The notes beneath the pieces are model-generated. The model did not search any database. It was not told the origin of the DNA and saw only the letters and a list, made by a program, of their open reading frames with translations. From assembly GCA_000018565.1 (NCBI GenBank), contig CP000875.1, forward strand, positions 124,001 to 188,000: a stretch of 64,000 bases of DNA, read 5' to 3'. Position 1 is the first letter of the stretch. The number at the start of each line of letters is the position of its first letter. Below, piece by piece: positions 1-64,000 of this stretch. The DNA comes from Herpetosiphon aurantiacus DSM 785. GTDB lineage: Bacteria; Chloroflexota; Chloroflexia; Chloroflexales; Herpetosiphonaceae. The position numbers and the translations under genes were made by a program.

Positions 1-1185
1 GCGATTCGCGCCATGCTCGATAGTTTGACGTTGGCTGAGCATGGCGTTGATGGTAAAGCGATCTATGTGTATGGCGAGGGCTGGAATTTTGGCGAAGTTG
101 CCGACGGTGCACGCGGCGAAAATGCCTCGCAATATGCCATGGCTGGTACGGGCATTGGCACCTTCAGCGATCGTCTGCGCGATGCGGCGCGGGGTGGCGG
201 CCCCTTTGTTGGTTTTCAAGTGCAGGGCTTTGCCACAGGCTTGCTTGATCGGCCTAATGTGTACGAACAGCGGGCGTTTGTTGAGCGCCATTATCAAGTT
301 GCGGTGCTCAGCGATGTGGTGCGGCTGAGTTTGGCGGGCAATTTGGCTGAGTATCCAATCCTCAGTTGCGAAGGCCAACAAACTTTGGGCGGCCACTTGT
401 ATATCAATGGCAAACCAGCAGCCTATGGTTTACGTCCTGATGATCATATTGCCTATGTTTCAGCCCACGATAATGAAACCTTATTTGATGGAGTGCAAGT
501 CAAAGCCCCGCTCGAATCGCCAATCGCCGAGCGGGTGCGTATGCACAATTTGGCCTTGAGTTTAGTGGCCTTAGCCCAAGGAATTCCATTTTTTCATGCT
601 GGCGATGAGTTGCTGCGCTCGAAATCGCTGGATCGCAACAGCTACAACTCCAGCGATTGGTTTAATCGCATCGATTGGACGGGCCAGCAGAATACTTGGG
701 GTTCGGGCTTGCCGCCCTCGGCGGATAACCATGAACATTGGGCCACGGTCGGGCCGTTGTTAGCCAACCCTGCACTCAAGCCAACCCCTGAGGATATGGC
801 ATTTAGCTATGCGCATTTTCAAACGATGCTACAAATTCGGCGTAGCTCAGGCTTGTTTCGGTTGAACAGTGCTGAATTGATCAAGCAAAAAGTCTGGTTT
901 CCCAATACTGGGCCTGATCAAGTGGTTGGTTTGGTGCTGATGGTGCTTGATGATGGTGTAGGCGAGCAGTGCGATCAGCAATTTAGCCGCATTGTGGTGG
1001 CTTTCAATGGCTCGCACCATGATTTAAGTTATAGCGATGCCAGTTTTGGTCATTACAATTTGCAACTGCACCCCTTACTGGCAAATGGCTATGATCCAGT
1101 GCTGGCGCAGGCGAGCTTTGATCGCAACCTTGGCAGCATCAGCGTGCCGGGGTTTAGCTGTGTGGTGTGGGTCGAATATCGCTAA
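1..1185 (+). CDS. Pullulanase-type alpha-1,6-glucosidase, C-terminal part (5' end outside window)
   Basis: Debranching enzyme of glycoside hydrolase family 13 that cleaves alpha-1,6 links in pullulan, starch or glycogen. The reading frame is open from base 1, so the start and the N-terminal carbohydrate-binding and catalytic parts lie upstream; about 394 residues are visible. The stretch VYGEGWNFGEV and the conserved barrel motif YVSAHDNETLFDG match pullulanases, and FFHAGDELLRSKSLDRNSYN is the typical segment after the last catalytic motif. The final 150 residues resemble the beta-rich C-terminal domain of PulA proteins. It converges on gatB across a shared hairpin. A secreted or cytoplasmic location cannot be judged without the N-terminus. 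Confidence 0.88.
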   Translation, partial: AIRAMLDSLTLAEHGVDGKAIYVYGEGWNFGEVADGARGENASQYAMAGTGIGTFSDRLRDAARGGGPFVGFQVQGFATGLLDRPNVYEQRAFVERHYQVAVLSDVVRLSLAGNLAEYPILSCEGQQTLGGHLYINGKPAAYGLRPDDHIAYVSAHDNETLFDGVQVKAPLESPIAERVRMHNLALSLVALAQGIPFFHAGDELLRSKSLDRNSYNSSDWFNRIDWTGQQNTWGSGLPPSADNHEHWATVGPLLANPALKPTPEDMAFSYAHFQTMLQIRRSSGLFRLNSAELIKQKVWFPNTGPDQVVGLVLMVLDDGVGEQCDQQFSRIVVAFNGSHHDLSYSDASFGHYNLQLHPLLANGYDPVLAQASFDRNLGSISVPGFSCVVWVEYR

Positions 1186-1192
1186 TTAAACC

Positions 1193-1230
1193 AAAGGCGG
1201 CGCAACACGTTCAAGCGTTGCGCCGCCTTT
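1193..1230. terminator. Bidirectional hairpin terminator between pullulanase and gatB
   Basis: A perfect 14-bp stem (AAAGGCGGCGCAAC, 1193-1206, pairing with 1217-1230) has a 10-base loop, an A-run on its left and T-run on its right. It lies between two convergent genes and can serve both strands. Confidence 0.85.
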
Positions 1231-1244
1231 TCGATTTAATCCGA

Positions 1245-2696
1245 TTAATTGGTGGCATCAAGCTCGGTTTTGAGCGCTTCTTCGACGACTTGTGGATTGG
1301 CTTGACCTTTGGTTGCCCGCATCACCTGACCAACCAAGAACTTGATCGCTGGCAATTTGCCACTCTTGTAGTCGGCGACCACTTTGGGATTAGCGGCGAT
1401 CGCATCGCGGGCAGCTTGGGTCAAAACGCTGCTATCGCTAATTTGGCGCAAGCCTTTGGCGTTGATAATCGCAGTTGGCGTTTCGCCAGTCCGATACATT
1501 TCTTCAAAGACTTGCTTGGCGACAGTGCTGCCGATTTCGCCTTTGGCAACCACGTCGATCAAACTGGTGAGGTTGGCAGGCGTAACCCGTTTGGCGACCT
1601 CGGCGAGGGTTTCTGCGCCATCTTTGATCAAACGGAATAACTCGCCGGTAATCCAGTTGGCAACGGGCTTTGCATTGGCTGCGCCAGCGGTGGCCACGAT
1701 GGTTTCAAAATAGTCGGCGGTTTCACGTTCGCCGCTCAACAAGGCGGCATCCTGCTTGGATAAGCCAAATTCGCTAAGATATCGAGCAAATTTGGCATCG
1801 GGCAATTCAGGCAACTCGGCGCGGCGCTCAGCAACCCACTCGCGGCTCAACTCCAGCGGCGGCAAATCTGGCTCAGGGAAGTAGCGATAATCGTGGGCAT
1901 GTTCCTTGGAGCGTTGGCTCAAGGTGATCCCTGCGGCATCGTCCCAACCACGAGTTTCTTGAATAATCGTGCCACCTTCGCGCAAAACTTTTTCTTGGCG
2001 TTCCAGTTCATAGACCAAAGCCCGCTCAAGATTGCGGAACGAGTTCATATTTTTGATCTCGACCTTGGTGCCAAATTCTTTTTGGCCTTCAGGGCGAATT
2101 GAAACATTGGCATCAACCCGCAACGCGCCTTCTTCGAGGTTGCCGCTGTTGACCCCCAAAAAGACCAAAATTTGGCGCAATTTGGTGGCATACAAGCGGG
2201 CTTCTTCGGGCGTGGTCATATCAGGCTCGCTGACGATTTCGAGCAACGGCACGCCAGAGCGATTGTAATCGACCAGCGAGTGGGTTTCATCGCCATGTTG
2301 CAACATGCCCGTATCTTCTTCGAGGTGGGCACGGGTGATGCCAACTCGCTTGGTTTCGCCATTGCCAAGGGTAATTTCTAGCTCACCATTGATACAAATT
2401 GGCTTATCGTACATGGTAATTTGCCATGCTTTGGGCAAATCGGGGTAGGTATACGATTTACGTGAAAACTCGCAATACTCAGGAATTTCGCAATTGAGCG
2501 CCAAACCAAGCAGCGCCGCCTTGCGAATTGCTTCCTGATTGACAACTGGCAAGGTGCCAGGTAAGCCAATGCTGACTTCATCGATACAGCTATTGGCGGG
2601 AGCGCTGGCATAGGCCGCGTTACAACCGCTGAACATTTTCGATTTGGTAAGAATTTGGGCATGCACTTCTAGCCCAATCGTGGCAGTATATTTCAT
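1245..2696 (-). CDS. gatB: Aspartyl/glutamyl-tRNA(Asn/Gln) amidotransferase subunit B
   Basis: Subunit B of the GatCAB complex, which amidates misacylated Asp-tRNA(Asn) or Glu-tRNA(Gln). The protein is 483 residues, the usual length. It opens with the family signature TIGLEVHAQI, has FSRKSYTYPDLPKAWQI and VDYNRSGVPLLEIVSEPD in the catalytic half, and a C-terminal GatB/YqeY-type domain for tRNA binding. The ATG at 2696 is preferred over a longer frame beginning at 2720 because GGAG sits about 7 bases before it and homologues begin MKYxxxIGLEVH. gatA and gatC are not adjacent, which is common outside Firmicutes. Its transcript ends at the shared hairpin at 1193-1230. Confidence 0.95.
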   Translation of the reverse strand: MKYTATIGLEVHAQILTKSKMFSGCNAAYASAPANSCIDEVSIGLPGTLPVVNQEAIRKAALLGLALNCEIPEYCEFSRKSYTYPDLPKAWQITMYDKPICINGELEITLGNGETKRVGITRAHLEEDTGMLQHGDETHSLVDYNRSGVPLLEIVSEPDMTTPEEARLYATKLRQILVFLGVNSGNLEEGALRVDANVSIRPEGQKEFGTKVEIKNMNSFRNLERALVYELERQEKVLREGGTIIQETRGWDDAAGITLSQRSKEHAHDYRYFPEPDLPPLELSREWVAERRAELPELPDAKFARYLSEFGLSKQDAALLSGERETADYFETIVATAGAANAKPVANWITGELFRLIKDGAETLAEVAKRVTPANLTSLIDVVAKGEIGSTVAKQVFEEMYRTGETPTAIINAKGLRQISDSSVLTQAARDAIAANPKVVADYKSGKLPAIKFLVGQVMRATKGQANPQVVEEALKTELDATN

Positions 2697-2763
2697 AGCA
2701 ACTCCGAGGCAACAGCACAATCTCCCGCTGATTGTGCCCGATCATGGCTGATTATGCAAGCTG

Positions 2764-3735
2764 TTATAGCGTTGCCAGCAGATGCATCGCTGTATATTCT
2801 TGTTCGGCGATTTGGTTCATCAGCCGACTGGCCTTTTGAATTGCCCCAAGATCGTGCTGTTTGCCCGCTTGATCGAGCAAATTTGCGACTTCTTGCCAGT
2901 TCTCGCTAATCGTGGTGAAAGTTGGTTCAGCTTGACGTAACTGTGGAGCAGCGATGATTGTACTGGCCTCGGCCAAAAAATCACGATACAGCTTGCGAAA
3001 CAGCGAGCCGCCCGTTCCGGCTCGTTCCATTAACAGGGCGGTGGTGCAAAAATCATACTCAATATTGGCGCTTGCTTCAAACCATGGCTGTAAGGCGGCG
3101 CTCGCTTTACGAATGCCTTTGTAGTTTACGTTGGTAATTGGTGGGTTGAGATAGGCTTGGGCATTATTGATGATTGCTTGGCGCACTGCTTGAGCCAAAT
3201 CGTAACTGCCCTGTGGTTTTAGGGTATAAGCCATGCTTTTTGAGGCCATCGAGCCTTTGGCCGCCCGCGCTTGGGCCAAACTTGCTAATGATGTTTGCAC
3301 AATGCTACCCTGTTGATGGGTATCAACCAAATAAGCGTGATCGTGATCATAGCCATAGATCGCCACATAATGACCAGCAAAATGAATTGGATTGCTAAAA
3401 TATTCGAGATAAAAACAATCAAGTTTCAAGCCAACGACTTGACCTTGATCAAGCAAATCTTTGACGATCGCCCAAGCCTTGGTTGACGAGCTGGTTTCTT
3501 GGCGCTCAAGTTTGAGGTTGAGTTGTTTGGCAAGGGTTTCGGTTAGTTGATCGGGCTTGACGCGTCCGCCGATAAAGGGCATCGGCATTGAGTTCATGTG
3601 CCAAAAGATGAAACTTAGGCCTTCGCCCAATCCAAACAGCAACGGCTCAGAAAGCTCGATGCCTTGTTGATAGAGCAAGGTTCCGCTGGTGGTAGTTTCA
3701 CAATGTTGGCCAATAAATGGTTTGATTGCCAGCAT
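2764..3735 (-). CDS. BtrH-like N-terminal domain protein (papain-like acyltransferase fold) with DUF4872-like C-terminus
   Basis: The 323-residue protein resembles BtrH, the enzyme that transfers an acyl group from a carrier protein in butirosin biosynthesis, followed by a helical DUF4872-type region. The family landmarks are visible: GQHCETTTSGTLLYQQGI near residue 9 with the putative nucleophilic Cys12, FGLGEGLSFIFW near 36, VGLKLDCFYLEYF near 101, and HFAGHYVAIYGYDHD near 118, which would supply the histidine. No aminoglycoside, carrier-protein or peptide-synthetase genes are nearby, so the substrate is unknown. It stands alone between gatB and a repeat-filled gap. The domain call is fairly secure; the reaction is inferred from the family only. 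Confidence 0.7.
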   Translation of the reverse strand: MLAIKPFIGQHCETTTSGTLLYQQGIELSEPLLFGLGEGLSFIFWHMNSMPMPFIGGRVKPDQLTETLAKQLNLKLERQETSSSTKAWAIVKDLLDQGQVVGLKLDCFYLEYFSNPIHFAGHYVAIYGYDHDHAYLVDTHQQGSIVQTSLASLAQARAAKGSMASKSMAYTLKPQGSYDLAQAVRQAIINNAQAYLNPPITNVNYKGIRKASAALQPWFEASANIEYDFCTTALLMERAGTGGSLFRKLYRDFLAEASTIIAAPQLRQAEPTFTTISENWQEVANLLDQAGKQHDLGAIQKASRLMNQIAEQEYTAMHLLATL

Positions 3736-3790
3736 AAATCCTCGTTATTTTTAGGGTTTATCGGGTTATTAGTACATTTTGTAGATTTAT

Positions 3791-3865
3791 GGTGATCACC
3801 ACCCTTCCGTCCCGCCTCAAGGTGGGAGACGCGGGGGCTTTAATCCCCCTGCACCCCCTCAATCA
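3791..3865. repeat. Dispersed palindromic repeat, family 2, copy 1
   Basis: This 75-bp unit carries two hairpins: CCGTCCCGCCT/AGGTGGGA, and GCGGGGGCTTTAATCCCCCTGC. Near-identical units occur inverted at 52277-52345 and in the same direction at 60662-60735. It fills most of the gap between the BtrH-like gene and the DUF790 gene. Confidence 0.8.
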
Positions 3866-3982
3866 CAATCAGGGTCGTCATCCATCCAGCGATGAACCAG
3901 CCTATCTGTGGTTCGCAACAGAAACCTACCCTTGAAAGCTCTACCGCCGAGCGAGGTGAAGGGTTGGGGGTGAGAGGAATTC

Positions 3983-5485
3983 CTAGGCGGCTTTGCCAAG
4001 CATACTACCTAATTCACGCAGTTTTTGCGGCGTAAATAGGCCAAGATTTGGCACATACTGGGCTGTGCCTTCGCGCCAACCACGCAGCGCTAAGCTAATT
4101 TCAACAGGATTACGGCATTCCAAAATTTCTAAAAGCTCGGTTTCGGCCACAAATCCAGCTTGATCGAAGCGCAACGCTAGGCGACTCCAGCGATCTAATG
4201 GTGCTTGGGCTGGGGTAAGTTGTTCGAGTTGCGCAAGCACCGTCAGCATATCGGGCGTGGTTTGATACATAACTTTGGCAACCTGGCAATTGCGCAAGAG
4301 GTTTTGATAGCTTTTGGCAATTACGACCAAGACCTTCGGTTGACCAACCAAGCGCTGCGCCAAACTCGCTGCCATCGCTTCGGTCGCAGGCACAAAGATC
4401 GGAATACGTTCGCTGCCGCGTTGGGCAATGAAATCGGGGACAAGTAACCGATGAGCCAAACTAAATGGCACAGGATCACGTCGAATGCGCCAGCCTGCAT
4501 TTTGGCTTTTGCTAACCAAGCGGCTCCAGGCTTGACTAAATTGCTGTTCAAGCGTGGTTTCCCAGCTATCGCCAAGGTTGTCTGGTTGCTGACGAGCAGT
4601 GCCACCAAGCACCGTCAACTCGCGTTTTGCCAGCTTGATTAGGCTATTTTTGCCCTGCATATGCACCTGAATTAGGCCTTCACTGGCCGCATTGGGATGG
4701 GCCGCTAGTAGACGCAAGGCACAACGGGCAATTCGGCGGCCTGTGCGCGTCCAATTGCCTAGCGCATCCTTGGCTCCATGCAAGGTCAGGGTTACGAACG
4801 TCGCTATGCAATCTTCTGGTTCGCTTAATTCGTAGCGCAGGTTATAGCGTTGGGCTAAATTATGGGCTGAAACGGCCAAGGCATTAATATCGCCATCAAG
4901 CCGTAGTTGCAACGAACGACAGTTGCGCAAACCAGTTTCGAGCGAATGAAAATTGTATAAAGCCACGATTGCGCTTGGTTCTGGGCGTTCGGCGCTGCGC
5001 ACCAACAATGCTTCTTGCTCATCATCAAGGTAGAGCACCCGCTCAAATTGGCTGGGCGTTAATCCCAATTCAGCGGCTAGTTGGCTTACCGCAGGCCAGC
5101 GTTCGCTTGGCAAAATGAAGCCATGAGTTTGATTGGCATGGGCATACAGCAAGGCCCGAAAATCGGCTGAATTGCGTAAGCCGCGTTCAACCAATTGGGC
5201 ATAGGTAGGTTGATCGAGCACTTCGGCTAGTTGCGGTTGATGCCAGCGATAGGTTTGGCTTAAACAGGCTACCAAGCCGCGTGCCAACTTGGGATCGCCA
5301 AAAAACTCCAGCAAGGTAGCGGCTTCAAATTCACGCCGCGCACGGCCAAGCATCTGCTCGTAATAGCCAATCGCATAGTCAATCGCTGCCAAATAGCGAT
5401 CATCGCGCAATTGATGCGGGTAGAGTTGGCGGCCAAGCTCACCGGTGCGGCTGGTATATTTGAAATCGGCTGGTGTAAATGACAT
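3983..5485 (-). CDS. DUF790 / Bax1-like nuclease-fold protein, partner of the XPB-like helicase
   Basis: A 500-residue DUF790 protein. The archaeal member Bax1 binds the XPB helicase and acts as a structure-specific nuclease in DNA repair. The N-terminus (KYTSRTGELGRQLYPHQL) and the helical RNSADFRALLYAH region fit the family. The PD-(D/E)xK-like core is at residues 330-380: LLVPDFIAQRG keeps the first acidic residue, but the following strand reads IPIFVPATEAM where I would expect an acidic residue in an ExxGFW-type motif, so catalysis may be lost. It lies downstream of the helicase in the same direction, separated by 310 bp of CACGAAG repeats. The start ATG has only a weak CGGAA upstream. 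Confidence 0.75.
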   Translation of the reverse strand: MSFTPADFKYTSRTGELGRQLYPHQLRDDRYLAAIDYAIGYYEQMLGRARREFEAATLLEFFGDPKLARGLVACLSQTYRWHQPQLAEVLDQPTYAQLVERGLRNSADFRALLYAHANQTHGFILPSERWPAVSQLAAELGLTPSQFERVLYLDDEQEALLVRSAERPEPSAIVALYNFHSLETGLRNCRSLQLRLDGDINALAVSAHNLAQRYNLRYELSEPEDCIATFVTLTLHGAKDALGNWTRTGRRIARCALRLLAAHPNAASEGLIQVHMQGKNSLIKLAKRELTVLGGTARQQPDNLGDSWETTLEQQFSQAWSRLVSKSQNAGWRIRRDPVPFSLAHRLLVPDFIAQRGSERIPIFVPATEAMAASLAQRLVGQPKVLVVIAKSYQNLLRNCQVAKVMYQTTPDMLTVLAQLEQLTPAQAPLDRWSRLALRFDQAGFVAETELLEILECRNPVEISLALRGWREGTAQYVPNLGLFTPQKLRELGSMLGKAA

Positions 5486-5517
5486 AATGATTCCGATACT
5501 CTAAAGATTCGGCGGTT

Positions 5518-5712
5518 GATCCACGAAGGACACGAAGAGCACGAAGGGTTGAAACCGCGAAGAACACGAAGAACACGAAGGATGTTTTTAGTCACGAATT
5601 GCCCTAATGATCCTTCTGATCTCTAACCGTAGATTCATCCTTCATCCTTCCATCGCTCTGCGGCTCTCCGTTAAAGCCTTGATCCACGAAGAGCACGAAG
5701 ATACGTTTTTAG
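5518..5712. repeat. CACGAAG word repeats within the DUF790-helicase gap
   Basis: The 310-bp gap 5486-5795 holds no gene. It has two blocks of tandem 9-base words of the form CACGAAGRR (5518-5588 and 5681-5712), followed by TTCTATG words at 5773-5803 that run to the end of the helicase gene. The same words recur at 22699, 36461, 40012, 41450, 47262, 49451 and 54773. Confidence 0.85.
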
Positions 5713-5795
5713 CCACAGATTGTTTTGATTATTCTGTTATGCTCAAAACCGAGGTTTATCCCAAGGGTTATGTTCTATGCTCTTTGTTCTATGTT

Positions 5796-7118
5796 CTACT
5801 TCGCCTGCAGATTATGGGCGGCCACGGCTTTTTTACGACGGCGGGCGGTTTGAACTTCGCTGGTATTGCGCGTGACCAACTCGTAAAGCAAGGCTTCATC
5901 GGGCTTTTTGCGCAGCACCCGCCCCAAACGCTGAATATATTCGCGGGCCGTGGCTGAACCACTGACCACAATCGCGACATTGGCATCGGGAACATCAACG
6001 CCCTCGTTCAGCACCCGCCCCGTCACCAACTTGGAATAGCGTCCAGACCGAAAGCCATCCAAAATTGATTTACGTTCATCAGCAGCTGTGCGATAGGTAA
6101 TGCTGGGTATGGCAAACTGACGGCTGATCGTATTGACCAAGGCGTTGTATTCCGAAAAGATGATGATTTTATCGTTGGGATGTTGGCTGAGCAGTTGGCC
6201 AACATGCTCAAGCTTTTTCTCGGCGTTGAGCGCAATCATTCGCGCTTGATGCTGAGCTTGGAGCGCATTGCGAGCTTGGGGGTCGCTACCAGAACGGCGA
6301 ATGAGTTCGCCGAAGAAATCGCCGCCGCTGGCCAATTTATGCCGATGTTTGGCCAAAAACCAGCGCCATGTGGTCATCAAGGTTTCGTAGCGCACCAACT
6401 CATCGGCAGTTAGATCGACCAAAATCCGTTTTTCGCGAAACTTGGCGATATGGCCTTCTTCGGCTAAATCGGCAGGCGCACGCTGATAAACCACTTTGCC
6501 AACCAAGCGATCAAGCGCGGTATGCGAGCCATCGCTGCGTTCGGGTGTGGCGGTTAAGCCTAGGCGATAGGGCGTGCGGCTGCGCAGGGCAATCGTGCTA
6601 TAGGCTGGTGAAGGCAAATGATGCACTTCATCACAAATGAGCAAGCCCAAATTTTCAAGTGGTGCATCGGGCATGGCCGCCGAAGCATAGGTAATCACGG
6701 TGATTGGTCGCCATTCACGCTGGCCATCACCAACCACGCCGACTAATTTTGGATCGAGCGCGAGGGTTTGGACCACGGTGTCGCGCCATTGATAGAGTAA
6801 TTCAATCGTTGGCACGACAATCAGCGTGCGCAGCCCAAGCTTGGCAATTGCCAACATCGCTGTGATCGTTTTGCCTGCTCCAGTGGGCAGCACAATCACC
6901 CCGTGTCCTTCGTTGGCCGTCCAAGCAGCGACGGCCTCGGTTTGATAGGGACGCGGGGCGAATTGTAATTTGGCTTTGAAGCCGCCTTGTAAACGGGCAT
7001 CAACCTCTGGCAAATCCTCGTCGGGTTCATCAAGCAGGCTTGCATCGAGCAAACTTGCCTCGTCGAGCAGCCATTGTTCTTGCTCTGGCTGCTCGGCTTG
7101 GGTGGCAGGTCGGGTCAT
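5796..7118 (-). CDS. XPB/Ssl2-type DEAD/DEAH superfamily 2 helicase
   Basis: A 440-residue superfamily 2 DNA helicase of the XPB group, which unwinds or remodels DNA during repair. Motifs in order: Walker A VLPTGAGKTIT, motif II CDEVHH (DEVH box), motif III GLTATPERSDG, a second RecA domain with FSEYNALVNTI and LNEGVDVPDANVAI, and motif VI YIQRLGRVLRKK. The ATG at 7118 is chosen because AGGAGG lies 5-6 bases upstream; an upstream in-frame start at 7154 would overlap the previous gene. It begins 9 bases after the helix-hairpin-helix gene ends, so these two are one operon, with the DUF790 gene further downstream. This mirrors the archaeal XPB-Bax1 pairing. Confidence 0.88.
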   Translation of the reverse strand: MTRPATQAEQPEQEQWLLDEASLLDASLLDEPDEDLPEVDARLQGGFKAKLQFAPRPYQTEAVAAWTANEGHGVIVLPTGAGKTITAMLAIAKLGLRTLIVVPTIELLYQWRDTVVQTLALDPKLVGVVGDGQREWRPITVITYASAAMPDAPLENLGLLICDEVHHLPSPAYSTIALRSRTPYRLGLTATPERSDGSHTALDRLVGKVVYQRAPADLAEEGHIAKFREKRILVDLTADELVRYETLMTTWRWFLAKHRHKLASGGDFFGELIRRSGSDPQARNALQAQHQARMIALNAEKKLEHVGQLLSQHPNDKIIIFSEYNALVNTISRQFAIPSITYRTAADERKSILDGFRSGRYSKLVTGRVLNEGVDVPDANVAIVVSGSATAREYIQRLGRVLRKKPDEALLYELVTRNTSEVQTARRRKKAVAAHNLQAK

Positions 7119-7126
7119 GCATCCTC

Positions 7127-7672
7127 CTAGGCGGCTTTTTGCCCATACTCCCATAAGGTTGGTTGGGTGTAGATGATGTTGCTTTTGCGGGCACTGTGAG
7201 CAGCATTGGCTGGCGGTGGCGGATCATCGGGAAACATATTCGAGACAATCAGATCGGCGCGTTGTGGCCCAACCCCCCAGATCGCGGTCAAACGTTGGTA
7301 GGCAGCTTCACGTAGCAAGGTTGCTAGCTCGACATCGCCTAGCTCTTGGCTAATGCGTTCGGCCAAAATTGGCCCAATGCCCGCGATTTTCAGCAAGCGT
7401 TGTTGGCTGGGTGGCAGCAAGGCACACAAATCGTCGTAAAAATCGAGTTGGCCTTGGGCAGCTAGCACGGTGATTTTGCGCGTGAGGCTGGCCCCAAGTT
7501 TGTTGATGCCTAAGGCTTTGCCAGCTAAGGCGCGTTCGGTGAGGGAATGGCGCAGGCGGAGAATGGCGCGAGCTACTTCGCGATAGCGCCGCACCCGATA
7601 GGGATTGGCGTTTTGGCGCTTCAGCAACGTGGCAATGTTAAACAGAATTTGGGCAATTGCGCGATTGTTCAT
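7127..7672 (-). CDS. Stand-alone helix-hairpin-helix protein resembling the PolX N-terminal domain
   Basis: A 181-residue protein that resembles the 8-kDa DNA-binding domain of family X DNA polymerases without the polymerase. Residues 1-45 (IAQILFNIATLLKRQN, NPYRVRRYREVARAI) match the PolX lyase-domain helices. Two helix-hairpin-helix motifs follow, LLKIAGIGPILAERISQELG near 100 and RLTAIWGVGPQRADLI near 130. Such motifs bind the DNA backbone without sequence preference. The ATG at 7672 is used; a TTG start at 7684 is also possible. It is the first gene of the helicase operon and probably delivers that machinery to damaged DNA (inference). The C-terminal 40 residues are low-complexity and unassigned. 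Confidence 0.75.
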   Translation of the reverse strand: MNNRAIAQILFNIATLLKRQNANPYRVRRYREVARAILRLRHSLTERALAGKALGINKLGASLTRKITVLAAQGQLDFYDDLCALLPPSQQRLLKIAGIGPILAERISQELGDVELATLLREAAYQRLTAIWGVGPQRADLIVSNMFPDDPPPPANAAHSARKSNIIYTQPTLWEYGQKAA

Positions 7673-7842
7673 GGCTATCACCAAAGCTTTCTACTGGTTC
7701 AAACGTACTGTGTCTGTGATGAAACATCTGTGCTAATTGTACTACATTTAAGCGAAATCGCAAGCGTGATTATGTTGATTTGGGCGTTTCATAGAGTTTG
7801 TTAACCTAGCCCTAGCATAGCATTTGGTTGTGTCAAAAACGA

Positions 7843-8079
7843 TCACACATTGATTTTGGTCTGAATTTGAATCTGTAAATCACTGGCGTTAATGCCATTA
7901 AACTGCTGACGTGGAATCGTCACCGCAGCGTAACCAGTTGCATCGAAACGCCGTTCAATCGCAAAATTAGGTGTGGCAATATTGACCGTTTGGGCATAGG
8001 CCGCCTCGCAATGAATCACCAAAGCCCAATCGCCGTTGGCAAGCTCTTGGGCTTCGAGATCGTAGAGATAATCCGGCAT
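7843..8079 (-). CDS. Small hypothetical protein
   Basis: A 78-residue protein I do not recognise. It is acidic and rich in predicted beta strand (for example YAAVTIPRQQFNGI), with no signal peptide or membrane segment. AAAGGA lies 7 bases before the ATG, which supports real translation. Single gene between the helicase operon and a palindromic repeat. Confidence 0.55.
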   Translation of the reverse strand: MPDYLYDLEAQELANGDWALVIHCEAAYAQTVNIATPNFAIERRFDATGYAAVTIPRQQFNGINASDLQIQIQTKINV

Positions 8080-8162
8080 TGCTGGTTCCTTTCATGAATT
8101 TGGTTCATTTTTTGCAACGCCGCCGATTGTACCAGAATTTGCTGGATTGATGTTGAGATTTT

Positions 8163-8261
8163 CCCTCACCCCCAACCCCTCTCCCACTGCGGTAGGCGAG
8201 GGGCGTTTGGTTTCGTGAGTCCCCCTCGCCTCGCGGGCGGGAGAGGGGCTAGGGGTGAGGG
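8163..8261. repeat. Dispersed ~100-bp nested inverted repeat, family 1, copy A
   Basis: The ends are inverted copies: CCCTCACCCCCAACCCCTCT on the left, and GGGAGAGGGGCTAGGGGTG on the right. An inner pair GGCGAGGGG/CCCCCTCGCC is nested inside, so a strand can fold into a long hairpin or cruciform. Other copies are at 12168, 52118 and 62028. It lies between a small hypothetical gene and the end of the WD40 gene. Confidence 0.85.
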
Positions 8262-8306
8262 ACTGCCAATCGACTACAAAATCTACCCTTGAAGGGAGTG
8301 AGCGTT

Positions 8307-11300
8307 TTAATTGATCAATGCGCCTAAATTGAGCAAGCTGGCCTGCTCGGCTGCATTTAAACCAATGGCTTGGTTGATGATCAGCCCTTGATAAGGACGA
8401 TCGCTGTGCAGTTTTTTGAGCAATTTACCAGTGGCGAGTTGCCAGATGGCGATTGCCCCTTGTTGATCGCCAGTAATCAGCATGTGGCCATCGCTACTGA
8501 GGCAGATGCTATCGACGGCTGCTTGATGCTCAAACCGCTGAACCAATTGTTGGTTTTGCCAATCCCAAATCAGGGCTAGCGAGCCAGCCGCAATCACAAT
8601 CCAGCGCCCATCAGCCGACCATTGCACCGCTTTGAGCAAGCCAGGTTTATGCAAGAGCACAATTTCATAGCACTGGTTGCTCAGATCCCAAATGCGCACC
8701 TGTTGATCGGCTCCAGCACTGACCAAATGGCGTTGATCGGGGCTGAAGGCTAGGCTGATAATGCCCGCGCTATGCCCCGCCAACAAGCTTAAACAACTAT
8801 GTTCAGCTACGCCCCAAATCCGAATCGTGCGATCAGCGCTGCCAGTTGCCAATAAACTGCCGTTCTGGCTCCAAGCGAGGGTGGTAACTAAATCATCGTG
8901 ACAGCCAAAGACTTGGACAATCTGACCATGAGGCATCGACCAAACATGAACAGTATGATCTTCGCTGCAACTTGCCAACATGCTGCCATCAGGGCGAAAG
9001 GCGATCGCCCGAATCAAAGCTTGGTGACCAGTCAAGATCGTTGCTAATTGCAAACGTTGGCAATCCCAGAGTTGAATTACTTGCTCTTGGCTGATTGCCA
9101 GTAGTTGGCTGGCTTGATGATAGGCTAATTCGCGGCCATTGTTGGTTGCTTGCGGTAGATTCAGGCGATAGAATGGCTCGGCTAGTTGCCATAATGTGAC
9201 GGCTTGAGCCTCACCAGCGTTAAATAATAAATCAGCGTTGTTGCTCAAAGCCAAACTGCGTACACCGCCGCGATAGCCTTGGAGTGTATGCAGCAAGCGG
9301 CCACTAGCTTGCTCCCAGATGCGCAAACTTTGATCGCTACTGACCGAGTAGAGCCGTGAACCATCGCGATTGTAGTGTAAAGCCCGTACCCAATGGGCAT
9401 GGCCGTAGAGCATATGCGTCAGGTGAGCGGTTTCTACCTGCCAGATCCGAATACATTGATCAAGGCCAGCGGTGGCGAGATTAGCTCCATCAGGGCTAAA
9501 TTGCAGATCAAACACGCGATCTTCGTTGGGCAAACTGGTGATTAACTGGTTGGCTTGTAAATCCCACAAGTAGACATCGCCATCTAGTCCAGTGCCCGCT
9601 AAAATCGTTGGATTGGGGCTAAACGCTAGAATTTCGATTGGCTCGTGATGGGTCGTGATAGTGGTCTGATAATTTAACTGTGGGCCGTGCCAAAGTTTAA
9701 TCTGACGATCAAGCCCTGCCGTTGCTAAGTATTGACCATTGGCACTTAGCCCGATGCTGCTTAAACCGTCGGCATGCGCATTAAAACGATGCAAACACTT
9801 GCCACTGAGCCGATCCCACAGGCGAACCTCACCATCAAGGCTGGCACTGATTAATTGTTGACTTTGGGGCGCAATCGCCACGCCAATTACTGGTCGGGTA
9901 TGGCCTGCTAAAATACGTGGGTTCTGGCCTTGACTGGTCTCCCACAGCCGAATGAGTCCATCGTTACCAGCGCTGATCAAGTAGCGCCCATCGCCGCTAA
10001 AACAGATTGCCCGAATGCCATCGTGGTTACTGGGTACTTGCCAAAGTTTTTTCAGATCTAAGTTTTGCCAAACAATCAATTGATCATCAGCGGTTGCTAC
10101 GGCCAAAAAACGATCAGCTGGATCGCGGGCTAGGGCAATCAATGCGCCAAATTGTTCGCTAAACACACTGCGCGAAAGGTCGCTATGGCTCAAATCAAGC
10201 TGTTTGGGGTTGATGCCACGTAGGTTGGCGTGCCACAGCGGTTTATGCCGAAAATCAAATTGGCTCAAATCGGCCTTGAGTTCAACCAATAAATTAAAAA
10301 TATTACCTGGCGCATAGCCCATTTCCAATGCGCTCAAGGGCTGCATGGTTTGCAATAATTGACGTAGGCTTGCCAGCAAACGCTCTTGACCAAGCTCAAC
10401 GAAAATCCGGTGCAGCAATGGCCGCAAAATTGCCCGACTTTGGTGTTCGCGAATGCTATCCAAGCTGTTGGCTTTGATCAAGGCATGGCGATAGAGCAAA
10501 CCCTGCGTCCCATCGAGTAATTCTTGGGCAATTTGGTCGATCAAACGGTCGGTTGTATATTCGAGCACCACATTATGCAACATAAACCCATCTTGATGCC
10601 GCTCCACCAACGAACGGCGCAGCAACGATTCAAGGGTTTCGAGCAGCATATGTTGATATTTTGAACGCACCAGGTCATGCTTAAGCTCAGCTAATTTGAC
10701 CGTGTGGCGTTCGATTGCGAGCCAATACAATAATTCTTGCTCTTGGTCGGATAAACGTTCAAATTGCTGAGCCAAAATTGTGCGCACATCGCCAAAAATT
10801 AATTCTTCGTGCTGCAAAAATTCAGCAATTTGGCCAAAAAACATGGTTTTGATCACTTGGGCAACTAATTTTAAGGCCAAAGGATTGCCAGTATAGTGCT
10901 TGATGAGCTCCTGCCACAGTTGCGGCGTGCCATACAACTCTTGATTATCGAGCAACATTTGAGCATCATCGCGCATAAGTCCCGTCAAAACCATCGAACG
11001 GGTATGCACACCTTCGAGTCGATTGAATTCATAGGGTTTTTCGCGGCTCGTCAGAATCAAACAGCTTTCGTGGGAACGCTCGCTGATTGCTTGAAACAGT
11101 TGGGCATATTGCTCATAGCCCTCGCGGTAGCGGCCAGCTGGATATTGCGGCTGCAAAATAGCCTCGATATTGTCGAGAATTAACAAGCAGCGGGTGGTAC
11201 GCAAATAATCGATCAACACACTTAGGCGGTGCTCAAATTGACTTGGATAGGCCGAATTGGGACTGGGCATAATCCGGTGCAAACATTCCAACAGAAAATC

Positions 11301-11936
11301 ATTGGCCTGTTGACCTTGTTGCAGCGAACGCCAGACGATCACCTTAAAATCATCTTGGGCTTGTTGGGCAACGCGGGTGGCAAGGCTGGTTTTGCCCATA
11401 CCGCCCAACCCAATAATCGCCACCAAACGGCAACGATCGAGCTGTAACCATTTAACAAGGGTAGCAGTTTCGTCCTCGCGACCGACAAAATTCTGTACAT
11501 CGGGCGCATCGCCCCAATCGTGCAAAACGCCCATCAATGGACCAGTTTTAGCCTGCTCCTGCTTTTGCTGCTGCACTTCAGCCAAGTAAGCTGCGGCCAA
11601 ATTTGTTAACTCAGGCCACGTTGCCAGCGGCGTGTGGTCAATCGCATACTCAGTTAATGCATATTGAATCGTGGCTAATAATTGCTGCTCGGCCAACCCA
11701 CGCTGATAGGGCGGCAGATCCAACTGCTCGATCACCAACTGCGCGAGGGCGGCGATATAGCCCAGCGGACACAAAATTTGGTCATTTTCATAGCGCATAA
11801 TTGTGGTATGCGCCAAGCCAAAGTGGCGGGCGGCCCGATTTTTTGAACGAAAAACCCATGAACGCAAATCGCCGAGAAATGCGCCAAGCCCTTCGGTTGC
11901 ATGAAAAACAGGCAACGATAAAACAACGTTTGTCAT
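8307..11936 (-). CDS. HTH / NB-ARC / WD40-repeat signalling ATPase
   Basis: A 1209-residue STAND-type protein. Domains: an XRE-like helix-turn-helix at about residues 20-70 (RAARHFGLAHTTIMRYENDQ), an NB-ARC nucleotide switch starting at FVGRE near 150 with P-loop IIGLGGMGKTSLA near 175 and Walker B CLLILDNIE, a helical winged region, then 14 WD40-like repeats filling roughly residues 580-1190. Fourteen blades would make two seven-bladed propellers. Typical blades end IRLWE, VRLWD or IRIWG. Such proteins usually oligomerise when the repeat sensor binds a ligand; here the N-terminal effector looks like a DNA-binding domain. The ATG at 11936 follows GGGG at a suitable distance; two in-frame ATGs slightly upstream are possible. 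It has no operon partner. Confidence 0.87.
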   Translation of the reverse strand: MTNVVLSLPVFHATEGLGAFLGDLRSWVFRSKNRAARHFGLAHTTIMRYENDQILCPLGYIAALAQLVIEQLDLPPYQRGLAEQQLLATIQYALTEYAIDHTPLATWPELTNLAAAYLAEVQQQKQEQAKTGPLMGVLHDWGDAPDVQNFVGREDETATLVKWLQLDRCRLVAIIGLGGMGKTSLATRVAQQAQDDFKVIVWRSLQQGQQANDFLLECLHRIMPSPNSAYPSQFEHRLSVLIDYLRTTRCLLILDNIEAILQPQYPAGRYREGYEQYAQLFQAISERSHESCLILTSREKPYEFNRLEGVHTRSMVLTGLMRDDAQMLLDNQELYGTPQLWQELIKHYTGNPLALKLVAQVIKTMFFGQIAEFLQHEELIFGDVRTILAQQFERLSDQEQELLYWLAIERHTVKLAELKHDLVRSKYQHMLLETLESLLRRSLVERHQDGFMLHNVVLEYTTDRLIDQIAQELLDGTQGLLYRHALIKANSLDSIREHQSRAILRPLLHRIFVELGQERLLASLRQLLQTMQPLSALEMGYAPGNIFNLLVELKADLSQFDFRHKPLWHANLRGINPKQLDLSHSDLSRSVFSEQFGALIALARDPADRFLAVATADDQLIVWQNLDLKKLWQVPSNHDGIRAICFSGDGRYLISAGNDGLIRLWETSQGQNPRILAGHTRPVIGVAIAPQSQQLISASLDGEVRLWDRLSGKCLHRFNAHADGLSSIGLSANGQYLATAGLDRQIKLWHGPQLNYQTTITTHHEPIEILAFSPNPTILAGTGLDGDVYLWDLQANQLITSLPNEDRVFDLQFSPDGANLATAGLDQCIRIWQVETAHLTHMLYGHAHWVRALHYNRDGSRLYSVSSDQSLRIWEQASGRLLHTLQGYRGGVRSLALSNNADLLFNAGEAQAVTLWQLAEPFYRLNLPQATNNGRELAYHQASQLLAISQEQVIQLWDCQRLQLATILTGHQALIRAIAFRPDGSMLASCSEDHTVHVWSMPHGQIVQVFGCHDDLVTTLAWSQNGSLLATGSADRTIRIWGVAEHSCLSLLAGHSAGIISLAFSPDQRHLVSAGADQQVRIWDLSNQCYEIVLLHKPGLLKAVQWSADGRWIVIAAGSLALIWDWQNQQLVQRFEHQAAVDSICLSSDGHMLITGDQQGAIAIWQLATGKLLKKLHSDRPYQGLIINQAIGLNAAEQASLLNLGALIN

Positions 11937-12592
11937 GACAAACCCCATGATGCGCAGGAAAAATATCAAGTTCGGTACGAACGAATTATGCCTGAATCAT
12001 AGAGGCAAGCCCGTAGAACTTCAAGAGCCACGAAGATAGTGCCAAAGTACTATTTTTAACGGTGGTTTAATGGATAAAGGCAGAAATCAGAAGGCAGAAG
12101 GCAAAAGGCAAAAGAAGAACAGCGGACAGCGATGTAATGGTTCATACCATTAACAACCAATTCTCGTGCCCTCACCCCCTAGCCCCCTCTCCCGCCCAGC
12201 AGGCGAGGGGGAACCGCTCCAGGAGTGCTCCCCTCGCCCGCCGCCGTGGGAGAGGGGCTGGGGGTGAGGGCACAGGAGAACAGTTGCCAACCTAATAAAC
12301 CATTACACATAGAACATAGAACAACGAACAGAAGGGGGAAGGATGAGAGATGAAATTCAATGCAGCGGCGCAGAGCATGCAAGGTTTTTGGCTATGGGCC
12401 ATGGGCTGGGAGAACATAATCGTGAAAATCTTGGCCAATCTGTGACTGAAAATGCGTGTTCGGGCAATCCAATAGTCCAAACCATGCATATTTGGCTCAA
12501 AATTGCAGGTAAAAGATTTAGACACGAGCAACAAGATTTGATACTATCTCATTGAGCGATCAATCACTGCCTGTACGCAGCCATATGTCAAC
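11937..12592. other. Gene-free intergenic region with word repeats
   Basis: About 870 bp separate the WD40 gene from ctaC, and I see no convincing gene. It contains AGGCAGAAGGCAAAAGG words at 12074-12117, a long inverted repeat at 12168-12271, ACATAGAACATAGAAC words near 12305-12330 and a plausible ctaC promoter at 12593. A 70-codon frame at 12343 has no family resemblance and overlaps word repeats, so it is not called. Confidence 0.6.
12168..12271. repeat. Dispersed ~100-bp nested inverted repeat, family 1, copy B
   Basis: Ends GCCCTCACCCCCTAGCCCCC and GGGGCTGGGGGTGAGGGC are inverted copies, with the inner pair GCAGGCGAGGGGG and CCCCTCGCCCGC. It is nearly identical to the copy at 62028-62129, differing mainly in the central loop. 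Confidence 0.88.
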
Positions 12593-12620
12593 TTGAGAGT
12601 TTTCGATAACAGTGTACAAT
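12593..12620 (+). promoter_or_regulatory. Candidate sigma-70-type promoter for the cta operon
   Basis: TTGAGA (12593-12598), a 16-base spacer and TACAAT (12615-12620) lie about 190 bp before the ctaC start, on the correct strand in an otherwise gene-free gap. The match is good but not perfect, so this is a prediction. Confidence 0.5.
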
Positions 12621-12807
12621 TGGGGTGATAGCGAACCAGTAACTCCCCCAACTCCAAGTTCATGCCACCACGAGATTGCGCGTGGGCGGTTTGAGTGGAG
12701 TTGACTCTGATTTAGTAGTATTGGAAAGGCCAATCGTTCGACTTGGTGGCGGATGTTCGCGGTGCCAACGACGATTTGGAGAACACGGTCTTAGCAAGGA
12801 GGCATGG

Positions 12808-13887
12808 ATGCCCAATCGTTCGCCTGCCAAGGCTCTGCTGCGCCCTACGGCAACCCTGTTGCTTGGAAGCGTTGTACTGGCAGCGTGCGGTCAGAAGACC
12901 CCTCAGACGACCCTGAACCCAGCAAGCGAGAGCACCCGCGCAATTTACAATCTCTCGGAATTGTTGTTTTGGTTGGGCGTTGTGGTCTTTTTGATCGTAC
13001 AAACCTGGTTGATCGTTTCGATCATCAAGTATCGGCAAAAAGATAGTTCGCAGATTCCCACACAGATCCATGGCAATACGAAGGTTGAAATTGCTTGGAC
13101 AATCGTGCCAGCAATTATTGCGATTGTCATTTTCGTCTTTACCTTCGACACGATTCGCAAAATCGAGTTTATGCCCGACGAAGCCGCTGGCAATACCTTA
13201 AATGTTAAGGTTATCGGCCATCAGTGGTGGTGGGAGTTCCAGTATCCTGATATTAAGGATGCCAGCGGTAAGCCTTTGGTCACTGCTAACGAGCTATGGA
13301 TTCCATCAGGAAGCTATATCGACGTGAAAATGACCTCGGTTGACGTAATCCACGACTTCTGGATTCCTGGCTTGGCTGGCAAGCGCGACGTGATGCCCAA
13401 TCGCGAGAGTGGCTTGTGGTTTAAAGCCGATGACGTGGCCGATGGTTCGCCAGCAGTATTTTGGGGTCAATGCGCCGAATACTGTGGTGGCCAACATGCT
13501 TATATGAAAATGCGCGTGGTTGTGGCCAGCCCTGCCGACTTCCAAAAATGGTCAAGCGAGCAAAGCCAAGTGGCGGTTAACACCACCTTGCCCGAATCGT
13601 TTACCAAAAATTGTATCGGTTGTCACGTGGTGCGTGGCACCAACGCCGCTGGTATTACCGGCCCCGACTTGACCCACTTCGGTGGCCGCATGACGATTGC
13701 CGCTGGCACGACCGATAACACCCGTGAACATCTCTATGCCTGGTTAGACGACCCTGATGCAGTCAAACGTGGCAACATTATGACCACCGCGATCAAGGCC
13801 GATACCCTGACCGAAGCAGAAATTACCGAGTTAGTCGATTATCTGGAAAGCCTCAATCCTGGCACCAGTGTTAAAGGTCAGCAGTAG
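12808..13887 (+). CDS. ctaC: Cytochrome c oxidase subunit II, caa3 type with fused cytochrome c domain
   Basis: The subunit takes electrons from cytochrome c into the CuA centre. A lipoprotein signal with lipobox VLAAC ends near residue 27, followed by two membrane helices (about residues 50-70 and 95-113). The CuA domain carries GQCAEYCGGQHAYMKM, with both cysteines, the histidine and the methionine present. The C-terminal 90 residues contain CIGCH, a covalent haem c site with a later methionine, which defines caa3 rather than aa3 oxidases. The ATG at 12808 is chosen since AAGGAGG lies 5 bases upstream and it puts the signal peptide at the N-terminus. First gene of ctaCDEFG. Confidence 0.95.
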   Translation: MPNRSPAKALLRPTATLLLGSVVLAACGQKTPQTTLNPASESTRAIYNLSELLFWLGVVVFLIVQTWLIVSIIKYRQKDSSQIPTQIHGNTKVEIAWTIVPAIIAIVIFVFTFDTIRKIEFMPDEAAGNTLNVKVIGHQWWWEFQYPDIKDASGKPLVTANELWIPSGSYIDVKMTSVDVIHDFWIPGLAGKRDVMPNRESGLWFKADDVADGSPAVFWGQCAEYCGGQHAYMKMRVVVASPADFQKWSSEQSQVAVNTTLPESFTKNCIGCHVVRGTNAAGITGPDLTHFGGRMTIAAGTTDNTREHLYAWLDDPDAVKRGNIMTTAIKADTLTEAEITELVDYLESLNPGTSVKGQQ

Positions 13888-13896
13888 GAGGGCCGT

Positions 13897-15744
13897 ATGG
13901 CAACTGACGTAAGTACCCTCCATCACGCCCCAGCTAAGCAACGGCGGGGTTGGTTGGAATGGATCACCACTGTCGATCATAAAAAAATTGGCATCATGTA
14001 TGCTGTGACTGCCTTTTTATTCTTTGTGATCGGTGGGCTTGAGGCGTTGCTCATCCGTTTGCAGCTTGGTACGCCCCAAAATACGCTGCTGACACCCGAA
14101 GCTTATAACCAAGTCTTTACGATGCACGGCACAACCATGGTGTTTATGGCGATTATGCCTGTCAACGCTGGGTTTATGAACTATTTTGTGCCCTTGATGA
14201 TTGGCGCAGGCGATATGGCCTACCCGCGCATGAACGCCATGAGCTATTGGCTCTTGTTGTTCGGCGGGATTGTCATGTATTCCAGCTTTGTGTTCGGCGG
14301 CGGCGCTCCCGATGCTGGCTGGTTTGCTTATGCTCCACTCACCTCAACCACCTACTCGGTTACCCGAGGGATGGATTATTGGGTGCTAGGTTTGCAGCTG
14401 CTGGGGGTTTCCTCGCTGGCTGGCTCGGTCAACATCATCGTAACAATCATCAGGCTACGAGCACCTGGCATGCGCTTTAATCGGATGCCGCTGTTCGTTT
14501 GGATGAGCTTCGTTACCTCATTCTTGTTGATTTTTGCCTTGCCAAGCATCACGGTTGGGATCACCTTGCTGTTCTTTGACCGCAACTTTGGTACCAACTT
14601 CTTCTTGCCTGCTGCTGGCGGCGACCCACTGTTGTGGCAACATTTGTTCTGGTTCTTCGGTCACCCCGAAGTGTACATTATGATTCTGCCCGCCTTCGGT
14701 GTGGTTTCAGAAATGTTGCCAGTTTTCTCACGCAAGCCGATTTTCGGTTACGAGTTTGTGGCCTACTCTGGGGTTGCAATCGGGGTGTTGGGCTTCACCG
14801 TGTGGGCACACCACATGTTTGCCACCAACTTGGGCGTGATTGCCGACACCTTCTTTGCTGCCGCTTCGATGTTGATTTCTGTCCCGACGGGGGTCAAAAT
14901 CTTCAACTGGCTAGCAACCTTGTGGCGCGGTGAGTTGCGCTTCAAAACCCCAATGCTGTTCAGCCTTGGCTTTATCGCCATGTTCGTGATCGGCGGGATT
15001 TCCGGGGTTTCGTTGGCGGCTGCGCCGTTCGACTTACAAGTTACCGATAGCTACTTTGTGGTTGCTCACTTCCACTATGTGCTGTTTGGTGGCGCTGTCT
15101 TTGCCTTGTTTGGTGCATCATACTATTGGTTCCCCAAAATTACTGGCAAGATGATGAGCGAACGCATCGGCAAATGGCACTTCTGGATTTTAATGCTGGG
15201 CTTTAATTTGACCTTCTTCCCGCAACATATGCTTGGGCTGCAAGGTATGCCACGGCGGGTCTGGACGTATCAACAAAACCAAGGCTGGGATTTCTACAAC
15301 TTGCTTTCAACGATTGGGGCATTTTGTATCGCCTTGGGTACGTTGGTCTTTATCGTCAACTTTATTATCAGCTTGCGCAAGGGCGCTCCTGCGGGCAACG
15401 ACCCATGGGATGCCGCAACCCTGGAATGGGCGACCACCTCGCCACCACCAGCCCACAACTTCGATGTGGAATACATTGTGCATAGCCGTCGCCCCTTGTG
15501 GGATAACAAATATAGCGGCGAAGGTCGAGGCATGACGATCAATTATGATTTCCATCCCCACTTGCCACCGCCATCGTTTGCCCCAATCATCTTCTCGTTT
15601 GGCTTGTTTGTGCTAGCTTATGGCATGCTCAACCTCGCCTCTGCGCCATTGATTGGGATTCCATTGATCTTGGTGGCCTTGGCAATTGCCTTCGTTGGCA
15701 TGAACCGCTGGGTCGGCGAAATTGCCCAAGATCCGGTGCTGTAA
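13897..15744 (+). CDS. ctaD: Cytochrome c oxidase subunit I
   Basis: The 615-residue catalytic subunit reduces oxygen to water and pumps protons. It begins with a soluble segment then WLEWITTVDHKKIG, the classic family start. Haem and copper ligands are visible: TMHGTTMVF for haem a, HPEVYIMILPAFG with the His-Tyr crosslink pair, WAHHMF for CuB, and YFVVAHFHYVL with the two axial histidines. About 12-14 membrane helices are expected, with two extra hydrophobic segments at the C-terminus (SFAPIIFSFGLFVLAYGMLN), as in many caa3 enzymes. It starts 10 bases after ctaC, with GGAGG overlapping the end of that gene. Confidence 0.97.
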   Translation: MATDVSTLHHAPAKQRRGWLEWITTVDHKKIGIMYAVTAFLFFVIGGLEALLIRLQLGTPQNTLLTPEAYNQVFTMHGTTMVFMAIMPVNAGFMNYFVPLMIGAGDMAYPRMNAMSYWLLLFGGIVMYSSFVFGGGAPDAGWFAYAPLTSTTYSVTRGMDYWVLGLQLLGVSSLAGSVNIIVTIIRLRAPGMRFNRMPLFVWMSFVTSFLLIFALPSITVGITLLFFDRNFGTNFFLPAAGGDPLLWQHLFWFFGHPEVYIMILPAFGVVSEMLPVFSRKPIFGYEFVAYSGVAIGVLGFTVWAHHMFATNLGVIADTFFAAASMLISVPTGVKIFNWLATLWRGELRFKTPMLFSLGFIAMFVIGGISGVSLAAAPFDLQVTDSYFVVAHFHYVLFGGAVFALFGASYYWFPKITGKMMSERIGKWHFWILMLGFNLTFFPQHMLGLQGMPRRVWTYQQNQGWDFYNLLSTIGAFCIALGTLVFIVNFIISLRKGAPAGNDPWDAATLEWATTSPPPAHNFDVEYIVHSRRPLWDNKYSGEGRGMTINYDFHPHLPPPSFAPIIFSFGLFVLAYGMLNLASAPLIGIPLILVALAIAFVGMNRWVGEIAQDPVL

Positions 15745-15804
15745 ACAACCTTGCTCGGTGTCGATTGCATGATCGGCATCGAGCCCAGTTATTTGGGAGA
15801 ATCT

Positions 15805-16431
15805 ATGGCACAGGCAGTCGTGCGCGATATCGATAAAAATGATCCTGGGCGTGGCCTCGATTTACGCAAACTGGGCATGTGGACGTTCCTTGGCTCAGAA
15901 GTCTTTTTCTTCGGAGCTTTGGTGGTTACTCACCTCTCAATGCGCGGGGTTGTAGCACCATCATCAAGCAAAGCCAATTATGATGTTGCGGCAGTTCGTA
16001 ATTTGTTTGGCGATAATGTGCTGACCTCGATTCTAGCCTTCATCTTGTTGACCAGTAGTTTGACAATGGTGTTGGCACTGGATGGGGTTAAAACCAACAA
16101 CCAAAAGCGTTTCCGCTTCTGGTTGGGAGCAACCATCGCCTGTGGTTTGGTCTTCTTGGGTGGTCAGGTTTACGAGTTCTATCACATTGTCCACGAAGGT
16201 GTGACGATTAAAAATATGATGTTTGGCTCGACTTTCTTCTTTGTAACCGGCTTCCACGGAACCCACGTTGCAGTTGGGGTGGTTTGGCTCACATCATTAT
16301 TGGTTTCGGCAATTCGCCACCCTGAGCGCTACAATGCTGGCAATTATATGGCTGTCGAGCTAGGCGGCTTGTATTGGCACTTTGTAGACTTAGTGTGGGT
16401 CTTGATCTTTACGGTGATCTATCTGATCTAA
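15805..16431 (+). CDS. ctaE: Cytochrome c oxidase subunit III
   Basis: A 208-residue membrane subunit that stabilises the oxidase and influences proton pumping. The segment KLGMWTFLGSEVFFFGALV is the conserved first-helix signature, and FFFVTGFHGTHVAVGVVW with YWHFVDLVWVLIF matches the C-terminal helices; five membrane segments are visible. The ATG at 15805 has GGGAGA 5 bases upstream and is preferred over an in-frame ATG at 15751 that would add 18 unrelated residues. It is the third gene of the operon. Confidence 0.93.
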   Translation: MAQAVVRDIDKNDPGRGLDLRKLGMWTFLGSEVFFFGALVVTHLSMRGVVAPSSSKANYDVAAVRNLFGDNVLTSILAFILLTSSLTMVLALDGVKTNNQKRFRFWLGATIACGLVFLGGQVYEFYHIVHEGVTIKNMMFGSTFFFVTGFHGTHVAVGVVWLTSLLVSAIRHPERYNAGNYMAVELGGLYWHFVDLVWVLIFTVIYLI

Positions 16432-16456
16432 CCATTATTTATCCAAGGAGTACATA

Positions 16457-16789
16457 ATGGCCCACGGTCATGATGAACACGCCCCAACCGAACACGAAGC
16501 TCATCACAGCCATGCTAAGTTGTATGTGATCATCTTCTTTGTCTTGTTGGTGATGACGGGGATTGAAATTGCCCTACCGATCATCAACAAAGCTGAGATT
16601 ATGGCCAAACAATTAGAAGTCGCATTGTTGCTTGGATTGATGACAATCAAAGGCGCAATTGTGATGATGTTCTATATGCACCTTAAAGGCGATCGCCGCA
16701 TGTTTGGGACGCTGTTTGTCTTCCCAATTGTGTGTGTGCTGTTGATGATGTTGGGCTTCTTTGCCCTGTTCCAACCAGAATTATGGTAA
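16457..16789 (+). CDS. ctaF: Cytochrome c oxidase subunit IV
   Basis: A 110-residue small subunit of the oxidase. It has a histidine-rich N-terminus (HGHDEHAPTEHEAHHSH) and then three membrane helices, the second containing MTIKGAIVMMFYMHLK, a prokaryotic subunit IV signature. The histidine-rich tail could bind metal, but that is inference. AAGGAG lies 8 bases before the ATG. It ends 4 bases before ctaG begins. Confidence 0.88.
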   Translation: MAHGHDEHAPTEHEAHHSHAKLYVIIFFVLLVMTGIEIALPIINKAEIMAKQLEVALLLGLMTIKGAIVMMFYMHLKGDRRMFGTLFVFPIVCVLLMMLGFFALFQPELW

Positions 16790-16793
16790 GCAA

Positions 16794-17606
16794 ATGAATG
16801 ACTGGACGCTTGATTGGCCGCTGCTTTTTGGCTTAATCGCCGCAACAGTTGGCTATCTCTGGGCAGTTGGCCCAGCTCGCAAGCGCCTAGGCGGGCCAGC
16901 AGCCTTCCCAGTCGGGAAGGCTGTTGCCTTCTTAAGCGGCTTGTTGGCGCTTGGTTTGTCGATCATGTCGCCAATTGGCATTTGGGCTGATCGCTATCTT
17001 TTTACCATGCACATGGTTCAACATATGATTTTGACCATGTTTTGTGCCCCAATGTTGTTAATTGGCATCCCCGAATGGCTACTGCGGCCTTTGGTGCAAT
17101 TGCCATGGGTTTATAGTATTGTGCGTTTTGCCGTCAACCCAATCGTGGCATTTAGTGCCTTTAATATTTCCTTCAATGGCTGGCACTTTCCCCAATTCTA
17201 CGATTTGGCCTTGCGCAACGAACTGGTGCACATTCTCGAACATCAAATGATGATGGGCAGCGCAATTTTATTGTGGGCACCATCGCTAATTCCGTTGCCC
17301 GAATTACGCTCGTCGTATCCGGTGCAGATGCTCTATTACTTTGTGAATTCAATTATCCCAACGATTTTGGGTGCCTTGATCACCTTTGCTGATAGCGTGT
17401 TGTACCCAACCTACGAGCTAGCGCCACGGATTTGGGGCATCAGCGCGATTGCCGATCAACAAATTGGTGCGTTGATTATGTGGATTCCTGGTGGCTCGAT
17501 TTTTATCCTAGCAATCACCATCGCTTTCTTCAAATGGATGAACCGCGAGGATGAAGAACAAAGCCTACCGAGCATTGCCGACCAAAAAGCGGCGGCTCGC
17601 CAGTAA
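16794..17606 (+). CDS. ctaG: caa3-type cytochrome oxidase assembly factor CtaG
   Basis: A 270-residue membrane protein of the Bacillus-type CtaG family, required to build the copper sites of caa3 oxidase. About seven hydrophobic helices are seen. The histidines in MHMVQHMILTMFCAPMLLIG, HFPQFYDLALRN and LVHILEHQMMMG are the conserved candidates for copper handling. The ATG at 16794 is used; a longer frame from 16761 would overlap ctaF. It is the last gene of the operon, followed by a hairpin at 17616. Confidence 0.9.
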   Translation: MNDWTLDWPLLFGLIAATVGYLWAVGPARKRLGGPAAFPVGKAVAFLSGLLALGLSIMSPIGIWADRYLFTMHMVQHMILTMFCAPMLLIGIPEWLLRPLVQLPWVYSIVRFAVNPIVAFSAFNISFNGWHFPQFYDLALRNELVHILEHQMMMGSAILLWAPSLIPLPELRSSYPVQMLYYFVNSIIPTILGALITFADSVLYPTYELAPRIWGISAIADQQIGALIMWIPGGSIFILAITIAFFKWMNREDEEQSLPSIADQKAAARQ

Positions 17607-17615
17607 GTTTGGGCG

Positions 17616-17649
17616 AATGCGGCTAAGCGATTGCTTGTTTAGCCGCATT
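17616..17649. terminator. Hairpin between ctaG and the GT-C gene
   Basis: AATGCGGCTAA (17616-17626) pairs with TTAGCCGCATT (17639-17649). The genes converge here, so it probably stops both transcripts, although the T-run is short. Confidence 0.7.
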
Positions 17650-17654
17650 GATTG

Positions 17655-19451
17655 TTAATACTTCAATTTCAATACATACATTCTTCGATCAGGCCGATTC
17701 CCATCTGAAAACGTAACCGCACCCTCGTAGATAATTTCATAATGCTCTGGTGGAATACTATTAATAAATCTGCTTTTGCCCATTTCCCCGCTATACCATG
17801 AATCAATAATATAGCGAATATCCTGGTGTTGAATATAGTTCCATAGCACATTTTCGTTTGCTAAGCCACGTGTAAATAAAATATTCTGGCGTAAAACCTC
17901 ATCGACAAACGCTGGGCTGTTTGCTAAGCCATCTAAATTAATCGTCGAACCATTTTCATAAAAATAGCCAACAATCCCTGCATTCCACGAACCAATAGTC
18001 GTATTTGGCGCTAATGCTTGGTTGGCCCAACTAGTGGCTTTGAGTGCTTCATCCTGCCAAATATACGAGAAAAATCGATAGGTTCCACGATAATGTTCAC
18101 TGGTTTTTTGCGGTAATAGCTCCTGTGGAAAACGACTCAATGGGCTTAATAAAAATATGCCAATTGCTAGCAACATTATGTATTGCACTGGCTTAATGAT
18201 GGGTTTGATTTGGCTTAATTGTTGCCAACCAATGATACTTGCTACCACTAATAAACCCAATACCAAGCTAAACCAAAATAATTCTGGTACTGGATACCAA
18301 ATCGTAAAGCTGAGGTAACGTTGAAAAAATAGCCAATTAACCACGCTATTTGCTAAGGCAATGATGCCACAATAGCTTAATAATTTGATTAGTTGTTGAT
18401 TGATGGTAATGCTTCGTTGCCATAATCCACCTAAAAATCCAATTAATCCAAGCCCAATACTCAGCAAAAGAACTTGATTGAGCGTTGAAACAAGCGTTAT
18501 TGACGAGAATTTTTGATCAAAATAAATATCTGTAACTTTTTGGGGCACAATTTGACTAAGATATTGCCAGAAGAAATTCGCCCGCGGAACATCTAAAAAT
18601 TCAGGATGCTGTAAGAGTAATTGTTCCTGTGAGCTAAGCATGCCACCCAGCTCAACGCCAGTTTGTTGATTAAGCCAATAGACGATTGAAGGTTTAGAAA
18701 TAACTGTCTTTAAGCTGCCACTATTGGGAAAAAGCGTACCAAATGCAGCATAGCTATAGCCAAACCATAGACTTAATACTAAACTAAAGGTTGCTAAATA
18801 GAATCCAATCTGGGATTTTTGCTGACGATTATGATAGAGCCGATAGAGCAGAATTGGCCCAACAAACATCAGATTGTTGATCCGAACCAGCATAAAGCTA
18901 GCATCGATTAACCCATACAGGCTTGATTGTTGGCGATTTTTAAAATGGATATTGAGAAGGCTTAAAGCAATCAGTGCATATAAAAAAACTGAGAGTGAAT
19001 TTTCTTTACCTGAAGCAAATATACGTAATAAGTAGATATTGCTAACCCAAACAAACCATGGAATAAATGTTAGTAGCCGTTGCCTGATCAATAACTTGCT
19101 GATTTTGTAGATAATTAAGCCAGTTAAGAGATAGAACAGGCATCCCACTAGAAGCGAAAGCTTGAAAAATAGAATTTTACTTGATATAAAAAAAGCCATT
19201 ATGGTTAGTAAAACCATCCATAATGGCTGAAAGCCGTATGTTTCATTCAAACCGTCAAAGGTATAAAATCCATAGGCTTTGAAATTCCAGGCCGGTAGGA
19301 AATAATAAAACGAATCATCTTGAGGTTGAGTAAAGGCTAAATAAGCCACATCAGAATTGAAGATAAATAGTGCATAGCATAGAAATATACAAAATGTTCC
19401 AAATACAATAATATACCGATCTTTGATTGATGTTAATTTAAATGTGCCCAT
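17655..19451 (-). CDS. Multi-pass membrane protein, probable GT-C glycosyltransferase
   Basis: A 598-residue protein with about 11-12 hydrophobic helices and a C-terminal extracytoplasmic region. An acidic pair in the first large loop (QPQDDSFYYFLPAWNF) and a later GTLFPNSGSLK loop resemble GT-C enzymes that use lipid-linked sugars; donor and acceptor are unknown. The gene is clearly richer in A and T than its neighbours, which suggests acquisition. The ATG at 19451 is preferred because AAAGG lies 5 bases upstream; a longer frame from 19487 would start inside the perfect palindrome at 19469-19510. It follows arsM on the same strand but shares no obvious function with it. Confidence 0.65.
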   Translation of the reverse strand: MGTFKLTSIKDRYIIVFGTFCIFLCYALFIFNSDVAYLAFTQPQDDSFYYFLPAWNFKAYGFYTFDGLNETYGFQPLWMVLLTIMAFFISSKILFFKLSLLVGCLFYLLTGLIIYKISKLLIRQRLLTFIPWFVWVSNIYLLRIFASGKENSLSVFLYALIALSLLNIHFKNRQQSSLYGLIDASFMLVRINNLMFVGPILLYRLYHNRQQKSQIGFYLATFSLVLSLWFGYSYAAFGTLFPNSGSLKTVISKPSIVYWLNQQTGVELGGMLSSQEQLLLQHPEFLDVPRANFFWQYLSQIVPQKVTDIYFDQKFSSITLVSTLNQVLLLSIGLGLIGFLGGLWQRSITINQQLIKLLSYCGIIALANSVVNWLFFQRYLSFTIWYPVPELFWFSLVLGLLVVASIIGWQQLSQIKPIIKPVQYIMLLAIGIFLLSPLSRFPQELLPQKTSEHYRGTYRFFSYIWQDEALKATSWANQALAPNTTIGSWNAGIVGYFYENGSTINLDGLANSPAFVDEVLRQNILFTRGLANENVLWNYIQHQDIRYIIDSWYSGEMGKSRFINSIPPEHYEIIYEGAVTFSDGNRPDRRMYVLKLKY

Positions 19452-19468
19452 ACAAGCCTTTGCATAAA

Positions 19469-19510
19469 AATCCATTAGATGTTTCAATGCATTGAAACAT
19501 CTAATGGATT
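19469..19510. promoter_or_regulatory. Perfect 42-bp palindrome upstream of the GT-C gene
   Basis: Each 21-base half (left half starts AATCCATTAGATG, right half ends CATCTAATGGATT) is the exact reverse complement of the other with no spacer. It lies 18 bases upstream of the chosen start codon and 52 bases after arsM. It could be an operator, a hairpin, or the footprint of a recombination event. Confidence 0.6.
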
Positions 19511-19561
19511 GATCTTAAATGGTACGAGTTTTGGCTTATTATAGGCAATTTTAAGTGAAAC

Positions 19562-20386
19562 TCAAATTTGTTTATGGGCACGAATCAAGCACGATGTAAA
19601 GCGTTCAGCCAATTGTTGGCCTTGCAAATCGCTTAATCCGGCTAATTCCTCGGGCAACTTGCCGCCAATATCCTCGAAGCTATAGCGATGGGTTACCTCG
19701 AAACTAATCGCTTGAAAGCCTGCTTGCGCCAAAAATTGTTGATATTGTTCACGCGTTGGCGCACCCGCTACACAACCAGCCCAGTTCATGGCCGCGCGTA
19801 AACTGGCTTCAGGCAAAGGAAAATCAGCCAAACTGCCGTCGATCACAATATCGGAGATCGCCATATAGCCGCCAACTTTGAGCACACGATAGGCCTCGCG
19901 CAAGGCCATGCCCTTATCGGGAGCGAGGTTAATCACGCAATTGGAGATAATTACATCGACTTGCTCATTCTCAAGTGGCAGTTGCTCAATATCGCCTTTC
20001 AAAAAAGCCACATTCTCAATCTGGGCTTTATGCGCATTCTGGCGGGCCAAATCGAGCATGGCATCGGTCATATCAACTCCATAGACAAAGCCGCTTGGTC
20101 CAACTTGTTTGGCAGCAAGCAACACATCCAAACCGCCACCAGAGCCAAGATCAAGCACGACCTGGCCTAGTTGCAAGGCGGCCCGCACAACTGGATTGCC
20201 ACAACCACGGGTGCTGTTGACGGCGGTTGCGGGCAAATCGGCGGTTGTTGTATCACGGTAGAGCGTGCTGCTTAGCGAAATATCATGGCTGCTGCAACAA
20301 CTAGTTTTTGGCTGCTCCTGCTGCACTTGCTCAGCCCATTCACCATAATAGGCTTGGACGCTGGCTTTAATCGATTGATCGTTCAT
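19562..20386 (-). CDS. arsM: Arsenite S-adenosylmethionine methyltransferase
   Basis: A 274-residue enzyme that methylates trivalent arsenic using S-adenosylmethionine, giving volatile or less toxic forms. Class I methyltransferase motif I is VLDLGSGGGLDVLLAAKQVG. The ArsM cysteines are present: RGCGNPV near residue 62, ISNCVINLAPDKG near 153, and NWAGCVAGAPTREQ near 204; an extra pair SCCSS lies near residue 30. GGAGAAG lies about 8 bases before the ATG. Just upstream is the inverted repeat ATTGAA-N4-TTCAAT at 20400-20415, so it is probably controlled directly by the ArsR protein encoded nearby. Confidence 0.93.
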   Translation of the reverse strand: MNDQSIKASVQAYYGEWAEQVQQEQPKTSCCSSHDISLSSTLYRDTTTADLPATAVNSTRGCGNPVVRAALQLGQVVLDLGSGGGLDVLLAAKQVGPSGFVYGVDMTDAMLDLARQNAHKAQIENVAFLKGDIEQLPLENEQVDVIISNCVINLAPDKGMALREAYRVLKVGGYMAISDIVIDGSLADFPLPEASLRAAMNWAGCVAGAPTREQYQQFLAQAGFQAISFEVTHRYSFEDIGGKLPEELAGLSDLQGQQLAERFTSCLIRAHKQI

Positions 20387-20399
20387 GATTCACTTCTCC

Positions 20400-20415
20400 A
20401 TTGAAAAAATTCAAT
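20400..20415. promoter_or_regulatory. Candidate ArsR operator upstream of arsM
   Basis: The inverted repeat ATTGAA-AAAA-TTCAAT is repeated base for base at 20865-20880 upstream of arsN2, and related TTCAAT/ATTGAA sites lie in the arsR divergent region. ArsR-family proteins bind this type of imperfect palindrome. It lies 13 bases before the arsM start, so binding would block transcription. Confidence 0.6.
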
Positions 20416-20431
20416 CTTGCTAGCAAAAAAA

Positions 20432-20854
20432 TTAAACTAAGTGTTTGACCATCAAGGTCGCGCTGCTGCAAATGCTGCCCCACTGCACCGAGGCATGCAA
20501 GCGCGAATCGGCTTCGGCTCGCTCGATTGGCTGGTAGCCGTGGGCGGCAAAAAATTTGGCGGCGCTGGTAGTCAAAAGATAGAGTGTTTGCAAGCCAAGT
20601 TGTCGGGCTTGTTGCTCCAAAGCATCCAACAAAGCCGCGCCTAAGCCTTGGTTTTGTTGATCTGGTCTAACTGCGACTGAGCGCAATAAGCCAAGCTCGC
20701 CGTAGATTTCAAGTGCGCCACCAGCTTGTAGCTTGCCGTCTTGCCACCAGCCATAAGCTTGGGCCGTGGCTAAACCTTCGTTACCCAACCCGACTGTGCT
20801 CAATAAATGCTCGAATGTTGGCTGTTGATCTGAAGTGATTAATTCAAGTTGCAT
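20432..20854 (-). CDS. arsN2: GNAT acetyltransferase, ArsN2-like
   Basis: A 140-residue GNAT-fold acetyltransferase. The acetyl-CoA loop is visible in VAVRPDQQNQGLGAALLDAL, followed by LGLQTLYLLTTSAAKFFAAHGYQ, which matches the ArsN2 subgroup commonly found in arsenic operons. In arsenic clusters related enzymes detoxify methylated or organic arsenicals by acetylation. Position between arsM and arsR on the same strand supports this. AGGA lies about 9 bases before the ATG, and an operator-like repeat sits at 20865-20880. Confidence 0.78.
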   Translation of the reverse strand: MQLELITSDQQPTFEHLLSTVGLGNEGLATAQAYGWWQDGKLQAGGALEIYGELGLLRSVAVRPDQQNQGLGAALLDALEQQARQLGLQTLYLLTTSAAKFFAAHGYQPIERAEADSRLHASVQWGSICSSATLMVKHLV

Positions 20855-20864
20855 AGGCCATCCT

Positions 20865-20880
20865 ATTGAAAAAATTCAAT
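20865..20880. promoter_or_regulatory. Candidate ArsR operator upstream of arsN2
   Basis: Identical in all 16 bases to the site before arsM (ATTGAA-AAAA-TTCAAT). It lies 10 bases upstream of the arsN2 start, just after the arsR terminator, which suggests arsN2 has its own regulated promoter. Confidence 0.6.
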
Positions 20881-20890
20881 TCAAAAGCTA

Positions 20891-20914
20891 AAAAAAAGCT
20901 AGCCTGAGGCTAGC
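20891..20914 (-). terminator. Rho-independent terminator of arsR
   Basis: On the minus strand GCTAGCC-TCA-GGCTAGC is followed by seven T. It overlaps the arsR stop codon, so arsR and arsN2 are likely separate transcripts. Confidence 0.85.
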
Positions 20915-21269
20915 GATTCCAAGTATCCAAGTGGCGGTTGATGCGGGCTTTGAGGCTGGCAAGGCGTTCGCGTTCAACCCGATAATAGGCCCACGGCCCA
21001 CGCCGTTCGCAACTGACCAAGCCAGCTTCGCGCAGCAACTTAAGATGATACGAGACAGTTGGCTGCTTGACCGCGACCGCTGCCTCCAGATCGCAGACGC
21101 AAACATCGTCAGTTGAGTTGGTCAGCAGCGTCAGCAATTGCACCCGTACCGGATGTGCGAACACCTGAAAATCGGCGCTAATCGCCTCGGCTTCAGTTTC
21201 GTTCAAGCCAGCGCTGGCGGGCGCACAACAGCCAGTAGTTTGGGCAATCAGTTCAATAATGCCAGTCAT
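20910..21269 (-). CDS. arsR: ArsR-family arsenic-responsive repressor
   Basis: A 119-residue winged-helix repressor. The metal site of classical ArsR proteins is present as DVCVCDLEAAV near residue 54, at the start of the recognition region, and the helix-turn-helix runs through VKQPTVSYHLKLLREAGLV. An additional Cys pair (GCCAP) near residue 14 could join the As(III) site. GGAGG is 7 bases before the ATG. Divergently transcribed from a second ArsR-type gene across a region rich in TTCAAT/ATTGAA inverted repeats, which are the likely operators for itself and for arsM and arsN2. Confidence 0.93.
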   Translation of the reverse strand: MTGIIELIAQTTGCCAPASAGLNETEAEAISADFQVFAHPVRVQLLTLLTNSTDDVCVCDLEAAVAVKQPTVSYHLKLLREAGLVSCERRGPWAYYRVERERLASLKARINRHLDTWNR

Positions 21270-21311
21270 AATTCAGCCTCCACTAGCACTATAGCACACT
21301 TATCGAATTAA

Positions 21312-21391
21312 TTCAATATTGAAATCCATCGTAAGACTGATTTACATAGTTATTCAATATTTTATTATTCAATTATCCAATTATTGAATAA
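21312..21391. promoter_or_regulatory. Divergent arsR/DUF2087 control region with inverted repeats
   Basis: It contains the perfect palindrome TTCAATATTGAA (21312-21323), a TTCAATATT half at 21352, and TTATTCAAT...ATTGAATAA around 21365-21391. These share the half-site of the two operators at 20400 and 20865, and lie between the two divergent regulator genes. Confidence 0.6.
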
Positions 21392-21407
21392 ATTAGTGAG
21401 AAATAAT

Positions 21408-22697
21408 ATGCAACTTCAATCATCAGCGGTCACTGATAGCCTTAACACGCTGCAATTGCTCAATCGGGCAGCGACAATTCGTGGGGCTTCAGCTTGGGTT
21501 CAACGGACGGCGCAGGCACTTAGCGCCAAGCAATTGGCCGATAATCAATTGGTGGCAAGCTTGGGCTTTGGTTTATTACCGCAAAACCCTAGCCAACCCA
21601 TGGATGATTTTTTGGCCGAACTAGGCAGCAGCGAGCCAAATCAATGGGTCGCTCAACTCCAACAACACCTGCTCGAACTGAGCGCGAGCGCTGGGCCGCT
21701 CACCAGCGAACGGCTGTGGCAGGCCTTGCGCAATGCTGGCATTTATAGCGAACTTGCGACCCAACAAGAACTTTTGGCGGCGATGCAACAACCAGATCAA
21801 TTGTTGGCGCGGGTTTGCCAACACCTTGAGCATATGTGGCAACTTTGCTTGCAAGCTGAGTGGCAACAAGCCCAAACTGCAATCAGCCAACTCAATCGCC
21901 AGCTCCAAGCCCAAGTTCCCAATGAAGCCGCACTCAAAGGTTTTCGCCAAAGCTTGGGCTATGCAGTTAATCAAGAGTGGCAGCAATTGCAGGGACAACG
22001 CCAAATTGTACTGTTTGCCGCGACCCAAAATGGCAGCCTAACCACGTTTTTGGCTGATCGCCAGCGTTTGTGGGTTGGCATTGGTTTTGGCATCAGTAAC
22101 GAGCTTCAGCCACGGGTGGTGAGTCGCAACGAGTTATTATTTCGCTTGCAAGCGCTAGCCGATGCCGCGCGGATTCAAATTATGGAGCTTTTGGCGCAGG
22201 GCGAATTGTCGGCTCAAGCAATTATTAGCCAAACCCAACTACCGCAATCGAGCGTTTCGCGCCATTTGAATATTTTGCGCAATGCTGGCTTTGTGCAGGA
22301 GCGGCGGGCGGGCGGCGCAACCAAGAGCTATCGCTTGGTCACAAGCCACATCGGGGCAACCTTGGCGGCGCTTGAGCAAACGCTCAATCAACCAAGCGCA
22401 AGCCCAAGTAGCTCAGCTCAATCAGCATCAGCAGTGCCAACCAGCATTCAACGCTTTTTCAATCGTGAAGGGCGCATGGTTACTTGGCCTAGCAAACACA
22501 TCGATCGGATTCCGATTTTGGAGTATTTTGCCCAGCAATTTGAGTTTGGCCGTGAATATAGCGAACGCGAAATTAACGAGCTGCTCAAGCCGCACACTGG
22601 CAGCGATGTAGCCAACCTGCGCCGCTACTTGATCGATGTCAAACTGTTCGAGCGCGATGGGACTGGCTCGCGCTATTGGCGCAAAAAGGAAGAGTAG
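21408..22697 (+). CDS. ArsR-type HTH regulator with C-terminal DUF2087 domain
   Basis: A 429-residue protein. Residues 1-230 are helical and unassigned, apart from resemblance to the sensor region of similar Chloroflexota regulators. A winged helix lies at about 240-310 (RLQALADAARIQIMELLAQG, then LPQSSVSRHLNILRNAGFVQ). After a serine-rich linker comes a DUF2087 domain (IPILEYFAQQFEFGREYSE, ending GSRYWRKKEE), which is usually found with such DNA-binding domains. It lacks the CVCDL metal site, so it probably does not sense arsenic by the classic mechanism. The ATG at 21408 is used; a TTG at 21384 is in frame but lies in the operator. Confidence 0.72.
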   Translation: MQLQSSAVTDSLNTLQLLNRAATIRGASAWVQRTAQALSAKQLADNQLVASLGFGLLPQNPSQPMDDFLAELGSSEPNQWVAQLQQHLLELSASAGPLTSERLWQALRNAGIYSELATQQELLAAMQQPDQLLARVCQHLEHMWQLCLQAEWQQAQTAISQLNRQLQAQVPNEAALKGFRQSLGYAVNQEWQQLQGQRQIVLFAATQNGSLTTFLADRQRLWVGIGFGISNELQPRVVSRNELLFRLQALADAARIQIMELLAQGELSAQAIISQTQLPQSSVSRHLNILRNAGFVQERRAGGATKSYRLVTSHIGATLAALEQTLNQPSASPSSSAQSASAVPTSIQRFFNREGRMVTWPSKHIDRIPILEYFAQQFEFGREYSEREINELLKPHTGSDVANLRRYLIDVKLFERDGTGSRYWRKKEE

Positions 22698-22698
22698 A

Positions 22699-22785
22699 GT
22701 GTTAACCGCGAAGAGCGCGAAGAGCGCTAAGTAATGTTAATATCTAACTCCTTCGTGTTCTTCGTGTTCTTCGTGGTGAAAAAAT
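22699..22785. repeat. CACGAAG word repeats in inverted arrangement
   Basis: GCGAAGAGCGCGAAGAGCGC on the left is followed about 40 bases later by the reverse words CTTCGTGTTCTTCGTG. The convergent genes on either side end at this repeat, and a transcript could fold here. Confidence 0.7.
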
Positions 22786-22838
22786 AAATTTGGAATCGAT
22801 TGTTGTCTTTTATGCGCTATGTTCTGTTGACCTCTTGA

Positions 22839-23912
22839 TTACTTCTTGCGAAATAGAAAAATATATTCGTGCTTGAAGATATAAAAGCCGCCGACCAAGG
22901 CGCGATAGCGCCATAGCTCTTTTTGATGGCGCTTGCCAGTGGTATCTTCAAAATTTTTGACGATGATGCTTTTGAGTTGAAAGCCTTGCTGCTGTACAAC
23001 TTCCATGGTGCGAAATCCAAGAGCCACCCACTCGCCATGCATATATTTATCGCCGATAATTACCGCCAGATGCCGACCGCGTTGCAAAACAGGCTTAACC
23101 TGAGCCACCGCCGCCGCCATTTGGCCCAGAAAATCCTCGACTGAAGGTGCATTGGATAAATCGCGTTCATCGTCGCTGAAGTTGATAATATCGAAATAGG
23201 GCGGGTGCATAATCGCCAACTGTACATGGCACTGACCATAATCTGCTAAAAGTGCTTGCCAATTGATTGTAGTGCAATCGCCATGGACTGAACGCGCCAC
23301 AATCGCCAGCGGATTTGGCTCGCGCTCGACGGCTTGGTTGGCATACTCGACCATATGCGGCTGTAACTCAACGCCCAGCACATTGCGACCCAAGCGTTGG
23401 GCTTCGATTAACGTTGTGCCTGAGCCTGCAAAGGTATCAATTACCCAATCGCCCTGTTTGGTATAACGCCGCATCAGCTGATTGGGAATTTGCGGTACAA
23501 AATTGCCCCAATAGCCCGCCGAATGCACTCCCGAGCCATCGCGGCGATCGATCATCCACAGGCTATCAGTGTTAATATCGTCGTATTCCTTCCAACGATT
23601 GAGGTTAATATCGTTGATCGCGGTGGTGCGCACGGTGGCAATGCTCCGAGCCAGCCGCTCGATATAGTAATGCGCTCGTTCGAGGGTCTGGGCCTCGCTA
23701 ATTTGCTGCAACTCACCAAGCAAAAAAGCATAATCAAACGCGACACTCTCAGCCTGATCAGCGATCCCATCGGCATAATCGGCTAAGTGCGAGGTCGTAG
23801 CAAGAATACTAGCGCGGAGTGCGACGAGGGCTGTGAGATCACGCCAACCAGCCAGAAGATTGAGCAAACGTGGTTTGCGAAACCAAAGCAACCGATCCAT
23901 GCAATCACCCAT
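22839..23912 (-). CDS. Orphan site-specific DNA methyltransferase (N4-cytosine/N6-adenine type)
   Basis: A 357-residue S-adenosylmethionine-dependent DNA methylase. Motif I is DTFAGSGTTLIEAQRLG near residue 167, followed by VLGVELQPHMVEYA (acidic motif II). Motif IV reads HPPYFDIINFSDD, a histidine replacing the usual D, N or S. The N-terminal 150 residues may hold target recognition. No restriction enzyme is adjacent, so it looks like an orphan or regulatory methylase. Starts at 23912 and 23900 are both acceptable; GGGTGA precedes the latter. The base methylated cannot be told from the sequence. Confidence 0.8.
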   Translation of the reverse strand: MGDCMDRLLWFRKPRLLNLLAGWRDLTALVALRASILATTSHLADYADGIADQAESVAFDYAFLLGELQQISEAQTLERAHYYIERLARSIATVRTTAINDINLNRWKEYDDINTDSLWMIDRRDGSGVHSAGYWGNFVPQIPNQLMRRYTKQGDWVIDTFAGSGTTLIEAQRLGRNVLGVELQPHMVEYANQAVEREPNPLAIVARSVHGDCTTINWQALLADYGQCHVQLAIMHPPYFDIINFSDDERDLSNAPSVEDFLGQMAAAVAQVKPVLQRGRHLAVIIGDKYMHGEWVALGFRTMEVVQQQGFQLKSIIVKNFEDTTGKRHQKELWRYRALVGGFYIFKHEYIFLFRKK

Positions 23913-23982
23913 GAACAATTCTCAAGCGGGGCTGGTTTGTGCAACCAACCCCGACAAACGTTTACTGTGCGAGACGCTTATT

Positions 23983-25488
23983 TTACAACGAATAGAGTTC
24001 GCCGTATTTGGTGCGGAGATAGCGAATATACGGCTCAATGCTGAGGTCTTGGCCTGTAACCTTGCGGATCAAGGTTGGTACGCTATATTTGCGGCCATGA
24101 ACGTACATATTCGATTTCAGCCAATTGTGCAGGTTGGCAAATTGGCCTTGGCTAATTTCAGTTGGTATATTGGGATTGGCTCGCACAGCAGCATCAAAAA
24201 CTTGAGCGCTGAGGATATTGCCCAACGTGTAGCCTTGGAACGAGCCACCGATAATCCCACCATACCAGTGGACATCTTGCAGCACACCATCGCGATTATC
24301 GGGTGCGGTAATGCCCAAATCGCTGCGATAGCGTTCGTGCCAAGCTTCAGGCAAATCGCGAATTGCCAATTTACCTTCGAGCAAGGCCAATTCCAAATCG
24401 AAGCGAATCATAACGTGCAAGTTGTAGGTCACTTCGTCTGAATCGGTGCGAATCAACGAGCGCTGCACTTTGTTAATCGCCCGATAGAAGGTATCTAAAT
24501 CGACCTTGCCCAGTTGATTGGGGAAAGCGGCCTGAGCTTTGGGATAGGCATATTGCCAGAAGGCGCGGCTGCGACCAACCACATTTTCCCACAAGCGTGA
24601 TTGTGATTCGTGGGTTCCTGCCGAAGCTCCGCTTGCCAATGGGGTATTTTCGTAGGCTGGATTTACGCCCAACTCATAGACGGCATGGCCAGTTTCGTGA
24701 ATTGTGCTAAACAGGCCATCGCTCAAATCGTTTTCACGGAAGCGGGTGGTGATCCGCACATCACCAATCGAGAACTTGGTCATGAAGGGATGGTGGGTTT
24801 TATCTTGGCGACCGCGCTCGAAGTCGTAGCCAATTTCGCGAATGAGGCTTTCACCAAAGGCCAATTGCTCAGCTTCGGGGTAGTGTTGCAACAAACAGCT
24901 ATCGTCAGCGGCAGGTTGCTCGGTGATGGTTTTGACCAATGGCACGAGTTGTTCGCGCAAGGGTCCAAAAATCTCACGAATTTTTGCCACCGTCATGCCT
25001 TGATCAGCCATATCGATCAGTGGATCGGCAATATGTTCGCTGGGGCCGAAAAATTCAGCATAGCGGCGGCTGAGGTCAAGGGTTTTTTCGAGTAATGGGG
25101 CGACTGAAGCGAAGTCGTTGTTGGGGCGAGCTTGGGTCCAGGCGGTATAGGTTTTGGCGACGTGCGAATACAATTCAGCAATAAACTCGCTGGGCACGCG
25201 CACCGCTTGGTCATAATCGCGCTTGGTCACCAAGACCAAGGCTGCGTCGTCCGATTCAGGATCTTGTTGTTCGGCCCACGGCACGAGCTGTTCAAGCAAG
25301 CGACCAACTTCGGGCGCGGTGGAATGCTCGTGGGCTAAGCGGCTGAGCGTGGCCATTTGGCGACCACGAGCTTCGGCCCCGCCAGCGGGCATGTAGGTGC
25401 TTTGATCCCAATTTAACACAGCGCTAGCATACGATAAATCTTGAGCAACCCCAATTTTTTCCTTCAAATCAGCTAATTGTTCTTGCAT
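23983..25488 (-). CDS. Carboxypeptidase Taq, metallopeptidase family M32
   Basis: A 501-residue zinc carboxypeptidase that trims residues from peptide C-termini in the cytoplasm. The active site STIHETGHAVYELG has the HExxH zinc motif and catalytic glutamate. ESQSRLWENVVGRSRAFW supplies the third ligand and the family-specific segment; DLSYASAVLNWDQSTYMP at the start and VHWYGGIIGGSFQGYTLGN near the end are also typical of M32. The length is normal. AGGAG lies just before the ATG. It is a single gene. Confidence 0.95.
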   Translation of the reverse strand: MQEQLADLKEKIGVAQDLSYASAVLNWDQSTYMPAGGAEARGRQMATLSRLAHEHSTAPEVGRLLEQLVPWAEQQDPESDDAALVLVTKRDYDQAVRVPSEFIAELYSHVAKTYTAWTQARPNNDFASVAPLLEKTLDLSRRYAEFFGPSEHIADPLIDMADQGMTVAKIREIFGPLREQLVPLVKTITEQPAADDSCLLQHYPEAEQLAFGESLIREIGYDFERGRQDKTHHPFMTKFSIGDVRITTRFRENDLSDGLFSTIHETGHAVYELGVNPAYENTPLASGASAGTHESQSRLWENVVGRSRAFWQYAYPKAQAAFPNQLGKVDLDTFYRAINKVQRSLIRTDSDEVTYNLHVMIRFDLELALLEGKLAIRDLPEAWHERYRSDLGITAPDNRDGVLQDVHWYGGIIGGSFQGYTLGNILSAQVFDAAVRANPNIPTEISQGQFANLHNWLKSNMYVHGRKYSVPTLIRKVTGQDLSIEPYIRYLRTKYGELYSL

Positions 25489-25875
25489 TCTGTTCTCCTA
25501 CACAGGTGGTACGCTTGTGCAACGGCGCACACTCGCTCAGTCATTATAATTCAATTCAGCGCTAGCTGAGAACCAGTTTGACGCATTGCAGCGATCATCT
25601 GGAGCGCCCTCAACCTTGTGAGTAGTCAAGTATCTAGAATGGGTGAATGCCTGAGCAGCTAAAATGAGCAACTATTTAGCCCTAGCCGGCAAATCTAATG
25701 ATCTGAGCCAAGAATTGAGCGTAGTTGCAGTTGATTCAAATAGGCCAAACGTATGATACCCCTTGGTACTATTAGGGGGTGCGAACTCATCCCTTGATGG
25801 TAGCGAAACTGCCTAGGTAACCCATAAATCAAGTCCTATAGTCCTGTTATTTCTAGTTGCGCGAAGCGACCGAGT
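25489..25875. other. Intergenic region, no gene seen
   Basis: A 387-bp gap between the divergent M32 peptidase and the STAS pair. It has a weak hairpin ATACCCC...GGGGGT near 25757-25783 and a conserved-looking run near 25795-25825 that did not fit any riboswitch consensus I could recall. The promoters of both flanking genes must lie here. Confidence 0.4.
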
Positions 25876-26127
25876 ATGTCATACTCAAGAATAACCATTT
25901 TTCCCAACGGGTCTTTCACTATGCAACGATCACTACCATCTGCAAAACAGCTTGGCGTAGCTGCCTTTGCAACGTTGATTTTAGGCATTATCTTGCTCTA
26001 TGCAGGAGCCTTAACCATCGCACCACTGGCTTTGCTCGGTTTTGTCGTGTTATCAATAGTGGCAATGGTATCGCTCACCGCCCACGACATAGAAGATACC
26101 ATTCGAAAGAAAGGGCGTTCTGAATGA
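25876..26127 (+). CDS. Small two-helix membrane protein, coupled to STAS protein
   Basis: An 83-residue protein with two hydrophobic helices (VAAFATLILGIILLYAG and LALLGFVVLSIVAMVS) and a charged C-terminus. I do not recognise a family. Its stop overlaps the next start as ATGA, so the two genes are translationally coupled and probably act together in the membrane. An ATG at 25921 would give a 68-residue version that begins closer to the first helix; neither start has a strong binding site. Confidence 0.6.
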   Translation: MSYSRITIFPNGSFTMQRSLPSAKQLGVAAFATLILGIILLYAGALTIAPLALLGFVVLSIVAMVSLTAHDIEDTIRKKGRSE

Positions 26128-27197
26128 GTTTGCTACCCGCCGCCATCGACGATAACGAACTATCTCCTGCCCGCAAAACCTTGCTTGATCGCATCCATTT
26201 GGTGTGGATATTTGTCAATGGCTCAACTGCATTAAGCTTGTTTTTCCTCTTTCTCTTCAATTTCTTTAGCGGCAACAGTGCTTGGGTCCAAATGTTGATC
26301 TTATCGATCTCATCGATTGGCTCAACGGGGATTTTGTGGTATACCAATAGCAAGCCTGTTCAATGGCGTTTATGGGCAGCCTTGATTAGCTCGATGGTCG
26401 CATTACTTGAAATTGCACTTTTCTTCCAAAATGGCTATTTGATTGCAATTTCGGTCACGAGTGTGGTCAGTATCTATGCAGTTACCGCTGATCGCCACGA
26501 ATTAATCACATGGTCGGCAGTGATTGGCGTGATTTTTACGATTATTTTTGCGATTTTGAATGGAGTTGAACAAACTCCGCCAAAATGGCTGAATGATTTA
26601 CACCTCAACCTGCTAATTTCAAAAGTGTTGGTTCCGGCCTTTATTGGCGGCGGGATTGTGATGATTGCCTTGTTGCTGCTTGGTTTGAGCAACACGCTGC
26701 GTCAATCACTCAACGAGGCCAATGAGCGCCGCCGAATTGCCGAAGAAGCTCAAGCAGCCCAAGCTAAAACTTTGGCTCAGGTCGAGCGTCAAGCAGCTGA
26801 ACAAGCTCGTTTGCTTGAATTGGTGCGCGACCTCGAAACGCCAGTTATTCCAGTGCTCGATGGTGTGTTGGTGTTGCCAATCGTTGGTCACCTCGAAAGC
26901 AAACGGCTGGAAAATTTGACCGAATTGCTGCTGAATCGAGTTTCACAAGAGCGTGCCCACACGGTGTTGCTGGATATCACAGCGGTTTCAGTGGTTGATA
27001 CGGCTACTGCTCAGCACTTAATTCAACTAGCCCGCGCAATTCGTTTGCTGGGCGCTGAATGTGTGATTACCGGGATTCGCGCTCATGTTGCGAGCACCTT
27101 GGTGGCACTGGGGATTACTTGGGAAGGCCTGCGCACCGCTGGCTCGTTGCGTGATGGAATTGCCAAAATTATCGCTGAAAAGAATATTGCAATTTAG
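26124..27197 (+). CDS. Membrane protein with C-terminal STAS domain (RsbR-like)
   Basis: A 357-residue protein with about six membrane helices in residues 25-200, a charged coiled-coil linker (EERRRIAEEAQAAQAKTL region), and a STAS domain at 240-350. The segment PVIPVLDGVLVLPIVG and the phosphorylatable loop LLDITAVSVVDTATAQHL are typical of RsbR/RsbS-type STAS proteins of stressosomes. A membrane sensor joined to STAS suggests signal relay to a partner-switching pathway, but no kinase or phosphatase gene is nearby. It overlaps the upstream small membrane protein by 4 bases. Confidence 0.8.
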   Translation: MSLLPAAIDDNELSPARKTLLDRIHLVWIFVNGSTALSLFFLFLFNFFSGNSAWVQMLILSISSIGSTGILWYTNSKPVQWRLWAALISSMVALLEIALFFQNGYLIAISVTSVVSIYAVTADRHELITWSAVIGVIFTIIFAILNGVEQTPPKWLNDLHLNLLISKVLVPAFIGGGIVMIALLLLGLSNTLRQSLNEANERRRIAEEAQAAQAKTLAQVERQAAEQARLLELVRDLETPVIPVLDGVLVLPIVGHLESKRLENLTELLLNRVSQERAHTVLLDITAVSVVDTATAQHLIQLARAIRLLGAECVITGIRAHVASTLVALGITWEGLRTAGSLRDGIAKIIAEKNIAI

Positions 27198-27208
27198 GAA
27201 TTTGGCTT

Positions 27209-28342
27209 GTGGTTTTTGATGATACTGATTTAACGCCCAACCGGATTGAAATGGCTCGTCGCGCTGCGACGGGTCATTTTATTGATCTGACCAGTAGTAA
27301 CCCAACGCAGCAAGATTTGCTTTTTCCGCCCGATGTGCTGGAGCAAGCCGCCCAAAAATATTGGTCACAACGGTGCTACGAGCCAAATCCACGCGGTTTG
27401 GAGCCAACTCGGCAGGCAATTATTGATTATTATGCTCAGCGCAGGCCAGCTTTGGCGCTAACGCTTGATGATATTTTTATTACTGCCAGCACCAGCGAGG
27501 CCTATAGTTTGTTGTTCTCGTTGCTCACCGCACCAGGCGATAATATTCTTGGGCCAAATGTCACCTATCCATTGTTTGAATATTTGGCCGATTTGCATCA
27601 CGTTGAGTTGCGTACCTACGAGCTTGATCCTGCTAACAATTGGGTGATCGATCAGGCTTCGTTGCTGGCCGCTGCTGATCAGAACACACGGGCGATTTTA
27701 TTAATTTCACCGCATAATCCAACTGGGGCAATTATTAGCGAGCCAATCGCCGCATTAAATCAACTAGGAATTCCATTGATTTGCGATGAAGTGTTTGCGC
27801 CGTTTGCGTTGGCCAAATCGCATGTGCCAGCATTAGGCGGGCTGCATCCCGACGTACCCGTATTTCAATTGAATGGCATTTCTAAGCTCTTAGCCTTGCC
27901 CGACCTCAAACTAGGCTGGATTGCGCTGAATCAAGCGGCTCAAGGCTATGCAGAGCGTTTAGAACTGATCAACGATACCTTTTTGAGTTGTAGCACATTA
28001 ATTCAGACGATGCTGCCCGATTTGTTGCATGCTGCGCCGCCGTTTATCGATCAGATGCTTGAGCGAGTGCGAGCGAATATTGCCTATGCCCGTGAGCATT
28101 TAGCCCAGCACCCACGCTTGATTTGGAGCGAGCCAGATGGTGGCTATTATTTATTTTTGCAAGTACGCGATGAATTCGATGATGAAGCCTTGGTCGTGCG
28201 TTTGATCGAACAAGGGGTGTTGGTGCATCCAGGCTTCTTTTTCGATTGGATCGATGATTGTCGGATTATGCTCTCGGCCTTGACCGAACCGCACCAATGG
28301 CAAGCAGGTATCCAAAAATTGGCTCAGATTCTTACAATTTGA
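27209..28342 (+). CDS. PLP-dependent class I/II aminotransferase
   Basis: A 377-residue fold-type I aminotransferase. Family motifs are SPHNPTGAI (cofactor and substrate binding), ICDEVFAPF (pyridine-nitrogen aspartate), and NGISKLLALPDLKLGWIAL with the lysine that forms the Schiff base. YEPNPRGLEPTRQAI near residue 50 matches aspartate or alanine aminotransferase relatives. The donor cannot be fixed. The GTG start at 27209 follows AGGAA at 27195. It closely follows the STAS gene, so it may be co-transcribed. Its stop overlaps the -35 element of the tRNA promoter. Confidence 0.85.
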   Translation: MVFDDTDLTPNRIEMARRAATGHFIDLTSSNPTQQDLLFPPDVLEQAAQKYWSQRCYEPNPRGLEPTRQAIIDYYAQRRPALALTLDDIFITASTSEAYSLLFSLLTAPGDNILGPNVTYPLFEYLADLHHVELRTYELDPANNWVIDQASLLAAADQNTRAILLISPHNPTGAIISEPIAALNQLGIPLICDEVFAPFALAKSHVPALGGLHPDVPVFQLNGISKLLALPDLKLGWIALNQAAQGYAERLELINDTFLSCSTLIQTMLPDLLHAAPPFIDQMLERVRANIAYAREHLAQHPRLIWSEPDGGYYLFLQVRDEFDDEALVVRLIEQGVLVHPGFFFDWIDDCRIMLSALTEPHQWQAGIQKLAQILTI

Positions 28343-28367
28343 CAAGCAATCAATCTTCGGCTATAAT
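28339..28367 (+). promoter_or_regulatory. Consensus promoter of the tRNA-Tyr/tRNA-Thr/tuf region
   Basis: TTGACA (28339-28344), a 17-base spacer and TATAAT (28362-28367) form an exact sigma-70 consensus, 40 bases before tRNA-Tyr. The -35 box overlaps the stop codon of the upstream aminotransferase gene. Confidence 0.9.
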
Positions 28368-28407
28368 CAGCTGCGCTGTCGGAATACGGCAGGTTTACAA
28401 AAAAAGC

Positions 28408-28493
28408 GGGTAGGTACCAGAGTGGCCAAATGGGGCGGACTGTAAATCCGCTGGCTTACGCCTACGGGGGTTCGAATCCCTCCCTGCCCACCA
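28408..28493 (+). tRNA. tRNA-Tyr (anticodon GTA)
   Basis: A 7-bp acceptor stem (GGGTAGG with CCTGCCC) and an anticodon stem GCGGA/TCCGC enclosing CTGTAAA give anticodon GTA. A long variable arm, normal for bacterial tRNA-Tyr, precedes the T arm GGGGG-TTCGAAT-CCCTC. The CCA end is encoded. Confidence 0.96.
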
Positions 28494-28518
28494 ATTTGTT
28501 TTCCATGTCACAGACAAT

Positions 28519-28594
28519 GCCCTTGTAGCTCAGTTGGCAGAGCACACCCTTGGTAAGGGTGAGGTCACGGATTCGAGTTCCGTCAAGGGCTCCA
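28519..28594 (+). tRNA. tRNA-Thr (anticodon GGT)
   Basis: The acceptor stem GCCCTTG pairs with CAAGGGC; the anticodon stem CACCC/GGGTG encloses TTGGTAA, giving anticodon GGT. The CCA end is encoded. It is 25 bases after tRNA-Tyr and just upstream of tuf, the same linkage seen in many bacteria. Confidence 0.96.
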
Positions 28595-28605
28595 TACCTA
28601 TGCTG

Positions 28606-28639
28606 GAAAACGATCCGACACTTTGTGCGGGTCGTTTTC
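28606..28639 (+). terminator. Hairpin between tRNA-Thr and tuf
   Basis: GAAAACGATCCGACA pairs with TGTGCGGGTCGTTTTC with one unpaired base and a wobble, followed by a short T-rich tail. It could end the tRNA transcript or partly attenuate tuf. Confidence 0.7.
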
Positions 28640-28688
28640 ATTGAAACTTACAAAACCCCATTTGGGATTGTAGGAGGACTAACACTCA

Positions 28689-29891
28689 ATGGCTAAGCAA
28701 AAGTTCGAGCGGAACAAGCCCCACATCAACATTGGGACGATCGGGCACGTTGACCACGGCAAGACGACCTTGACCGCTGCCATCACCAAAACCATGGCAC
28801 TGCGTGGCCGCGCTGAATTCCGCGCCTTCGACCAAATCGACAATGCTCCCGAAGAACGCGCTCGTGGGATTACGATTTCGATTTCACACGTCGAGTATGA
28901 AACCGAAAATCGCCACTACGCCCACGTGGACTGCCCCGGCCACGCCGACTATATCAAGAACATGATCACCGGTGCTGCCCAAATGGACGGCGCAATCTTG
29001 GTGGTGTCAGCGCCCGACGGCCCGATGCCCCAAACCCGCGAACACATCCTCTTGGCTGGCCAAGTCGAAGTGCCTGCGATGGTGGTCTTCTTGAACAAAG
29101 TTGACATGATGGACGACCCTGAGTTGCTCGAACTGGTTGAAATGGAATTGCGCGAGTTGCTGTCAAAATACGGCTTCCCGGGCGACGAAATTCCGATCGT
29201 GCGTGGCTCAGCCAAAGGCGCATTGGATAGCGCATCAACCGATGCAAGCCAACCCGAGTATCAATCGATCCAAGAATTGATGCAAGCGGTTGACGATTAT
29301 ATCCCAACGCCAGAACGCGCCATCGACAAACCATTCTTGATGCCGATTGAAGACGTGTTCTCGATCAAAGGCCGTGGCACCGTGGTGACCGGTCGGATCG
29401 AACGCGGGATCGTCAAGGTTGGCGATACGATTGAAATCATCGGGATGGGACCAGACGTGCGCACGACGGCAGTAACCGGCGTGGAAATGTTCAAGAAGTT
29501 GCTGGACGAAGGTCGCGCAGGCGACAACGTTGGGGCACTCTTGCGCGGGATTGAACGAACGGACGTGGAACGCGGTCAAGTCTTGGCAAAACCAGGCTCG
29601 ATCAAACCACACACCAAGTTCAAGGCCGAGGTCTACGTGTTGAAGAAAGAAGAAGGTGGCCGCCACAGCCCATTCTTCAGTGGCTATCGCCCCCAATTCT
29701 ACGTTCGGACGACGGACGTGACGGGTGCGATTGGCTTGCCCGAAGGCGTGGAAATGGTGATGCCAGGCGACAACATCCAAATGACGGTGGAGTTGATCGT
29801 TCCGGTAGCTATCGAACAAGGCTTGAAGTTTGCGATTCGTGAAGGTGGCCGCACCGTGGGTGCTGGCATCGTGACCGAAATTATCGCCTAA
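28689..29891 (+). CDS. tuf: Translation elongation factor Tu
   Basis: A 400-residue GTPase that brings aminoacyl-tRNA to the ribosome. G1 is [14 protein letters not shown]2 ERARGITI, G3 [10 protein letters not shown]4 NKVDMMDD and G5 RGSAKGAL; domains II and III follow ([17 protein letters not shown], then [21 protein letters not shown]). The codon bias is strong, as expected of a highly expressed gene. AGGAGG lies at 28672, 11 bases from the ATG. It is followed by a strong hairpin at 29909, and then the rpmG-secE-nusG-rplK genes. Confidence 0.98.
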
Positions 29892-29908
29892 ACTATTGCT
29901 TTGAATCA

Positions 29909-29949
29909 GCACAAACGCGATCAGCCATTTGGTCTGATCGCGTTTGTGC
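29909..29949 (+). terminator. Strong hairpin after tuf
   Basis: A perfect 16-bp stem (GCACAAACGCGATCAG with CTGATCGCGTTTGTGC) and a 9-base loop. No T-run follows, so it may be a stability hairpin or a weak terminator. Confidence 0.7.
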
Positions 29950-30042
29950 CTCAACCTGCGTTATCAGCAGGCCAAGTATGACAAACGGGGGCAACCCCGC
30001 ATTATTATGTTTGGCCCTGATTTACATCTACAGAGGGTTCTC

Positions 30043-30207
30043 ATGGCAAAGAAAGAAAACCGCATCGTAATCACTTTGGCTTGTACCGAGTGTGGCGATC
30101 GCAACTACACAACGACCAAAAATCGCAAAAACGACACAAATCGTTTAGAATTGATGAAATACTGCCCCCGTTTGCGCAAACGCACGTTGCACCGCGAAAC
30201 GAAGTAG
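30043..30207 (+). CDS. rpmG: Large ribosomal subunit protein bL33
   Basis: A 54-residue ribosomal protein. [18 protein letters not shown] and [14 protein letters not shown] match bL33. The zinc-ribbon form has CxxC twice; here the first pair CTEC is intact, while the second reads CPRL, so the fourth cysteine is missing. The ATG at 30043, preceded by AGAGGG, is the family start; the longer frame from 29944 is not. The order rpmG-secE-nusG-rplK-rplA is the classic one. Confidence 0.95.
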
Positions 30208-30275
30208 TATTAGAATTGCGCACACGCGGTCGCGCCTAGCGCCCCGCAGCATTTCTATTTCATCAGGAGGTTGTG

Positions 30276-30491
30276 GTGGCCGTGGCAACAGAAGAAAAAG
30301 AAGATTACAAACCGAATCCAATCGCCCAATTTTTCCGCGATGCGTTTTCGGAAATGCGTAAGGTCGTTTGGCCAAGCCGCGAGGAAACTCAACGCTTAAC
30401 GCTGGTCGTTATTGGCATTTCGTTGTTGGTTGGGTCGATTCTAGCAGTCTTCGACTTGCTATTTGAAACGCTGGTGCGGCTGATCCAATAA
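30276..30491 (+). CDS. secE: Preprotein translocase subunit SecE
   Basis: A 71-residue subunit of the SecYEG translocon. The conserved amphipathic segment AFSEMRKVVWPSREET precedes one membrane helix (LTLVVIGISLLVGSILAVF). AGGAGG at 30265-30270 favours a GTG start at 30276; two other in-frame GTGs nearby are possible. It lies 25 bases upstream of nusG. Confidence 0.93.
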   Translation: MAVATEEKEDYKPNPIAQFFRDAFSEMRKVVWPSREETQRLTLVVIGISLLVGSILAVFDLLFETLVRLIQ

Positions 30492-30516
30492 TTACCCGCC
30501 GACTGCGAGGCTCAGA

Positions 30517-31083
30517 ATGTCTGACAACGAAGAAGAAAAATCCACTACTCCCGAAGGTGTCCATTGGTACGTAATTCATACCTATTCAGGCTATGAAAAC
30601 AAAGTGATGCAAAATCTCCGTCATCGGATTGAATCGATGGACATGCGGAACCAAATTTTCCGTGTGGTCGTGCCAACCGAAGAAGAGATTGAAATCAAAA
30701 ATGGGCAACGTCGGACTGTTCAAAAAAAGGTGTTTCCTGGCTATGTGCTCGTTCAAATGGCCATGACCGACGATTCGTGGTATGTGGTGCGTAATACACC
30801 AGGTGTCACCTCGTTTGTGGGCATGGGAACTAAGCCATCACCATTGGCCGATGAAGAAGTACGCTTTATTCTGAAGCAAATGGAAGAAGAAGCACCCAAA
30901 GTTAAGGTCAACTACGAAATTGGCCAAACTGTCAAAATTACCGATGGCCCCTTCACCGACTTTGAAGGTGTGGTCGATGAGATTGACGAAGAACGTGGGC
31001 GCGTGCGCGTGCTTGTCTCGTTCTTTGGCCGTGAAGCTCCAGTTGAACTTGATTTCTTACAAGTTATTCGCGTTATAGAATAA
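30517..31083 (+). CDS. nusG: Transcription termination/antitermination factor NusG
   Basis: A 188-residue factor that binds RNA polymerase and couples it to Rho or ribosomes. The NGN domain has WYVIHTYSGYENKVMQNL and VFPGYVLVQMAMTDDSWYVV; the KOW domain has VKITDGPFTDFEGVVDEID. Full length and in the usual place between secE and rplK. Confidence 0.97.
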   Translation: MSDNEEEKSTTPEGVHWYVIHTYSGYENKVMQNLRHRIESMDMRNQIFRVVVPTEEEIEIKNGQRRTVQKKVFPGYVLVQMAMTDDSWYVVRNTPGVTSFVGMGTKPSPLADEEVRFILKQMEEEAPKVKVNYEIGQTVKITDGPFTDFEGVVDEIDEERGRVRVLVSFFGREAPVELDFLQVIRVIE

Positions 31084-31118
31084 ACACCCGCGACACCTAG
31101 TTCGCGAAGGAGTCCTCT

Positions 31119-31544
31119 GTGGCAAAGAAAGTAACCGCAGTCGTTAAGTTGCAATTGCCTGCTGGTAAAGCAACGCCTGCACCACCCGTTGGTCCTGCAC
31201 TTGGTGCAACTGGTATCAACATTATGGCGTTTTGTAAAGATTACAACGAAAAAACGTCAGCTCAAGTTGGTACAATTATTCCAGTTGAAATTACGGTTTA
31301 TTCAGACCGCTCTTTCACCTATATTCTCAAAACCCCACCTGCTGCCGACTTGTTGCGCAAGGCTGCTGGCATTCAGCGTGGTAGCGGTAAAACTGGTACC
31401 CAAGGTGCTGGCTCAATCACCCGCGCTCAATTACGCCAATTGGCTGAAACCAAAATGCCTGATTTGAACGCCAATGATATCGAAGCCGCCGAAAAAATTA
31501 TTGCTGGTACCGCTCGCTCAATGGGTATCGCGATCAAAGACTAA
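31119..31544 (+). CDS. rplK: Large ribosomal subunit protein uL11
   Basis: A 141-residue ribosomal protein of the GTPase-associated centre. It shows [20 protein letters not shown] at the N-terminus, FCKDYNEKT, and [20 protein letters not shown]-type C-terminal rRNA-binding helices. GTG start at 31119 with GAAGGAG upstream. It is followed by an unusually long gap before rplA. Confidence 0.97.
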
Positions 31545-31547
31545 GTG

Positions 31548-31695
31548 AAAGGCAAAAGGCAAATATCAAAAGGCAAAATTTGCCGATAATTGCTGTTGCT
31601 CACTTATTCACCCACATTTACCTAAAGAGTAAGCCAAAATTTAAATTAAACGTAGCTATGTTTAATGTTGATTTTTGACTTCTGACTTTTGATTT
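31548..31695. repeat. AAAAGGCAAAA word repeats between rplK and rplA
   Basis: The 200-bp gap starts with AAAGGCAAAAGGCAAATATC words and ends with TTTTTGACTTCTGACTTTTG words, which are their reverse complement. These flank an A/T-rich stretch. In most bacteria rplK and rplA are only tens of bases apart. Confidence 0.7.
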
Positions 31696-31748
31696 GATGT
31701 TGTGGCAGAAGCTTACGCTTCGTAAAGACCACAAGGAGCTAATTGTTC

Positions 31749-32462
31749 ATGGCAAAGCAACACGGTAAAAAATACCTGGCTGCTGCGGCAAAAGTAGAAG
31801 CAGATCGCTTGTACACGCCCGAAGAAGCTGCGGCTTTGGTCAAAGAAACATCGTTCACCAATTTTGATGCAACCGTTGAACTCCACGTGCGCTTGGGTAT
31901 CGATCCTCGCCACGCCGACCAAACGGTGCGGAGCACTGCTTCGTTGCCCCACGGCACTGGTAAGAGTGTGCGCGTGTTGGTTTTCGCTCAAGGCGATACC
32001 GAAAACATCGCTCGCAATGCTGGCGCTGAAATCGTCGGCGGCGATGAGTTGATCCAACGCATCGAAAAAGAAAACTTCATCGATTTCGACGTAGCCGTTG
32101 CTACCCCCGACATGATGGGTAAGGTCGGTCGCTTGGGCCGGATTCTCGGTCGCCGTGGCTTGATGCCAAACCCCAAGAGCGGTACGGTTGTGCCTCCTGG
32201 CGATTTGCCCCAAGCGATCAAGGCTTTGCAAGGCGGTCGCGTCGAATTCCGCAACGATAAAACTGGTTTGTTGCACGTTGCCATCGGCAAAATCAGCTTC
32301 ACCCCTGATCAAATCCGCGAAAACTTGGTAGTGTTGTTGGATGCGATCAAGGCTGCTAAGCCAAGTGGTTCAAAAGGTGTTTACATCAAGAGCCTTACCC
32401 TGACCAGCACTATGGGTCCTGGGATTCCGCTCGATGTGAATGTTGCTCAAGCAACTGCCTAA
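31749..32462 (+). CDS. rplA: Large ribosomal subunit protein uL1
   Basis: A 237-residue ribosomal protein of the L1 stalk, and in many bacteria a repressor of its own operon. Signatures are [20 protein letters not shown] and [19 protein letters not shown]. The ATG at 31749 fits the family start [15 protein letters not shown] is at 31733. It ends with a hairpin terminator instead of continuing into rplJ, which is found 17 kb away at 49699. Confidence 0.96.
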
Positions 32463-32474
32463 TTGTTACCAGCG

Positions 32475-32516
32475 ATCAGCGGGAATGGCTACTGCCGTTC
32501 CCGCTGATGGTGTTTT
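32475..32516 (+). terminator. Terminator after rplA
   Basis: ATCAGCGGGAA (32475-32485) pairs with TTCCCGCTGAT (32498-32508), followed by GGTGTTTT. It overlaps the end of the convergent DDAH gene. Confidence 0.82.
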
Positions 32517-33291
32517 AGCCCTCAGTTTCGTGAATCAGTACGCTGCAACAGGTCAACGCGCCCTCAGCCTTCGTCAACTCGCTGTTATCCACCAAAATTA
32601 ATTGATAGCCCCGCTGGCGTAAGCGTTCAGCAGTTGCCGAATAGGCCTGATCGTAGAGTAAACGCCCATAGTGCAGTTGCACCACATTCGCCGCAAATTC
32701 TTCACGCGGGTCAACTTCGATTACCTGATATTCAGCAAATACTTGCGGTTCGACCCACTGTGGGTTGAGCAAGACGGTATTGCTATCAACTGCACAAACA
32801 GCAGTTTTCAGATGCAAACATTGGCCTAATTCAACCCCTTGGACACGATAGCCAAAAGCCTTGGTTACTGCCTGCACCTGCTCGACCGCTGCCTGATTGC
32901 TGCGGCTCGAAAGCCCAATCCAAATCGTTTTGCCCAAAACTACTACATCGCCGCCATCGAGGGTAGCTGGTTCGCTCAGCCATGCTAGTTGGCGGTAATT
33001 TTGCAATACGGCGGCCATAGCTGCCAACTCTGGGCGGCGTGATGCAGCGCCAGGCCGCGTAATGATCGCCAGCTCTGGCAAGACCAAGGCCGTATCTTCT
33101 ACAAACACTGAATCGGCCAAATCTTCGGCTACACTGAGTTCGACAACCTGATAGCCGTTGGCCGCCAGCGTGGTGCAATAGCTGGCATGTTGGCTCTGAG
33201 CGCGGCTAAAATCAATTGGCTGACGTTCAAGATGGGTCAATTCACACTGTTGAATCGCCGGACTAACCGGACGCACAATTGCGGTTGGCAT
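32515..33291 (-). CDS. Dimethylarginine dimethylaminohydrolase (DDAH) family protein
   Basis: A 258-residue amidinotransferase-fold enzyme of the DDAH family, which hydrolyses dimethylarginine to citrulline and dimethylamine. Landmarks are ADSVFVEDTALVLPELAI, LDGGDVVVLGKTIWIGLS, the catalytic histidine in LHLKTAVCAV, and the nucleophile Cys in EGALTCCSVLI near the C-terminus. The substrate could also be arginine or a relative. AGGAGG lies 11 bases before the ATG. Single gene, divergent from rpoN. Confidence 0.87.
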   Translation of the reverse strand: MPTAIVRPVSPAIQQCELTHLERQPIDFSRAQSQHASYCTTLAANGYQVVELSVAEDLADSVFVEDTALVLPELAIITRPGAASRRPELAAMAAVLQNYRQLAWLSEPATLDGGDVVVLGKTIWIGLSSRSNQAAVEQVQAVTKAFGYRVQGVELGQCLHLKTAVCAVDSNTVLLNPQWVEPQVFAEYQVIEVDPREEFAANVVQLHYGRLLYDQAYSATAERLRQRGYQLILVDNSELTKAEGALTCCSVLIHETEG

Positions 33292-33443
33292 AGAAATTGC
33301 TATCCTCCTTGGCTACTTCTAAAGATCCACGTATGTACCACAGGCAGTCGTTCTACGATGGTTTACCGTATAATAACAATAGCATTTGCATGTTTGCCAG
33401 CATCATGTGTTGGCCAAGCACCAACCTATGGAGGGGTTGCGCC

Positions 33444-34829
33444 ATGGAATTTCGAATGGGTATGTCGCCGGAGGCGCTAGCACAACAAGCCATGTCAACC
33501 AAAGCCTCGCCCGCTTTGATTGCACTTAACAATATGCTGGTGCTTTCAACCCACGAATTGCAACAATTGATCCAACAAGAGCTTGAGGAGAATCCCGCTT
33601 TAGAAAATGTTGACCTAGAGCCAGATGAAACCTGCTCGCGTTGTGGCCGCCCCTTGATTGAGATGCTCTGTTTATACTGCGTTCATGAAGATCAGCGCTT
33701 GGCCGAGGCTGAACGTGGCGATTATACCGCTGCTGGCGAAGACGATGAATTTGATCCATTGATGATGGTGGCGACTCCCGCTCAACTTAGTGAGGTGTTG
33801 CTACGCGATTTACGCGCTTCGTTGCCTGAGCAAGATTATTTTATCGCTGAATATTTGGTTGGCTGTTTGGATGACCAAGGCTTTCTCGATGCCAATACCG
33901 GCGATATTGCGGCAACCCTGACGATCGATGAAGAACGGGTGATTGCAGTCTTGCTCAAATTGCAAGATATTGCTCCAGTTGGAGTTGGGGCGCGTGATGT
34001 GCAAGAATGTTTGTTGTTGCAGTTGCGCCGTTTGGATGAAGAAGATGTGCGCCATCCCTATGTTGAACGAGTGATCACCGAGTTTTGGAATGATTTGGCT
34101 GAGCACCGCTATGGGGCAATTGCCCAGGCGCTCAATGCCGAATACGATGCTGTGGTTGAAGTGCGCGAGTTTATTCGTGAACATTTGCGCCCCTATCCGT
34201 TGGCGCTCAGTGGCGAAGGCTCAGCCCGCACCAACTATATTATGCCCGATGTGATTATTCGTGAGAACGAGGGCAAACTCGAGGCCGAAGTGCTGATGTC
34301 GGATCGCAGCTTTTTGCGGATTAATCCGCTATATCAATCGTTGGTCAAACGTGGGCGCGAAGCTGAGGCTGAAATGTCTTCCGAAGATCGCGATCATCTT
34401 AGTCAGTATGTGGCACGTGCTCAAATGTTCCTGACCAATATTCGCCAACGCCGCGAAACTATCCGTCGGATTAGTGAATTTTTGATTGAAACTCAAGAAG
34501 ATTTCTTGCGCCAAGGCGTGCGGTTCTTGCGGCCAATGACCCGCGCTGAAGTGGCTGATGGCATTGGTGTCCACGAATCGACCGTGAGCCGTGCGACCGC
34601 CAATAAATATGTCCAATTGCCCAATCGCTCGGTAATTCCGTTTAGCCATTTCTTCACGGCCTCGTTGAATGTCAAGGATGTGCTGCTAGAATTGGTGCAA
34701 AATGAAGTGCGACCACTCACCGACCAAGAATTAGTCGAATTGTTGGCTGAACGTGGCTTTGAGGTGGCGCGGCGCACGATTGCCAAATATCGTAATCAAT
34801 TGAATATTTTGCCCTCAACCTTGCGCTAA
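33444..34829 (+). CDS. rpoN: RNA polymerase sigma-54 factor
   Basis: A 461-residue sigma factor that needs an AAA+ activator for open-complex formation. Region I is the Q-rich LVLSTHELQQLIQQELEENP. The helix-turn-helix is MTRAEVADGIGVHESTVSRA, and the RpoN box near the end is VARRTIAKYRNQLNI, the -24 element reader. An insert at about residue 60 contains CSRCGRPLIEMLCLYC (C-x2-C-x8-C-x2-C), a possible zinc site not found in proteobacterial RpoN. The ATG at 33444 is preceded by GGAGGGG; longer frames reach into the divergent promoter. Heads an operon with the next three genes. Confidence 0.93.
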   Translation: MEFRMGMSPEALAQQAMSTKASPALIALNNMLVLSTHELQQLIQQELEENPALENVDLEPDETCSRCGRPLIEMLCLYCVHEDQRLAEAERGDYTAAGEDDEFDPLMMVATPAQLSEVLLRDLRASLPEQDYFIAEYLVGCLDDQGFLDANTGDIAATLTIDEERVIAVLLKLQDIAPVGVGARDVQECLLLQLRRLDEEDVRHPYVERVITEFWNDLAEHRYGAIAQALNAEYDAVVEVREFIREHLRPYPLALSGEGSARTNYIMPDVIIRENEGKLEAEVLMSDRSFLRINPLYQSLVKRGREAEAEMSSEDRDHLSQYVARAQMFLTNIRQRRETIRRISEFLIETQEDFLRQGVRFLRPMTRAEVADGIGVHESTVSRATANKYVQLPNRSVIPFSHFFTASLNVKDVLLELVQNEVRPLTDQELVELLAERGFEVARRTIAKYRNQLNILPSTLR

Positions 34830-34855
34830 GCAGCGGTTTGAGGAAAGGGTGTGGG

Positions 34856-35146
34856 ATGCAGCGTTGGCGACATTGGCTCGAATGGTTGGTGCTCGGCGGA
34901 TTAAGTGTATTAATCGCCCGTTTGATGTTGCTGTTGTTCGCGGCTAATCCTGAACAGCCATTTACCCAAATTGTGCTGTGGTTGAGCCAAGGCTTGGTTT
35001 GGCCGTTGGCATGGCTTGATCAAACGCAACCAACGACAGGCGTGCGTTTCGAGCGTGGCACGTTCTTGCTTATTATGTTTGGGCTGGTCGGGATGAGCAT
35101 TTGGCAATTGCGCCAAGCACGGAGAACTAACCATGGAATGGAGTAG
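34856..35146 (+). CDS. Small membrane protein, possibly YggT-like
   Basis: A 96-residue protein with two to three hydrophobic helices (WLVLGGLSVLIARLMLLLFA, LVWPLAWLDQ and FLLIMFGLVGMSIWQL). The pattern LIARLMLLLFAANP with a following WPLAWLD resembles the YggT family, but the match is weak. It overlaps the next gene by 14 bases, so the two are coupled. The ATG at 34856 follows GAGGAAAGGG. Confidence 0.6.
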   Translation: MQRWRHWLEWLVLGGLSVLIARLMLLLFAANPEQPFTQIVLWLSQGLVWPLAWLDQTQPTTGVRFERGTFLLIMFGLVGMSIWQLRQARRTNHGME

Positions 35147-35513
35147 CTTCTTTCGGATTGTCGGTTGGACGATCGCCATTGCTGGGGGCTTGGGCTTGGC
35201 GGGCCTAGCCTTGATTTGGTATCGACTCAAAAGCCTGAATGTGCCTGATGGCGCTTCCTATCGCGAAACGATGCTGCGGGTGCCGCTCAGCTTGGTGATT
35301 GTGCTTGACCTGCTGGATTTGGCGTTTGATGTGTTTGCCGCGCCAATTTCGTGGATTGTGCTGAGCCATTTCAATTTGCAAGGCTTGCGGCGAGTGAGCG
35401 TGGTCGAGGCTTTGATTCCAGGCACGCAAGTTATTCCATGGATGACTGTGAGTTGGTTTGCGGTACGCTTGTTTGACCGTTATGCCCAGCCCGACGAAAG
35501 AGTTGAGCCATGA
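35133..35513 (+). CDS. Hypothetical membrane protein
   Basis: A 126-residue protein with an N-terminal membrane helix (VGWTIAIAGGLGLAGLALIW) and two to three weaker hydrophobic segments (VPLSLVIVLDLLDLAFDVFA, ALIPGTQVIPWMTVSWFAV). No family recognised. It overlaps both neighbours (14 and 4 bases), which shows tight coupling with the YggT-like protein and the lipid kinase. Confidence 0.65.
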   Translation: MEWSSFFRIVGWTIAIAGGLGLAGLALIWYRLKSLNVPDGASYRETMLRVPLSLVIVLDLLDLAFDVFAAPISWIVLSHFNLQGLRRVSVVEALIPGTQVIPWMTVSWFAVRLFDRYAQPDERVEP

Positions 35514-36454
35514 GCAATGAGGCCACTTTGAAGATTAGCCTAATTATGAATCCGGCTTCGGGTACGTCTGAGCAAGGTGCTTTGCTACTCGAAACCCTTG
35601 CGCCAATGAGTGGCGTGACCATCTTAACGACCGATGCTGCTGGTGAAGGCGAACGTTTGGCGCGGCAAGCAGTGGCAGATGGAGCTGAATTGGTCGTAGC
35701 GGCTGGCGGCGATGGCACGATCAACGAGGTTGTTAAAGGCTTGATCGAAGCTGAACGACGGGTTCCATTGGGTATTATTCCGCTGGGCACTGGCAACGAT
35801 TTGGCACGTACTTTGGCCTTGCCAACCGATCCCTTGGAAGCTTGGAAATTGATTTTGGTTGGCGAACGCCGCAAGCTTGACGTAATCGAGATTCGCACGC
35901 CGCGCGAATTGCATTATGCCTTGAATGTATCGGCGGGCGGGTTTAGCGGCCAACTCAACGAAGCCATGTCGAGTGAAGTTAAATCGGCATGGGGGCCGTT
36001 GGCTTATTTGCGGGGAGCCTTGGGCGTTTTACCTGATTTGACCAGCTATCGAACAACGATTCAATACGATGATCAAGCGCCTGAGCAAGTTGATGCGCTG
36101 AATATTATTATTGCCAATGGCCGAACCGCAGCGGCTGGAGTGCAAGTTGCTCCGTTGGCCAACCCCGAAGATGGCCTGCTCGATGTAGTGATTGTGCACT
36201 ATGGCTCGATTATGCAATTGGCGGGAGCAGCGGCACGCTTATTGGTCAATGGCAATTATCTAAATAGCGAGTTGGTCGAGTTGCGGCGAGCCAAAAAAGT
36301 GCAAGTTATCTCTGATCCAGAAATTTGGTTCAACGCCGATGGCGAATTAATTACCAACGAGCCAATTGTGTTTGAAGTGCTGCCTCAAGCCTTGGAAGTG
36401 GTGGTCGGTGCTGAGTATCAAGCAGTCATTGAGGATGTAACGACAGGCAGCTAG
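35510..36454 (+). CDS. Diacylglycerol/YegS-type lipid kinase
   Basis: A 314-residue lipid kinase, which phosphorylates diacylglycerol or related lipids at the inner membrane. It carries LIMNPASGT at the N-terminus, the catalytic loop VVAAGGDGTINEVVKGL and PLGIIPLGTGNDLARTLALP, all hallmarks of the family. The C-terminal beta-rich lipid-binding half (LNVSAGGFSGQLNEAM, WFNADGELI) is intact. It overlaps the upstream gene as ATGA. Confidence 0.92.
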   Translation: MSNEATLKISLIMNPASGTSEQGALLLETLAPMSGVTILTTDAAGEGERLARQAVADGAELVVAAGGDGTINEVVKGLIEAERRVPLGIIPLGTGNDLARTLALPTDPLEAWKLILVGERRKLDVIEIRTPRELHYALNVSAGGFSGQLNEAMSSEVKSAWGPLAYLRGALGVLPDLTSYRTTIQYDDQAPEQVDALNIIIANGRTAAAGVQVAPLANPEDGLLDVVIVHYGSIMQLAGAAARLLVNGNYLNSELVELRRAKKVQVISDPEIWFNADGELITNEPIVFEVLPQALEVVVGAEYQAVIEDVTTGS

Positions 36455-36458
36455 GGTT

Positions 36459-36600
36459 GATCCACAAAGGACACGAAGGGCACGAAGCATGGGGCTATGG
36501 GCTATAGGTTATCGAAAGTCGTGGAGATATTCAAATTATTCCGCTAGCCAATAGCCTTCTGCCGATAGCCATGGTCTCTGTATTGACAAGGAGTTTTACC
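36459..36600. repeat. Word repeats upstream of the acidic protein gene
   Basis: ATCCACAAAGGACACGAAGG words at 36461-36488 are followed by GGGCTATGGGCTATAGG and ATAGCCTTCTGCCGATAGCC words to 36572. No gene is visible. Confidence 0.7.
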
Positions 36601-36903
36601 ATGAGTGACGATTTACGTGATGAACTGCGCGATTTAGCGGGGTATCGCAACGACGAAAGTGATATTCTGGGTGTTTTCAATGCTGATGAAATTGAAAACA
36701 CCCAAGATTTTACCGTGACTGATATTGAACAAGGCGAAACCGAAGCCTATGCCGATTTGAGCGAACCACTTGAATCGCTTGATGAATTGACCAGTGAAAA
36801 TCTGCGCGAAGGCGAAACCGACGATGTGATTGAGGCAATCCAAGAAGGCTTAAGTTATGTGCCACCAATCGACGACCCCTTAGATTTTGACGATGCTGAC
36901 TAA
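36601..36903 (+). CDS. Small acidic hypothetical protein
   Basis: A 100-residue, very acidic protein (many D and E, ending PIDDPLDFDDAD) with no membrane segment. I do not recognise it. AAGGAG is 9 bases before the ATG and the codon use resembles neighbours, so translation is likely. Flanked on both sides by word repeats. Confidence 0.6.
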   Translation: MSDDLRDELRDLAGYRNDESDILGVFNADEIENTQDFTVTDIEQGETEAYADLSEPLESLDELTSENLREGETDDVIEAIQEGLSYVPPIDDPLDFDDAD

Positions 36904-37240
36904 GAACGAGGCTATCGGCTTTGGGTTATCGACGCTCCTCGAGCTATCCAACCTTATTCTGATAGCCTAGAGCCTTACTCCCTCTGCGTGAAATTGTTGA
37001 TTGATAGAGTGGCCAACTGATCTTCTGAGTCCCGACCCCTGACCCCTGATGTCCAAACCTCGATTCCATGTGCTGATTCCCTCGCATTCATCCTTCTGCC
37101 TGTTATCTGCGTATTGCCAAGAGGATATGCTGATGAGATCATACTTAAAAAACATTGAGTAGCAAGAATTTCAATGGCATAATAAAAACTACGTGATCGT
37201 TAGCTGGGGGATTGGTGGTTAAAATAAGGATGAATTGCCC
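36904..37240. other. Gene-free region with ATAGCC and ACCCCTGACCCC words
   Basis: The 337-bp gap holds GCTATCGGCTTTGGG and GATAGCC words (36911-36968), CGACCCCTGACCCCTGATG words (37026-37048), and the promoter region of the pterin operon, where no clear -35/-10 pair stands out. No gene is seen. Confidence 0.55.
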
Positions 37241-38062
37241 ATGGATGTTTTTGCAACACGGCGCTTTAATTTTTCGGCTTCGCATCGCTATTGGCGCGAA
37301 GAATGGAGCCTAGAACAAAATGAGGCGGTGTTCGGCAAATGTACCAATCGCTATGGTCATGGTCACAACTACGAGTTATTTGTGACGGTTGCTGGGGCGG
37401 TTGACCCGATCACTGGGATGGTTATGAATATGGTTGAGTTAAAGCGCCTCGTAACAATGGTGTTAGACCAGTTTGATCATAAACATCTGAATGAGGATAC
37501 CCCCTACTTTCGTGAAGTGATTCCGACAACCGAAAATCTGGTACGGGTTTTGTGGGGCTTGATCGAGCCGCAATTGCCTAAAGGAGTACGTTTAGCCAAA
37601 TTACGTTTGTATGAAAATAGCGATTTGTATGCTGAATATTTTGGGCGGCAACAGCAGGCGACATTTAATCGGCGCTATGAATTTTCGGCGGCGCATCGCT
37701 TGCATGCCCAAAGCTTAACTGATGAAGCGAATCGTGAAATCTATGGAAAGTGTAATAATCCCAATGGTCATGGTCATAATTATCAACTAGAGGTTACGGT
37801 TGATGGCCTGATTGATGCCCAAACCGGCATGGTGATTGATTTGGTGGATATGGATCGGCGCGTGCAGAGTGTGCTTGACAACTGGGATCATCGTCATCTT
37901 GATTATCAGGTTGCCGAATTTGCCGAACAGCCCTCGACTGCTGAAAATATTGTGGTGGTGCTGTGGCAACGCCTCGAAGCCTTATTTGGCTCGCAATTAA
38001 AGCATTTGCGGCTGTGGGAAACCGCCAATAATGTGTTTGATTACCCGCTCAGCCAGCATTGA
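37241..38062 (+). CDS. Tandem-duplicated 6-pyruvoyl-tetrahydropterin synthase
   Basis: A 273-residue protein made of two complete PTPS domains (about 1-133 and 137-273). PTPS turns dihydroneopterin triphosphate into 6-pyruvoyl-tetrahydropterin. Each half keeps the zinc histidines and catalytic cysteine: FSASHRYW, FGKCTNRYGHGHNYEL and FDHKHLNED in the first; FSAAHRLH, YGKCNNPNGHGHNYQLEVTV and WDHRHLDY in the second. The C-x5-HGH spacing is that of true PTPS rather than QueD (C-x3-HGH). Each also has its final glutamate (RLYENSD and RLWETANN). The ATG at 37241 follows AAGGA; it is 61 bases upstream of folE. Confidence 0.92.
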   Translation: MDVFATRRFNFSASHRYWREEWSLEQNEAVFGKCTNRYGHGHNYELFVTVAGAVDPITGMVMNMVELKRLVTMVLDQFDHKHLNEDTPYFREVIPTTENLVRVLWGLIEPQLPKGVRLAKLRLYENSDLYAEYFGRQQQATFNRRYEFSAAHRLHAQSLTDEANREIYGKCNNPNGHGHNYQLEVTVDGLIDAQTGMVIDLVDMDRRVQSVLDNWDHRHLDYQVAEFAEQPSTAENIVVVLWQRLEALFGSQLKHLRLWETANNVFDYPLSQH

Positions 38063-38123
38063 GCAGCGGCAACCCTGAATCGTGGATGAGGTTCTGGAAC
38101 TACTAATGCAAAGGATGGATCAG

Positions 38124-38744
38124 ATGACGCTTATTTACTCTGGCAATGGACTCAATGGCAACTCAGCACCAGCAGTGCGCGAAGATATGGAAGCCGCCGT
38201 GCGAACCATTCTCGAAGGTCTCGGCGAGGATGTTGATCGTGAGGGCTTGCAACGCACCCCGCATCGGGTTGCCAAAATGTTTGGCGAGCTGACCGCTGGT
38301 TATCATACTGATCCGGTGGCGTTGATTAACGATGCCATTTTTACGGTCGAATATAACGAAATGGTCTTGGTGCGTGATATTGAATTTTCGTCGCTGTGCG
38401 AACATCATATGTTGCCATTTTGGGGCAAAGCCCACGTTGCCTATGTGCCAAATGGCAAAGTGCTTGGGCTTTCGAAAATTCCACGGATTGTTGATATGTT
38501 TGCCAAACGTTTGCAAGTGCAAGAACGCCTAACCCGCGAAATCGCCGATTTTGTGGCGCAAACGATCGATGCAAGCGGCGTAGCAGTGGTGGTACAGGGT
38601 GCGCATATGTGCTCAATGATTCGTGGCGTTAAAAAGGCCAACGCTCGCATGGTCACGCAATCGTTGCAAGGTGTGTTTAAAACCGATCCGCAAATTCGCG
38701 CTGAATTTATGGGTCATATCACGGCGAATTTTTCCGATGACTAA
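38124..38744 (+). CDS. folE: GTP cyclohydrolase I
   Basis: A 206-residue enzyme that converts GTP to dihydroneopterin triphosphate, the first step of folate and tetrahydrobiopterin synthesis. Zinc ligands are present in [20 protein letters not shown] and [29 protein letters not shown] and [20 protein letters not shown] are family signatures. AAAGGA lies 8 bases before the ATG at 38124; in-frame starts at 38106 and 38082 are possible. Its stop overlaps the next start by 8 bases. With the PTPS and the reductase it forms a pterin operon. Confidence 0.94.
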
Positions 38745-39438
38745 AACAATGGTGATTACTGGAGCTGGCCGTGGGATTGGCCGGGCAATTGCCTTGGCCT
38801 GTGCCGCCAACAACCAACTGGTTTTGCTCGCTCGCAGCGCAGCTGAATTGCAAGCAGTTGCCATTGAAATCCAATCGGCTGGTGGAACGGCGCAGGTTGT
38901 GGTTGGCAATGCTAGCGATCCAGCGATTGTGCAACAGGCAATTGATCTGGCGCAGCAAGCGGGCCAAGGTCACATCGATGGGCTGATTTTGGCGGCGGGG
39001 GTGGCTCACGTGGCCCACGTTGGCGCGTTAAGTTTACAGCAATGGCAACAATCGTTGGATGTTAATTTAACTGCCAGCTTTTTGGCATGTCAAGCAGCAT
39101 TGCCCTATCTCAAGGCTGGCAGCCAAATTATTGCGATTTCGTCGATTGCTGGCAAAAGTGGCTTTCCAGGTTGGGCGGCCTATTCAGCAAGCAAATTTGG
39201 CTTGATGGGCTTTTTGCAGGCTTTACGCGAAGAACTGCGCCCGCAGGGAGTACGAGTGACGGCAGTCGTTTCGGCGGCGGTTGATACTGCCTTGTGGAAC
39301 GACGTGGCAGGCAGTTGGAACCGCCAAAATATGTTGCAAGCCAGCGAAGTTGCCAACGCGGTTGCCCATATTTTGAGCCAACCAAGCCATGTACTGATCG
39401 ACGAGATCAGTATTGGCCATGTGGTCGGTAAATTGTAA
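38737..39438 (+). CDS. Short-chain dehydrogenase/reductase, candidate sepiapterin reductase
   Basis: A 233-residue classical SDR. The cofactor motif [11 protein letters not shown] is at residues 8-18, and the catalytic set is [19 protein letters not shown] with Ser, Tyr and Lys; the Rossmann fold reads VITGAGRG. Generic SDRs are often called 3-oxoacyl reductases, but here the gene overlaps folE by 8 bases and follows a PTPS, so it is likely the sepiapterin or 6-pyruvoyl-tetrahydropterin reductase that completes tetrahydrobiopterin. That substrate call rests on context alone. A hairpin follows at 39450. Confidence 0.8.
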
Positions 39439-39449
39439 GCAACAAAAAA

Positions 39450-39473
39450 CCGAGGCGGTAAATGCCGCCTCGG
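39450..39473. terminator. Hairpin after the pterin operon
   Basis: CCGAGGCGG pairs with CCGCCTCGG around a 6-base loop, with an A-run before the stem. The T-run is weak on the plus strand. It probably ends the operon. Confidence 0.75.
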
Positions 39474-39522
39474 CTTACTCTGGAAGCCCCAGATTGAGAA
39501 TGGTCGAGCATCAAACTGAAAG

Positions 39523-39680
39523 GCTGCGATGTGCGATGGTAGTGCGATGTCGAGTGCAATGAGCTAGGACGATGCGACAACGTGCTGGAATGTCGTGCTG
39601 CAATGTAGTAGTGCGATGAGTGCTGCAACGAGTTTGGTTGGTGCGACGATGTGCGATGATGTGTACTACGACGATGCTAG
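39523..39680. repeat. Degenerate GTGCGATG word array
   Basis: At least eight copies of TGCGATG or one-base variants (TGCGACG, TGCAATG) occur within 160 bp, at 39524, 39532, 39543, 39554, 39599, 39612, 39642 and 39652, spaced irregularly. No coding frame of note crosses it. This word type was not seen elsewhere in the window. The rest of the 811-bp gap 39439-40249 holds A/T-rich sequence and a CACGAAG word block at 40012-40055. Confidence 0.75.
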
Positions 39681-40173
39681 GTTGCTGGGCAACTACGATG
39701 TTCAGTTCGATTACTCTGGATGTATCATACCAAGCTTATTCCACTGATTCAATCAAGCGACAGTCCATAGCTTGATAGCACCCCACTTCCCCCGTATGTG
39801 TCATCAAAAATTTTTAATAAATCACCCATTTAAGCTTCAATTCCAACATTCTACTAAATAAGTCGAATGTTTTCGTCATTTTAGCAGCTTATAGCCTGCA
39901 ATTTCGTCATTCGCCTTAATAATCCGCCTAAACACAGGGGGGATGTAGCCATAAAGTACTATTGTAGTGCGTAGGGATTAGATTTTGGATGTCGAGGTTG
40001 AATTATTTTTTTGATCCACGAAGGACACGAAGGGCACAAAACATGTTTAGCCACAGTTTGCCCAGATTGATTTGATTATTCTGCTATGGACAATGCTTGA
40101 CCCTAAATGCCAACAATTCTCTGAGCATCCATAGTTCAAGCCAATAGCCCAATTCCTATGTTCTATGGAGCTT

Positions 40174-40202
40174 TTGACAGTAGTGGCACAGACTTGTATC
40201 CT
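40174..40202 (+). promoter_or_regulatory. Candidate promoter of the isocitrate/isopropylmalate dehydrogenase gene
   Basis: TTGACA (40174-40179), a 17-base spacer and TATCCT (40197-40202) lie about 48 bases before the start codon. Confidence 0.6.
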
Positions 40203-40249
40203 TAGGTGAAACAAAGTTTTGCACCAAAACCTATAAGGAGTTAAGTTAA

Positions 40250-41329
40250 ATGAGTAAGCCAACGATTGTTGTCCTTGAGGGCGATCAAACGGGGCAAGAA
40301 CTGCTTGAAGAAAGTCTGCGCGTCCTTGATCCTGCGGTGACGGGCGTTGATATAGAGCTAAAGCGCTACGATTTGAGCCTCGAATCGCGCCGAGCGACCA
40401 ATAATCAAATTGTGTTGGAAGCAGCTCAAGCCATGAAGGAAGCTGGTTTTGGCTTGAAAGCCGCTACAATCACTCCTGAAAAAGCTGGCGATGTTGGTAG
40501 CCCTAACGCTATTCTGCGCGAACAAATCAATGGTACGGTGATTGTACGAACGGGCCGCCGGATTCCAGGCGTGCGCCCAGTTGGTGGTGCGTATGCGCCA
40601 ATCTCGGTCATTCGCATGGCGGTTGACGATGCCTATGGTGCCAAAGAATGGCGCGAAGGCGAAGGCGATAATGAAGTTGCTTATCGCACCGAGAAAATCA
40701 CCCGTGGCACGTGCCGCGCCGTTTCAGAATATGCCTTTATGCATGCTCGTCGCATGAAAGCCAAAGTTTTCGGTGGCCCCAAATATACGGTTAGCCCAAT
40801 TTATGAAGGCATGCTTAAGGAAGAAATGGATGCAGCCGCCAAGCGCTATGCCGATGTACGCTACGAACCACAGTTGATCGATGCGACCTATGCTTTGCTC
40901 TTGACCAACTCGGGCGATCCAATGGTGATTCCTGCGCTCAACCGCGACGGCGACTGCTTGAGCGACTTGGTATTGCAAATGTTCGGCACGATTGCTGGCG
41001 CAGAATCATTGCTCTTGGCCTTCGACAAAGATTTCAAAGTTAATGTTGTGATGGCTGAAGCACCCCACGGCACGGCTCCCAGCTTGGAAGGCAAGAATGT
41101 TGCTAATCCAATGGCGATGATTTTGGCTTCGGCAGCCTTGCTTGATTATATTGATACACCGCAAGCCAACATGGCAGCCCGCGCGATCAGCGAAGCTACC
41201 TTGGAAGCTGTCTACGACGGCGTGCGTACTGCCGATTTGGGTGGCCACACCACCACCAGCGATTTCACCGACGAAGTGATTCGCCGCGTAAAAACCAAAA
41301 TGGAAGTTTGGCCATCGCTCGGTAACTAA
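40250..41329 (+). CDS. Isocitrate/isopropylmalate dehydrogenase family protein
   Basis: A 359-residue NAD(P)-dependent decarboxylating dehydrogenase. It begins TIVVLEGDQTGQELLEESLR, with the substrate segment SPNAILREQINGTVIVRTGR, and the metal-binding DATYALLLTNSGD, then the family C-terminal APHGTAPSLEGKNVANPMAM. The adenine-binding end GHTTTSDFTDEVIRRVKT fits. Whether it oxidises isocitrate or isopropylmalate or a homologue is uncertain; the SPNAILRE serine-asparagine pattern favours an isocitrate-type enzyme. AAGGAG precedes the ATG. Followed by a hairpin at 41376. Confidence 0.85.
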   Translation: MSKPTIVVLEGDQTGQELLEESLRVLDPAVTGVDIELKRYDLSLESRRATNNQIVLEAAQAMKEAGFGLKAATITPEKAGDVGSPNAILREQINGTVIVRTGRRIPGVRPVGGAYAPISVIRMAVDDAYGAKEWREGEGDNEVAYRTEKITRGTCRAVSEYAFMHARRMKAKVFGGPKYTVSPIYEGMLKEEMDAAAKRYADVRYEPQLIDATYALLLTNSGDPMVIPALNRDGDCLSDLVLQMFGTIAGAESLLLAFDKDFKVNVVMAEAPHGTAPSLEGKNVANPMAMILASAALLDYIDTPQANMAARAISEATLEAVYDGVRTADLGGHTTTSDFTDEVIRRVKTKMEVWPSLGN

Positions 41330-41375
41330 ATCTAAACCGCTCGCTGCAAGAAATTGTGGCCAACTTGCACATTAG

Positions 41376-41409
41376 AAAGCACACTGCAACGGCGGAGTGT
41401 GCTTTTGTA
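41376..41409 (+). terminator. Terminator after the dehydrogenase gene
   Basis: AAAGCACACT (41376-41385) pairs with AGTGTGCTTT (41396-41405) and ends in TTTTG. Confidence 0.85.
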
Positions 41410-41429
41410 TTATTCGGGAATCAGGTGTT

Positions 41430-41578
41430 GGGGGTCGGGGATCGGGTTTGATCCACGAAGGACACGAAGAGCACGAAGCATTATTGTTTAGCCACGAATT
41501 ACACGAACTACACCAAAATATGCCGCTAGCCAATCGATCTAATTTTGATTTTTGACCTTTGCCTTTTGCCTTTCAGAG
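41430..41578. repeat. Word repeats before the NB-ARC/TPR gene
   Basis: GGGGGTCGGGGATCGGG, then GGACACGAAGAGCACGAAGC, then TTTGCCTTTTGCCTTTC words occur in turn within 150 bp. The last sits directly at the ribosome binding site of the NB-ARC/TPR gene. No gene is present. Confidence 0.7.
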
Positions 41579-41586
41579 GAATTGCC

Positions 41587-41756
41587 ATGGCCAACAGCAT
41601 TAGCGATTTTTTTGGCTCGAACAATGCTGGTTTTGGTGATGTGAATATTGATGCGGTGATTGCGGGCAATAACAATCAAATTAACAAATATTTGCAATTG
41701 CCAACCCAAACCGACCCTTTGCCAGCCGCTTTGGCTCGCTTAGCAACCTTGCCTTT
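41587..41756 (+). CDS. NB-ARC/TPR protein, exon 1 (interrupted by group II intron)
   Basis: First 56 codons plus two bases of a gene whose rest is at 44129-46391. The N-terminus contains DVNIDAVIAGNNNQINKYLQ, a leader pattern seen in front of NB-ARC domains. Without splicing this frame reads into the intron and stops at 41919. Joining 41756 to 44129 gives TTA (Leu) at the junction, then DHLPERSQLPPHSVM and FVGREAQLYQLAQAM, and restores an 810-residue protein. GAGGA lies 6 bases before the ATG. The last 6 exon bases GCCTTT (41751-41756) are the intron-binding site 1. Confidence 0.82.
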
Positions 41757-42363
41757 GTGCGACGTGAGGTCGCGTAAGAAACTGCTCTACGGTGCAAACA
41801 CCGGATGGAGCCTGCTGTTCCACCAGCAGTACCCTACTCGGTACTGCGGGACGGTAACGTCCCGTGGAAAGCCCGAGGACAACGTATCCACGACCGACTG
41901 GTCGGGACAAGGGCTGTAAAGCGCTTGTCAATCTGCAAGCATCATCAGCGGATAGGAACTAGGGTTGAATGGTATGGTCAACACACGTGAATGCTCGATT
42001 AAACGTCGTAAGGTTGTAGGAGCCAAAGATGCTGACAGGCTTTCACCAAAATGGTACTGGTGGCGAGTATAGGGACTGAAGGCTTCCCTATCGTGGATAA
42101 TCAACGCCCCCGGCGAATAGAGCAGACCTACCCCATTCTGTTTCTCACGCGGAACACGGTAAGCCCGTCATCCTCCCAAAAGGGTAGAACACCGTAAGGT
42201 TGACCAACGGGATGGCGGGTATAGGACAGCGGAAAAAGCGAATGCCGTTCCGTAATCGAACGGATAGGCGGTGAAACATCCCGCCACGCGAAAGCGGGCA
42301 GACTTCCGCTTTGGGTCTCTCCTCACGAGAGCTATTGTCGAACTGATTTAGGAGGACAAGCAA

Positions 42364-44046
42364 ATGATGGCAGAAACCTCTGCTGGTGCGGCCTCCCGCA
42401 GTGAGGTCGAGTGGCATGCCATTAACTGGCAACACGTGAACCAAACTGTGCGTCGGCTGCAATCCCGTATCGTGAAGGCAACACAGGCGGGACGCTATGG
42501 CAAGGTGAAAGCTTTGCAACGGCTCCTGACCCACTCGTTCAGCGGCAAAGCCCTTGCCGTGCGACGAGTGACGGAAAACCAAGGCAAACGGACACCGGGA
42601 GTGGATCAGGTCATCTGGGACACCCCCGAAAAGAAAGCAACGGCCATCCGATCGTTGCGACGACGTGGCTATCAGCCGCGTCCGTTGCGACGCATCTACA
42701 TTCCAAAGAAGCATGGAAAACGACGACCCCTTGGCATCCCAACGATGCACGACCGAGCCATGCAGGCACTCCACCTGCTTGCGCTTGCTCCCATCGCGGA
42801 AACAACCGCTGACCCAAACTCCTATGGATTTCGGTCAGAACGGGCACCAGCAGATGCCATTGGGCAATGCTTTGTTGCACTCGCGAAACGGAAGGCACCA
42901 ACGTGGATTCTGGAAGGCGACATCCGATCATGCTTCGACCGAATTAGCCACGACTGGCTTTTGGCTCATGTCCCAATGGATAAAGCCATCCTTCAGAAAT
43001 GGTTAAAGGCCGGGTACATGGAAGGAACAACGCTCTACCCCACCGAGCACGGCACACCGCAGGGCGGGATTATCTCGCCAGTATTAGCCAATCTCGCGCT
43101 GGATGGCCTCGAACGAATCCTCTTGGAGCATTGCCCCAGAAGGACAGTTCGCGGTATTGCCGCAAAAGTCAATCTTGTGCGGTATGCGGATGACTTCATT
43201 ATCACAGGCAGATCGCGAGAACTGCTCGAACAGACAGTCAAACCGCTGGTAGAAGCATTCCTCAAGGAACGAGGTCTGGAACTCGCACCGGAGAAAACGC
43301 GGATCACGACCATTGAGGAAGGCTTTGATTTTCTTGGACAGAATGTACGCAAGTACAAGGGGATACTGCTGATTAAGCCCTCAACGGCGAGTCAACGGAC
43401 ATTCCTCGCCACAATCCGAGCCACGATCAAAGCCAATATGGCCTTGGATGCCGAGAAGTTGATCCGGCTGCTCAATCCCATCATCTCGGGATGGACAGCC
43501 TATCACCATCATGTTGTCTCAAAGGCTGTGTTTCAATCTATGGGCCATGCAATTTATCAAGCGCTATGGCGCTGGGCAAAACGAAGACATGCCAACAAAC
43601 CAAAACGCTGGATCAAAGAGAAATACTTCCGACCAGTCAATGGAAATCAGTGGGTGTTTTCGGGAGATAGTGCAGGTCGCCCAATACGTTTAGTTGCCGC
43701 AGGATACGTGCCGATTAAACGGCATGTCAAAATCCGAGCAGCGGCTAATCCATACGACCCAGCGTGGGAGATGTATTTTGAAACCCGACTTGGGGTAAAG
43801 ATAGCATCAACCCTCAAGGGACGACGACAACTCCTGCACTTGTGGAAACGACAAAACGGAATTTGCCCCTGTTGCCAAGAACCGATCACAATGCTGACGG
43901 GATGGCACAACCATCACGTCATTCGGCGGATCGACGGCGGAACAGACACGGCGGAAAACCGTATGTTAGTCCACCCCACATGCCATACGCAAATCCATAG
44001 CCAGAGGTTAACCGAAGTGAAACCGTGTCTCGAAAGAGGCAAGTGA
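42364..44046 (+). CDS. ltrA: Group II intron reverse transcriptase/maturase with HNH endonuclease
   Basis: A 560-residue multifunctional protein that helps the intron splice and copies it into DNA. N-terminal RVT segment with EWHAINWQHVNQTVRRLQSR; reverse-transcriptase blocks with RRPLGIPTMHDRAMQALHLL, SYGFRSERAPADAI, GTPQGGIISPVLANLAL and the active-site YADDFIITG; thumb/maturase (domain X) around residues 340-450; C-terminal HNH with CPCCQEPI, WHNHHVIRR, NRMLVHPTCHTQIH. All catalytic residues are present. AGGAGG lies 8 bases before the ATG at 42364. It ends 7 bases before intron domain V. Confidence 0.96.
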   Translation: MMAETSAGAASRSEVEWHAINWQHVNQTVRRLQSRIVKATQAGRYGKVKALQRLLTHSFSGKALAVRRVTENQGKRTPGVDQVIWDTPEKKATAIRSLRRRGYQPRPLRRIYIPKKHGKRRPLGIPTMHDRAMQALHLLALAPIAETTADPNSYGFRSERAPADAIGQCFVALAKRKAPTWILEGDIRSCFDRISHDWLLAHVPMDKAILQKWLKAGYMEGTTLYPTEHGTPQGGIISPVLANLALDGLERILLEHCPRRTVRGIAAKVNLVRYADDFIITGRSRELLEQTVKPLVEAFLKERGLELAPEKTRITTIEEGFDFLGQNVRKYKGILLIKPSTASQRTFLATIRATIKANMALDAEKLIRLLNPIISGWTAYHHHVVSKAVFQSMGHAIYQALWRWAKRRHANKPKRWIKEKYFRPVNGNQWVFSGDSAGRPIRLVAAGYVPIKRHVKIRAAANPYDPAWEMYFETRLGVKIASTLKGRRQLLHLWKRQNGICPCCQEPITMLTGWHNHHVIRRIDGGTDTAENRMLVHPTCHTQIHSQRLTEVKPCLERGK

Positions 44047-44053
44047 GAGGCTT

Positions 44054-44128
44054 GAGCCGGATGCGGGGAAACTCGCACGTCCGGTTCTTAGGGGGCGGGA
44101 GTGTAGTAATACGCTCCTGCTACCCGAC
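44054..44128 (+). ncRNA. Group II intron domains V and VI
   Basis: The 34-nucleotide domain V (GAGCCGGATGCGGGGAAACT and on to CACGTCCGGTTC) contains the AGC catalytic triad near its start and folds as a hairpin with a two-base bulge. Domain VI (about 44092-44125, GGGCGGGAG...CTCCTGCTACC) holds a likely branch-point A in its 3' strand, shortly before the AC end of the intron. Confidence 0.92.
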
Positions 44129-46391
44129 AGATCATTTGCCTGAACGCAGCCAATTGCCACCACATTCGGTTATGCCCTATCAACCACTGAGCGATTTTGT
44201 AGGGCGTGAGGCCCAACTATATCAATTGGCTCAAGCAATGTTGCGCTCCGACCCAACCCTGATTACACCAACTGCTCTTGCCACAGGTATGGGCGGGATT
44301 GGCAAAAGTAGCCTAGCCCTAGAATTTGCCCATCGTTATGGTAGCTATTTTGCGGGCGGGGTATTTTGGCTGTATGCCGCTACCAACGAAACCCTCCAAG
44401 CCAGCCTTGATCGTTGTTGGGATAGCCTGAAACCAGACGAGTGGCGTTATGAAGTTAAGCCTGAAACGCGGCTGCGGGTGGTGCGTGAATTATTTAATCA
44501 ACCTATACCACGCTTGTTGATTTTCGATAATTGTGAAGATCCAGCCTTGCTCACGGCCTATCGTCCCCAGGCTAGCAGTGGTTGCCAACTGTTGGTTACT
44601 AGTCGGCGCAGCCAATGGCAAGGCACAAATTTAATTACACTTGATACCTTGCCGCCGCTTGAAAGCCGCCAATTGCTACAACAACTAGCTGCTCAGCCAA
44701 ATATCAACAACTATCTCAGCGATACCGATGCTGATCAGTTGGCTGAATTGGTGGGGCATTTGCCTTTAGCTTTGCATTTAGTTGGCTCAAGCTTGAAATT
44801 TTATTTTCGCAAGCCTGCGGCTGAGTATATTGCAGCGCTGCAAAACCAACGGATTGCCAGCTTGCAAGCGATGGTTAAGCCAACCAGTAAGCTCCATCAA
44901 AATACAATTAATAATTTTTGGAGCGTGCGCGATACAGTTGAAGTGAGTTATGGGTTGTTGCCTGCCGAATTAGGCCAAGCCTGTCGGCGTTTATTGTTGA
45001 TGATGGCCTATTGTGCGCCGAATGTGGTTATTCCATGGGAGTTATTGCAAGCTGCTAGCGGCTACGATGATGATAGCCTGACCGAATATCTATGGGAATT
45101 AACCCAAGCGGGCTTTTTCAATGACCCAACTCAACCGCGTTTACATCCGCTGATGGCTGATGTAATTATTGATCTTGATGCGGCGAATGAGCCTGAAAAT
45201 TATAGATCGCTTGAACAAGCATTGATAATGCTCAGCAACCGTTATCATGATCAATGGGCAATGCGGGAAATTGAAATGTTGCTGCCCCATCTTGAATATT
45301 CGGATCGCCAAGCGAGCCAACATCCAGATTATGCTGGCGAATTAGGCTATCAAGCAGGACTTTGTTTATATCGTCAAGGTAAGTATGTTGATGCAGAACA
45401 CATTTATCGAGAAGTTTTATCAACCCAAAACCAACTATTTGAAACAGAAAATCCAATCATTCTTAATACAAAACATGCCCTGGCTGATGTACTTGGCGAT
45501 CAAGGGTTACTTCAAGAGGCTGAACAACTTTTTAACGAAGTATATAGGTTACGTAAAAAAGTTTTAGGCCAATATCATCCCCATACCCTTAAAAGTAAAA
45601 AAGAATATGCAACTGCCATGTTTTTGCGAGGAAATTATGCTGATGCAGAACAAATTCTGCGCGAGATATTAACGATTCAAGAACAGAGTCTAGGAAAAGA
45701 ACATTGGGATAGCTTATTGACAAAACATAATTTAGCTTCAATTCGCAGTAAACAGGGATATTATGCCTTAGCAGAGCGGATGTATCGTGAAATATTGAAG
45801 GATCAAGAGCAAATATTTGGTGTAAATCATCCTGATACTCTAGCAACCAAGCGTCAAATTGCTAACAACGTAGGTTATCAGGGTCGATATGCCGAGACCG
45901 AACGTATCTATCGGGAAGTTCTGCCAATCTATGAGCTTATTTTAGGCTTGAACCATCCATATACGTTAACAACAAAACATGGAATCGCCTGGGCATTAAA
46001 TGGACAAGGGCTTTATAAACAGGCTGAATATATGTACCGTGAGGTATTACTCATCTGTGAACAAACGCTTCGGATTAATCATCCTGAGATTATTACTACT
46101 AAACATAATATTGCTTGGATATTGAGTAAACAGCAACATTATCTTGAAGCAGAAGTAATCTATCGCGAAGTGCTAGAAATTCGTGAGCAAAGCTTAGGAA
46201 CTAATCATCCTGACAGTTTATCAACAAAATATAACTTGGCAGCTACACTGTATCATCAATCTTGCTATCGTGAAGCAGAATTATTATTTGATCAAGTATT
46301 GAGCATCCGTGAAAAGGTTTTGGGAACTCAACATGCAAGTACACAGGCAACGCAAGAGTGGCTTGAACTGGTGCGCAGTAAATTGTGTTGA
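44129..46391 (+). CDS. NB-ARC/TPR signalling ATPase, exon 2
   Basis: The second exon supplies 753 residues of an 810-residue protein. After DFVGREAQLYQLAQAM comes the P-loop ATGMGGIGKSSLALEFAHRYG, then Walker B RLLIFDNCEDPALL and the GLPLALHLVG-like segment HLPLALHLVGSSL, all NB-ARC features. The C-terminal half has eight kinesin-light-chain-type TPRs of about 42 residues (for example AERMYREILKDQEQIFG, NHPDTLATKRQIANN). No effector domain is evident; it may act by oligomerising. The TPR half is more A/T-rich than the NB-ARC half. A separate start at 44025 lies inside the intron and is not the gene's own. Confidence 0.88.
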
Positions 46392-46394
46392 GGC

Positions 46395-46510
46395 TATCAG
46401 CTAGAGACTTTTGGCTATCGGAATCATTCTCATTCTACAAAACGTTCCGATAGCCCATAGCCCATAGCCCCATTTCTATGTTCTATGCTCTATGTTCTTT
46501 GTTCTAACTA
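46395..46510. repeat. ATAGCC and TTCTATG word repeats
   Basis: GGCTATCGG, CCGATAGCCCATAGCCCATAG and TCTATGTTCTATGCTCTATG words fill the gap between convergent genes and run into the last codons and stop of the DUF4386 gene. Confidence 0.75.
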
Positions 46511-47135
46511 AAACTACTCCAACCCACAAAAACCAGCCAATCATGCCGATACCGAAGAGCGTGCCAACTGCGGCGATCGCTGGAACCGTCATTGCGATGC
46601 CCGATGCGCCAATCAGCAGGCCAAGATAATTGAGTGCTTTAGGTAGGCGTTTAGTTTGCAAGGCTGCAATACTGATTAAGCTGACCCAAACGCCGCCAGG
46701 CAACTCGATTGCCCCACCTAATCCACTCGCCACCGCCGAAATTGCCGTCGAGACAGCGAGGGTTTGCTCAGGGTTCTGCTGCTGAAGATCGGCAATAATT
46801 TTGATATTGTTGACCAACAACATACCACTAGAAAGAATCGTGGTCGCCCAAATGATCCCCATAGCTGTGGTTACCTGGATCAACAGCGGATGTGCTTGCT
46901 GCAGCCGGTGATGCAAGGCAATTGCCAGCGGAACCATCCAAACTCCAGCGACCAAATAAATAATCAGATACCACAGGGCCATCAAGTTTTGATGTTCGAT
47001 CAAAAAGCTGATCTTTTCAGCTTGGCTGGCTTCGAGAAAAGGGGCTAAAAGGGTGAAGACTATGCCAATGCCGATAATATAGGCAAACCCATTGATCAAG
47101 GCGGCAATGCCACCCCATTTTTGTGTGCTATGCAT
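46476..47135 (-). CDS. DUF4386 family membrane protein
   Basis: A 219-residue protein with six hydrophobic helices and the DUF4386 layout, including WGGIAALINGFAYIIGIGIV at the start and ELPGGVWVSLISIAAL near the middle. Function unknown; some relatives are called putative sensors or permeases. The C-terminal tail KNIEHRT and the stop codon are encoded by an intergenic TCTATGTTC word repeat, so the natural end may have been altered. It stands alone. Confidence 0.75.
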   Translation of the reverse strand: MHSTQKWGGIAALINGFAYIIGIGIVFTLLAPFLEASQAEKISFLIEHQNLMALWYLIIYLVAGVWMVPLAIALHHRLQQAHPLLIQVTTAMGIIWATTILSSGMLLVNNIKIIADLQQQNPEQTLAVSTAISAVASGLGGAIELPGGVWVSLISIAALQTKRLPKALNYLGLLIGASGIAMTVPAIAAVGTLFGIGMIGWFLWVGVVLVRTKNIEHRT

Positions 47136-47261
47136 CGCTTACTCCAACTAGAGGCTAGCTTTCTGCGGTTGAGCATACAAAACAAGGGCTGGTGGTAAGG
47201 AGACACCAAAGTGTTGTTGTGGGGTGTTTATCGTCGGCGAGGGGGCGAGAGTTTCCACAAA

Positions 47262-47330
47262 TTGATCCACGAAGGACACGAAGCGCACGAAGGCTGAAAC
47301 CACGAAGAGCGCGAAGGCCGCTAAGAACGT
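47262..47330. repeat. CACGAAG word repeats
   Basis: ATCCACGAAGGACACGAAGC and then CCACGAAGAGCGCGAAGG words lie in the 352-bp gap 47136-47487, which also contains TTCATCCTTCATCCCTCATC words at 47357. No gene is visible. Confidence 0.75.
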
Positions 47331-47487
47331 CAAGCTCAATGCGCATAGCATATCCCTTCATCCTTCATCCCTCATCCTTCATATTTTTGTATCTCTGCGC
47401 CTCTGGGTTAAAAACGATCCTCAAACGAAATATTCAATCAATAATTCATCGAATATCTCAGCAATATACGTCATAATATCTAAGGGG

Positions 47488-47760
47488 TTATTCAATGATT
47501 TCATCATTACACCATTGCTCAATTGAGCCATATACTTTGTTTGCTAGTTCATAATCTAGTTTAATATCAAAGAAACGGCGTTGTAATTCGCGATTACTCG
47601 CATGAGGGAAGCGTTTGCGCAACCCATAGAAAGCTAGCCGATCACGGGTTTGATTGAGTTGCTCAACCAAACGTAATTTCTCAATAATGCTCATTGACCG
47701 TAGGATGTTAATTTGGATTTCCTCGGCTTTTGCGCTGGTATCAAGGGAAAGTTGGCTCAT
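47488..47760 (-). CDS. Conserved small protein of unknown function
   Basis: A 90-residue protein. The pattern SLDTSAKAEEIQINILRSMS, then EKLRLVEQLNQTRDRLAFYG, resembles a widespread family of small proteins in cyanobacteria and Chloroflexota often found beside nucleotidyltransferase or PIN genes; no such partner is adjacent here. GGTAGG sits directly before the ATG. Function not assigned. Confidence 0.6.
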   Translation of the reverse strand: MSQLSLDTSAKAEEIQINILRSMSIIEKLRLVEQLNQTRDRLAFYGLRKRFPHASNRELQRRFFDIKLDYELANKVYGSIEQWCNDEIIE

Positions 47761-47822
47761 AACCTACCATCCTTTTGAAGTATGGCTATACTATTGGTTT
47801 TGATAAGTGATTCAGCAAAACT

Positions 47823-47853
47823 CTGCGAAGCGTAGTATCGCTACGCTTCGCAG
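47823..47853 (-). terminator. Terminator hairpin after the class-III aminotransferase
   Basis: A perfect 13-bp stem, CTGCGAAGCGTAG with CTACGCTTCGCAG and a 5-base loop, followed on the minus strand by AGTTTTG. Confidence 0.8.
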
Positions 47854-47867
47854 GTATTGATTGATAA

Positions 47868-49193
47868 TTACTTTGCGCCGAGGGCTTGCAAGGTGTCGTT
47901 CAACAAATTGATACCTTCATCAACTTGATCTTTGGTCAGCACCAATGGCGGGCAGAAGCGGATGGTCGATTTGCCACAGGTCAGCAGCAACATACCACGG
48001 CGGAACGATTCTTCCATCACAGCGTTGGATAGATCGCCATGCGGATCTTTGTTGACGTTATCTTTGATGAATTCCATGCCGATCATCAAACCACGGCCCC
48101 GTACATCGCCGATACATTCGTAGCGATCTTCGAGTTCGTGCAGCCGTTGTTTGAAGTAGCCACCAACTTCGTTGGCGTTAGCCATCAATTCTTCTTCGGC
48201 GAGGCACAAGGTTTCGTAGACGGCTCGCATGGCCAAGGCGTTGCCACCATAGGTATTGCCGTGTGCGCCTGGTTTCCAAACGCTGCTAATTTCTTTGCGG
48301 GCGACCATCGCGCCCACTGGCACGCCTGAGCCAATGCCTTTGGCGCTGGTGATGATGTCGGGCACAATGCCTTCATATTCAACTGCCCACATTTTGCCAG
48401 TTCGGCCAACACCGCTTTGCACTTCATCGGCGATCAACAAAATGCCGTGGCGATCGCAGAGATCGCGCAAACCTTGCCAGAAGCCTGGGGCTGGCACAAC
48501 ATAGCCGCCTTCACCTTGAATTGGCTCGGCGATAATTGCCGCTACATCGTCGGCAGGGGTGGTGGTGGTAAACAAGGTCTTTTCGATAAAATCCAAGCAG
48601 ATTTCGGCAACGCGCTCTGGCTCAACGCCCCAAGGTGTGCGATAGGGGTTGGGATAGAAGGCGTGGAATACACCAGGCATCAAGGGGAAAAAACCTTTGC
48701 GTTGGTAGGGCTTCGAGGCGGTGATCGATAAGCTACCATATGAGCGGCCATGGAACGAGCTATAGAAGCCGATGACATTTTGGCGTTTGGTGTAATATCG
48801 CGCCAATTTGATTGCTGCTTCAACTGATTCAGTGCCGCTATTGGCGAAAAATACTTGCCACTCGCCAGAGCCAGGCATCAACGACGTGATTTTTTCGGCA
48901 GCCTTGACCATTGGCTCATTATAAAAATCAGTTCCAGCCATATGGATAAACTTGGATACCTGATCTTGTAGGGCTTGCACCAGCCGCGGGTGGCTATGAC
49001 CCGTTGAAACCACCGCAATCCCCGCATTCAAATCGAGATAGCGATTACCATCAACATCCCACACTTCACAACCAAGGCCACGATCCATCACAAAAGGATA
49101 GACCCGCCCACTACATGGGGCCATTACCGCCGTATCGCGATCAACTAGGGCAGTTGCGCGGGGGCCAGGAATCGTCGTCAGCAGATCAGTCAC
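47868..49193 (-). CDS. Class-III PLP aminotransferase (4-aminobutyrate/acetylornithine type)
   Basis: A 441-residue aminotransferase using an omega-amino donor. GNRYLDLNAGIAVVSTGHSH, VFFANSGTESVEAAIKLARY, AEPIQGEGGYVVPAPGFW and LIADEVQSGVGRTGKMWAVE are family signatures; TSAKGIGSGVP holds the Schiff-base lysine and TYGGNALAMRA follows. The length and start (TDLLTTIPGPRA) match the 4-aminobutyrate group. The GTG at 49193 is chosen as AAGGAG is 6 bases upstream; longer frames beginning at 49226 or 49286 lack this. Substrate within the class is not certain. Confidence 0.88.
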   Translation of the reverse strand: MTDLLTTIPGPRATALVDRDTAVMAPCSGRVYPFVMDRGLGCEVWDVDGNRYLDLNAGIAVVSTGHSHPRLVQALQDQVSKFIHMAGTDFYNEPMVKAAEKITSLMPGSGEWQVFFANSGTESVEAAIKLARYYTKRQNVIGFYSSFHGRSYGSLSITASKPYQRKGFFPLMPGVFHAFYPNPYRTPWGVEPERVAEICLDFIEKTLFTTTTPADDVAAIIAEPIQGEGGYVVPAPGFWQGLRDLCDRHGILLIADEVQSGVGRTGKMWAVEYEGIVPDIITSAKGIGSGVPVGAMVARKEISSVWKPGAHGNTYGGNALAMRAVYETLCLAEEELMANANEVGGYFKQRLHELEDRYECIGDVRGRGLMIGMEFIKDNVNKDPHGDLSNAVMEESFRRGMLLLTCGKSTIRFCPPLVLTKDQVDEGINLLNDTLQALGAK

Positions 49194-49299
49194 GGGGAAC
49201 TCCTTAAACAGGTTGATAGGCGACATTGCCAAAATACCCACCGTTGGCACAGTGATAGGTATTCCTACCCATTCTATCCGAGCCATTCTAGTGCGTCAA

Positions 49300-49480
49300 A
49301 GGTAAATCAAAAGTCAAAAGGCAGAAGTCAAAAGGCAAAATAGGGGTCAGGGGCTAGGGGTCGGGGATTGGGCTTCTAACGCAGAGTAGGGTCTAGGCTA
49401 GTGGAAGATTTTTTAAATTTCCAAGGATCTCCCAAGCCAATAGCCATATCTTCGTGTCCTTCGTGTCCTTCGTGGATCAA
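49300..49480. repeat. Mixed word repeats upstream of the rplJ promoter
   Basis: AAAAGGCAGAAGTCAAAAGG words (49307-49342), GGGGTCAGGGGCTAGGGGTC words (49343-49374) and CTTCGTGTCCTTCGTGTCC words (49451-49476) occur in turn. The gap 49194-49698 has no gene but contains the rplJ promoter and leader. Confidence 0.75.
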
Positions 49481-49487
49481 CAACGTT

Positions 49488-49516
49488 TTGACGAAACATC
49501 CAAAGCCTGCTATAAT
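49488..49516 (+). promoter_or_regulatory. Consensus promoter of rplJ-rplL
   Basis: TTGACG (49488-49493), a 17-base spacer and TATAAT (49511-49516). Five of six and six of six match the consensus; it begins directly after a CACGAAG word block. Confidence 0.88.
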
Positions 49517-49525
49517 CTCGCTTCG

Positions 49526-49680
49526 GTACAAGAAATACCACCGTAGACAGCAGGTGCGTTCGCGCTTAATGATGCCAAGCATCGCCCGCCGAGGTAGCTG
49601 ATAGATTATTGCAATCTTCCACACATTTGTGTGCTACTGCCTCTGCGTGTCGTTACACTCAGGGCTTTTTTATTTGCCTG
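49526..49680 (+). ncRNA. Ribosomal protein L10 leader
   Basis: The transcribed leader carries CCGTAGACAGCAGGTGCG and, after a stem, CCGCCGAGGTAGCTG, the usual conserved segments of L10 leaders found before rplJ. It folds into several stems and ends in the attenuator hairpin at 49639. L10 or the L10-L12 complex binding to such leaders represses rplJ-rplL. Confidence 0.82.
49639..49672 (+). terminator. Attenuator hairpin in the rplJ leader
   Basis: GCCTCTGCGTGT pairs imperfectly with ACACTCAGGGC and is followed by six T. It lies between the L10 leader and the rplJ start, so premature termination could control rplJ-rplL. Confidence 0.75.
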
Positions 49681-49698
49681 TGAAAGGAGGTGAACGGA

Positions 49699-50223
49699 AT
49701 GCCAACACAAGCTAAGGTTGCAACCGTTGCCGAATTAACCGATCGCCTAAACCGCGCTCAAATGCTTTTAGTTGCCGACTATCGCGGCTTGACAGTTGCC
49801 GAATTGAACGAACTTCGCAAGAAGGTTCGTGAAAAAGGTGGCGAGGTGATTATTGCAAAAAACACCTTGACCCGCTTGGCAGCACGCGAAGCAGGTAAAA
49901 CTGAAATTGAAGAATTCTTGGGTGGCCCAACCGCACTGGCATTTTCATACGATGATATTCCAGGCGTGGCGAAGGCAATTGATGATTTCTTCAAAGCATC
50001 GAAGAAAGATATTAAGGTCAAAGGCGGGATCGTCGGTACCTCAAAAATCACTGGCGCAGATGTCGAACGGGTGGCCAAAATGCCAACCCGTGACGAAAGC
50101 TTGGCCAAGATCTTGGGCGGTATCAATGCTCCAGCAAGCCGAATTGTCGGTGGCTTGAAGGGTGTTATGCGCAATATTGCCTACATCCTCGGGGCACACG
50201 CACAAAAAGGTGCTGAAGGCTAA
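49699..50223 (+). CDS. rplJ: Large ribosomal subunit protein uL10
   Basis: A 174-residue protein that anchors L7/L12 dimers to the ribosome. It has [35 protein letters not shown], and GGPTALAF; the C-terminal helix for L12 binding follows. The ATG at 49699 is 8 bases after GGAGG; an in-frame GTG at 49690 overlaps the binding site and is rejected. Confidence 0.96.
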
Positions 50224-50308
50224 TCGCATTCGTTCGGCGAATCGCCTAGCCTTTTCGCCAAATCAACTTTGAAATCCCTATTTTATTGCTTTGGAGGCAA
50301 TTACACTC

Positions 50309-50701
50309 ATGGCTTCAGAAAAAGTAACTGCATTGTTGGAAGAACTCAAAGGCTTGACCTTGGTTGAAGCTGCTGAATTGGCTAAGGAAATGGAAGAAGT
50401 ATTCGGCGTTTCAGCTGCTGCTCCAGTAATGGTTGCTGGCGTTGCTGCTGCTGGCGATGCTCCAGCCGCTGCTGCTGAAGAACAAACCGAATTCACCGTT
50501 ATCTTGAAGGGCGCTCCAGCCGACAAGAAAATCGCGATCATCAAAGCCGTTCGCGAAGTTGTCGCTGGCTTGGGCTTGAAAGAAGCCAAAGATTTGGTCG
50601 AAGGCGCTCCAAAACCAGTCAAAGAAGGTGTCAGCAAAGAAGAAGCCGAAGCTGCCAAGGCTGCTTTGGCCGCTGCTGGTGCAGAAATCGAAATCAAGTA
50701 A
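50309..50701 (+). CDS. rplL: Large ribosomal subunit protein bL12
   Basis: A 130-residue acidic stalk protein that recruits translation factors. N-terminal dimerisation segment ([20 protein letters not shown]), alanine-rich hinge, and C-terminal domain [20 protein letters not shown] with [23 protein letters not shown] at 50309; GGAGG is 12 bases upstream. A strong terminator follows, so rpoB is not directly downstream. Confidence 0.97.
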
Positions 50702-50720
50702 GTTTTTACTTGGCTTTCAG

Positions 50721-50759
50721 CCGACGTTTGGGGTTTAGCCCTCAAACGTCGGTTTTTTT
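50721..50759 (+). terminator. Rho-independent terminator after rplL
   Basis: CCGACGTTTG (50721-50730) pairs with CAAACGTCGG (50743-50752), followed by seven T. Confidence 0.93.
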
Positions 50760-50841
50760 GTTAATTTCAGGCTTGTCGCCCGCCATTCTGCCAAAATTGG
50801 ATTAAACTGAGGAGAAGGCTTTTTTTCAGTTGTGAGTTGCC

Positions 50842-51339
50842 ATGCTTGTTGTTGTTCAACTTATCAAAACGCGTTGGACAGTGCCCCTCGGCCAACGTCC
50901 GCCGCAGTTGTGTCAAGGCACACCTGAACGTTTAAGTGTTATGCCGCTCCCTCCCAATGGTTTTGTCCAAGGCGCTGTGCTGCATCACGCCGAATTCGAT
51001 GAAACCAATGCTTATACCCGCCCAACGCGGGCTAATTTGCGTACCTATAGCGATTTGCGCCATTTGTACCATAATGGTTTGGGCTTGCGCCTCAATACGA
51101 TCCCCCAGCTTGAGGTGCTGTTGCGCTTGCCTGAACAAACAATTTCAACAAGTTTGATGCAGTTGGCAATTGGCGAATGGGGCCAGCTGAGTTATAAAAC
51201 CCGTTTTGGCTTGGAACGTGAGGCCACTTACACCAAATATGTCTTCAATATCACCTACCGCGCCTATCTTGACCCATTTGTGTTTATGCGCGGCAGCCCA
51301 CAGCATACCATTCACTTGCCGTTGGAGCAGACCCCATGA
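50842..51339 (+). CDS. Hypothetical protein, coupled to PfkB-like kinase
   Basis: A 165-residue protein I do not recognise. It looks soluble, with beta-rich stretches (FNITYRAYLDPFVFMRGS) and no signal peptide. Its stop overlaps the start of the PfkB gene by 4 bases, so the two are translationally coupled. The ATG at 50842 has a poor binding site. Confidence 0.6.
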   Translation: MLVVVQLIKTRWTVPLGQRPPQLCQGTPERLSVMPLPPNGFVQGAVLHHAEFDETNAYTRPTRANLRTYSDLRHLYHNGLGLRLNTIPQLEVLLRLPEQTISTSLMQLAIGEWGQLSYKTRFGLEREATYTKYVFNITYRAYLDPFVFMRGSPQHTIHLPLEQTP

Positions 51340-52115
51340 GCCTTAAGTATCTCTTGATCGGGGCATTAACTCGCGATCGTACAGCAACTGGCTGGCAGCA
51401 AGGTGGTACTGGCACATTTGCAGCGCGAGCACTAGCCGCTTGGGGGGTTGCAACCACGATCATCACGCCAGCCCACGCCAAGCTAATTTTCGATTTGCCA
51501 AGCACCAGCACGCTCGTGCGTTTGCCTAGCCGCGCCACTGCCACCTTTGAAAATCGCTATCAGGGTGATGCTCGCACGCAATGGCTGCATGCCGCGCCAA
51601 CCCAATTGGATTGGGCGAATCTTGCGCCATATTGGCAACAAGCCAGCTTAGTGCATCTTGCGCCCTTGGCCCAAGAATTAACCACAATTCCGCCGCGCAA
51701 GCTTTTTCCGCAGGCCTTGATTGGCTTGACGGCTCAGGGTTGGCTCAGGCATTGGGATAGTTCAGGCCGAATCCAACCAAAACGTTGGCAACCAACCCCA
51801 ACTGAGCTAGCCCAAATTGATGCGTTGGTGGTGAGCGATGAGGATGTTGCTGGCGATGTGCAGCTCGTTGCTGATTGGGCGCAACACTGTGGTTTGGTCG
51901 CAATGACCCAAGGCTCACGCGGCGCAACGATTTGGGTTAATGCTGAGGTTCAGCATGTCGCGGCTTATCCAGCGCAAGTGAGCGACCCAACCGGAGCGGG
52001 CGATGTGTGGGCGGCAGCTTGGTTTTGGCGCATTCAGCAGGGGAGTTCGGCCTTGCAAGCCGCTGATTGGGCTTGCCAACAAGCTGCCTTGCAAATTAGT
52101 GGCCAATTGATTTAA
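51336..52115 (+). CDS. PfkB-family carbohydrate kinase-like protein
   Basis: A 259-residue, short member of the ribokinase family, most relatives being 300 or more. The catalytic and anion-hole motif DPTGAGDVWAAAWFW is intact near residue 220. The GLVAMTQGSRGATIWV strand precedes it. The N-terminal lid region is shortened (IGALTRDRTATGW in place of the longer GG motif). Sugar or nucleoside substrate is unknown. Overlaps the upstream gene by 4 bases. Confidence 0.78.
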   Translation: MSLKYLLIGALTRDRTATGWQQGGTGTFAARALAAWGVATTIITPAHAKLIFDLPSTSTLVRLPSRATATFENRYQGDARTQWLHAAPTQLDWANLAPYWQQASLVHLAPLAQELTTIPPRKLFPQALIGLTAQGWLRHWDSSGRIQPKRWQPTPTELAQIDALVVSDEDVAGDVQLVADWAQHCGLVAMTQGSRGATIWVNAEVQHVAAYPAQVSDPTGAGDVWAAAWFWRIQQGSSALQAADWACQQAALQISGQLI

Positions 52116-52117
52116 AA

Positions 52118-52208
52118 CCCCTCACCCCAACCCCTCGCCCACTGCGGCGGGTGAGGGGCTTTTGATTTGGTGGTTCCCCCTCGCCTCGCTGGGCGGGAGA
52201 GAGGGCAG
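52118..52208. repeat. Dispersed ~100-bp nested inverted repeat, family 1, copy C
   Basis: Starts CCCTCACCCCAACCCCTCGC directly after the kinase gene and ends GGGCGGGAGAGAGGGCAGG. The right arm has lost part of its match to the left, so this copy is decayed compared with those at 12168 and 62028. Confidence 0.75.
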
Positions 52209-52276
52209 GTCTTTCCCTTCTAACCAATGTTTTAGTAGTTCATCGATGAATTGAATGATGACCACTTTATGCCCTT

Positions 52277-52345
52277 GAGGGGGTGCAGGGGGATTAAAGC
52301 CCCCTGCGTTTCCCGCCTTGAGGCGGGAGGGAAGGGTGGTGAGAT
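52277..52345. repeat. Dispersed palindromic repeat, family 2, copy 2 (inverted)
   Basis: Reverse complement of the unit at 3791-3865: GAGGGGGTGCAGGGGGATTA, then the hairpin CCCGCCTTGAGGCGGG. It shares the 303-bp gap 52116-52418 with repeat copy C; no gene is present. Confidence 0.8.
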
Positions 52346-52418
52346 TAATGCATCGTTATATCCAATGATTTGGTTAATAACCTACCCTTGGAAGGATCGG
52401 GATAGCAAATGCGGAACG

Positions 52419-52799
52419 CTAGCGCAGCACAATCACTTCGACTTCAACTTGCACATCGCGGGGCAAACGCGCCACTTGCACGGTCGAGCGAGCTGGCGGG
52501 TTTTCAGGAAAGTATTCGCCATAGACGGCATTAACGGCGGCGAAGTCGTTCATATCGGCCAAGAAAATCGTGGTTTTGACCACTTTTTCGAAGCTGGTGT
52601 TGGCTGCCGTCAGCACTGCCCGAATGTTTTCCATCACGCGGCGGGTTTGGGCGGTTACGTCGCCCTCGATCACTTGGCCAGTTGCTGGGTCAAGCGGAAT
52701 TTGGCCTGAGCAGAACAACAATCCATCAATGGCGATTGCTTGTGAGTATGGGCCGATGGCGGCGGGAGCGTTGGGCGTGCTGATAACTTCACGGGTCAT
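52419..52799 (-). CDS. ridA: RidA family reactive intermediate deaminase
   Basis: A 126-residue enzyme that hydrolyses reactive enamine or imine intermediates from PLP enzymes. Signatures are PAAIGPYSQAIAIDGLLFCS, GQIPLDPATG and PARSTVQVARLPRDVQVEVE with the substrate-binding arginine. Full length, trimer expected. It is followed 20 bases upstream by yraN on the same strand. Confidence 0.94.
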   Translation of the reverse strand: MTREVISTPNAPAAIGPYSQAIAIDGLLFCSGQIPLDPATGQVIEGDVTAQTRRVMENIRAVLTAANTSFEKVVKTTIFLADMNDFAAVNAVYGEYFPENPPARSTVQVARLPRDVQVEVEVIVLR

Positions 52800-52820
52800 T
52801 GAAAACTCCTTGATAGTTGC

Positions 52821-53195
52821 TTATTCAATTGAAATTGCTTGAAAATGTTCAAGTTGAGGTTGACCACGGGAGAGTGTGATCGCAATAGCATCGATGCGAT
52901 AATCGCCGAGCCATGGGGTTTGGGCGGCATCGAGGGCTTGCAGGTAGGCTTGCAGCAACCGCGCTAAACGTTGGCGTTTTTTGAGGGTCAATGATTCGGC
53001 GGCGCTGCCATGGGCTGTGCCTCGGCGCGTGCGTACTTCAATAATCACCAAGGTTGCTTGATCATAGGCGATCAGATCGATCTCACCCCAACGACAATGC
53101 CAACCACTAGCGATCAGTTGATAACCTAATTGTTGCAGATACTCAGCGGCATATTGCTCGCCCCAACGCCCAAGTGCTTTGCGATCGTCGGCCAT
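52821..53195 (-). CDS. UPF0102 (YraN) family nuclease-fold protein
   Basis: A 124-residue protein with a restriction-endonuclease-like fold. The motif GEIDLIAYDQATLVIIEVRT contains the conserved acidic and ExK-type residues of YraN. Function is not settled in the family, though some members are linked to DNA processing. The ATG at 53195 follows GGGGGAG; a longer frame from 53246 is unlikely. Confidence 0.87.
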   Translation of the reverse strand: MADDRKALGRWGEQYAAEYLQQLGYQLIASGWHCRWGEIDLIAYDQATLVIIEVRTRRGTAHGSAAESLTLKKRQRLARLLQAYLQALDAAQTPWLGDYRIDAIAITLSRGQPQLEHFQAISIE

Positions 53196-53220
53196 GCTTG
53201 CTCCCCCTAAAATAGCAAGC

Positions 53221-53242
53221 GGACACGCGCCGTTGCGTGTCC
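53221..53242 (-). terminator. Hairpin downstream of enolase
   Basis: GGACACGC pairs with GCGTGTCC around a 6-base loop; on the minus strand it is followed by a T-poor region with TATTTT further on. Confidence 0.6.
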
Positions 53243-53259
53243 TCAATGGTCAGTATCGA

Positions 53260-54630
<1,371 letters not shown>

Positions 54631-54639
54631 CTATCGAGC

Positions 54640-54803
54640 ATAAATTCAAAAGGCAAAAGGCAGAAATCATAATGGACATTAGAACATAGAGCAAAGAACA
54701 TCGAACATAGGGAATAATGCTATAGGCTATAGGAACATGTCTTAGCCCATAGCCAAACGCCAATAGCCAAATCTTCGTGCCCTTCGTGTCCTTCGTGGAT
54801 CAA
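54640..54803. repeat. Word repeats upstream of enolase
   Basis: CAAAAGGCAAAAGGCAG words (54647), ACATAGAGCAAAGAACATCG words (54677), CATAGCCAAACGCCAATAGC words (54750) and CTTCGTGTCCTTCGTGG words (54780) succeed each other in the 321-bp gap 54547-54867. No gene is visible. Confidence 0.72.
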
Positions 54804-54867
54804 AAAATAAGCTTTGTACCCTTTGCGGTTTCGGCTATGCTGAATCCTGACCCCTCGCCCCTGTTGC

Positions 54868-55554
54868 CTAGGCTACAACAACGGTTTCAACCCCATCCAA
54901 AAAGCCGTTAAGATCGGTGATGCGCACCCGCCCAACGTGTGGAGCAGCCAATGAGGCGGCTTTGACAACCGAGGTATAGGTGGCATCGAATGCGCCTTGT
55001 TTAATATAGCGTTCGCATTGTCGTCCTGAAATACCACTAATGCGCCGCCCGCTGGCATAAACCCCTGGCGTTTGCACAATGTAGGTTAATTGATCAGCGG
55101 CTAGCGCCGAGGCGATCATCTGGGCTGCCGTGTCGGCGTTGAGCAATTTCACCGCACCTGTGGCACTTTCCATCGCCAGCGGAGCTAAAACTGGCAACCA
55201 AGCCTGCTCTAGCAAATAGTGCAACACCTCAAAGCGCACGATTGGCTCATCGCTTTTGGGCAACAAATACATCAATTCTAAATCCGAGCCACATAAGCCG
55301 ATTGCTTGTAAATGATGTTGGGTCAGCGCAGCAACCAAACGCGGATTGATCCCGCCACGCAACGCCATGGCCGCAATTTCAGCCGCCGCCGGATGATTCG
55401 TGCCGCCAATAGCATTTAAGACGCGCGGCAAAATGCTGCCACCACCATGAATTAAAACCACTTGATCGTCGATGCTGCTTAAGGCGCTAATTAATGTTTG
55501 CAGTGAATCAGCGTGATCTACTTCGTAGCCGCTAATTTTGATTACGTGCGTCAT
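54868..55554 (-). CDS. Amino-acid kinase family protein, N-acetylglutamate kinase-like
   Basis: A 228-residue member of the amino acid kinase family, shorter than typical ArgB (about 280-300). It has VVLIHGGGSILPRVLNAIGG, then LKLLNADTAAQMIASALAAD-like segments (VKLLNADTAAQMIASALA) and LTYIVQTPGVYASG. The N-terminal motif reads HVIKISGYEVDHA rather than KxGGS, so phosphate binding may be altered. The ATG at 55554 follows GGGGA. It may be a LysZ- or ArgB-like paralogue; the substrate is uncertain. Confidence 0.75.
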   Translation of the reverse strand: MTHVIKISGYEVDHADSLQTLISALSSIDDQVVLIHGGGSILPRVLNAIGGTNHPAAAEIAAMALRGGINPRLVAALTQHHLQAIGLCGSDLELMYLLPKSDEPIVRFEVLHYLLEQAWLPVLAPLAMESATGAVKLLNADTAAQMIASALAADQLTYIVQTPGVYASGRRISGISGRQCERYIKQGAFDATYTSVVKAASLAAPHVGRVRITDLNGFLDGVETVVVA

Positions 55555-55640
55555 TGCTGTTGTCCCCATCTGTGTTGTGCTCAATTGTAACGAGGGGGGC
55601 TAGCAAACAATAGGATTAAAGATGACGAAGCGGTGACAGT

Positions 55641-56549
55641 TTATGTTGGCAATTGCGCTAATGCTTGCAACACATGGGTTCGCTCAGGAAAGCCATTGGT
55701 TGAGCCTTTGATTGCGATTTTGCTAGCAGCCACGTATTGCCCAAAACTCAGAGCTTGGCGTGGAGTTAAATCGCTAGCCAAACCAGCAATAAAGCCAGCA
55801 CAAAATGCATCGCCTGCCCCTGTTTTATCAACAACTGACCCAAGCTCAAAGGCTGGCTGATACTCGATTGTGTTGGTTGCTCGCACGCCGAGGGTTGCGC
55901 CATGATTGCCATGGGTTGCTACCACGATGTCAATCTCAAATTGTTGCCATAGGCGGCGCATGAATTCATGGCTATGCATGGCCAGTTGCTCGGTGCTAAG
56001 GATAATAATCGAAGCAGCTTGCAGAAAATCACGGTGATATTCGTCAATATCAACCAAGGCTTGTACATCGACAATGACCGTGCTGCCTGCGTCACGGGCG
56101 GCTTGGGCAACGTAACGACACCAGTTTTGAGTTGAGCAATAGACCCACTGGCTTTGTTCAAATAGCGTGGGTAACGCCGCTTCGGGGTAACGATAACGAT
56201 GCACTGCTTTGGGGTCGTTGATGCACTGACGATTCCCAGCAGCATCAATTAATACAACTGTGCGCGAGGTCGTTGGCCAATCGGGGCGAATGGAGTTGGT
56301 GGCTAAACCTTTGGCTTGTGCTAGTTGCTGCACTAGCTCGGCCATGCGATCTTGGCCGACCACGCTGCCAAAATGAACCTGATGCCCCAGCGCAGTTAAG
56401 CCAACCGCAACATTGGCCGCTGCTCCGCCAATCGCATCGCTAATGCCGTCGAAGCTAAACAGTGTATCGCCTTCATGCAGTGGAAATTGCCCAATCGAAA
56501 CACTAGTATCAAGATTAAGATCGCCAAAAACAACAATCGATTGCTCCAT
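55641..56549 (-). CDS. PfkB-family carbohydrate/nucleoside kinase
   Basis: A 302-residue ribokinase-family enzyme. FGDLNLDTSVSIG at the N-terminus, AIGGAAANVAVGLTALG (the first PfkB signature), and the second signature DKTGAGDAFCAGFIAG with catalytic aspartate are intact. Substrate could be a sugar or a nucleoside. GAGG is 9 bases before the ATG. It lies between the amino-acid kinase and the Nudix gene with 40-90-bp gaps, so an operon is possible. Confidence 0.87.
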   Translation of the reverse strand: MEQSIVVFGDLNLDTSVSIGQFPLHEGDTLFSFDGISDAIGGAAANVAVGLTALGHQVHFGSVVGQDRMAELVQQLAQAKGLATNSIRPDWPTTSRTVVLIDAAGNRQCINDPKAVHRYRYPEAALPTLFEQSQWVYCSTQNWCRYVAQAARDAGSTVIVDVQALVDIDEYHRDFLQAASIIILSTEQLAMHSHEFMRRLWQQFEIDIVVATHGNHGATLGVRATNTIEYQPAFELGSVVDKTGAGDAFCAGFIAGLASDLTPRQALSFGQYVAASKIAIKGSTNGFPERTHVLQALAQLPT

Positions 56550-56590
56550 TGTATTCGCCTCAAACTCAATAGTTTAGTGGCTGTTTGGGG

Positions 56591-57106
56591 CTAGCGCGGG
56601 TGGGCGATAATCCATGGGGCTTCGTACCAACCGACTTCATGGTTGGGTTGGTCGCGCCATTGCTGCAAAATATGCTGATGGAATGGGGCTAAAGCTGGGT
56701 ATTGATCAGGCGCAAACCAACCCATTTGATCAACCTCGCGTGAGGCTTGGAATGTTCCACCAACCAGCTTGCCACACACTACAAACTCAAATTTTGGGCG
56801 ATCACGAGTAACGCCAATTAATGCCAAGCGTTCAGCGCGAACGTGCAAGCCCGATTCTTCGTGTACTTCGCGTTCGAGGGTTTCGAGCGGCGATTCACCT
56901 TTGCTCATCCAGCCGCCAGGCATGCCCCACGGATGCGAGCGGCGATAGGTGTGATGGAATAATAATAACCGCCCCTGCTCGTCGGTGATAATGCCTGCCA
57001 CGCCCAGCAGAAAGTGCGGGTTGATCAGATTGGCCGCGAGCCAGTGCAAGCGTGGTGGTAAGCGAAAGCGTTTTAATAATGGGAAAATAAAGCTTGGTAA
57101 TTCCAT
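56591..57106 (-). CDS. Nudix hydrolase
   Basis: A 171-residue Nudix protein. The box GWMSKGESPLETLEREVHEE fits G-x5-E-x7-REUxEExGU and supplies the metal ligands. An N-terminal hydrophobic segment (FIFPLLKRFRLPP) and LLLFHHTYRRSHPWGMPGGW precede it. Substrate, a nucleoside diphosphate linked to another group, is unknown. ATG at 57106 with AAAGG 5 bases upstream; the longer frame from 57172 would overlap the HNH gene. Confidence 0.9.
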   Translation of the reverse strand: MELPSFIFPLLKRFRLPPRLHWLAANLINPHFLLGVAGIITDEQGRLLLFHHTYRRSHPWGMPGGWMSKGESPLETLEREVHEESGLHVRAERLALIGVTRDRPKFEFVVCGKLVGGTFQASREVDQMGWFAPDQYPALAPFHQHILQQWRDQPNHEVGWYEAPWIIAHPR

Positions 57107-57134
57107 AATTGCCTTTACTGCAAATTTACATAAT

Positions 57135-57806
57135 TTAAGTGTTGGATAGATTATTGTTATGATAATCGACACTTTCAGGATCGATTAGATGGTTTGGATG
57201 GGAGTGTAATGTAGAAAAATCGATTCTAATTGCTCCATAATCTAATAAAGCATGGTGATTAGGGCAAACACATAATACATTTTCTACAATATCTTCGCCT
57301 TGATGAACTCCACCTAATGGCCGAATATGATGACATTCAGCATAAAATTTATCTTGACCAATTTGGAGCCTGATGCCACAGATTTGGCAAGCATAGTTAT
57401 AAATATATTTTACCCACGAACTAACTTTGGTATCTCGCTGAATACGATCAATAGTATTAATTGTTCTGCGCGTTAACCGATTTCCTGCTGGCTTATTGTT
57501 AACTTTAATGCGGCTAATAGTTTCAATTGGTAAATTTTTACTTAACTTAATATATTCTTTTATTGAGGCAATACCTTGTGGTACTCTAACATCTTTGCGT
57601 ATGCGAAGAGATGGCGAATTAAAAAATTCGTCATCTGTTTCAAAGAGAATATACCCATGGGCATCAAAAAGCACACCAGGAAATTTCTTAAGTTGGTGAT
57701 ACCAATTTCCATCTTTATGATAGAGGGCATGTTTAGCTCCAATACCCCAAAAGTTGTTTAAGAAATTCCCTGTAACAGGTTTGATTTCTTTTTTAATCAT
57801 AGCCAT
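57135..57806 (-). CDS. HNH endonuclease
   Basis: A 223-residue protein with a C-terminal HNH nuclease: ACQICGIRLQIGQDKFYAEC, HHIRPLGGVHQGED and LCVCPNHHALLDYGAI give the zinc cysteines, the catalytic histidine and asparagine. The N-terminal 130 residues are unassigned and may select DNA. Strongly A/T-rich compared with neighbours, which suggests horizontal transfer. No methylase is adjacent. AAGGA lies before the ATG. It could be a restriction or homing-type nuclease. Confidence 0.83.
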   Translation of the reverse strand: MAMIKKEIKPVTGNFLNNFWGIGAKHALYHKDGNWYHQLKKFPGVLFDAHGYILFETDDEFFNSPSLRIRKDVRVPQGIASIKEYIKLSKNLPIETISRIKVNNKPAGNRLTRRTINTIDRIQRDTKVSSWVKYIYNYACQICGIRLQIGQDKFYAECHHIRPLGGVHQGEDIVENVLCVCPNHHALLDYGAIRIDFSTLHSHPNHLIDPESVDYHNNNLSNT

Positions 57807-57902
57807 CCTTCGAAATAGTACGATAGGATTCGTGAATTCTATAAATATACATTAAGATTTAACCCTAAAATAGCGAATATCATCCCTTAATTTGTAAAAA
57901 GT

Positions 57903-57955
57903 AGAACATCCTAGTTGACAGAACATATGTATTTTTCTATAATAAAGACTAGAAC
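57903..57955 (+). promoter_or_regulatory. lexA promoter with AGAAC half-sites
   Basis: An exact sigma-70 promoter, TTGACA (57915-57920), 17-base spacer and TATAAT (57938-57943). Three direct AGAAC words at 57903, 57920 and 57951 surround it, the first two separated by 17 bases. These could be LexA sites, though they are not a recognised SOS box. Confidence 0.7.
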
Positions 57956-58015
57956 GTCTATTCGTGTATGGCTGAATACCCACAGCCTCGTCGGCCCTGA
58001 AAGGAAGGCGCTTCA

Positions 58016-58660
58016 ATGAGCGGATTATCGCAACGCCAACAACGGATCTATGATTACATCAAGCAATTTATTCGCACAAATGGCTATGCTCCGGCGATTC
58101 GCGATATTCAACGCGAGTTAAGTATTTCATCAACCTCGGTGGTTGCATATAACTTACGCGCCCTCGAAAGCAAAGGCCATATCCGCCGCGAAGGTAATAT
58201 CTCGCGAGCTATCGAATTGATCAATGCTGAGCAACCACTGCCAACCGTGCTTGGTGGCCAACGCGTGCCAGTGCTGGGCGTAATTGCCGCTGGTCAGCCT
58301 ATTCCAGTGCCCAACGATTCGGCCAACTCCGACGATTCGGTGTTAGTGCCCGAGGAAATTGTTGGCAACGATAAGCTGGGCGATGTGTATGCCTTGCGAG
58401 TCAAAGGCTATTCGATGGTCGATGCCTTGATTGCCGATGGCGATATTGTGCTCTTGCGCTATCAGGCAACCGCCGAAAATGGCGAGATGGTTGCAGCCCG
58501 CATTCGCGATGAAAACGAAGTTACTTTGAAACGGATCTACTGGGAAGGTGACCGCGTGCGGTTGCAACCAGCCAACGTTACCATGGAAGCAATGTACTAT
58601 CCATCAACCAATGTGGAAGTGCAAGGCCGTGTGGTTGGGGTGATTCGTAACCTCGGCTAA
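58016..58660 (+). CDS. lexA: LexA repressor
   Basis: A 214-residue SOS repressor. The winged helix includes IRTNGYAPAIRDIQRELSIS and VVAYNLRALESKGHIRREG. The self-cleavage Ala-Gly is in VLGVIAAGQPIPV, the catalytic Ser in VKGYSMVDALIADGD and the Lys in EVTLKRIYW. The C-terminus is the peptidase S24 fold. AAGGAAGG lies before the ATG. It has a consensus promoter and its own terminator, so it is a single-gene operon. Confidence 0.96.
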   Translation: MSGLSQRQQRIYDYIKQFIRTNGYAPAIRDIQRELSISSTSVVAYNLRALESKGHIRREGNISRAIELINAEQPLPTVLGGQRVPVLGVIAAGQPIPVPNDSANSDDSVLVPEEIVGNDKLGDVYALRVKGYSMVDALIADGDIVLLRYQATAENGEMVAARIRDENEVTLKRIYWEGDRVRLQPANVTMEAMYYPSTNVEVQGRVVGVIRNLG

Positions 58661-58687
58661 AAGCTGAACTTCACGTGATAAACCCAA

Positions 58688-58714
58688 GGGACGGAATTAT
58701 TTCCGTCCCTTTTT
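58688..58714. terminator. Bidirectional terminator after lexA
   Basis: GGGACGGAA pairs with TTCCGTCCC around a TTAT loop and is followed by five T. The convergent small gene ends inside the stem. Confidence 0.93.
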
Positions 58715-58993
58715 GTTGCTGCGTTGGTTGATCTTCTCTTGGGTTTCGATCAATTTGGCTTGTTGTTCTTGCAGTTTGTGCTGTTCTTGGGCTTTTTGTA
58801 ATGCAGCCTCGCCTAATTTGATGCCAACGTTTTTCATCTCTTGGTCGTAGGCTCGTTTGCCCCGCCACAACAAAAACGGAATCAACACAGGCCACCATGG
58901 CCGCAAATCTTGGAATTTCTGGCGATAAGCCTCAACTTGGGCGCGAACTTTGGTGATATTGCTGAAGGTGGATAAGATTTTTTGTTTGACCAT
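58697..58993 (-). CDS. Small single-helix membrane protein with coiled coil
   Basis: A 98-residue protein of unknown function. A short hydrophobic segment (WWPVLIPFLLWRG) is followed by a charged coiled coil (LGEAALQKAQEQHKLQEQQA). Starts at ATG 58993 with GGGAG about 8 bases upstream. The last codons lie in the shared lexA terminator hairpin. No family recognised. Confidence 0.6.
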   Translation of the reverse strand: MVKQKILSTFSNITKVRAQVEAYRQKFQDLRPWWPVLIPFLLWRGKRAYDQEMKNVGIKLGEAALQKAQEQHKLQEQQAKLIETQEKINQRSNKKGRK

Positions 58994-59084
58994 CACGCAT
59001 ACTCCCGACTAAAGCTAGTTGCATTATAGCTGAGATCGCTAAGGCTTGGCAGTTTTGATACCAAGCCTTGGCAACTACCACCAT

Positions 59085-60431
59085 TTAATTAGCTTCGCCC
59101 AAACCTTCGTAGGCAGCGACGGCTAAGCCTGCCCCGACGCTGGTAAATGGATCTTGCTCACGCAGCCGATCTTCGGTAAAGCGGTCGGCTAATAATTTGA
59201 TAAAACGCGGAATCCGCGAAGAACCGCCGGTGCGCAACACTACATCAATTTGCTCGTGGCTCAAGCCAGCCGCGCGAACCGTGCGATCAACACAATCACC
59301 GATGGCACGAGCTTCGGGGCCAACGAGGCGCTCAAATTCAAAGCGTGGCAGCAAATGATCAAAATCAATATCTTTAACATGCATGCTAATTTCAACTTGG
59401 CGTTCGCTGGAAAGCCGCCGTTTAGCCTCTTCCGCATGCTCATACAGCACCAACCCATAATTTTCGCGGACTAATGAGCGCAAGGCCTTGAGTTCTTTGG
59501 GCTTATCACTGGTGCGCACCGATTCTTCGATGATGTCGAGCATTTTGGGTGTGTGCATTTCGAGAATATTTTGCCAATTGTCGAGGTGCTCCATCAAAGC
59601 AGCGGGCAAGGGCAATTTGCGTGGGCCAAGTCGAGCGCCATCACCAAAATATTGGCGTAAGGCTCCCGTAACAATTTTGCTATCGAGCACATCGCCGCCA
59701 ATTGGCACACCATCGGTCGCTAGCACTTGGCGTTTGGCCCCATCAATTGCCATTACGGTTACGTCGAGCGTCCCGCCGCCAAAGTCGAAGACGATAATAT
59801 TGCGGCGTTCGCGTTGACTGGCAGCAAAGGCATGGGCTGCCGCGACAGGTTCGGGCATAAAACTCACATTTGGCAAATCGGCCAATTCGCAGGCCTCACG
59901 CATCCGCCGAATCGCCAACGCATCGCCTTCCGCTGTGCTGGCATAGTGCACAGGCCGCCCAACTGTAATCGCGCTAATTTTCTCGCCAGTGAAACGTTCG
60001 ATCTCACGGCGAATTGCCCGTAGGATTTTGGCGATCAATTCTTCGAGGGTCGTTTCTTGGCCAAACACATTGGTTTTGATGTAGGATGGATCGCGCAGCA
60101 TGGTTTTGATCGATTGAAATAAACGGCCTGGTGGGTTGCTATCGACCAAGCCTTCGACGGCCTGCGTGATTGTGCCAACCCCTGCATAGGTGTTGGTAAC
60201 TGTGCCAAGATAGCGTCGCTCGTAGACGATTTCGCGGCCAACGTTGCCCTCAGTAAAGGCATTAATTGCCGCGCGGCCAATCCGTTGCTGGCCTTCGGGC
60301 GTGATAAATAAGGCAGTGCGTAACACATTGGGATTTGCCGCTACGGAGTCTAGCGGAACCAAGCTTACGTTTGCGCCGTCGTAAATTGCTGCGGTCGTAT
60401 TAGTTGTTCCGAAATCTAAGCCTACCCGCAT
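59085..60431 (-). CDS. Hsp70/actin-fold ATPase (YegD-like)
   Basis: A 448-residue Hsp70-superfamily ATPase without the peptide-binding domain of DnaK (about 600-640 residues). Phosphate loops are VGLDFGTTNTTAAIYDG and IIVFDFGGGTLDVTVMAIDG; the adenosine motif is VVLRTGGSSRIPRFIKLLAD. Resembles YegD-type chaperone-like proteins of unknown client. The gene is monocistronic, with its promoter in the repeat-containing gap downstream of it on the plus strand. Confidence 0.85.
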   Translation of the reverse strand: MRVGLDFGTTNTTAAIYDGANVSLVPLDSVAANPNVLRTALFITPEGQQRIGRAAINAFTEGNVGREIVYERRYLGTVTNTYAGVGTITQAVEGLVDSNPPGRLFQSIKTMLRDPSYIKTNVFGQETTLEELIAKILRAIRREIERFTGEKISAITVGRPVHYASTAEGDALAIRRMREACELADLPNVSFMPEPVAAAHAFAASQRERRNIIVFDFGGGTLDVTVMAIDGAKRQVLATDGVPIGGDVLDSKIVTGALRQYFGDGARLGPRKLPLPAALMEHLDNWQNILEMHTPKMLDIIEESVRTSDKPKELKALRSLVRENYGLVLYEHAEEAKRRLSSERQVEISMHVKDIDFDHLLPRFEFERLVGPEARAIGDCVDRTVRAAGLSHEQIDVVLRTGGSSRIPRFIKLLADRFTEDRLREQDPFTSVGAGLAVAAYEGLGEAN

Positions 60432-60886
60432 TGCAATGCCTCCTAATTAAGCTGGATGAGTTGCACGGCGAAATGCCGCCCAAACCCAAAACTGGGGGGC
60501 GGCTGGTGCAGAACATTGATTGTAACAAAGCATTTTGCTACCCATGATCGGTCTTAGGACGGATGTTGCTTGGGCAATGTTGAGTTTTTTCAAAACGCTG
60601 CTTGGCTTGATCCACTCGTCATCAGGGAATTATCGATATCAATGAATTTTGAAGCTTTGACATGATCACCACCCCTCCGCCCCGCCTCAAGGCGGGGAAC
60701 GCAGGGTGTTTTCATCCCCCTGCACCCCCTAAAATGACAATTTAGCAAGGGCAAGCTATTGCTAGTCGAGCAACGAACTGTGGTTGATAAATAAAATCTA
60801 GCCTAAATTCCATCGTTGGTTGGTTGCAGGCTTGCCAGCCCTCGATTAAGCTAGGCCTAGTATTGTTCGCTGAGGAGCTTTCGCGT
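60432..60886. other. Intergenic gap between Hsp70-like and deacetylase genes
   Basis: The 455-bp gap between two divergent genes contains repeat family 2 copy 3 at 60662-60735. No gene or clear promoter pair stands out. Confidence 0.45.
60662..60735. repeat. Dispersed palindromic repeat, family 2, copy 3
   Basis: Same direction as the copy at 3791: GATCACCACCCCTCCGCC, then the hairpin CCCGCCTCAAGGCGGGG, GCAGGGTGTTTTCATCCCCC and TGCACCCCCT. Confidence 0.8.
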
Positions 60887-61924
60887 ATGAGCCTCGCTCT
60901 CATTTCACACGATCATTATCTCGACCACGATCAGCCTGAGCACCCCGAAAATGCCAATCGGCTACGGGCGATTCATGCCATGCTGGCAGCTGATTATGAA
61001 TTGCAACAGCACTTAACCCCGCTTGCACCACGCCATGCAACTGCTGCTGAAATCGAGGCGGTGCATGTGCCAAGCCATTTGCCAACCCTACAACGGATGG
61101 CCCAATTTGGCGATTGGGCTGATGCTGAAACCTATATTTTGCCAGATTCGGTCGAGATTGCCCAACTTGCTGCTGGCGGCGCGATTGTCGCGACTGATGC
61201 AGTGCTCAGTGGTCGGCATGCCAATAGTTTTGCTTTGGTTCGCCCACCAGGCCATCATGCGACCGCCGACCAAGCTATGGGATTTTGCTTGTTCAATAAT
61301 GCGGCGATTGCGGCGGCCTTTGCTCAACGTGAATATGGCCTCAAACGAGTGGCAATTTTGGATTGGGACGTGCATCATGGCAACGGAACCCAAGATATTT
61401 TCTACCAAAACCCCGATGTGCTCTACATCTCGACCCATGGCTGGCCGCTTTGGCCCAACTCAGGTCATTGGAAGGAGATGGGCGCGAACGCTGGATTGGG
61501 CACGACCCTTAACTTGCCATTACGCCCATTAACTGGCGATATGGGTTTTCATCTGGTGTTTGAACAAGCGATTGCCCCAGCTATTCGGCGCTTCAAGCCT
61601 GAGTTATTGATCATCTCGGCGGGCTATGATGCGCATATTTACGACCCATTGGGGAATTTGGCACTCTCCACTGGCGGTTATGCCCAGCTATCGTCGATCG
61701 TGTATAATTTAGCCGCCGAGTGCTGCGATGGACGCTTGGTGGGCTTGCTTGAGGGTGGTTACAACCTCGAAGCCCTCGCTCAAAGCCTCACTGCAACGCT
61801 GCAAACATGGGTTTCTGGTCAGCCTGCCCCGATTTTCAATCAAGAAGTCAGTCATACCCCAGAACCCGATGTTACCTGGCTGATCGAGCATCTCCGCCGC
61901 GAACATCCGCTTTTGAAGGGATGA
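60887..61924 (+). CDS. Histone deacetylase / acetoin utilisation-type amidohydrolase
   Basis: A 345-residue zinc amidohydrolase of the histone deacetylase superfamily. HPENANRLRAIHAML, RPPGHHAT with the catalytic histidines, DWDVHHGNGTQDIF with zinc ligands, ISTHGWPLWP and ISAGYDAHIYDPLG are present. In bacteria these enzymes deacylate polyamines or lysines (acetylpolyamine amidohydrolase, AcuC). ATG at 60887 has GAGGAG upstream; the frame from 60824 is not preferred. Confidence 0.9.
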   Translation: MSLALISHDHYLDHDQPEHPENANRLRAIHAMLAADYELQQHLTPLAPRHATAAEIEAVHVPSHLPTLQRMAQFGDWADAETYILPDSVEIAQLAAGGAIVATDAVLSGRHANSFALVRPPGHHATADQAMGFCLFNNAAIAAAFAQREYGLKRVAILDWDVHHGNGTQDIFYQNPDVLYISTHGWPLWPNSGHWKEMGANAGLGTTLNLPLRPLTGDMGFHLVFEQAIAPAIRRFKPELLIISAGYDAHIYDPLGNLALSTGGYAQLSSIVYNLAAECCDGRLVGLLEGGYNLEALAQSLTATLQTWVSGQPAPIFNQEVSHTPEPDVTWLIEHLRREHPLLKG

Positions 61925-61927
61925 ATT

Positions 61928-62332
61928 ATGAGGGCAGAAGGCAGAAGGCAGAAGGCAAAAATCAAAATAGGGATGAAGAACATAGAGCATAGAGGTACTG
62001 GATTCTAGGGTTAACCACGGCGTGATTCCCTCACCCCCTTGCCCCCTCTCCCGCCCAGCAGGCGAGGGGGAATCACGCTCGGAGTGCTCCCCTCGCCCGC
62101 CGCAGTGGGAGAGGGGCTGGGGGTGAGGGACGGTTAGAACTGGTTGTTCATCCTATGAACCATTACACATAAGAATATAGAACATAGGGATCGCGGATCG
62201 GGGGCTGGGCTTGGGAATAGGCTATTGACGCTTGGCTATCGGAACGTTTTGGAATTTCAAACTAGCCCATAGCCCATCCCAGACCGATCCCCAACCCCCG
62301 ATCCCCGACCCGCAATACATACAAGGACACTT
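61928..62332. repeat. Word repeats and inverted repeat region before hisH
   Basis: GGCAGAAGGCAGAAGGCAG (61934), ACATAGAGCATAGAGG (61980), the family 1 repeat at 62028-62129, AATAGGCTATTGACGC words (62215) and GATCCCCAACCCCCGATCCC words (62285) fill the 408-bp gap. No gene is visible. Confidence 0.7.
62028..62129. repeat. Dispersed ~100-bp nested inverted repeat, family 1, copy D
   Basis: CCCTCACCCCCTTGCCCCCT opens and GGGGCTGGGGGTGAGGGA closes; inner arms GCAGGCGAGGGGG and CCCCTCGCCCGC. Nearly the same as the copy at 12168, although 50 kb away. Confidence 0.88.
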
Positions 62333-62965
62333 ATGATTGCAGTGATCAATTATGGAGCTGGCAACTTGCCCAATGCAGTGCGAGCCTTGGAATATGTTCA
62401 AGCCCCGATCGAAGTGGTGACTGATCCAGCGGCAGTACGGGCGGCGCAGGCAGTGGTTTTGCCTGGCGTTGGCGCAACCGCCGATACCATGCGCTCGTTG
62501 CGTGAAATGGGCATGGATTCAGCAATTCGCGAGGTGATTGCTCGCGGAACGCCATTTTTGGGCATTTGTGTGGGTATGCAAGTGCTGGCCGAGCAAAGCG
62601 AAGAATTTGGCTTGCACGAATGCCTTGGCTTAGTGCCAGGCACGATTCGCCGCTTCGATCAAGGCTTGAAAGTACCACAAATTGGCTGGAACGGCGTGCA
62701 GCACGATGGCAGCGCCTTGTGGGATGGGATTCCCAACGGAGCTGAATTTTATTTTGTGCATTCCTATTATTTAGCAACTGACGATGTAGCTTTGGTCACT
62801 GGCCGTACCGAGTATGGTCTGAATTTTCCGGCAGCGATTGCCCGCGATAATATTACTGCTGTCCAGTTTCACCCCGAAAAAAGCGGCCAATGGGGGCTAA
62901 AATTGCTGGGGAATTGGGTTGAATTGGCACTGAGTCGGGGTTCAGGGGTCGGGGATCGGGCGTAA
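62333..62965 (+). CDS. hisH: Imidazole glycerol phosphate synthase, glutamine amidotransferase subunit
   Basis: A 210-residue class I glutaminase of histidine synthesis, which feeds ammonia to His[19 protein letters not shown] at the start, GVGATADTM, the nucleophile in [14 protein letters not shown], the catalytic [16 protein letters not shown]. The last ten residues ([10 protein letters not shown]) are encoded by a GGGGTCGGGGATCGGG intergenic word repeat, so the natural C-terminus, near ELAL, has been extended. It is followed 142 bp later by hisA, though hisF is not seen. Confidence 0.94.
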
Positions 62966-63106
62966 CATTCAAGCAATCTCAATATTATAGAGCTATAACA
63001 AGGCGATGATAGAGCGCAGCAGGATCGTATAAAACTGGGCTGGTTTGGCAAACATAGCCGATCCCCAACCCCCAAAACCCGATCCCCAATGACTTTTAGG
63101 AGAACC

Positions 63107-63829
63107 ATGCAACTTATACCAGCAATCGATTTGCGCGATGGCCGTTGTGTGCGGCTGGTGCAAGGTGATTTTGAACAAACCACCGTCTATGGCGATGATC
63201 CGGTGGCGGTCGCGCAGCAGTGGGAAGCAGCCGGCGCTGCCCGTATTCACATTGTTGATCTTGATGGAGCCAAAGCTGGTCGCCCAACTCAAACCAGCAC
63301 GATTGCTGCAATCACCAAAGCGGTCAGTGTGCCTGTGCAACTTGGTGGTGGCTTGCGCGATGCCGCCAGTATTGCCGCCGCTTTTGAGCTTGGCGTGAGC
63401 GATGTGATTTTGGGCACGGTAGCGGTGCGCAACCCTGAATTGGTGGCCGAATTGGTGCGCCAATATGGTAAGGCGATTACGATTGGTATCGATGCCCGCA
63501 ATGGGGTCGTGGCGACCGAAGGCTGGCTGGCGAGCAGCCGTCAACGCGCAACTGAACTAGCTGAACAAATGGGTCAACTCGGAGTTGCGCGGATCATCTA
63601 TACTGATATTAGCCGTGATGGCACCTTGAGCGAACCAAATTATGCTCAAACTGCCGCCTTGGTAACCCCCAATGGCCCAGCAATTATCGCTTCTGGCGGC
63701 ATCGCCCGCGTTGAACATTTGGCGCGTTTGGCTGAACTGGGCATTAGCGGGGCAATTATTGGCACGGCACTTTATACAGGCCATATCGATCTGGCCTCGG
63801 CAATTCAAACGATTGAACACGGAGGCTAA
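63107..63829 (+). CDS. hisA: Phosphoribosylformimino-5-aminoimidazole carboxamide ribotide isomerase
   Basis: A 240-residue TIM-barrel isomerase of histidine synthesis. [20 protein letters not shown] at the start, [36 protein letters not shown], and [16 protein letters not shown] with the second catalytic aspartate, and [15 protein letters not shown] at 63107, after AGGAG. A word-repeat block separates it from hisH. Confidence 0.95.
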
Positions 63830-63831
63830 AC

Positions 63832-64000
63832 GTGTCGTCATCGAAACAAGATATTACTGCTCGTTATGAAGAGGAGCGTTTACGCGCCCAAGAGCAATCG
63901 CAATTGCTCTATCTCCAGAATCAAATCGATGAATTACGTCGTCAAATCAAAGACGTAAACGGCAAGTACGCGTGGTCAACCGAGCAATCGCGTAAATCTG
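63832..64000 (+). CDS. Coiled-coil protein, 3' end outside window
   Basis: A GTG at 63832 (GGAGG at 63821) opens a frame reading MSSSKQDITARYEEERLRAQ that continues without stop to the window edge, about 56 codons visible. The residues form a heptad-rich coiled coil (LLYLQNQIDELRRQIKDVNG). It begins 3 bases after hisA ends and may be in the same transcript. The family cannot be judged from this fragment. Confidence 0.55.
   Translation, partial: MSSSKQDITARYEEERLRAQEQSQLLYLQNQIDELRRQIKDVNGKYAWSTEQSRKS

Follow-up and report, generated by a model that had tools for sequence, protein, structure and literature searches.

In Herpetosiphon aurantiacus, the gap between hisH and hisA is filled by an inverted pair of 7-bp-word arrays, whose left arm forms the C-terminal tail of HisH; this tail is one case among many heptad arrays spilling over gene borders. 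Herpetosiphon is a predatory bacterium, HisH is an enzyme of histidine synthesis, and bacterial heptameric repeats are a long-standing observation whose origin and function are unsettled. The comparisons described below showed a period of 7 bp, a clustering of the arrays at stop codons and an outward orientation of their purine-rich strand at both gene ends, together with differing words at one orthologous site and gap alleles contradicting the flanking genes. A sequence-only reading had noticed the word at the end of hisH; it had missed that the word is an arm of an inverted pair, that other genes end in arrays of other words, and that the strand polarity is general.

The hisH gene (62333-62965, plus strand) lies in the window, i.e., the whole 64-kb stretch of DNA that was analyzed, and encodes 210 aa, the coordinates including the stop codon TAA at 62963-62965. 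Its product matched TIGR01855 (HisH) with 211.8 bits against a cut-off of 105.4. This profile aligned to residues 2-197 of 210, leaving the last ten codons (62933-62962, plus strand) outside it, and in the predicted model of HisH (15 aligned sequences; mean pLDDT of 91.4), the pLDDT dropped from 97 at residues 191-200 to 51 at residues 201-210, where the tail is predicted to be disordered. These data agreed with the earlier claim that the word extends a conserved enzyme. The last ten codons consist of G-rich 7-bp words, above chance in comparison with dinucleotide shuffles. Exact copies of GGGGTCGGGGATCGGG were found at 41431 and 62945 in the window, and 11 matches with up to three mismatches were observed versus 0.35 expected (100 dinucleotide shuffles, largest 2), confirming that these codons are made of recurring words. 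The exact copy at 41431 belongs to a G-rich heptad array at 41430-41446 (plus strand) and a copy with one mismatch at 49357 to another at 49343-49372 (plus strand); further copies were located at 62187 (two mismatches), 62283-62312 (one to three) and 63057 (two). The recurrences quoted in the sequence-only reading (41433, 49360, 62200, 62290 and 63060) therefore all exist, but those near 62290 and 63060 (found at 62283-62312 and 63057) lie on the minus strand, which had escaped that reading. Genome-wide, the word with at most one mismatch gave 18 matches versus 11 for a reversed control pattern; the exact 16-mer is enriched only mildly on this scale, and the 7-bp period is the robust feature. 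The word has no stop codon, so hisH reads through it.

The inverted pair at 62935-62959/63058-63082 was 84% complementary. Its left, purine-rich arm of G-rich heptads (62934-62959, plus strand, within a lag-7 array at 62932-62963) contains four runs of at least three G in aurantiacus and is followed by a spacer, designated allele A (62966-63057), and by a right, C-rich heptad arm (63058-63090) that ends 10 bp before the AGGAG of hisA (63107-63829, plus strand; in-frame ATG at 63089; 266.7 bits versus 228.95 for TIGR00007). A second inverted heptad cassette lies directly upstream of hisH (62187-62316, plus strand), with an inner module of TAGCC words and an inverted pair at 62187-62214/62278-62305 that was 71% complementary. 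An array of GGCAGAA words (61921-61970, plus strand) begins at the stop codon of the gene preceding hisH. The palindrome CCCTCACCCCC...GGGGGTGAGGG at 62027-62130 also bears period-7 tracts, yet it represents a separate abundant family, which was filtered out by its motif and accounted for 60 of the 86 period-7 GGG arrays in 764 kb.

Matches to HisH at E ≤1e-40 were obtained in 77 of the 82 genomes of the order, and the C-terminus was read in 43 loci and the gap in 42, in two collections with partly the same places. The hisH-hisA gap was 90-141 bp in all six Herpetosiphon genomes, and the HisH tails differed among the six, except for G004 and G006, which share one. When the C-termini of close relatives were aligned, as the sequence-only reading had proposed, the tail varied across the five congeners: GRGQGSE (twice), RGQALGIGDRD, RGRALGIRDRD and VRGQGSAQH. 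Two other members of the family (G008 and G001) had gaps of -4 and 1 bp and the short ends NWVHRIAA and NFIRRAA, and in another genus of the same family (G007) the gap was 99 bp and contained a hairpin built from a wholly different, AGCTGC-like heptad word. Elsewhere in the order the gaps ranged from -10 to 34 bp, apart from two places (69 and 81 bp) where the sequence was unlike heptads of this kind. In the HisH loci read, 21-46 residues followed the conserved HPE, so that the end of HisH is free to vary.

We then considered heptad arrays at gene borders in general, with a lag-7 array defined as at least 15 of 21 matches at lag 7 and border genes as ORFs of at least 150 aa, the genes being plain longest-ORF calls. 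In 764 kb of the aurantiacus chromosome, 60 lag-7 arrays were found, 50 of them between ORFs of at least 150 aa. An array started between -40 and +5 nt from the stop in 13 of 562 ORFs; the same count at lags 4, 5, 6, 8, 9, 10, 11 and 13 was 1, 0, 1, 1, 2, 0, 1 and 0, respectively. For arrays at most 150 nt from a border, the purine-rich strand pointed outward in a ratio of 21:2 at starts and 17:2 at stops, for a total of 38:4 (Fisher p = 1.7e-7 on the left/right table); arrays with a purine content of 45-55%, like those farther than 150 nt from any border, were excluded from the polarity counts. The unchanged test gave 40:5 in 400 kb of H. geysericola (p = 1.1e-7) and 38:6 in 400 kb of G006 (p = 1.5e-6), the aurantiacus and G006 samples covering partly orthologous regions and hence not being fully independent. 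Pooled over the three genomes, 116 of the 131 arrays lying no farther than 150 nt from a gene border had the purine-rich strand outward. For the outward-purine arrays, the median distance to the border was -0.5 nt on the stop side and 43 nt on the start side, and 29 of the 56 stop-side ones touched or overlapped the stop.

Stop codons occur in some words when these are read in one orientation and could bias where ORFs end. In-word stop codons were, however, insufficient as the cause of the polarity, because arrays with more stops on the pyrimidine strand still gave 15:3 at stops; start-side arrays were outward-purine 60:5 in all. Sorted by word, the pooled ratio was 81:11 for words with 0-1 G-tracts, 7:2 for two G-tracts and 28:2 for at least three. 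This result suggests that, in the Herpetosiphon samples, words with 0-1 G-tracts obey the same strand polarity that has been published for quadruplex-forming words, so quadruplexes cannot be the whole cause of that polarity. At lag 9, a weaker outward bias of 16:6, 18:4 and 6:4 was observed in the three samples (p = 0.08, 0.006 and 1.0), and at lag 8 in aurantiacus there was a non-significant opposite lean (3 outward-purine versus 8 not, p = 0.24). Lag-9 arrays numbered 58, 53 and 35 in the three samples, and 9-bp words such as CACGAAGGA and TTCGTGTCC (41450-41500 and 49440-49480) are also frequent in Herpetosiphon gaps. Within the same order, a genome of another family (G064) carries long heptad arrays of AACCGAG, GGTTGAA and TAGCCGA, with 125 lag-7 arrays per Mb versus 5 in a second genome (G014; 200 kb of each).

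Other proteins besides HisH have ends written by heptads. An array overlapped the last 36 nt by at least 6 nt in 6 of 562, 8 of 280 and 6 of 304 ORFs in the three samples, some of them at the stop only. TrpG ends in EVRG, from TTAGGGG words, in aurantiacus and G006, and in VERT, EVRA or SKSIEHRA (twice), from AACATAG words, in the other four species. Similarly, an array of AACATAG and TAGCCCA words (46442-46510, minus strand) covers the 3' end of the ORF at 46476-47135 (minus strand) and writes KNIEHRT plus the stop; the AACATAG words yield KNIEHRT or KNIEQRT in aurantiacus, G006 and llansteffanensis, and GGATGAA words yield RMKDEG in G004, a comparison in which the end was not read in giganteus and geysericola had no match. 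At both trpG and the 46476 gene, the stop codon is supplied by the word itself. An IE[HQ]R[AT] ending from the AACATAG word was seen in 10 unrelated open frames in the three samples, four of them longer than 200 aa and six shorter than 80 aa, which may not be genes.

The hisH-hisA gap occurs in two forms that contradict the history of its flanks. Allele A is carried by aurantiacus, llansteffanensis and geysericola and allele B by G004, G006 and giganteus; the two part directly after the GNW codons and rejoin before AGGAG, with sharp borders. The flank tree was ((aurantiacus, G004, G006), (llansteffanensis, geysericola, giganteus)) with a support of 100/100, and the gap tree separated the three A from the three B sequences, also with 100/100. 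Forcing the flank grouping on the gap changed the log-likelihood by -44.3 units (AU p = 9.9e-6) and forcing the A group on the flanks changed it by -134.6 units (AU p = 3.3e-5); both were rejected, the groups having been named post hoc, once the data had been seen. Three allele changes were counted on the tree, in which the forks within both clades are unsupported. Among eleven gaps examined in 20 kb, the 225-bp gap between g16 and g17 (recovered in five genomes) and gaps of 13, 16 and 44 bp (the last in three genomes) agreed with the flanks; several others vary in length, and one was recovered in aurantiacus alone. The gaps g11-g12, g12-g13 and g19-g20 also differed strongly between aurantiacus and G006, at 29-44% identity. 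Within-allele identity across the clades was 70-79%, versus 78-83% for the ordinary gap g16-g17, and being no higher than this, it suggested that the exchanges, if exchanges they were, are old. A spacer inversion as the difference between A and B was not supported, as the reverse-complement scores of the nine A-B pairs (10-17) were within the shuffle maxima (21-26).

Taken together, we consider it probable that the tail is the purine arm of a 7-bp cassette, and that slippage and cassette replacement are tolerated at gene edges. That cassette, an inverted pair of arms made of 7-bp words, fills the hisH-hisA gap and would intrude a few codons into hisH because HisH tolerates variation beyond about residue 197. 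Slipped-strand replication would lengthen and shorten the arrays, recombination or template switching would swap single arms or whole cassettes, and arrays would persist where they do little harm, as at free protein ends; before a start, a pyrimidine-rich sense strand could not mimic a ribosome-binding site and would thus be tolerated there. Slippage and exchange in the arrays are suggested by sequence comparison rather than witnessed, and a neutral view alone leaves the outward purine rule at distances of up to 150 nt unexplained. The hairpin may act on the his mRNA, with no sign of selection for that here. The outward purine rule, together with the many unrelated 7-bp words at Herpetosiphon gene borders, might reflect a single process that rewrites heptads at gene edges, an idea that we regard as doubtful and tentative.

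An alternative that we regard as unlikely is that a hairpin or G-quadruplex between hisH and hisA is selected because it tunes translation coupling or mRNA stability, the tail being a by-product. A G-rich arm faces a C-rich arm in all six Herpetosiphon genomes, the left hisH arm has its four G runs, G007 has a hairpin of another word at the same place, and arms within the same gap tend to have a word in common (mean score of 9.5 versus 7.4, permutation p = 0.011, with 30 non-independent pairs from 23 gaps). However, the fold energy of the gap was ordinary relative to dinucleotide shuffles (z = -1.5, 0.3, -1.4, -3.1, -3.2 and -0.8 in the six Herpetosiphon genomes and -1.6 in G007), so that an exceptional RNA fold was unsupported; arms crossed between Herpetosiphon species paired about as strongly as own arms, leaving arm co-evolution by pairing energy equally unsupported. 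The polarity of words with 0-1 G-tracts argues against this explanation as well, as do the 24 of 26 non-palindrome G-rich arrays in 764 kb that have no opposite-strand partner within 300 nt by the same criterion. No Rfam family reached its cut-off within 61900-63150, the seven matches with E ≤1 all being far under the gathering scores.

It is improbable that a MITE- or REPIN-like mobile element gave rise to the cassette by inserting between hisH and hisA, even though the inverted arms, the sharp borders and the alleles contradicting the flanks are features of this sort, and partial matches to the inner module of the second cassette, upstream of hisH, are numerous across the six genomes. Full- or partial-length matches to the allele A spacer were confined to the corresponding position in llansteffanensis and geysericola, with word-length matches of up to 24 nt elsewhere; for allele B, the matches listed elsewhere were mostly arm words, and a different genus bears a different word at the same place. 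No dispersed mobile copy of the hisH-hisA spacer was found in the genomes searched. Still less credible, in our judgment, is a useful peptide, such as a stability tag, or the keeping of arrays as three-frame stop signals. Since 7 equals 1 modulo 3, three units of a stop-bearing word give a stop in every frame, and the recurrent AACATAG-written endings could be taken as a shared peptide; on the other hand, the HisH tails vary in sequence and length between congeners, the aurantiacus tail is predicted to be disordered, the hisH word lacks a stop, and the majority of the AACATAG-ended frames are the very short ones.

The Herpetosiphon samples show how intergenic repeats turn into the termini of conserved enzymes and can also provide a stop codon, orthologues having differing words; such heptad-written ends bear on the annotation and comparison of C-termini. 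The word-independent polarity and the turnover of words and cassettes at orthologous borders are worth following. If the word-independent rule is true, it would point to one process that changes protein C-termini and stop codons while writing heptads, and the GGGNATC repeats of Xanthomonas and Nostoc would then be explained without invoking quadruplexes.

A literature search, with most subscription journals outside it, returned no account of such arrays in Herpetosiphon and no report of polarity for words without G-tracts; in the H. aurantiacus 114-95T genome paper, the word "repeat" occurs twice, once in a CRISPR count and once in a reference title (PMC3368417). REPINs are extragenic inverted pairs with predicted hairpins (PMC3116915), like the cassettes described here, but dispersed whole-unit copies were not found for the hisH-hisA cassette, the long matches of spacer A being confined to the same place in two congeners. 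MacGregor (2015) described TAACTGA direct repeats in Beggiatoaceae, intergenic and near start codons, with 13 sets overlapping the stop codon of the preceding gene and one inverted set (PMC4679880). These resemble the Herpetosiphon arrays as intergenic heptamers overlapping ORF ends; unlike the latter, they are one fixed word, absent from the hisH arm, with hardly any inverted sets (PMC4679880). In the Nostoc tRNA-Leu intron, Kaasalainen et al. (2015) reported a P6b stem-loop of 7-nt repeats that fall into two classes; replacement of one class by the other has occurred repeatedly and conflicts with the phylogeny (PMC4476775). The 7-nt-repeat stem-loop and the two alleles discordant with their flanks are alike in both systems, although P6b lies in a group I intron and the present arrays lie between hisH and hisA and in coding sequence (PMC4476775).

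The closest likeness is to the heptamers GGGNATC (Xanthomonas) and GGGGA(C/T)T (Nostoc) of Rehm et al. (2015), mostly intergenic and of unknown function (PMC4692102). The GGGNATC repeats are antisense within 50 bp before starts and sense within 50 bp of stops, all those overlapping a stop are sense, and two xanthomonads have 70 and 75 inverted pairs (PMC4692102). The Herpetosiphon arrays share with them a tandem G-rich word of the same kind (GGGGATC), inverted pairs and stop overlap (PMC4692102); exact and near copies of the word lie at 62945 and at 10 further window positions, the words keep a heptad register, and the arrays with at least three G-tracts follow the same ORF polarity within 150 nt in the three genomes. 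The Herpetosiphon arrays differ in belonging to another phylum, in the many words without G-tracts that share the polarity, and in the differing words at orthologous borders. The GGGNATC repeats form quadruplexes (PMC4692102), and four G-runs were seen in the aurantiacus arm. The Herpetosiphon arrays thus belong to an otherwise known kind of bacterial repeat, for which polarity and stop overlap have been published before (PMC4692102).
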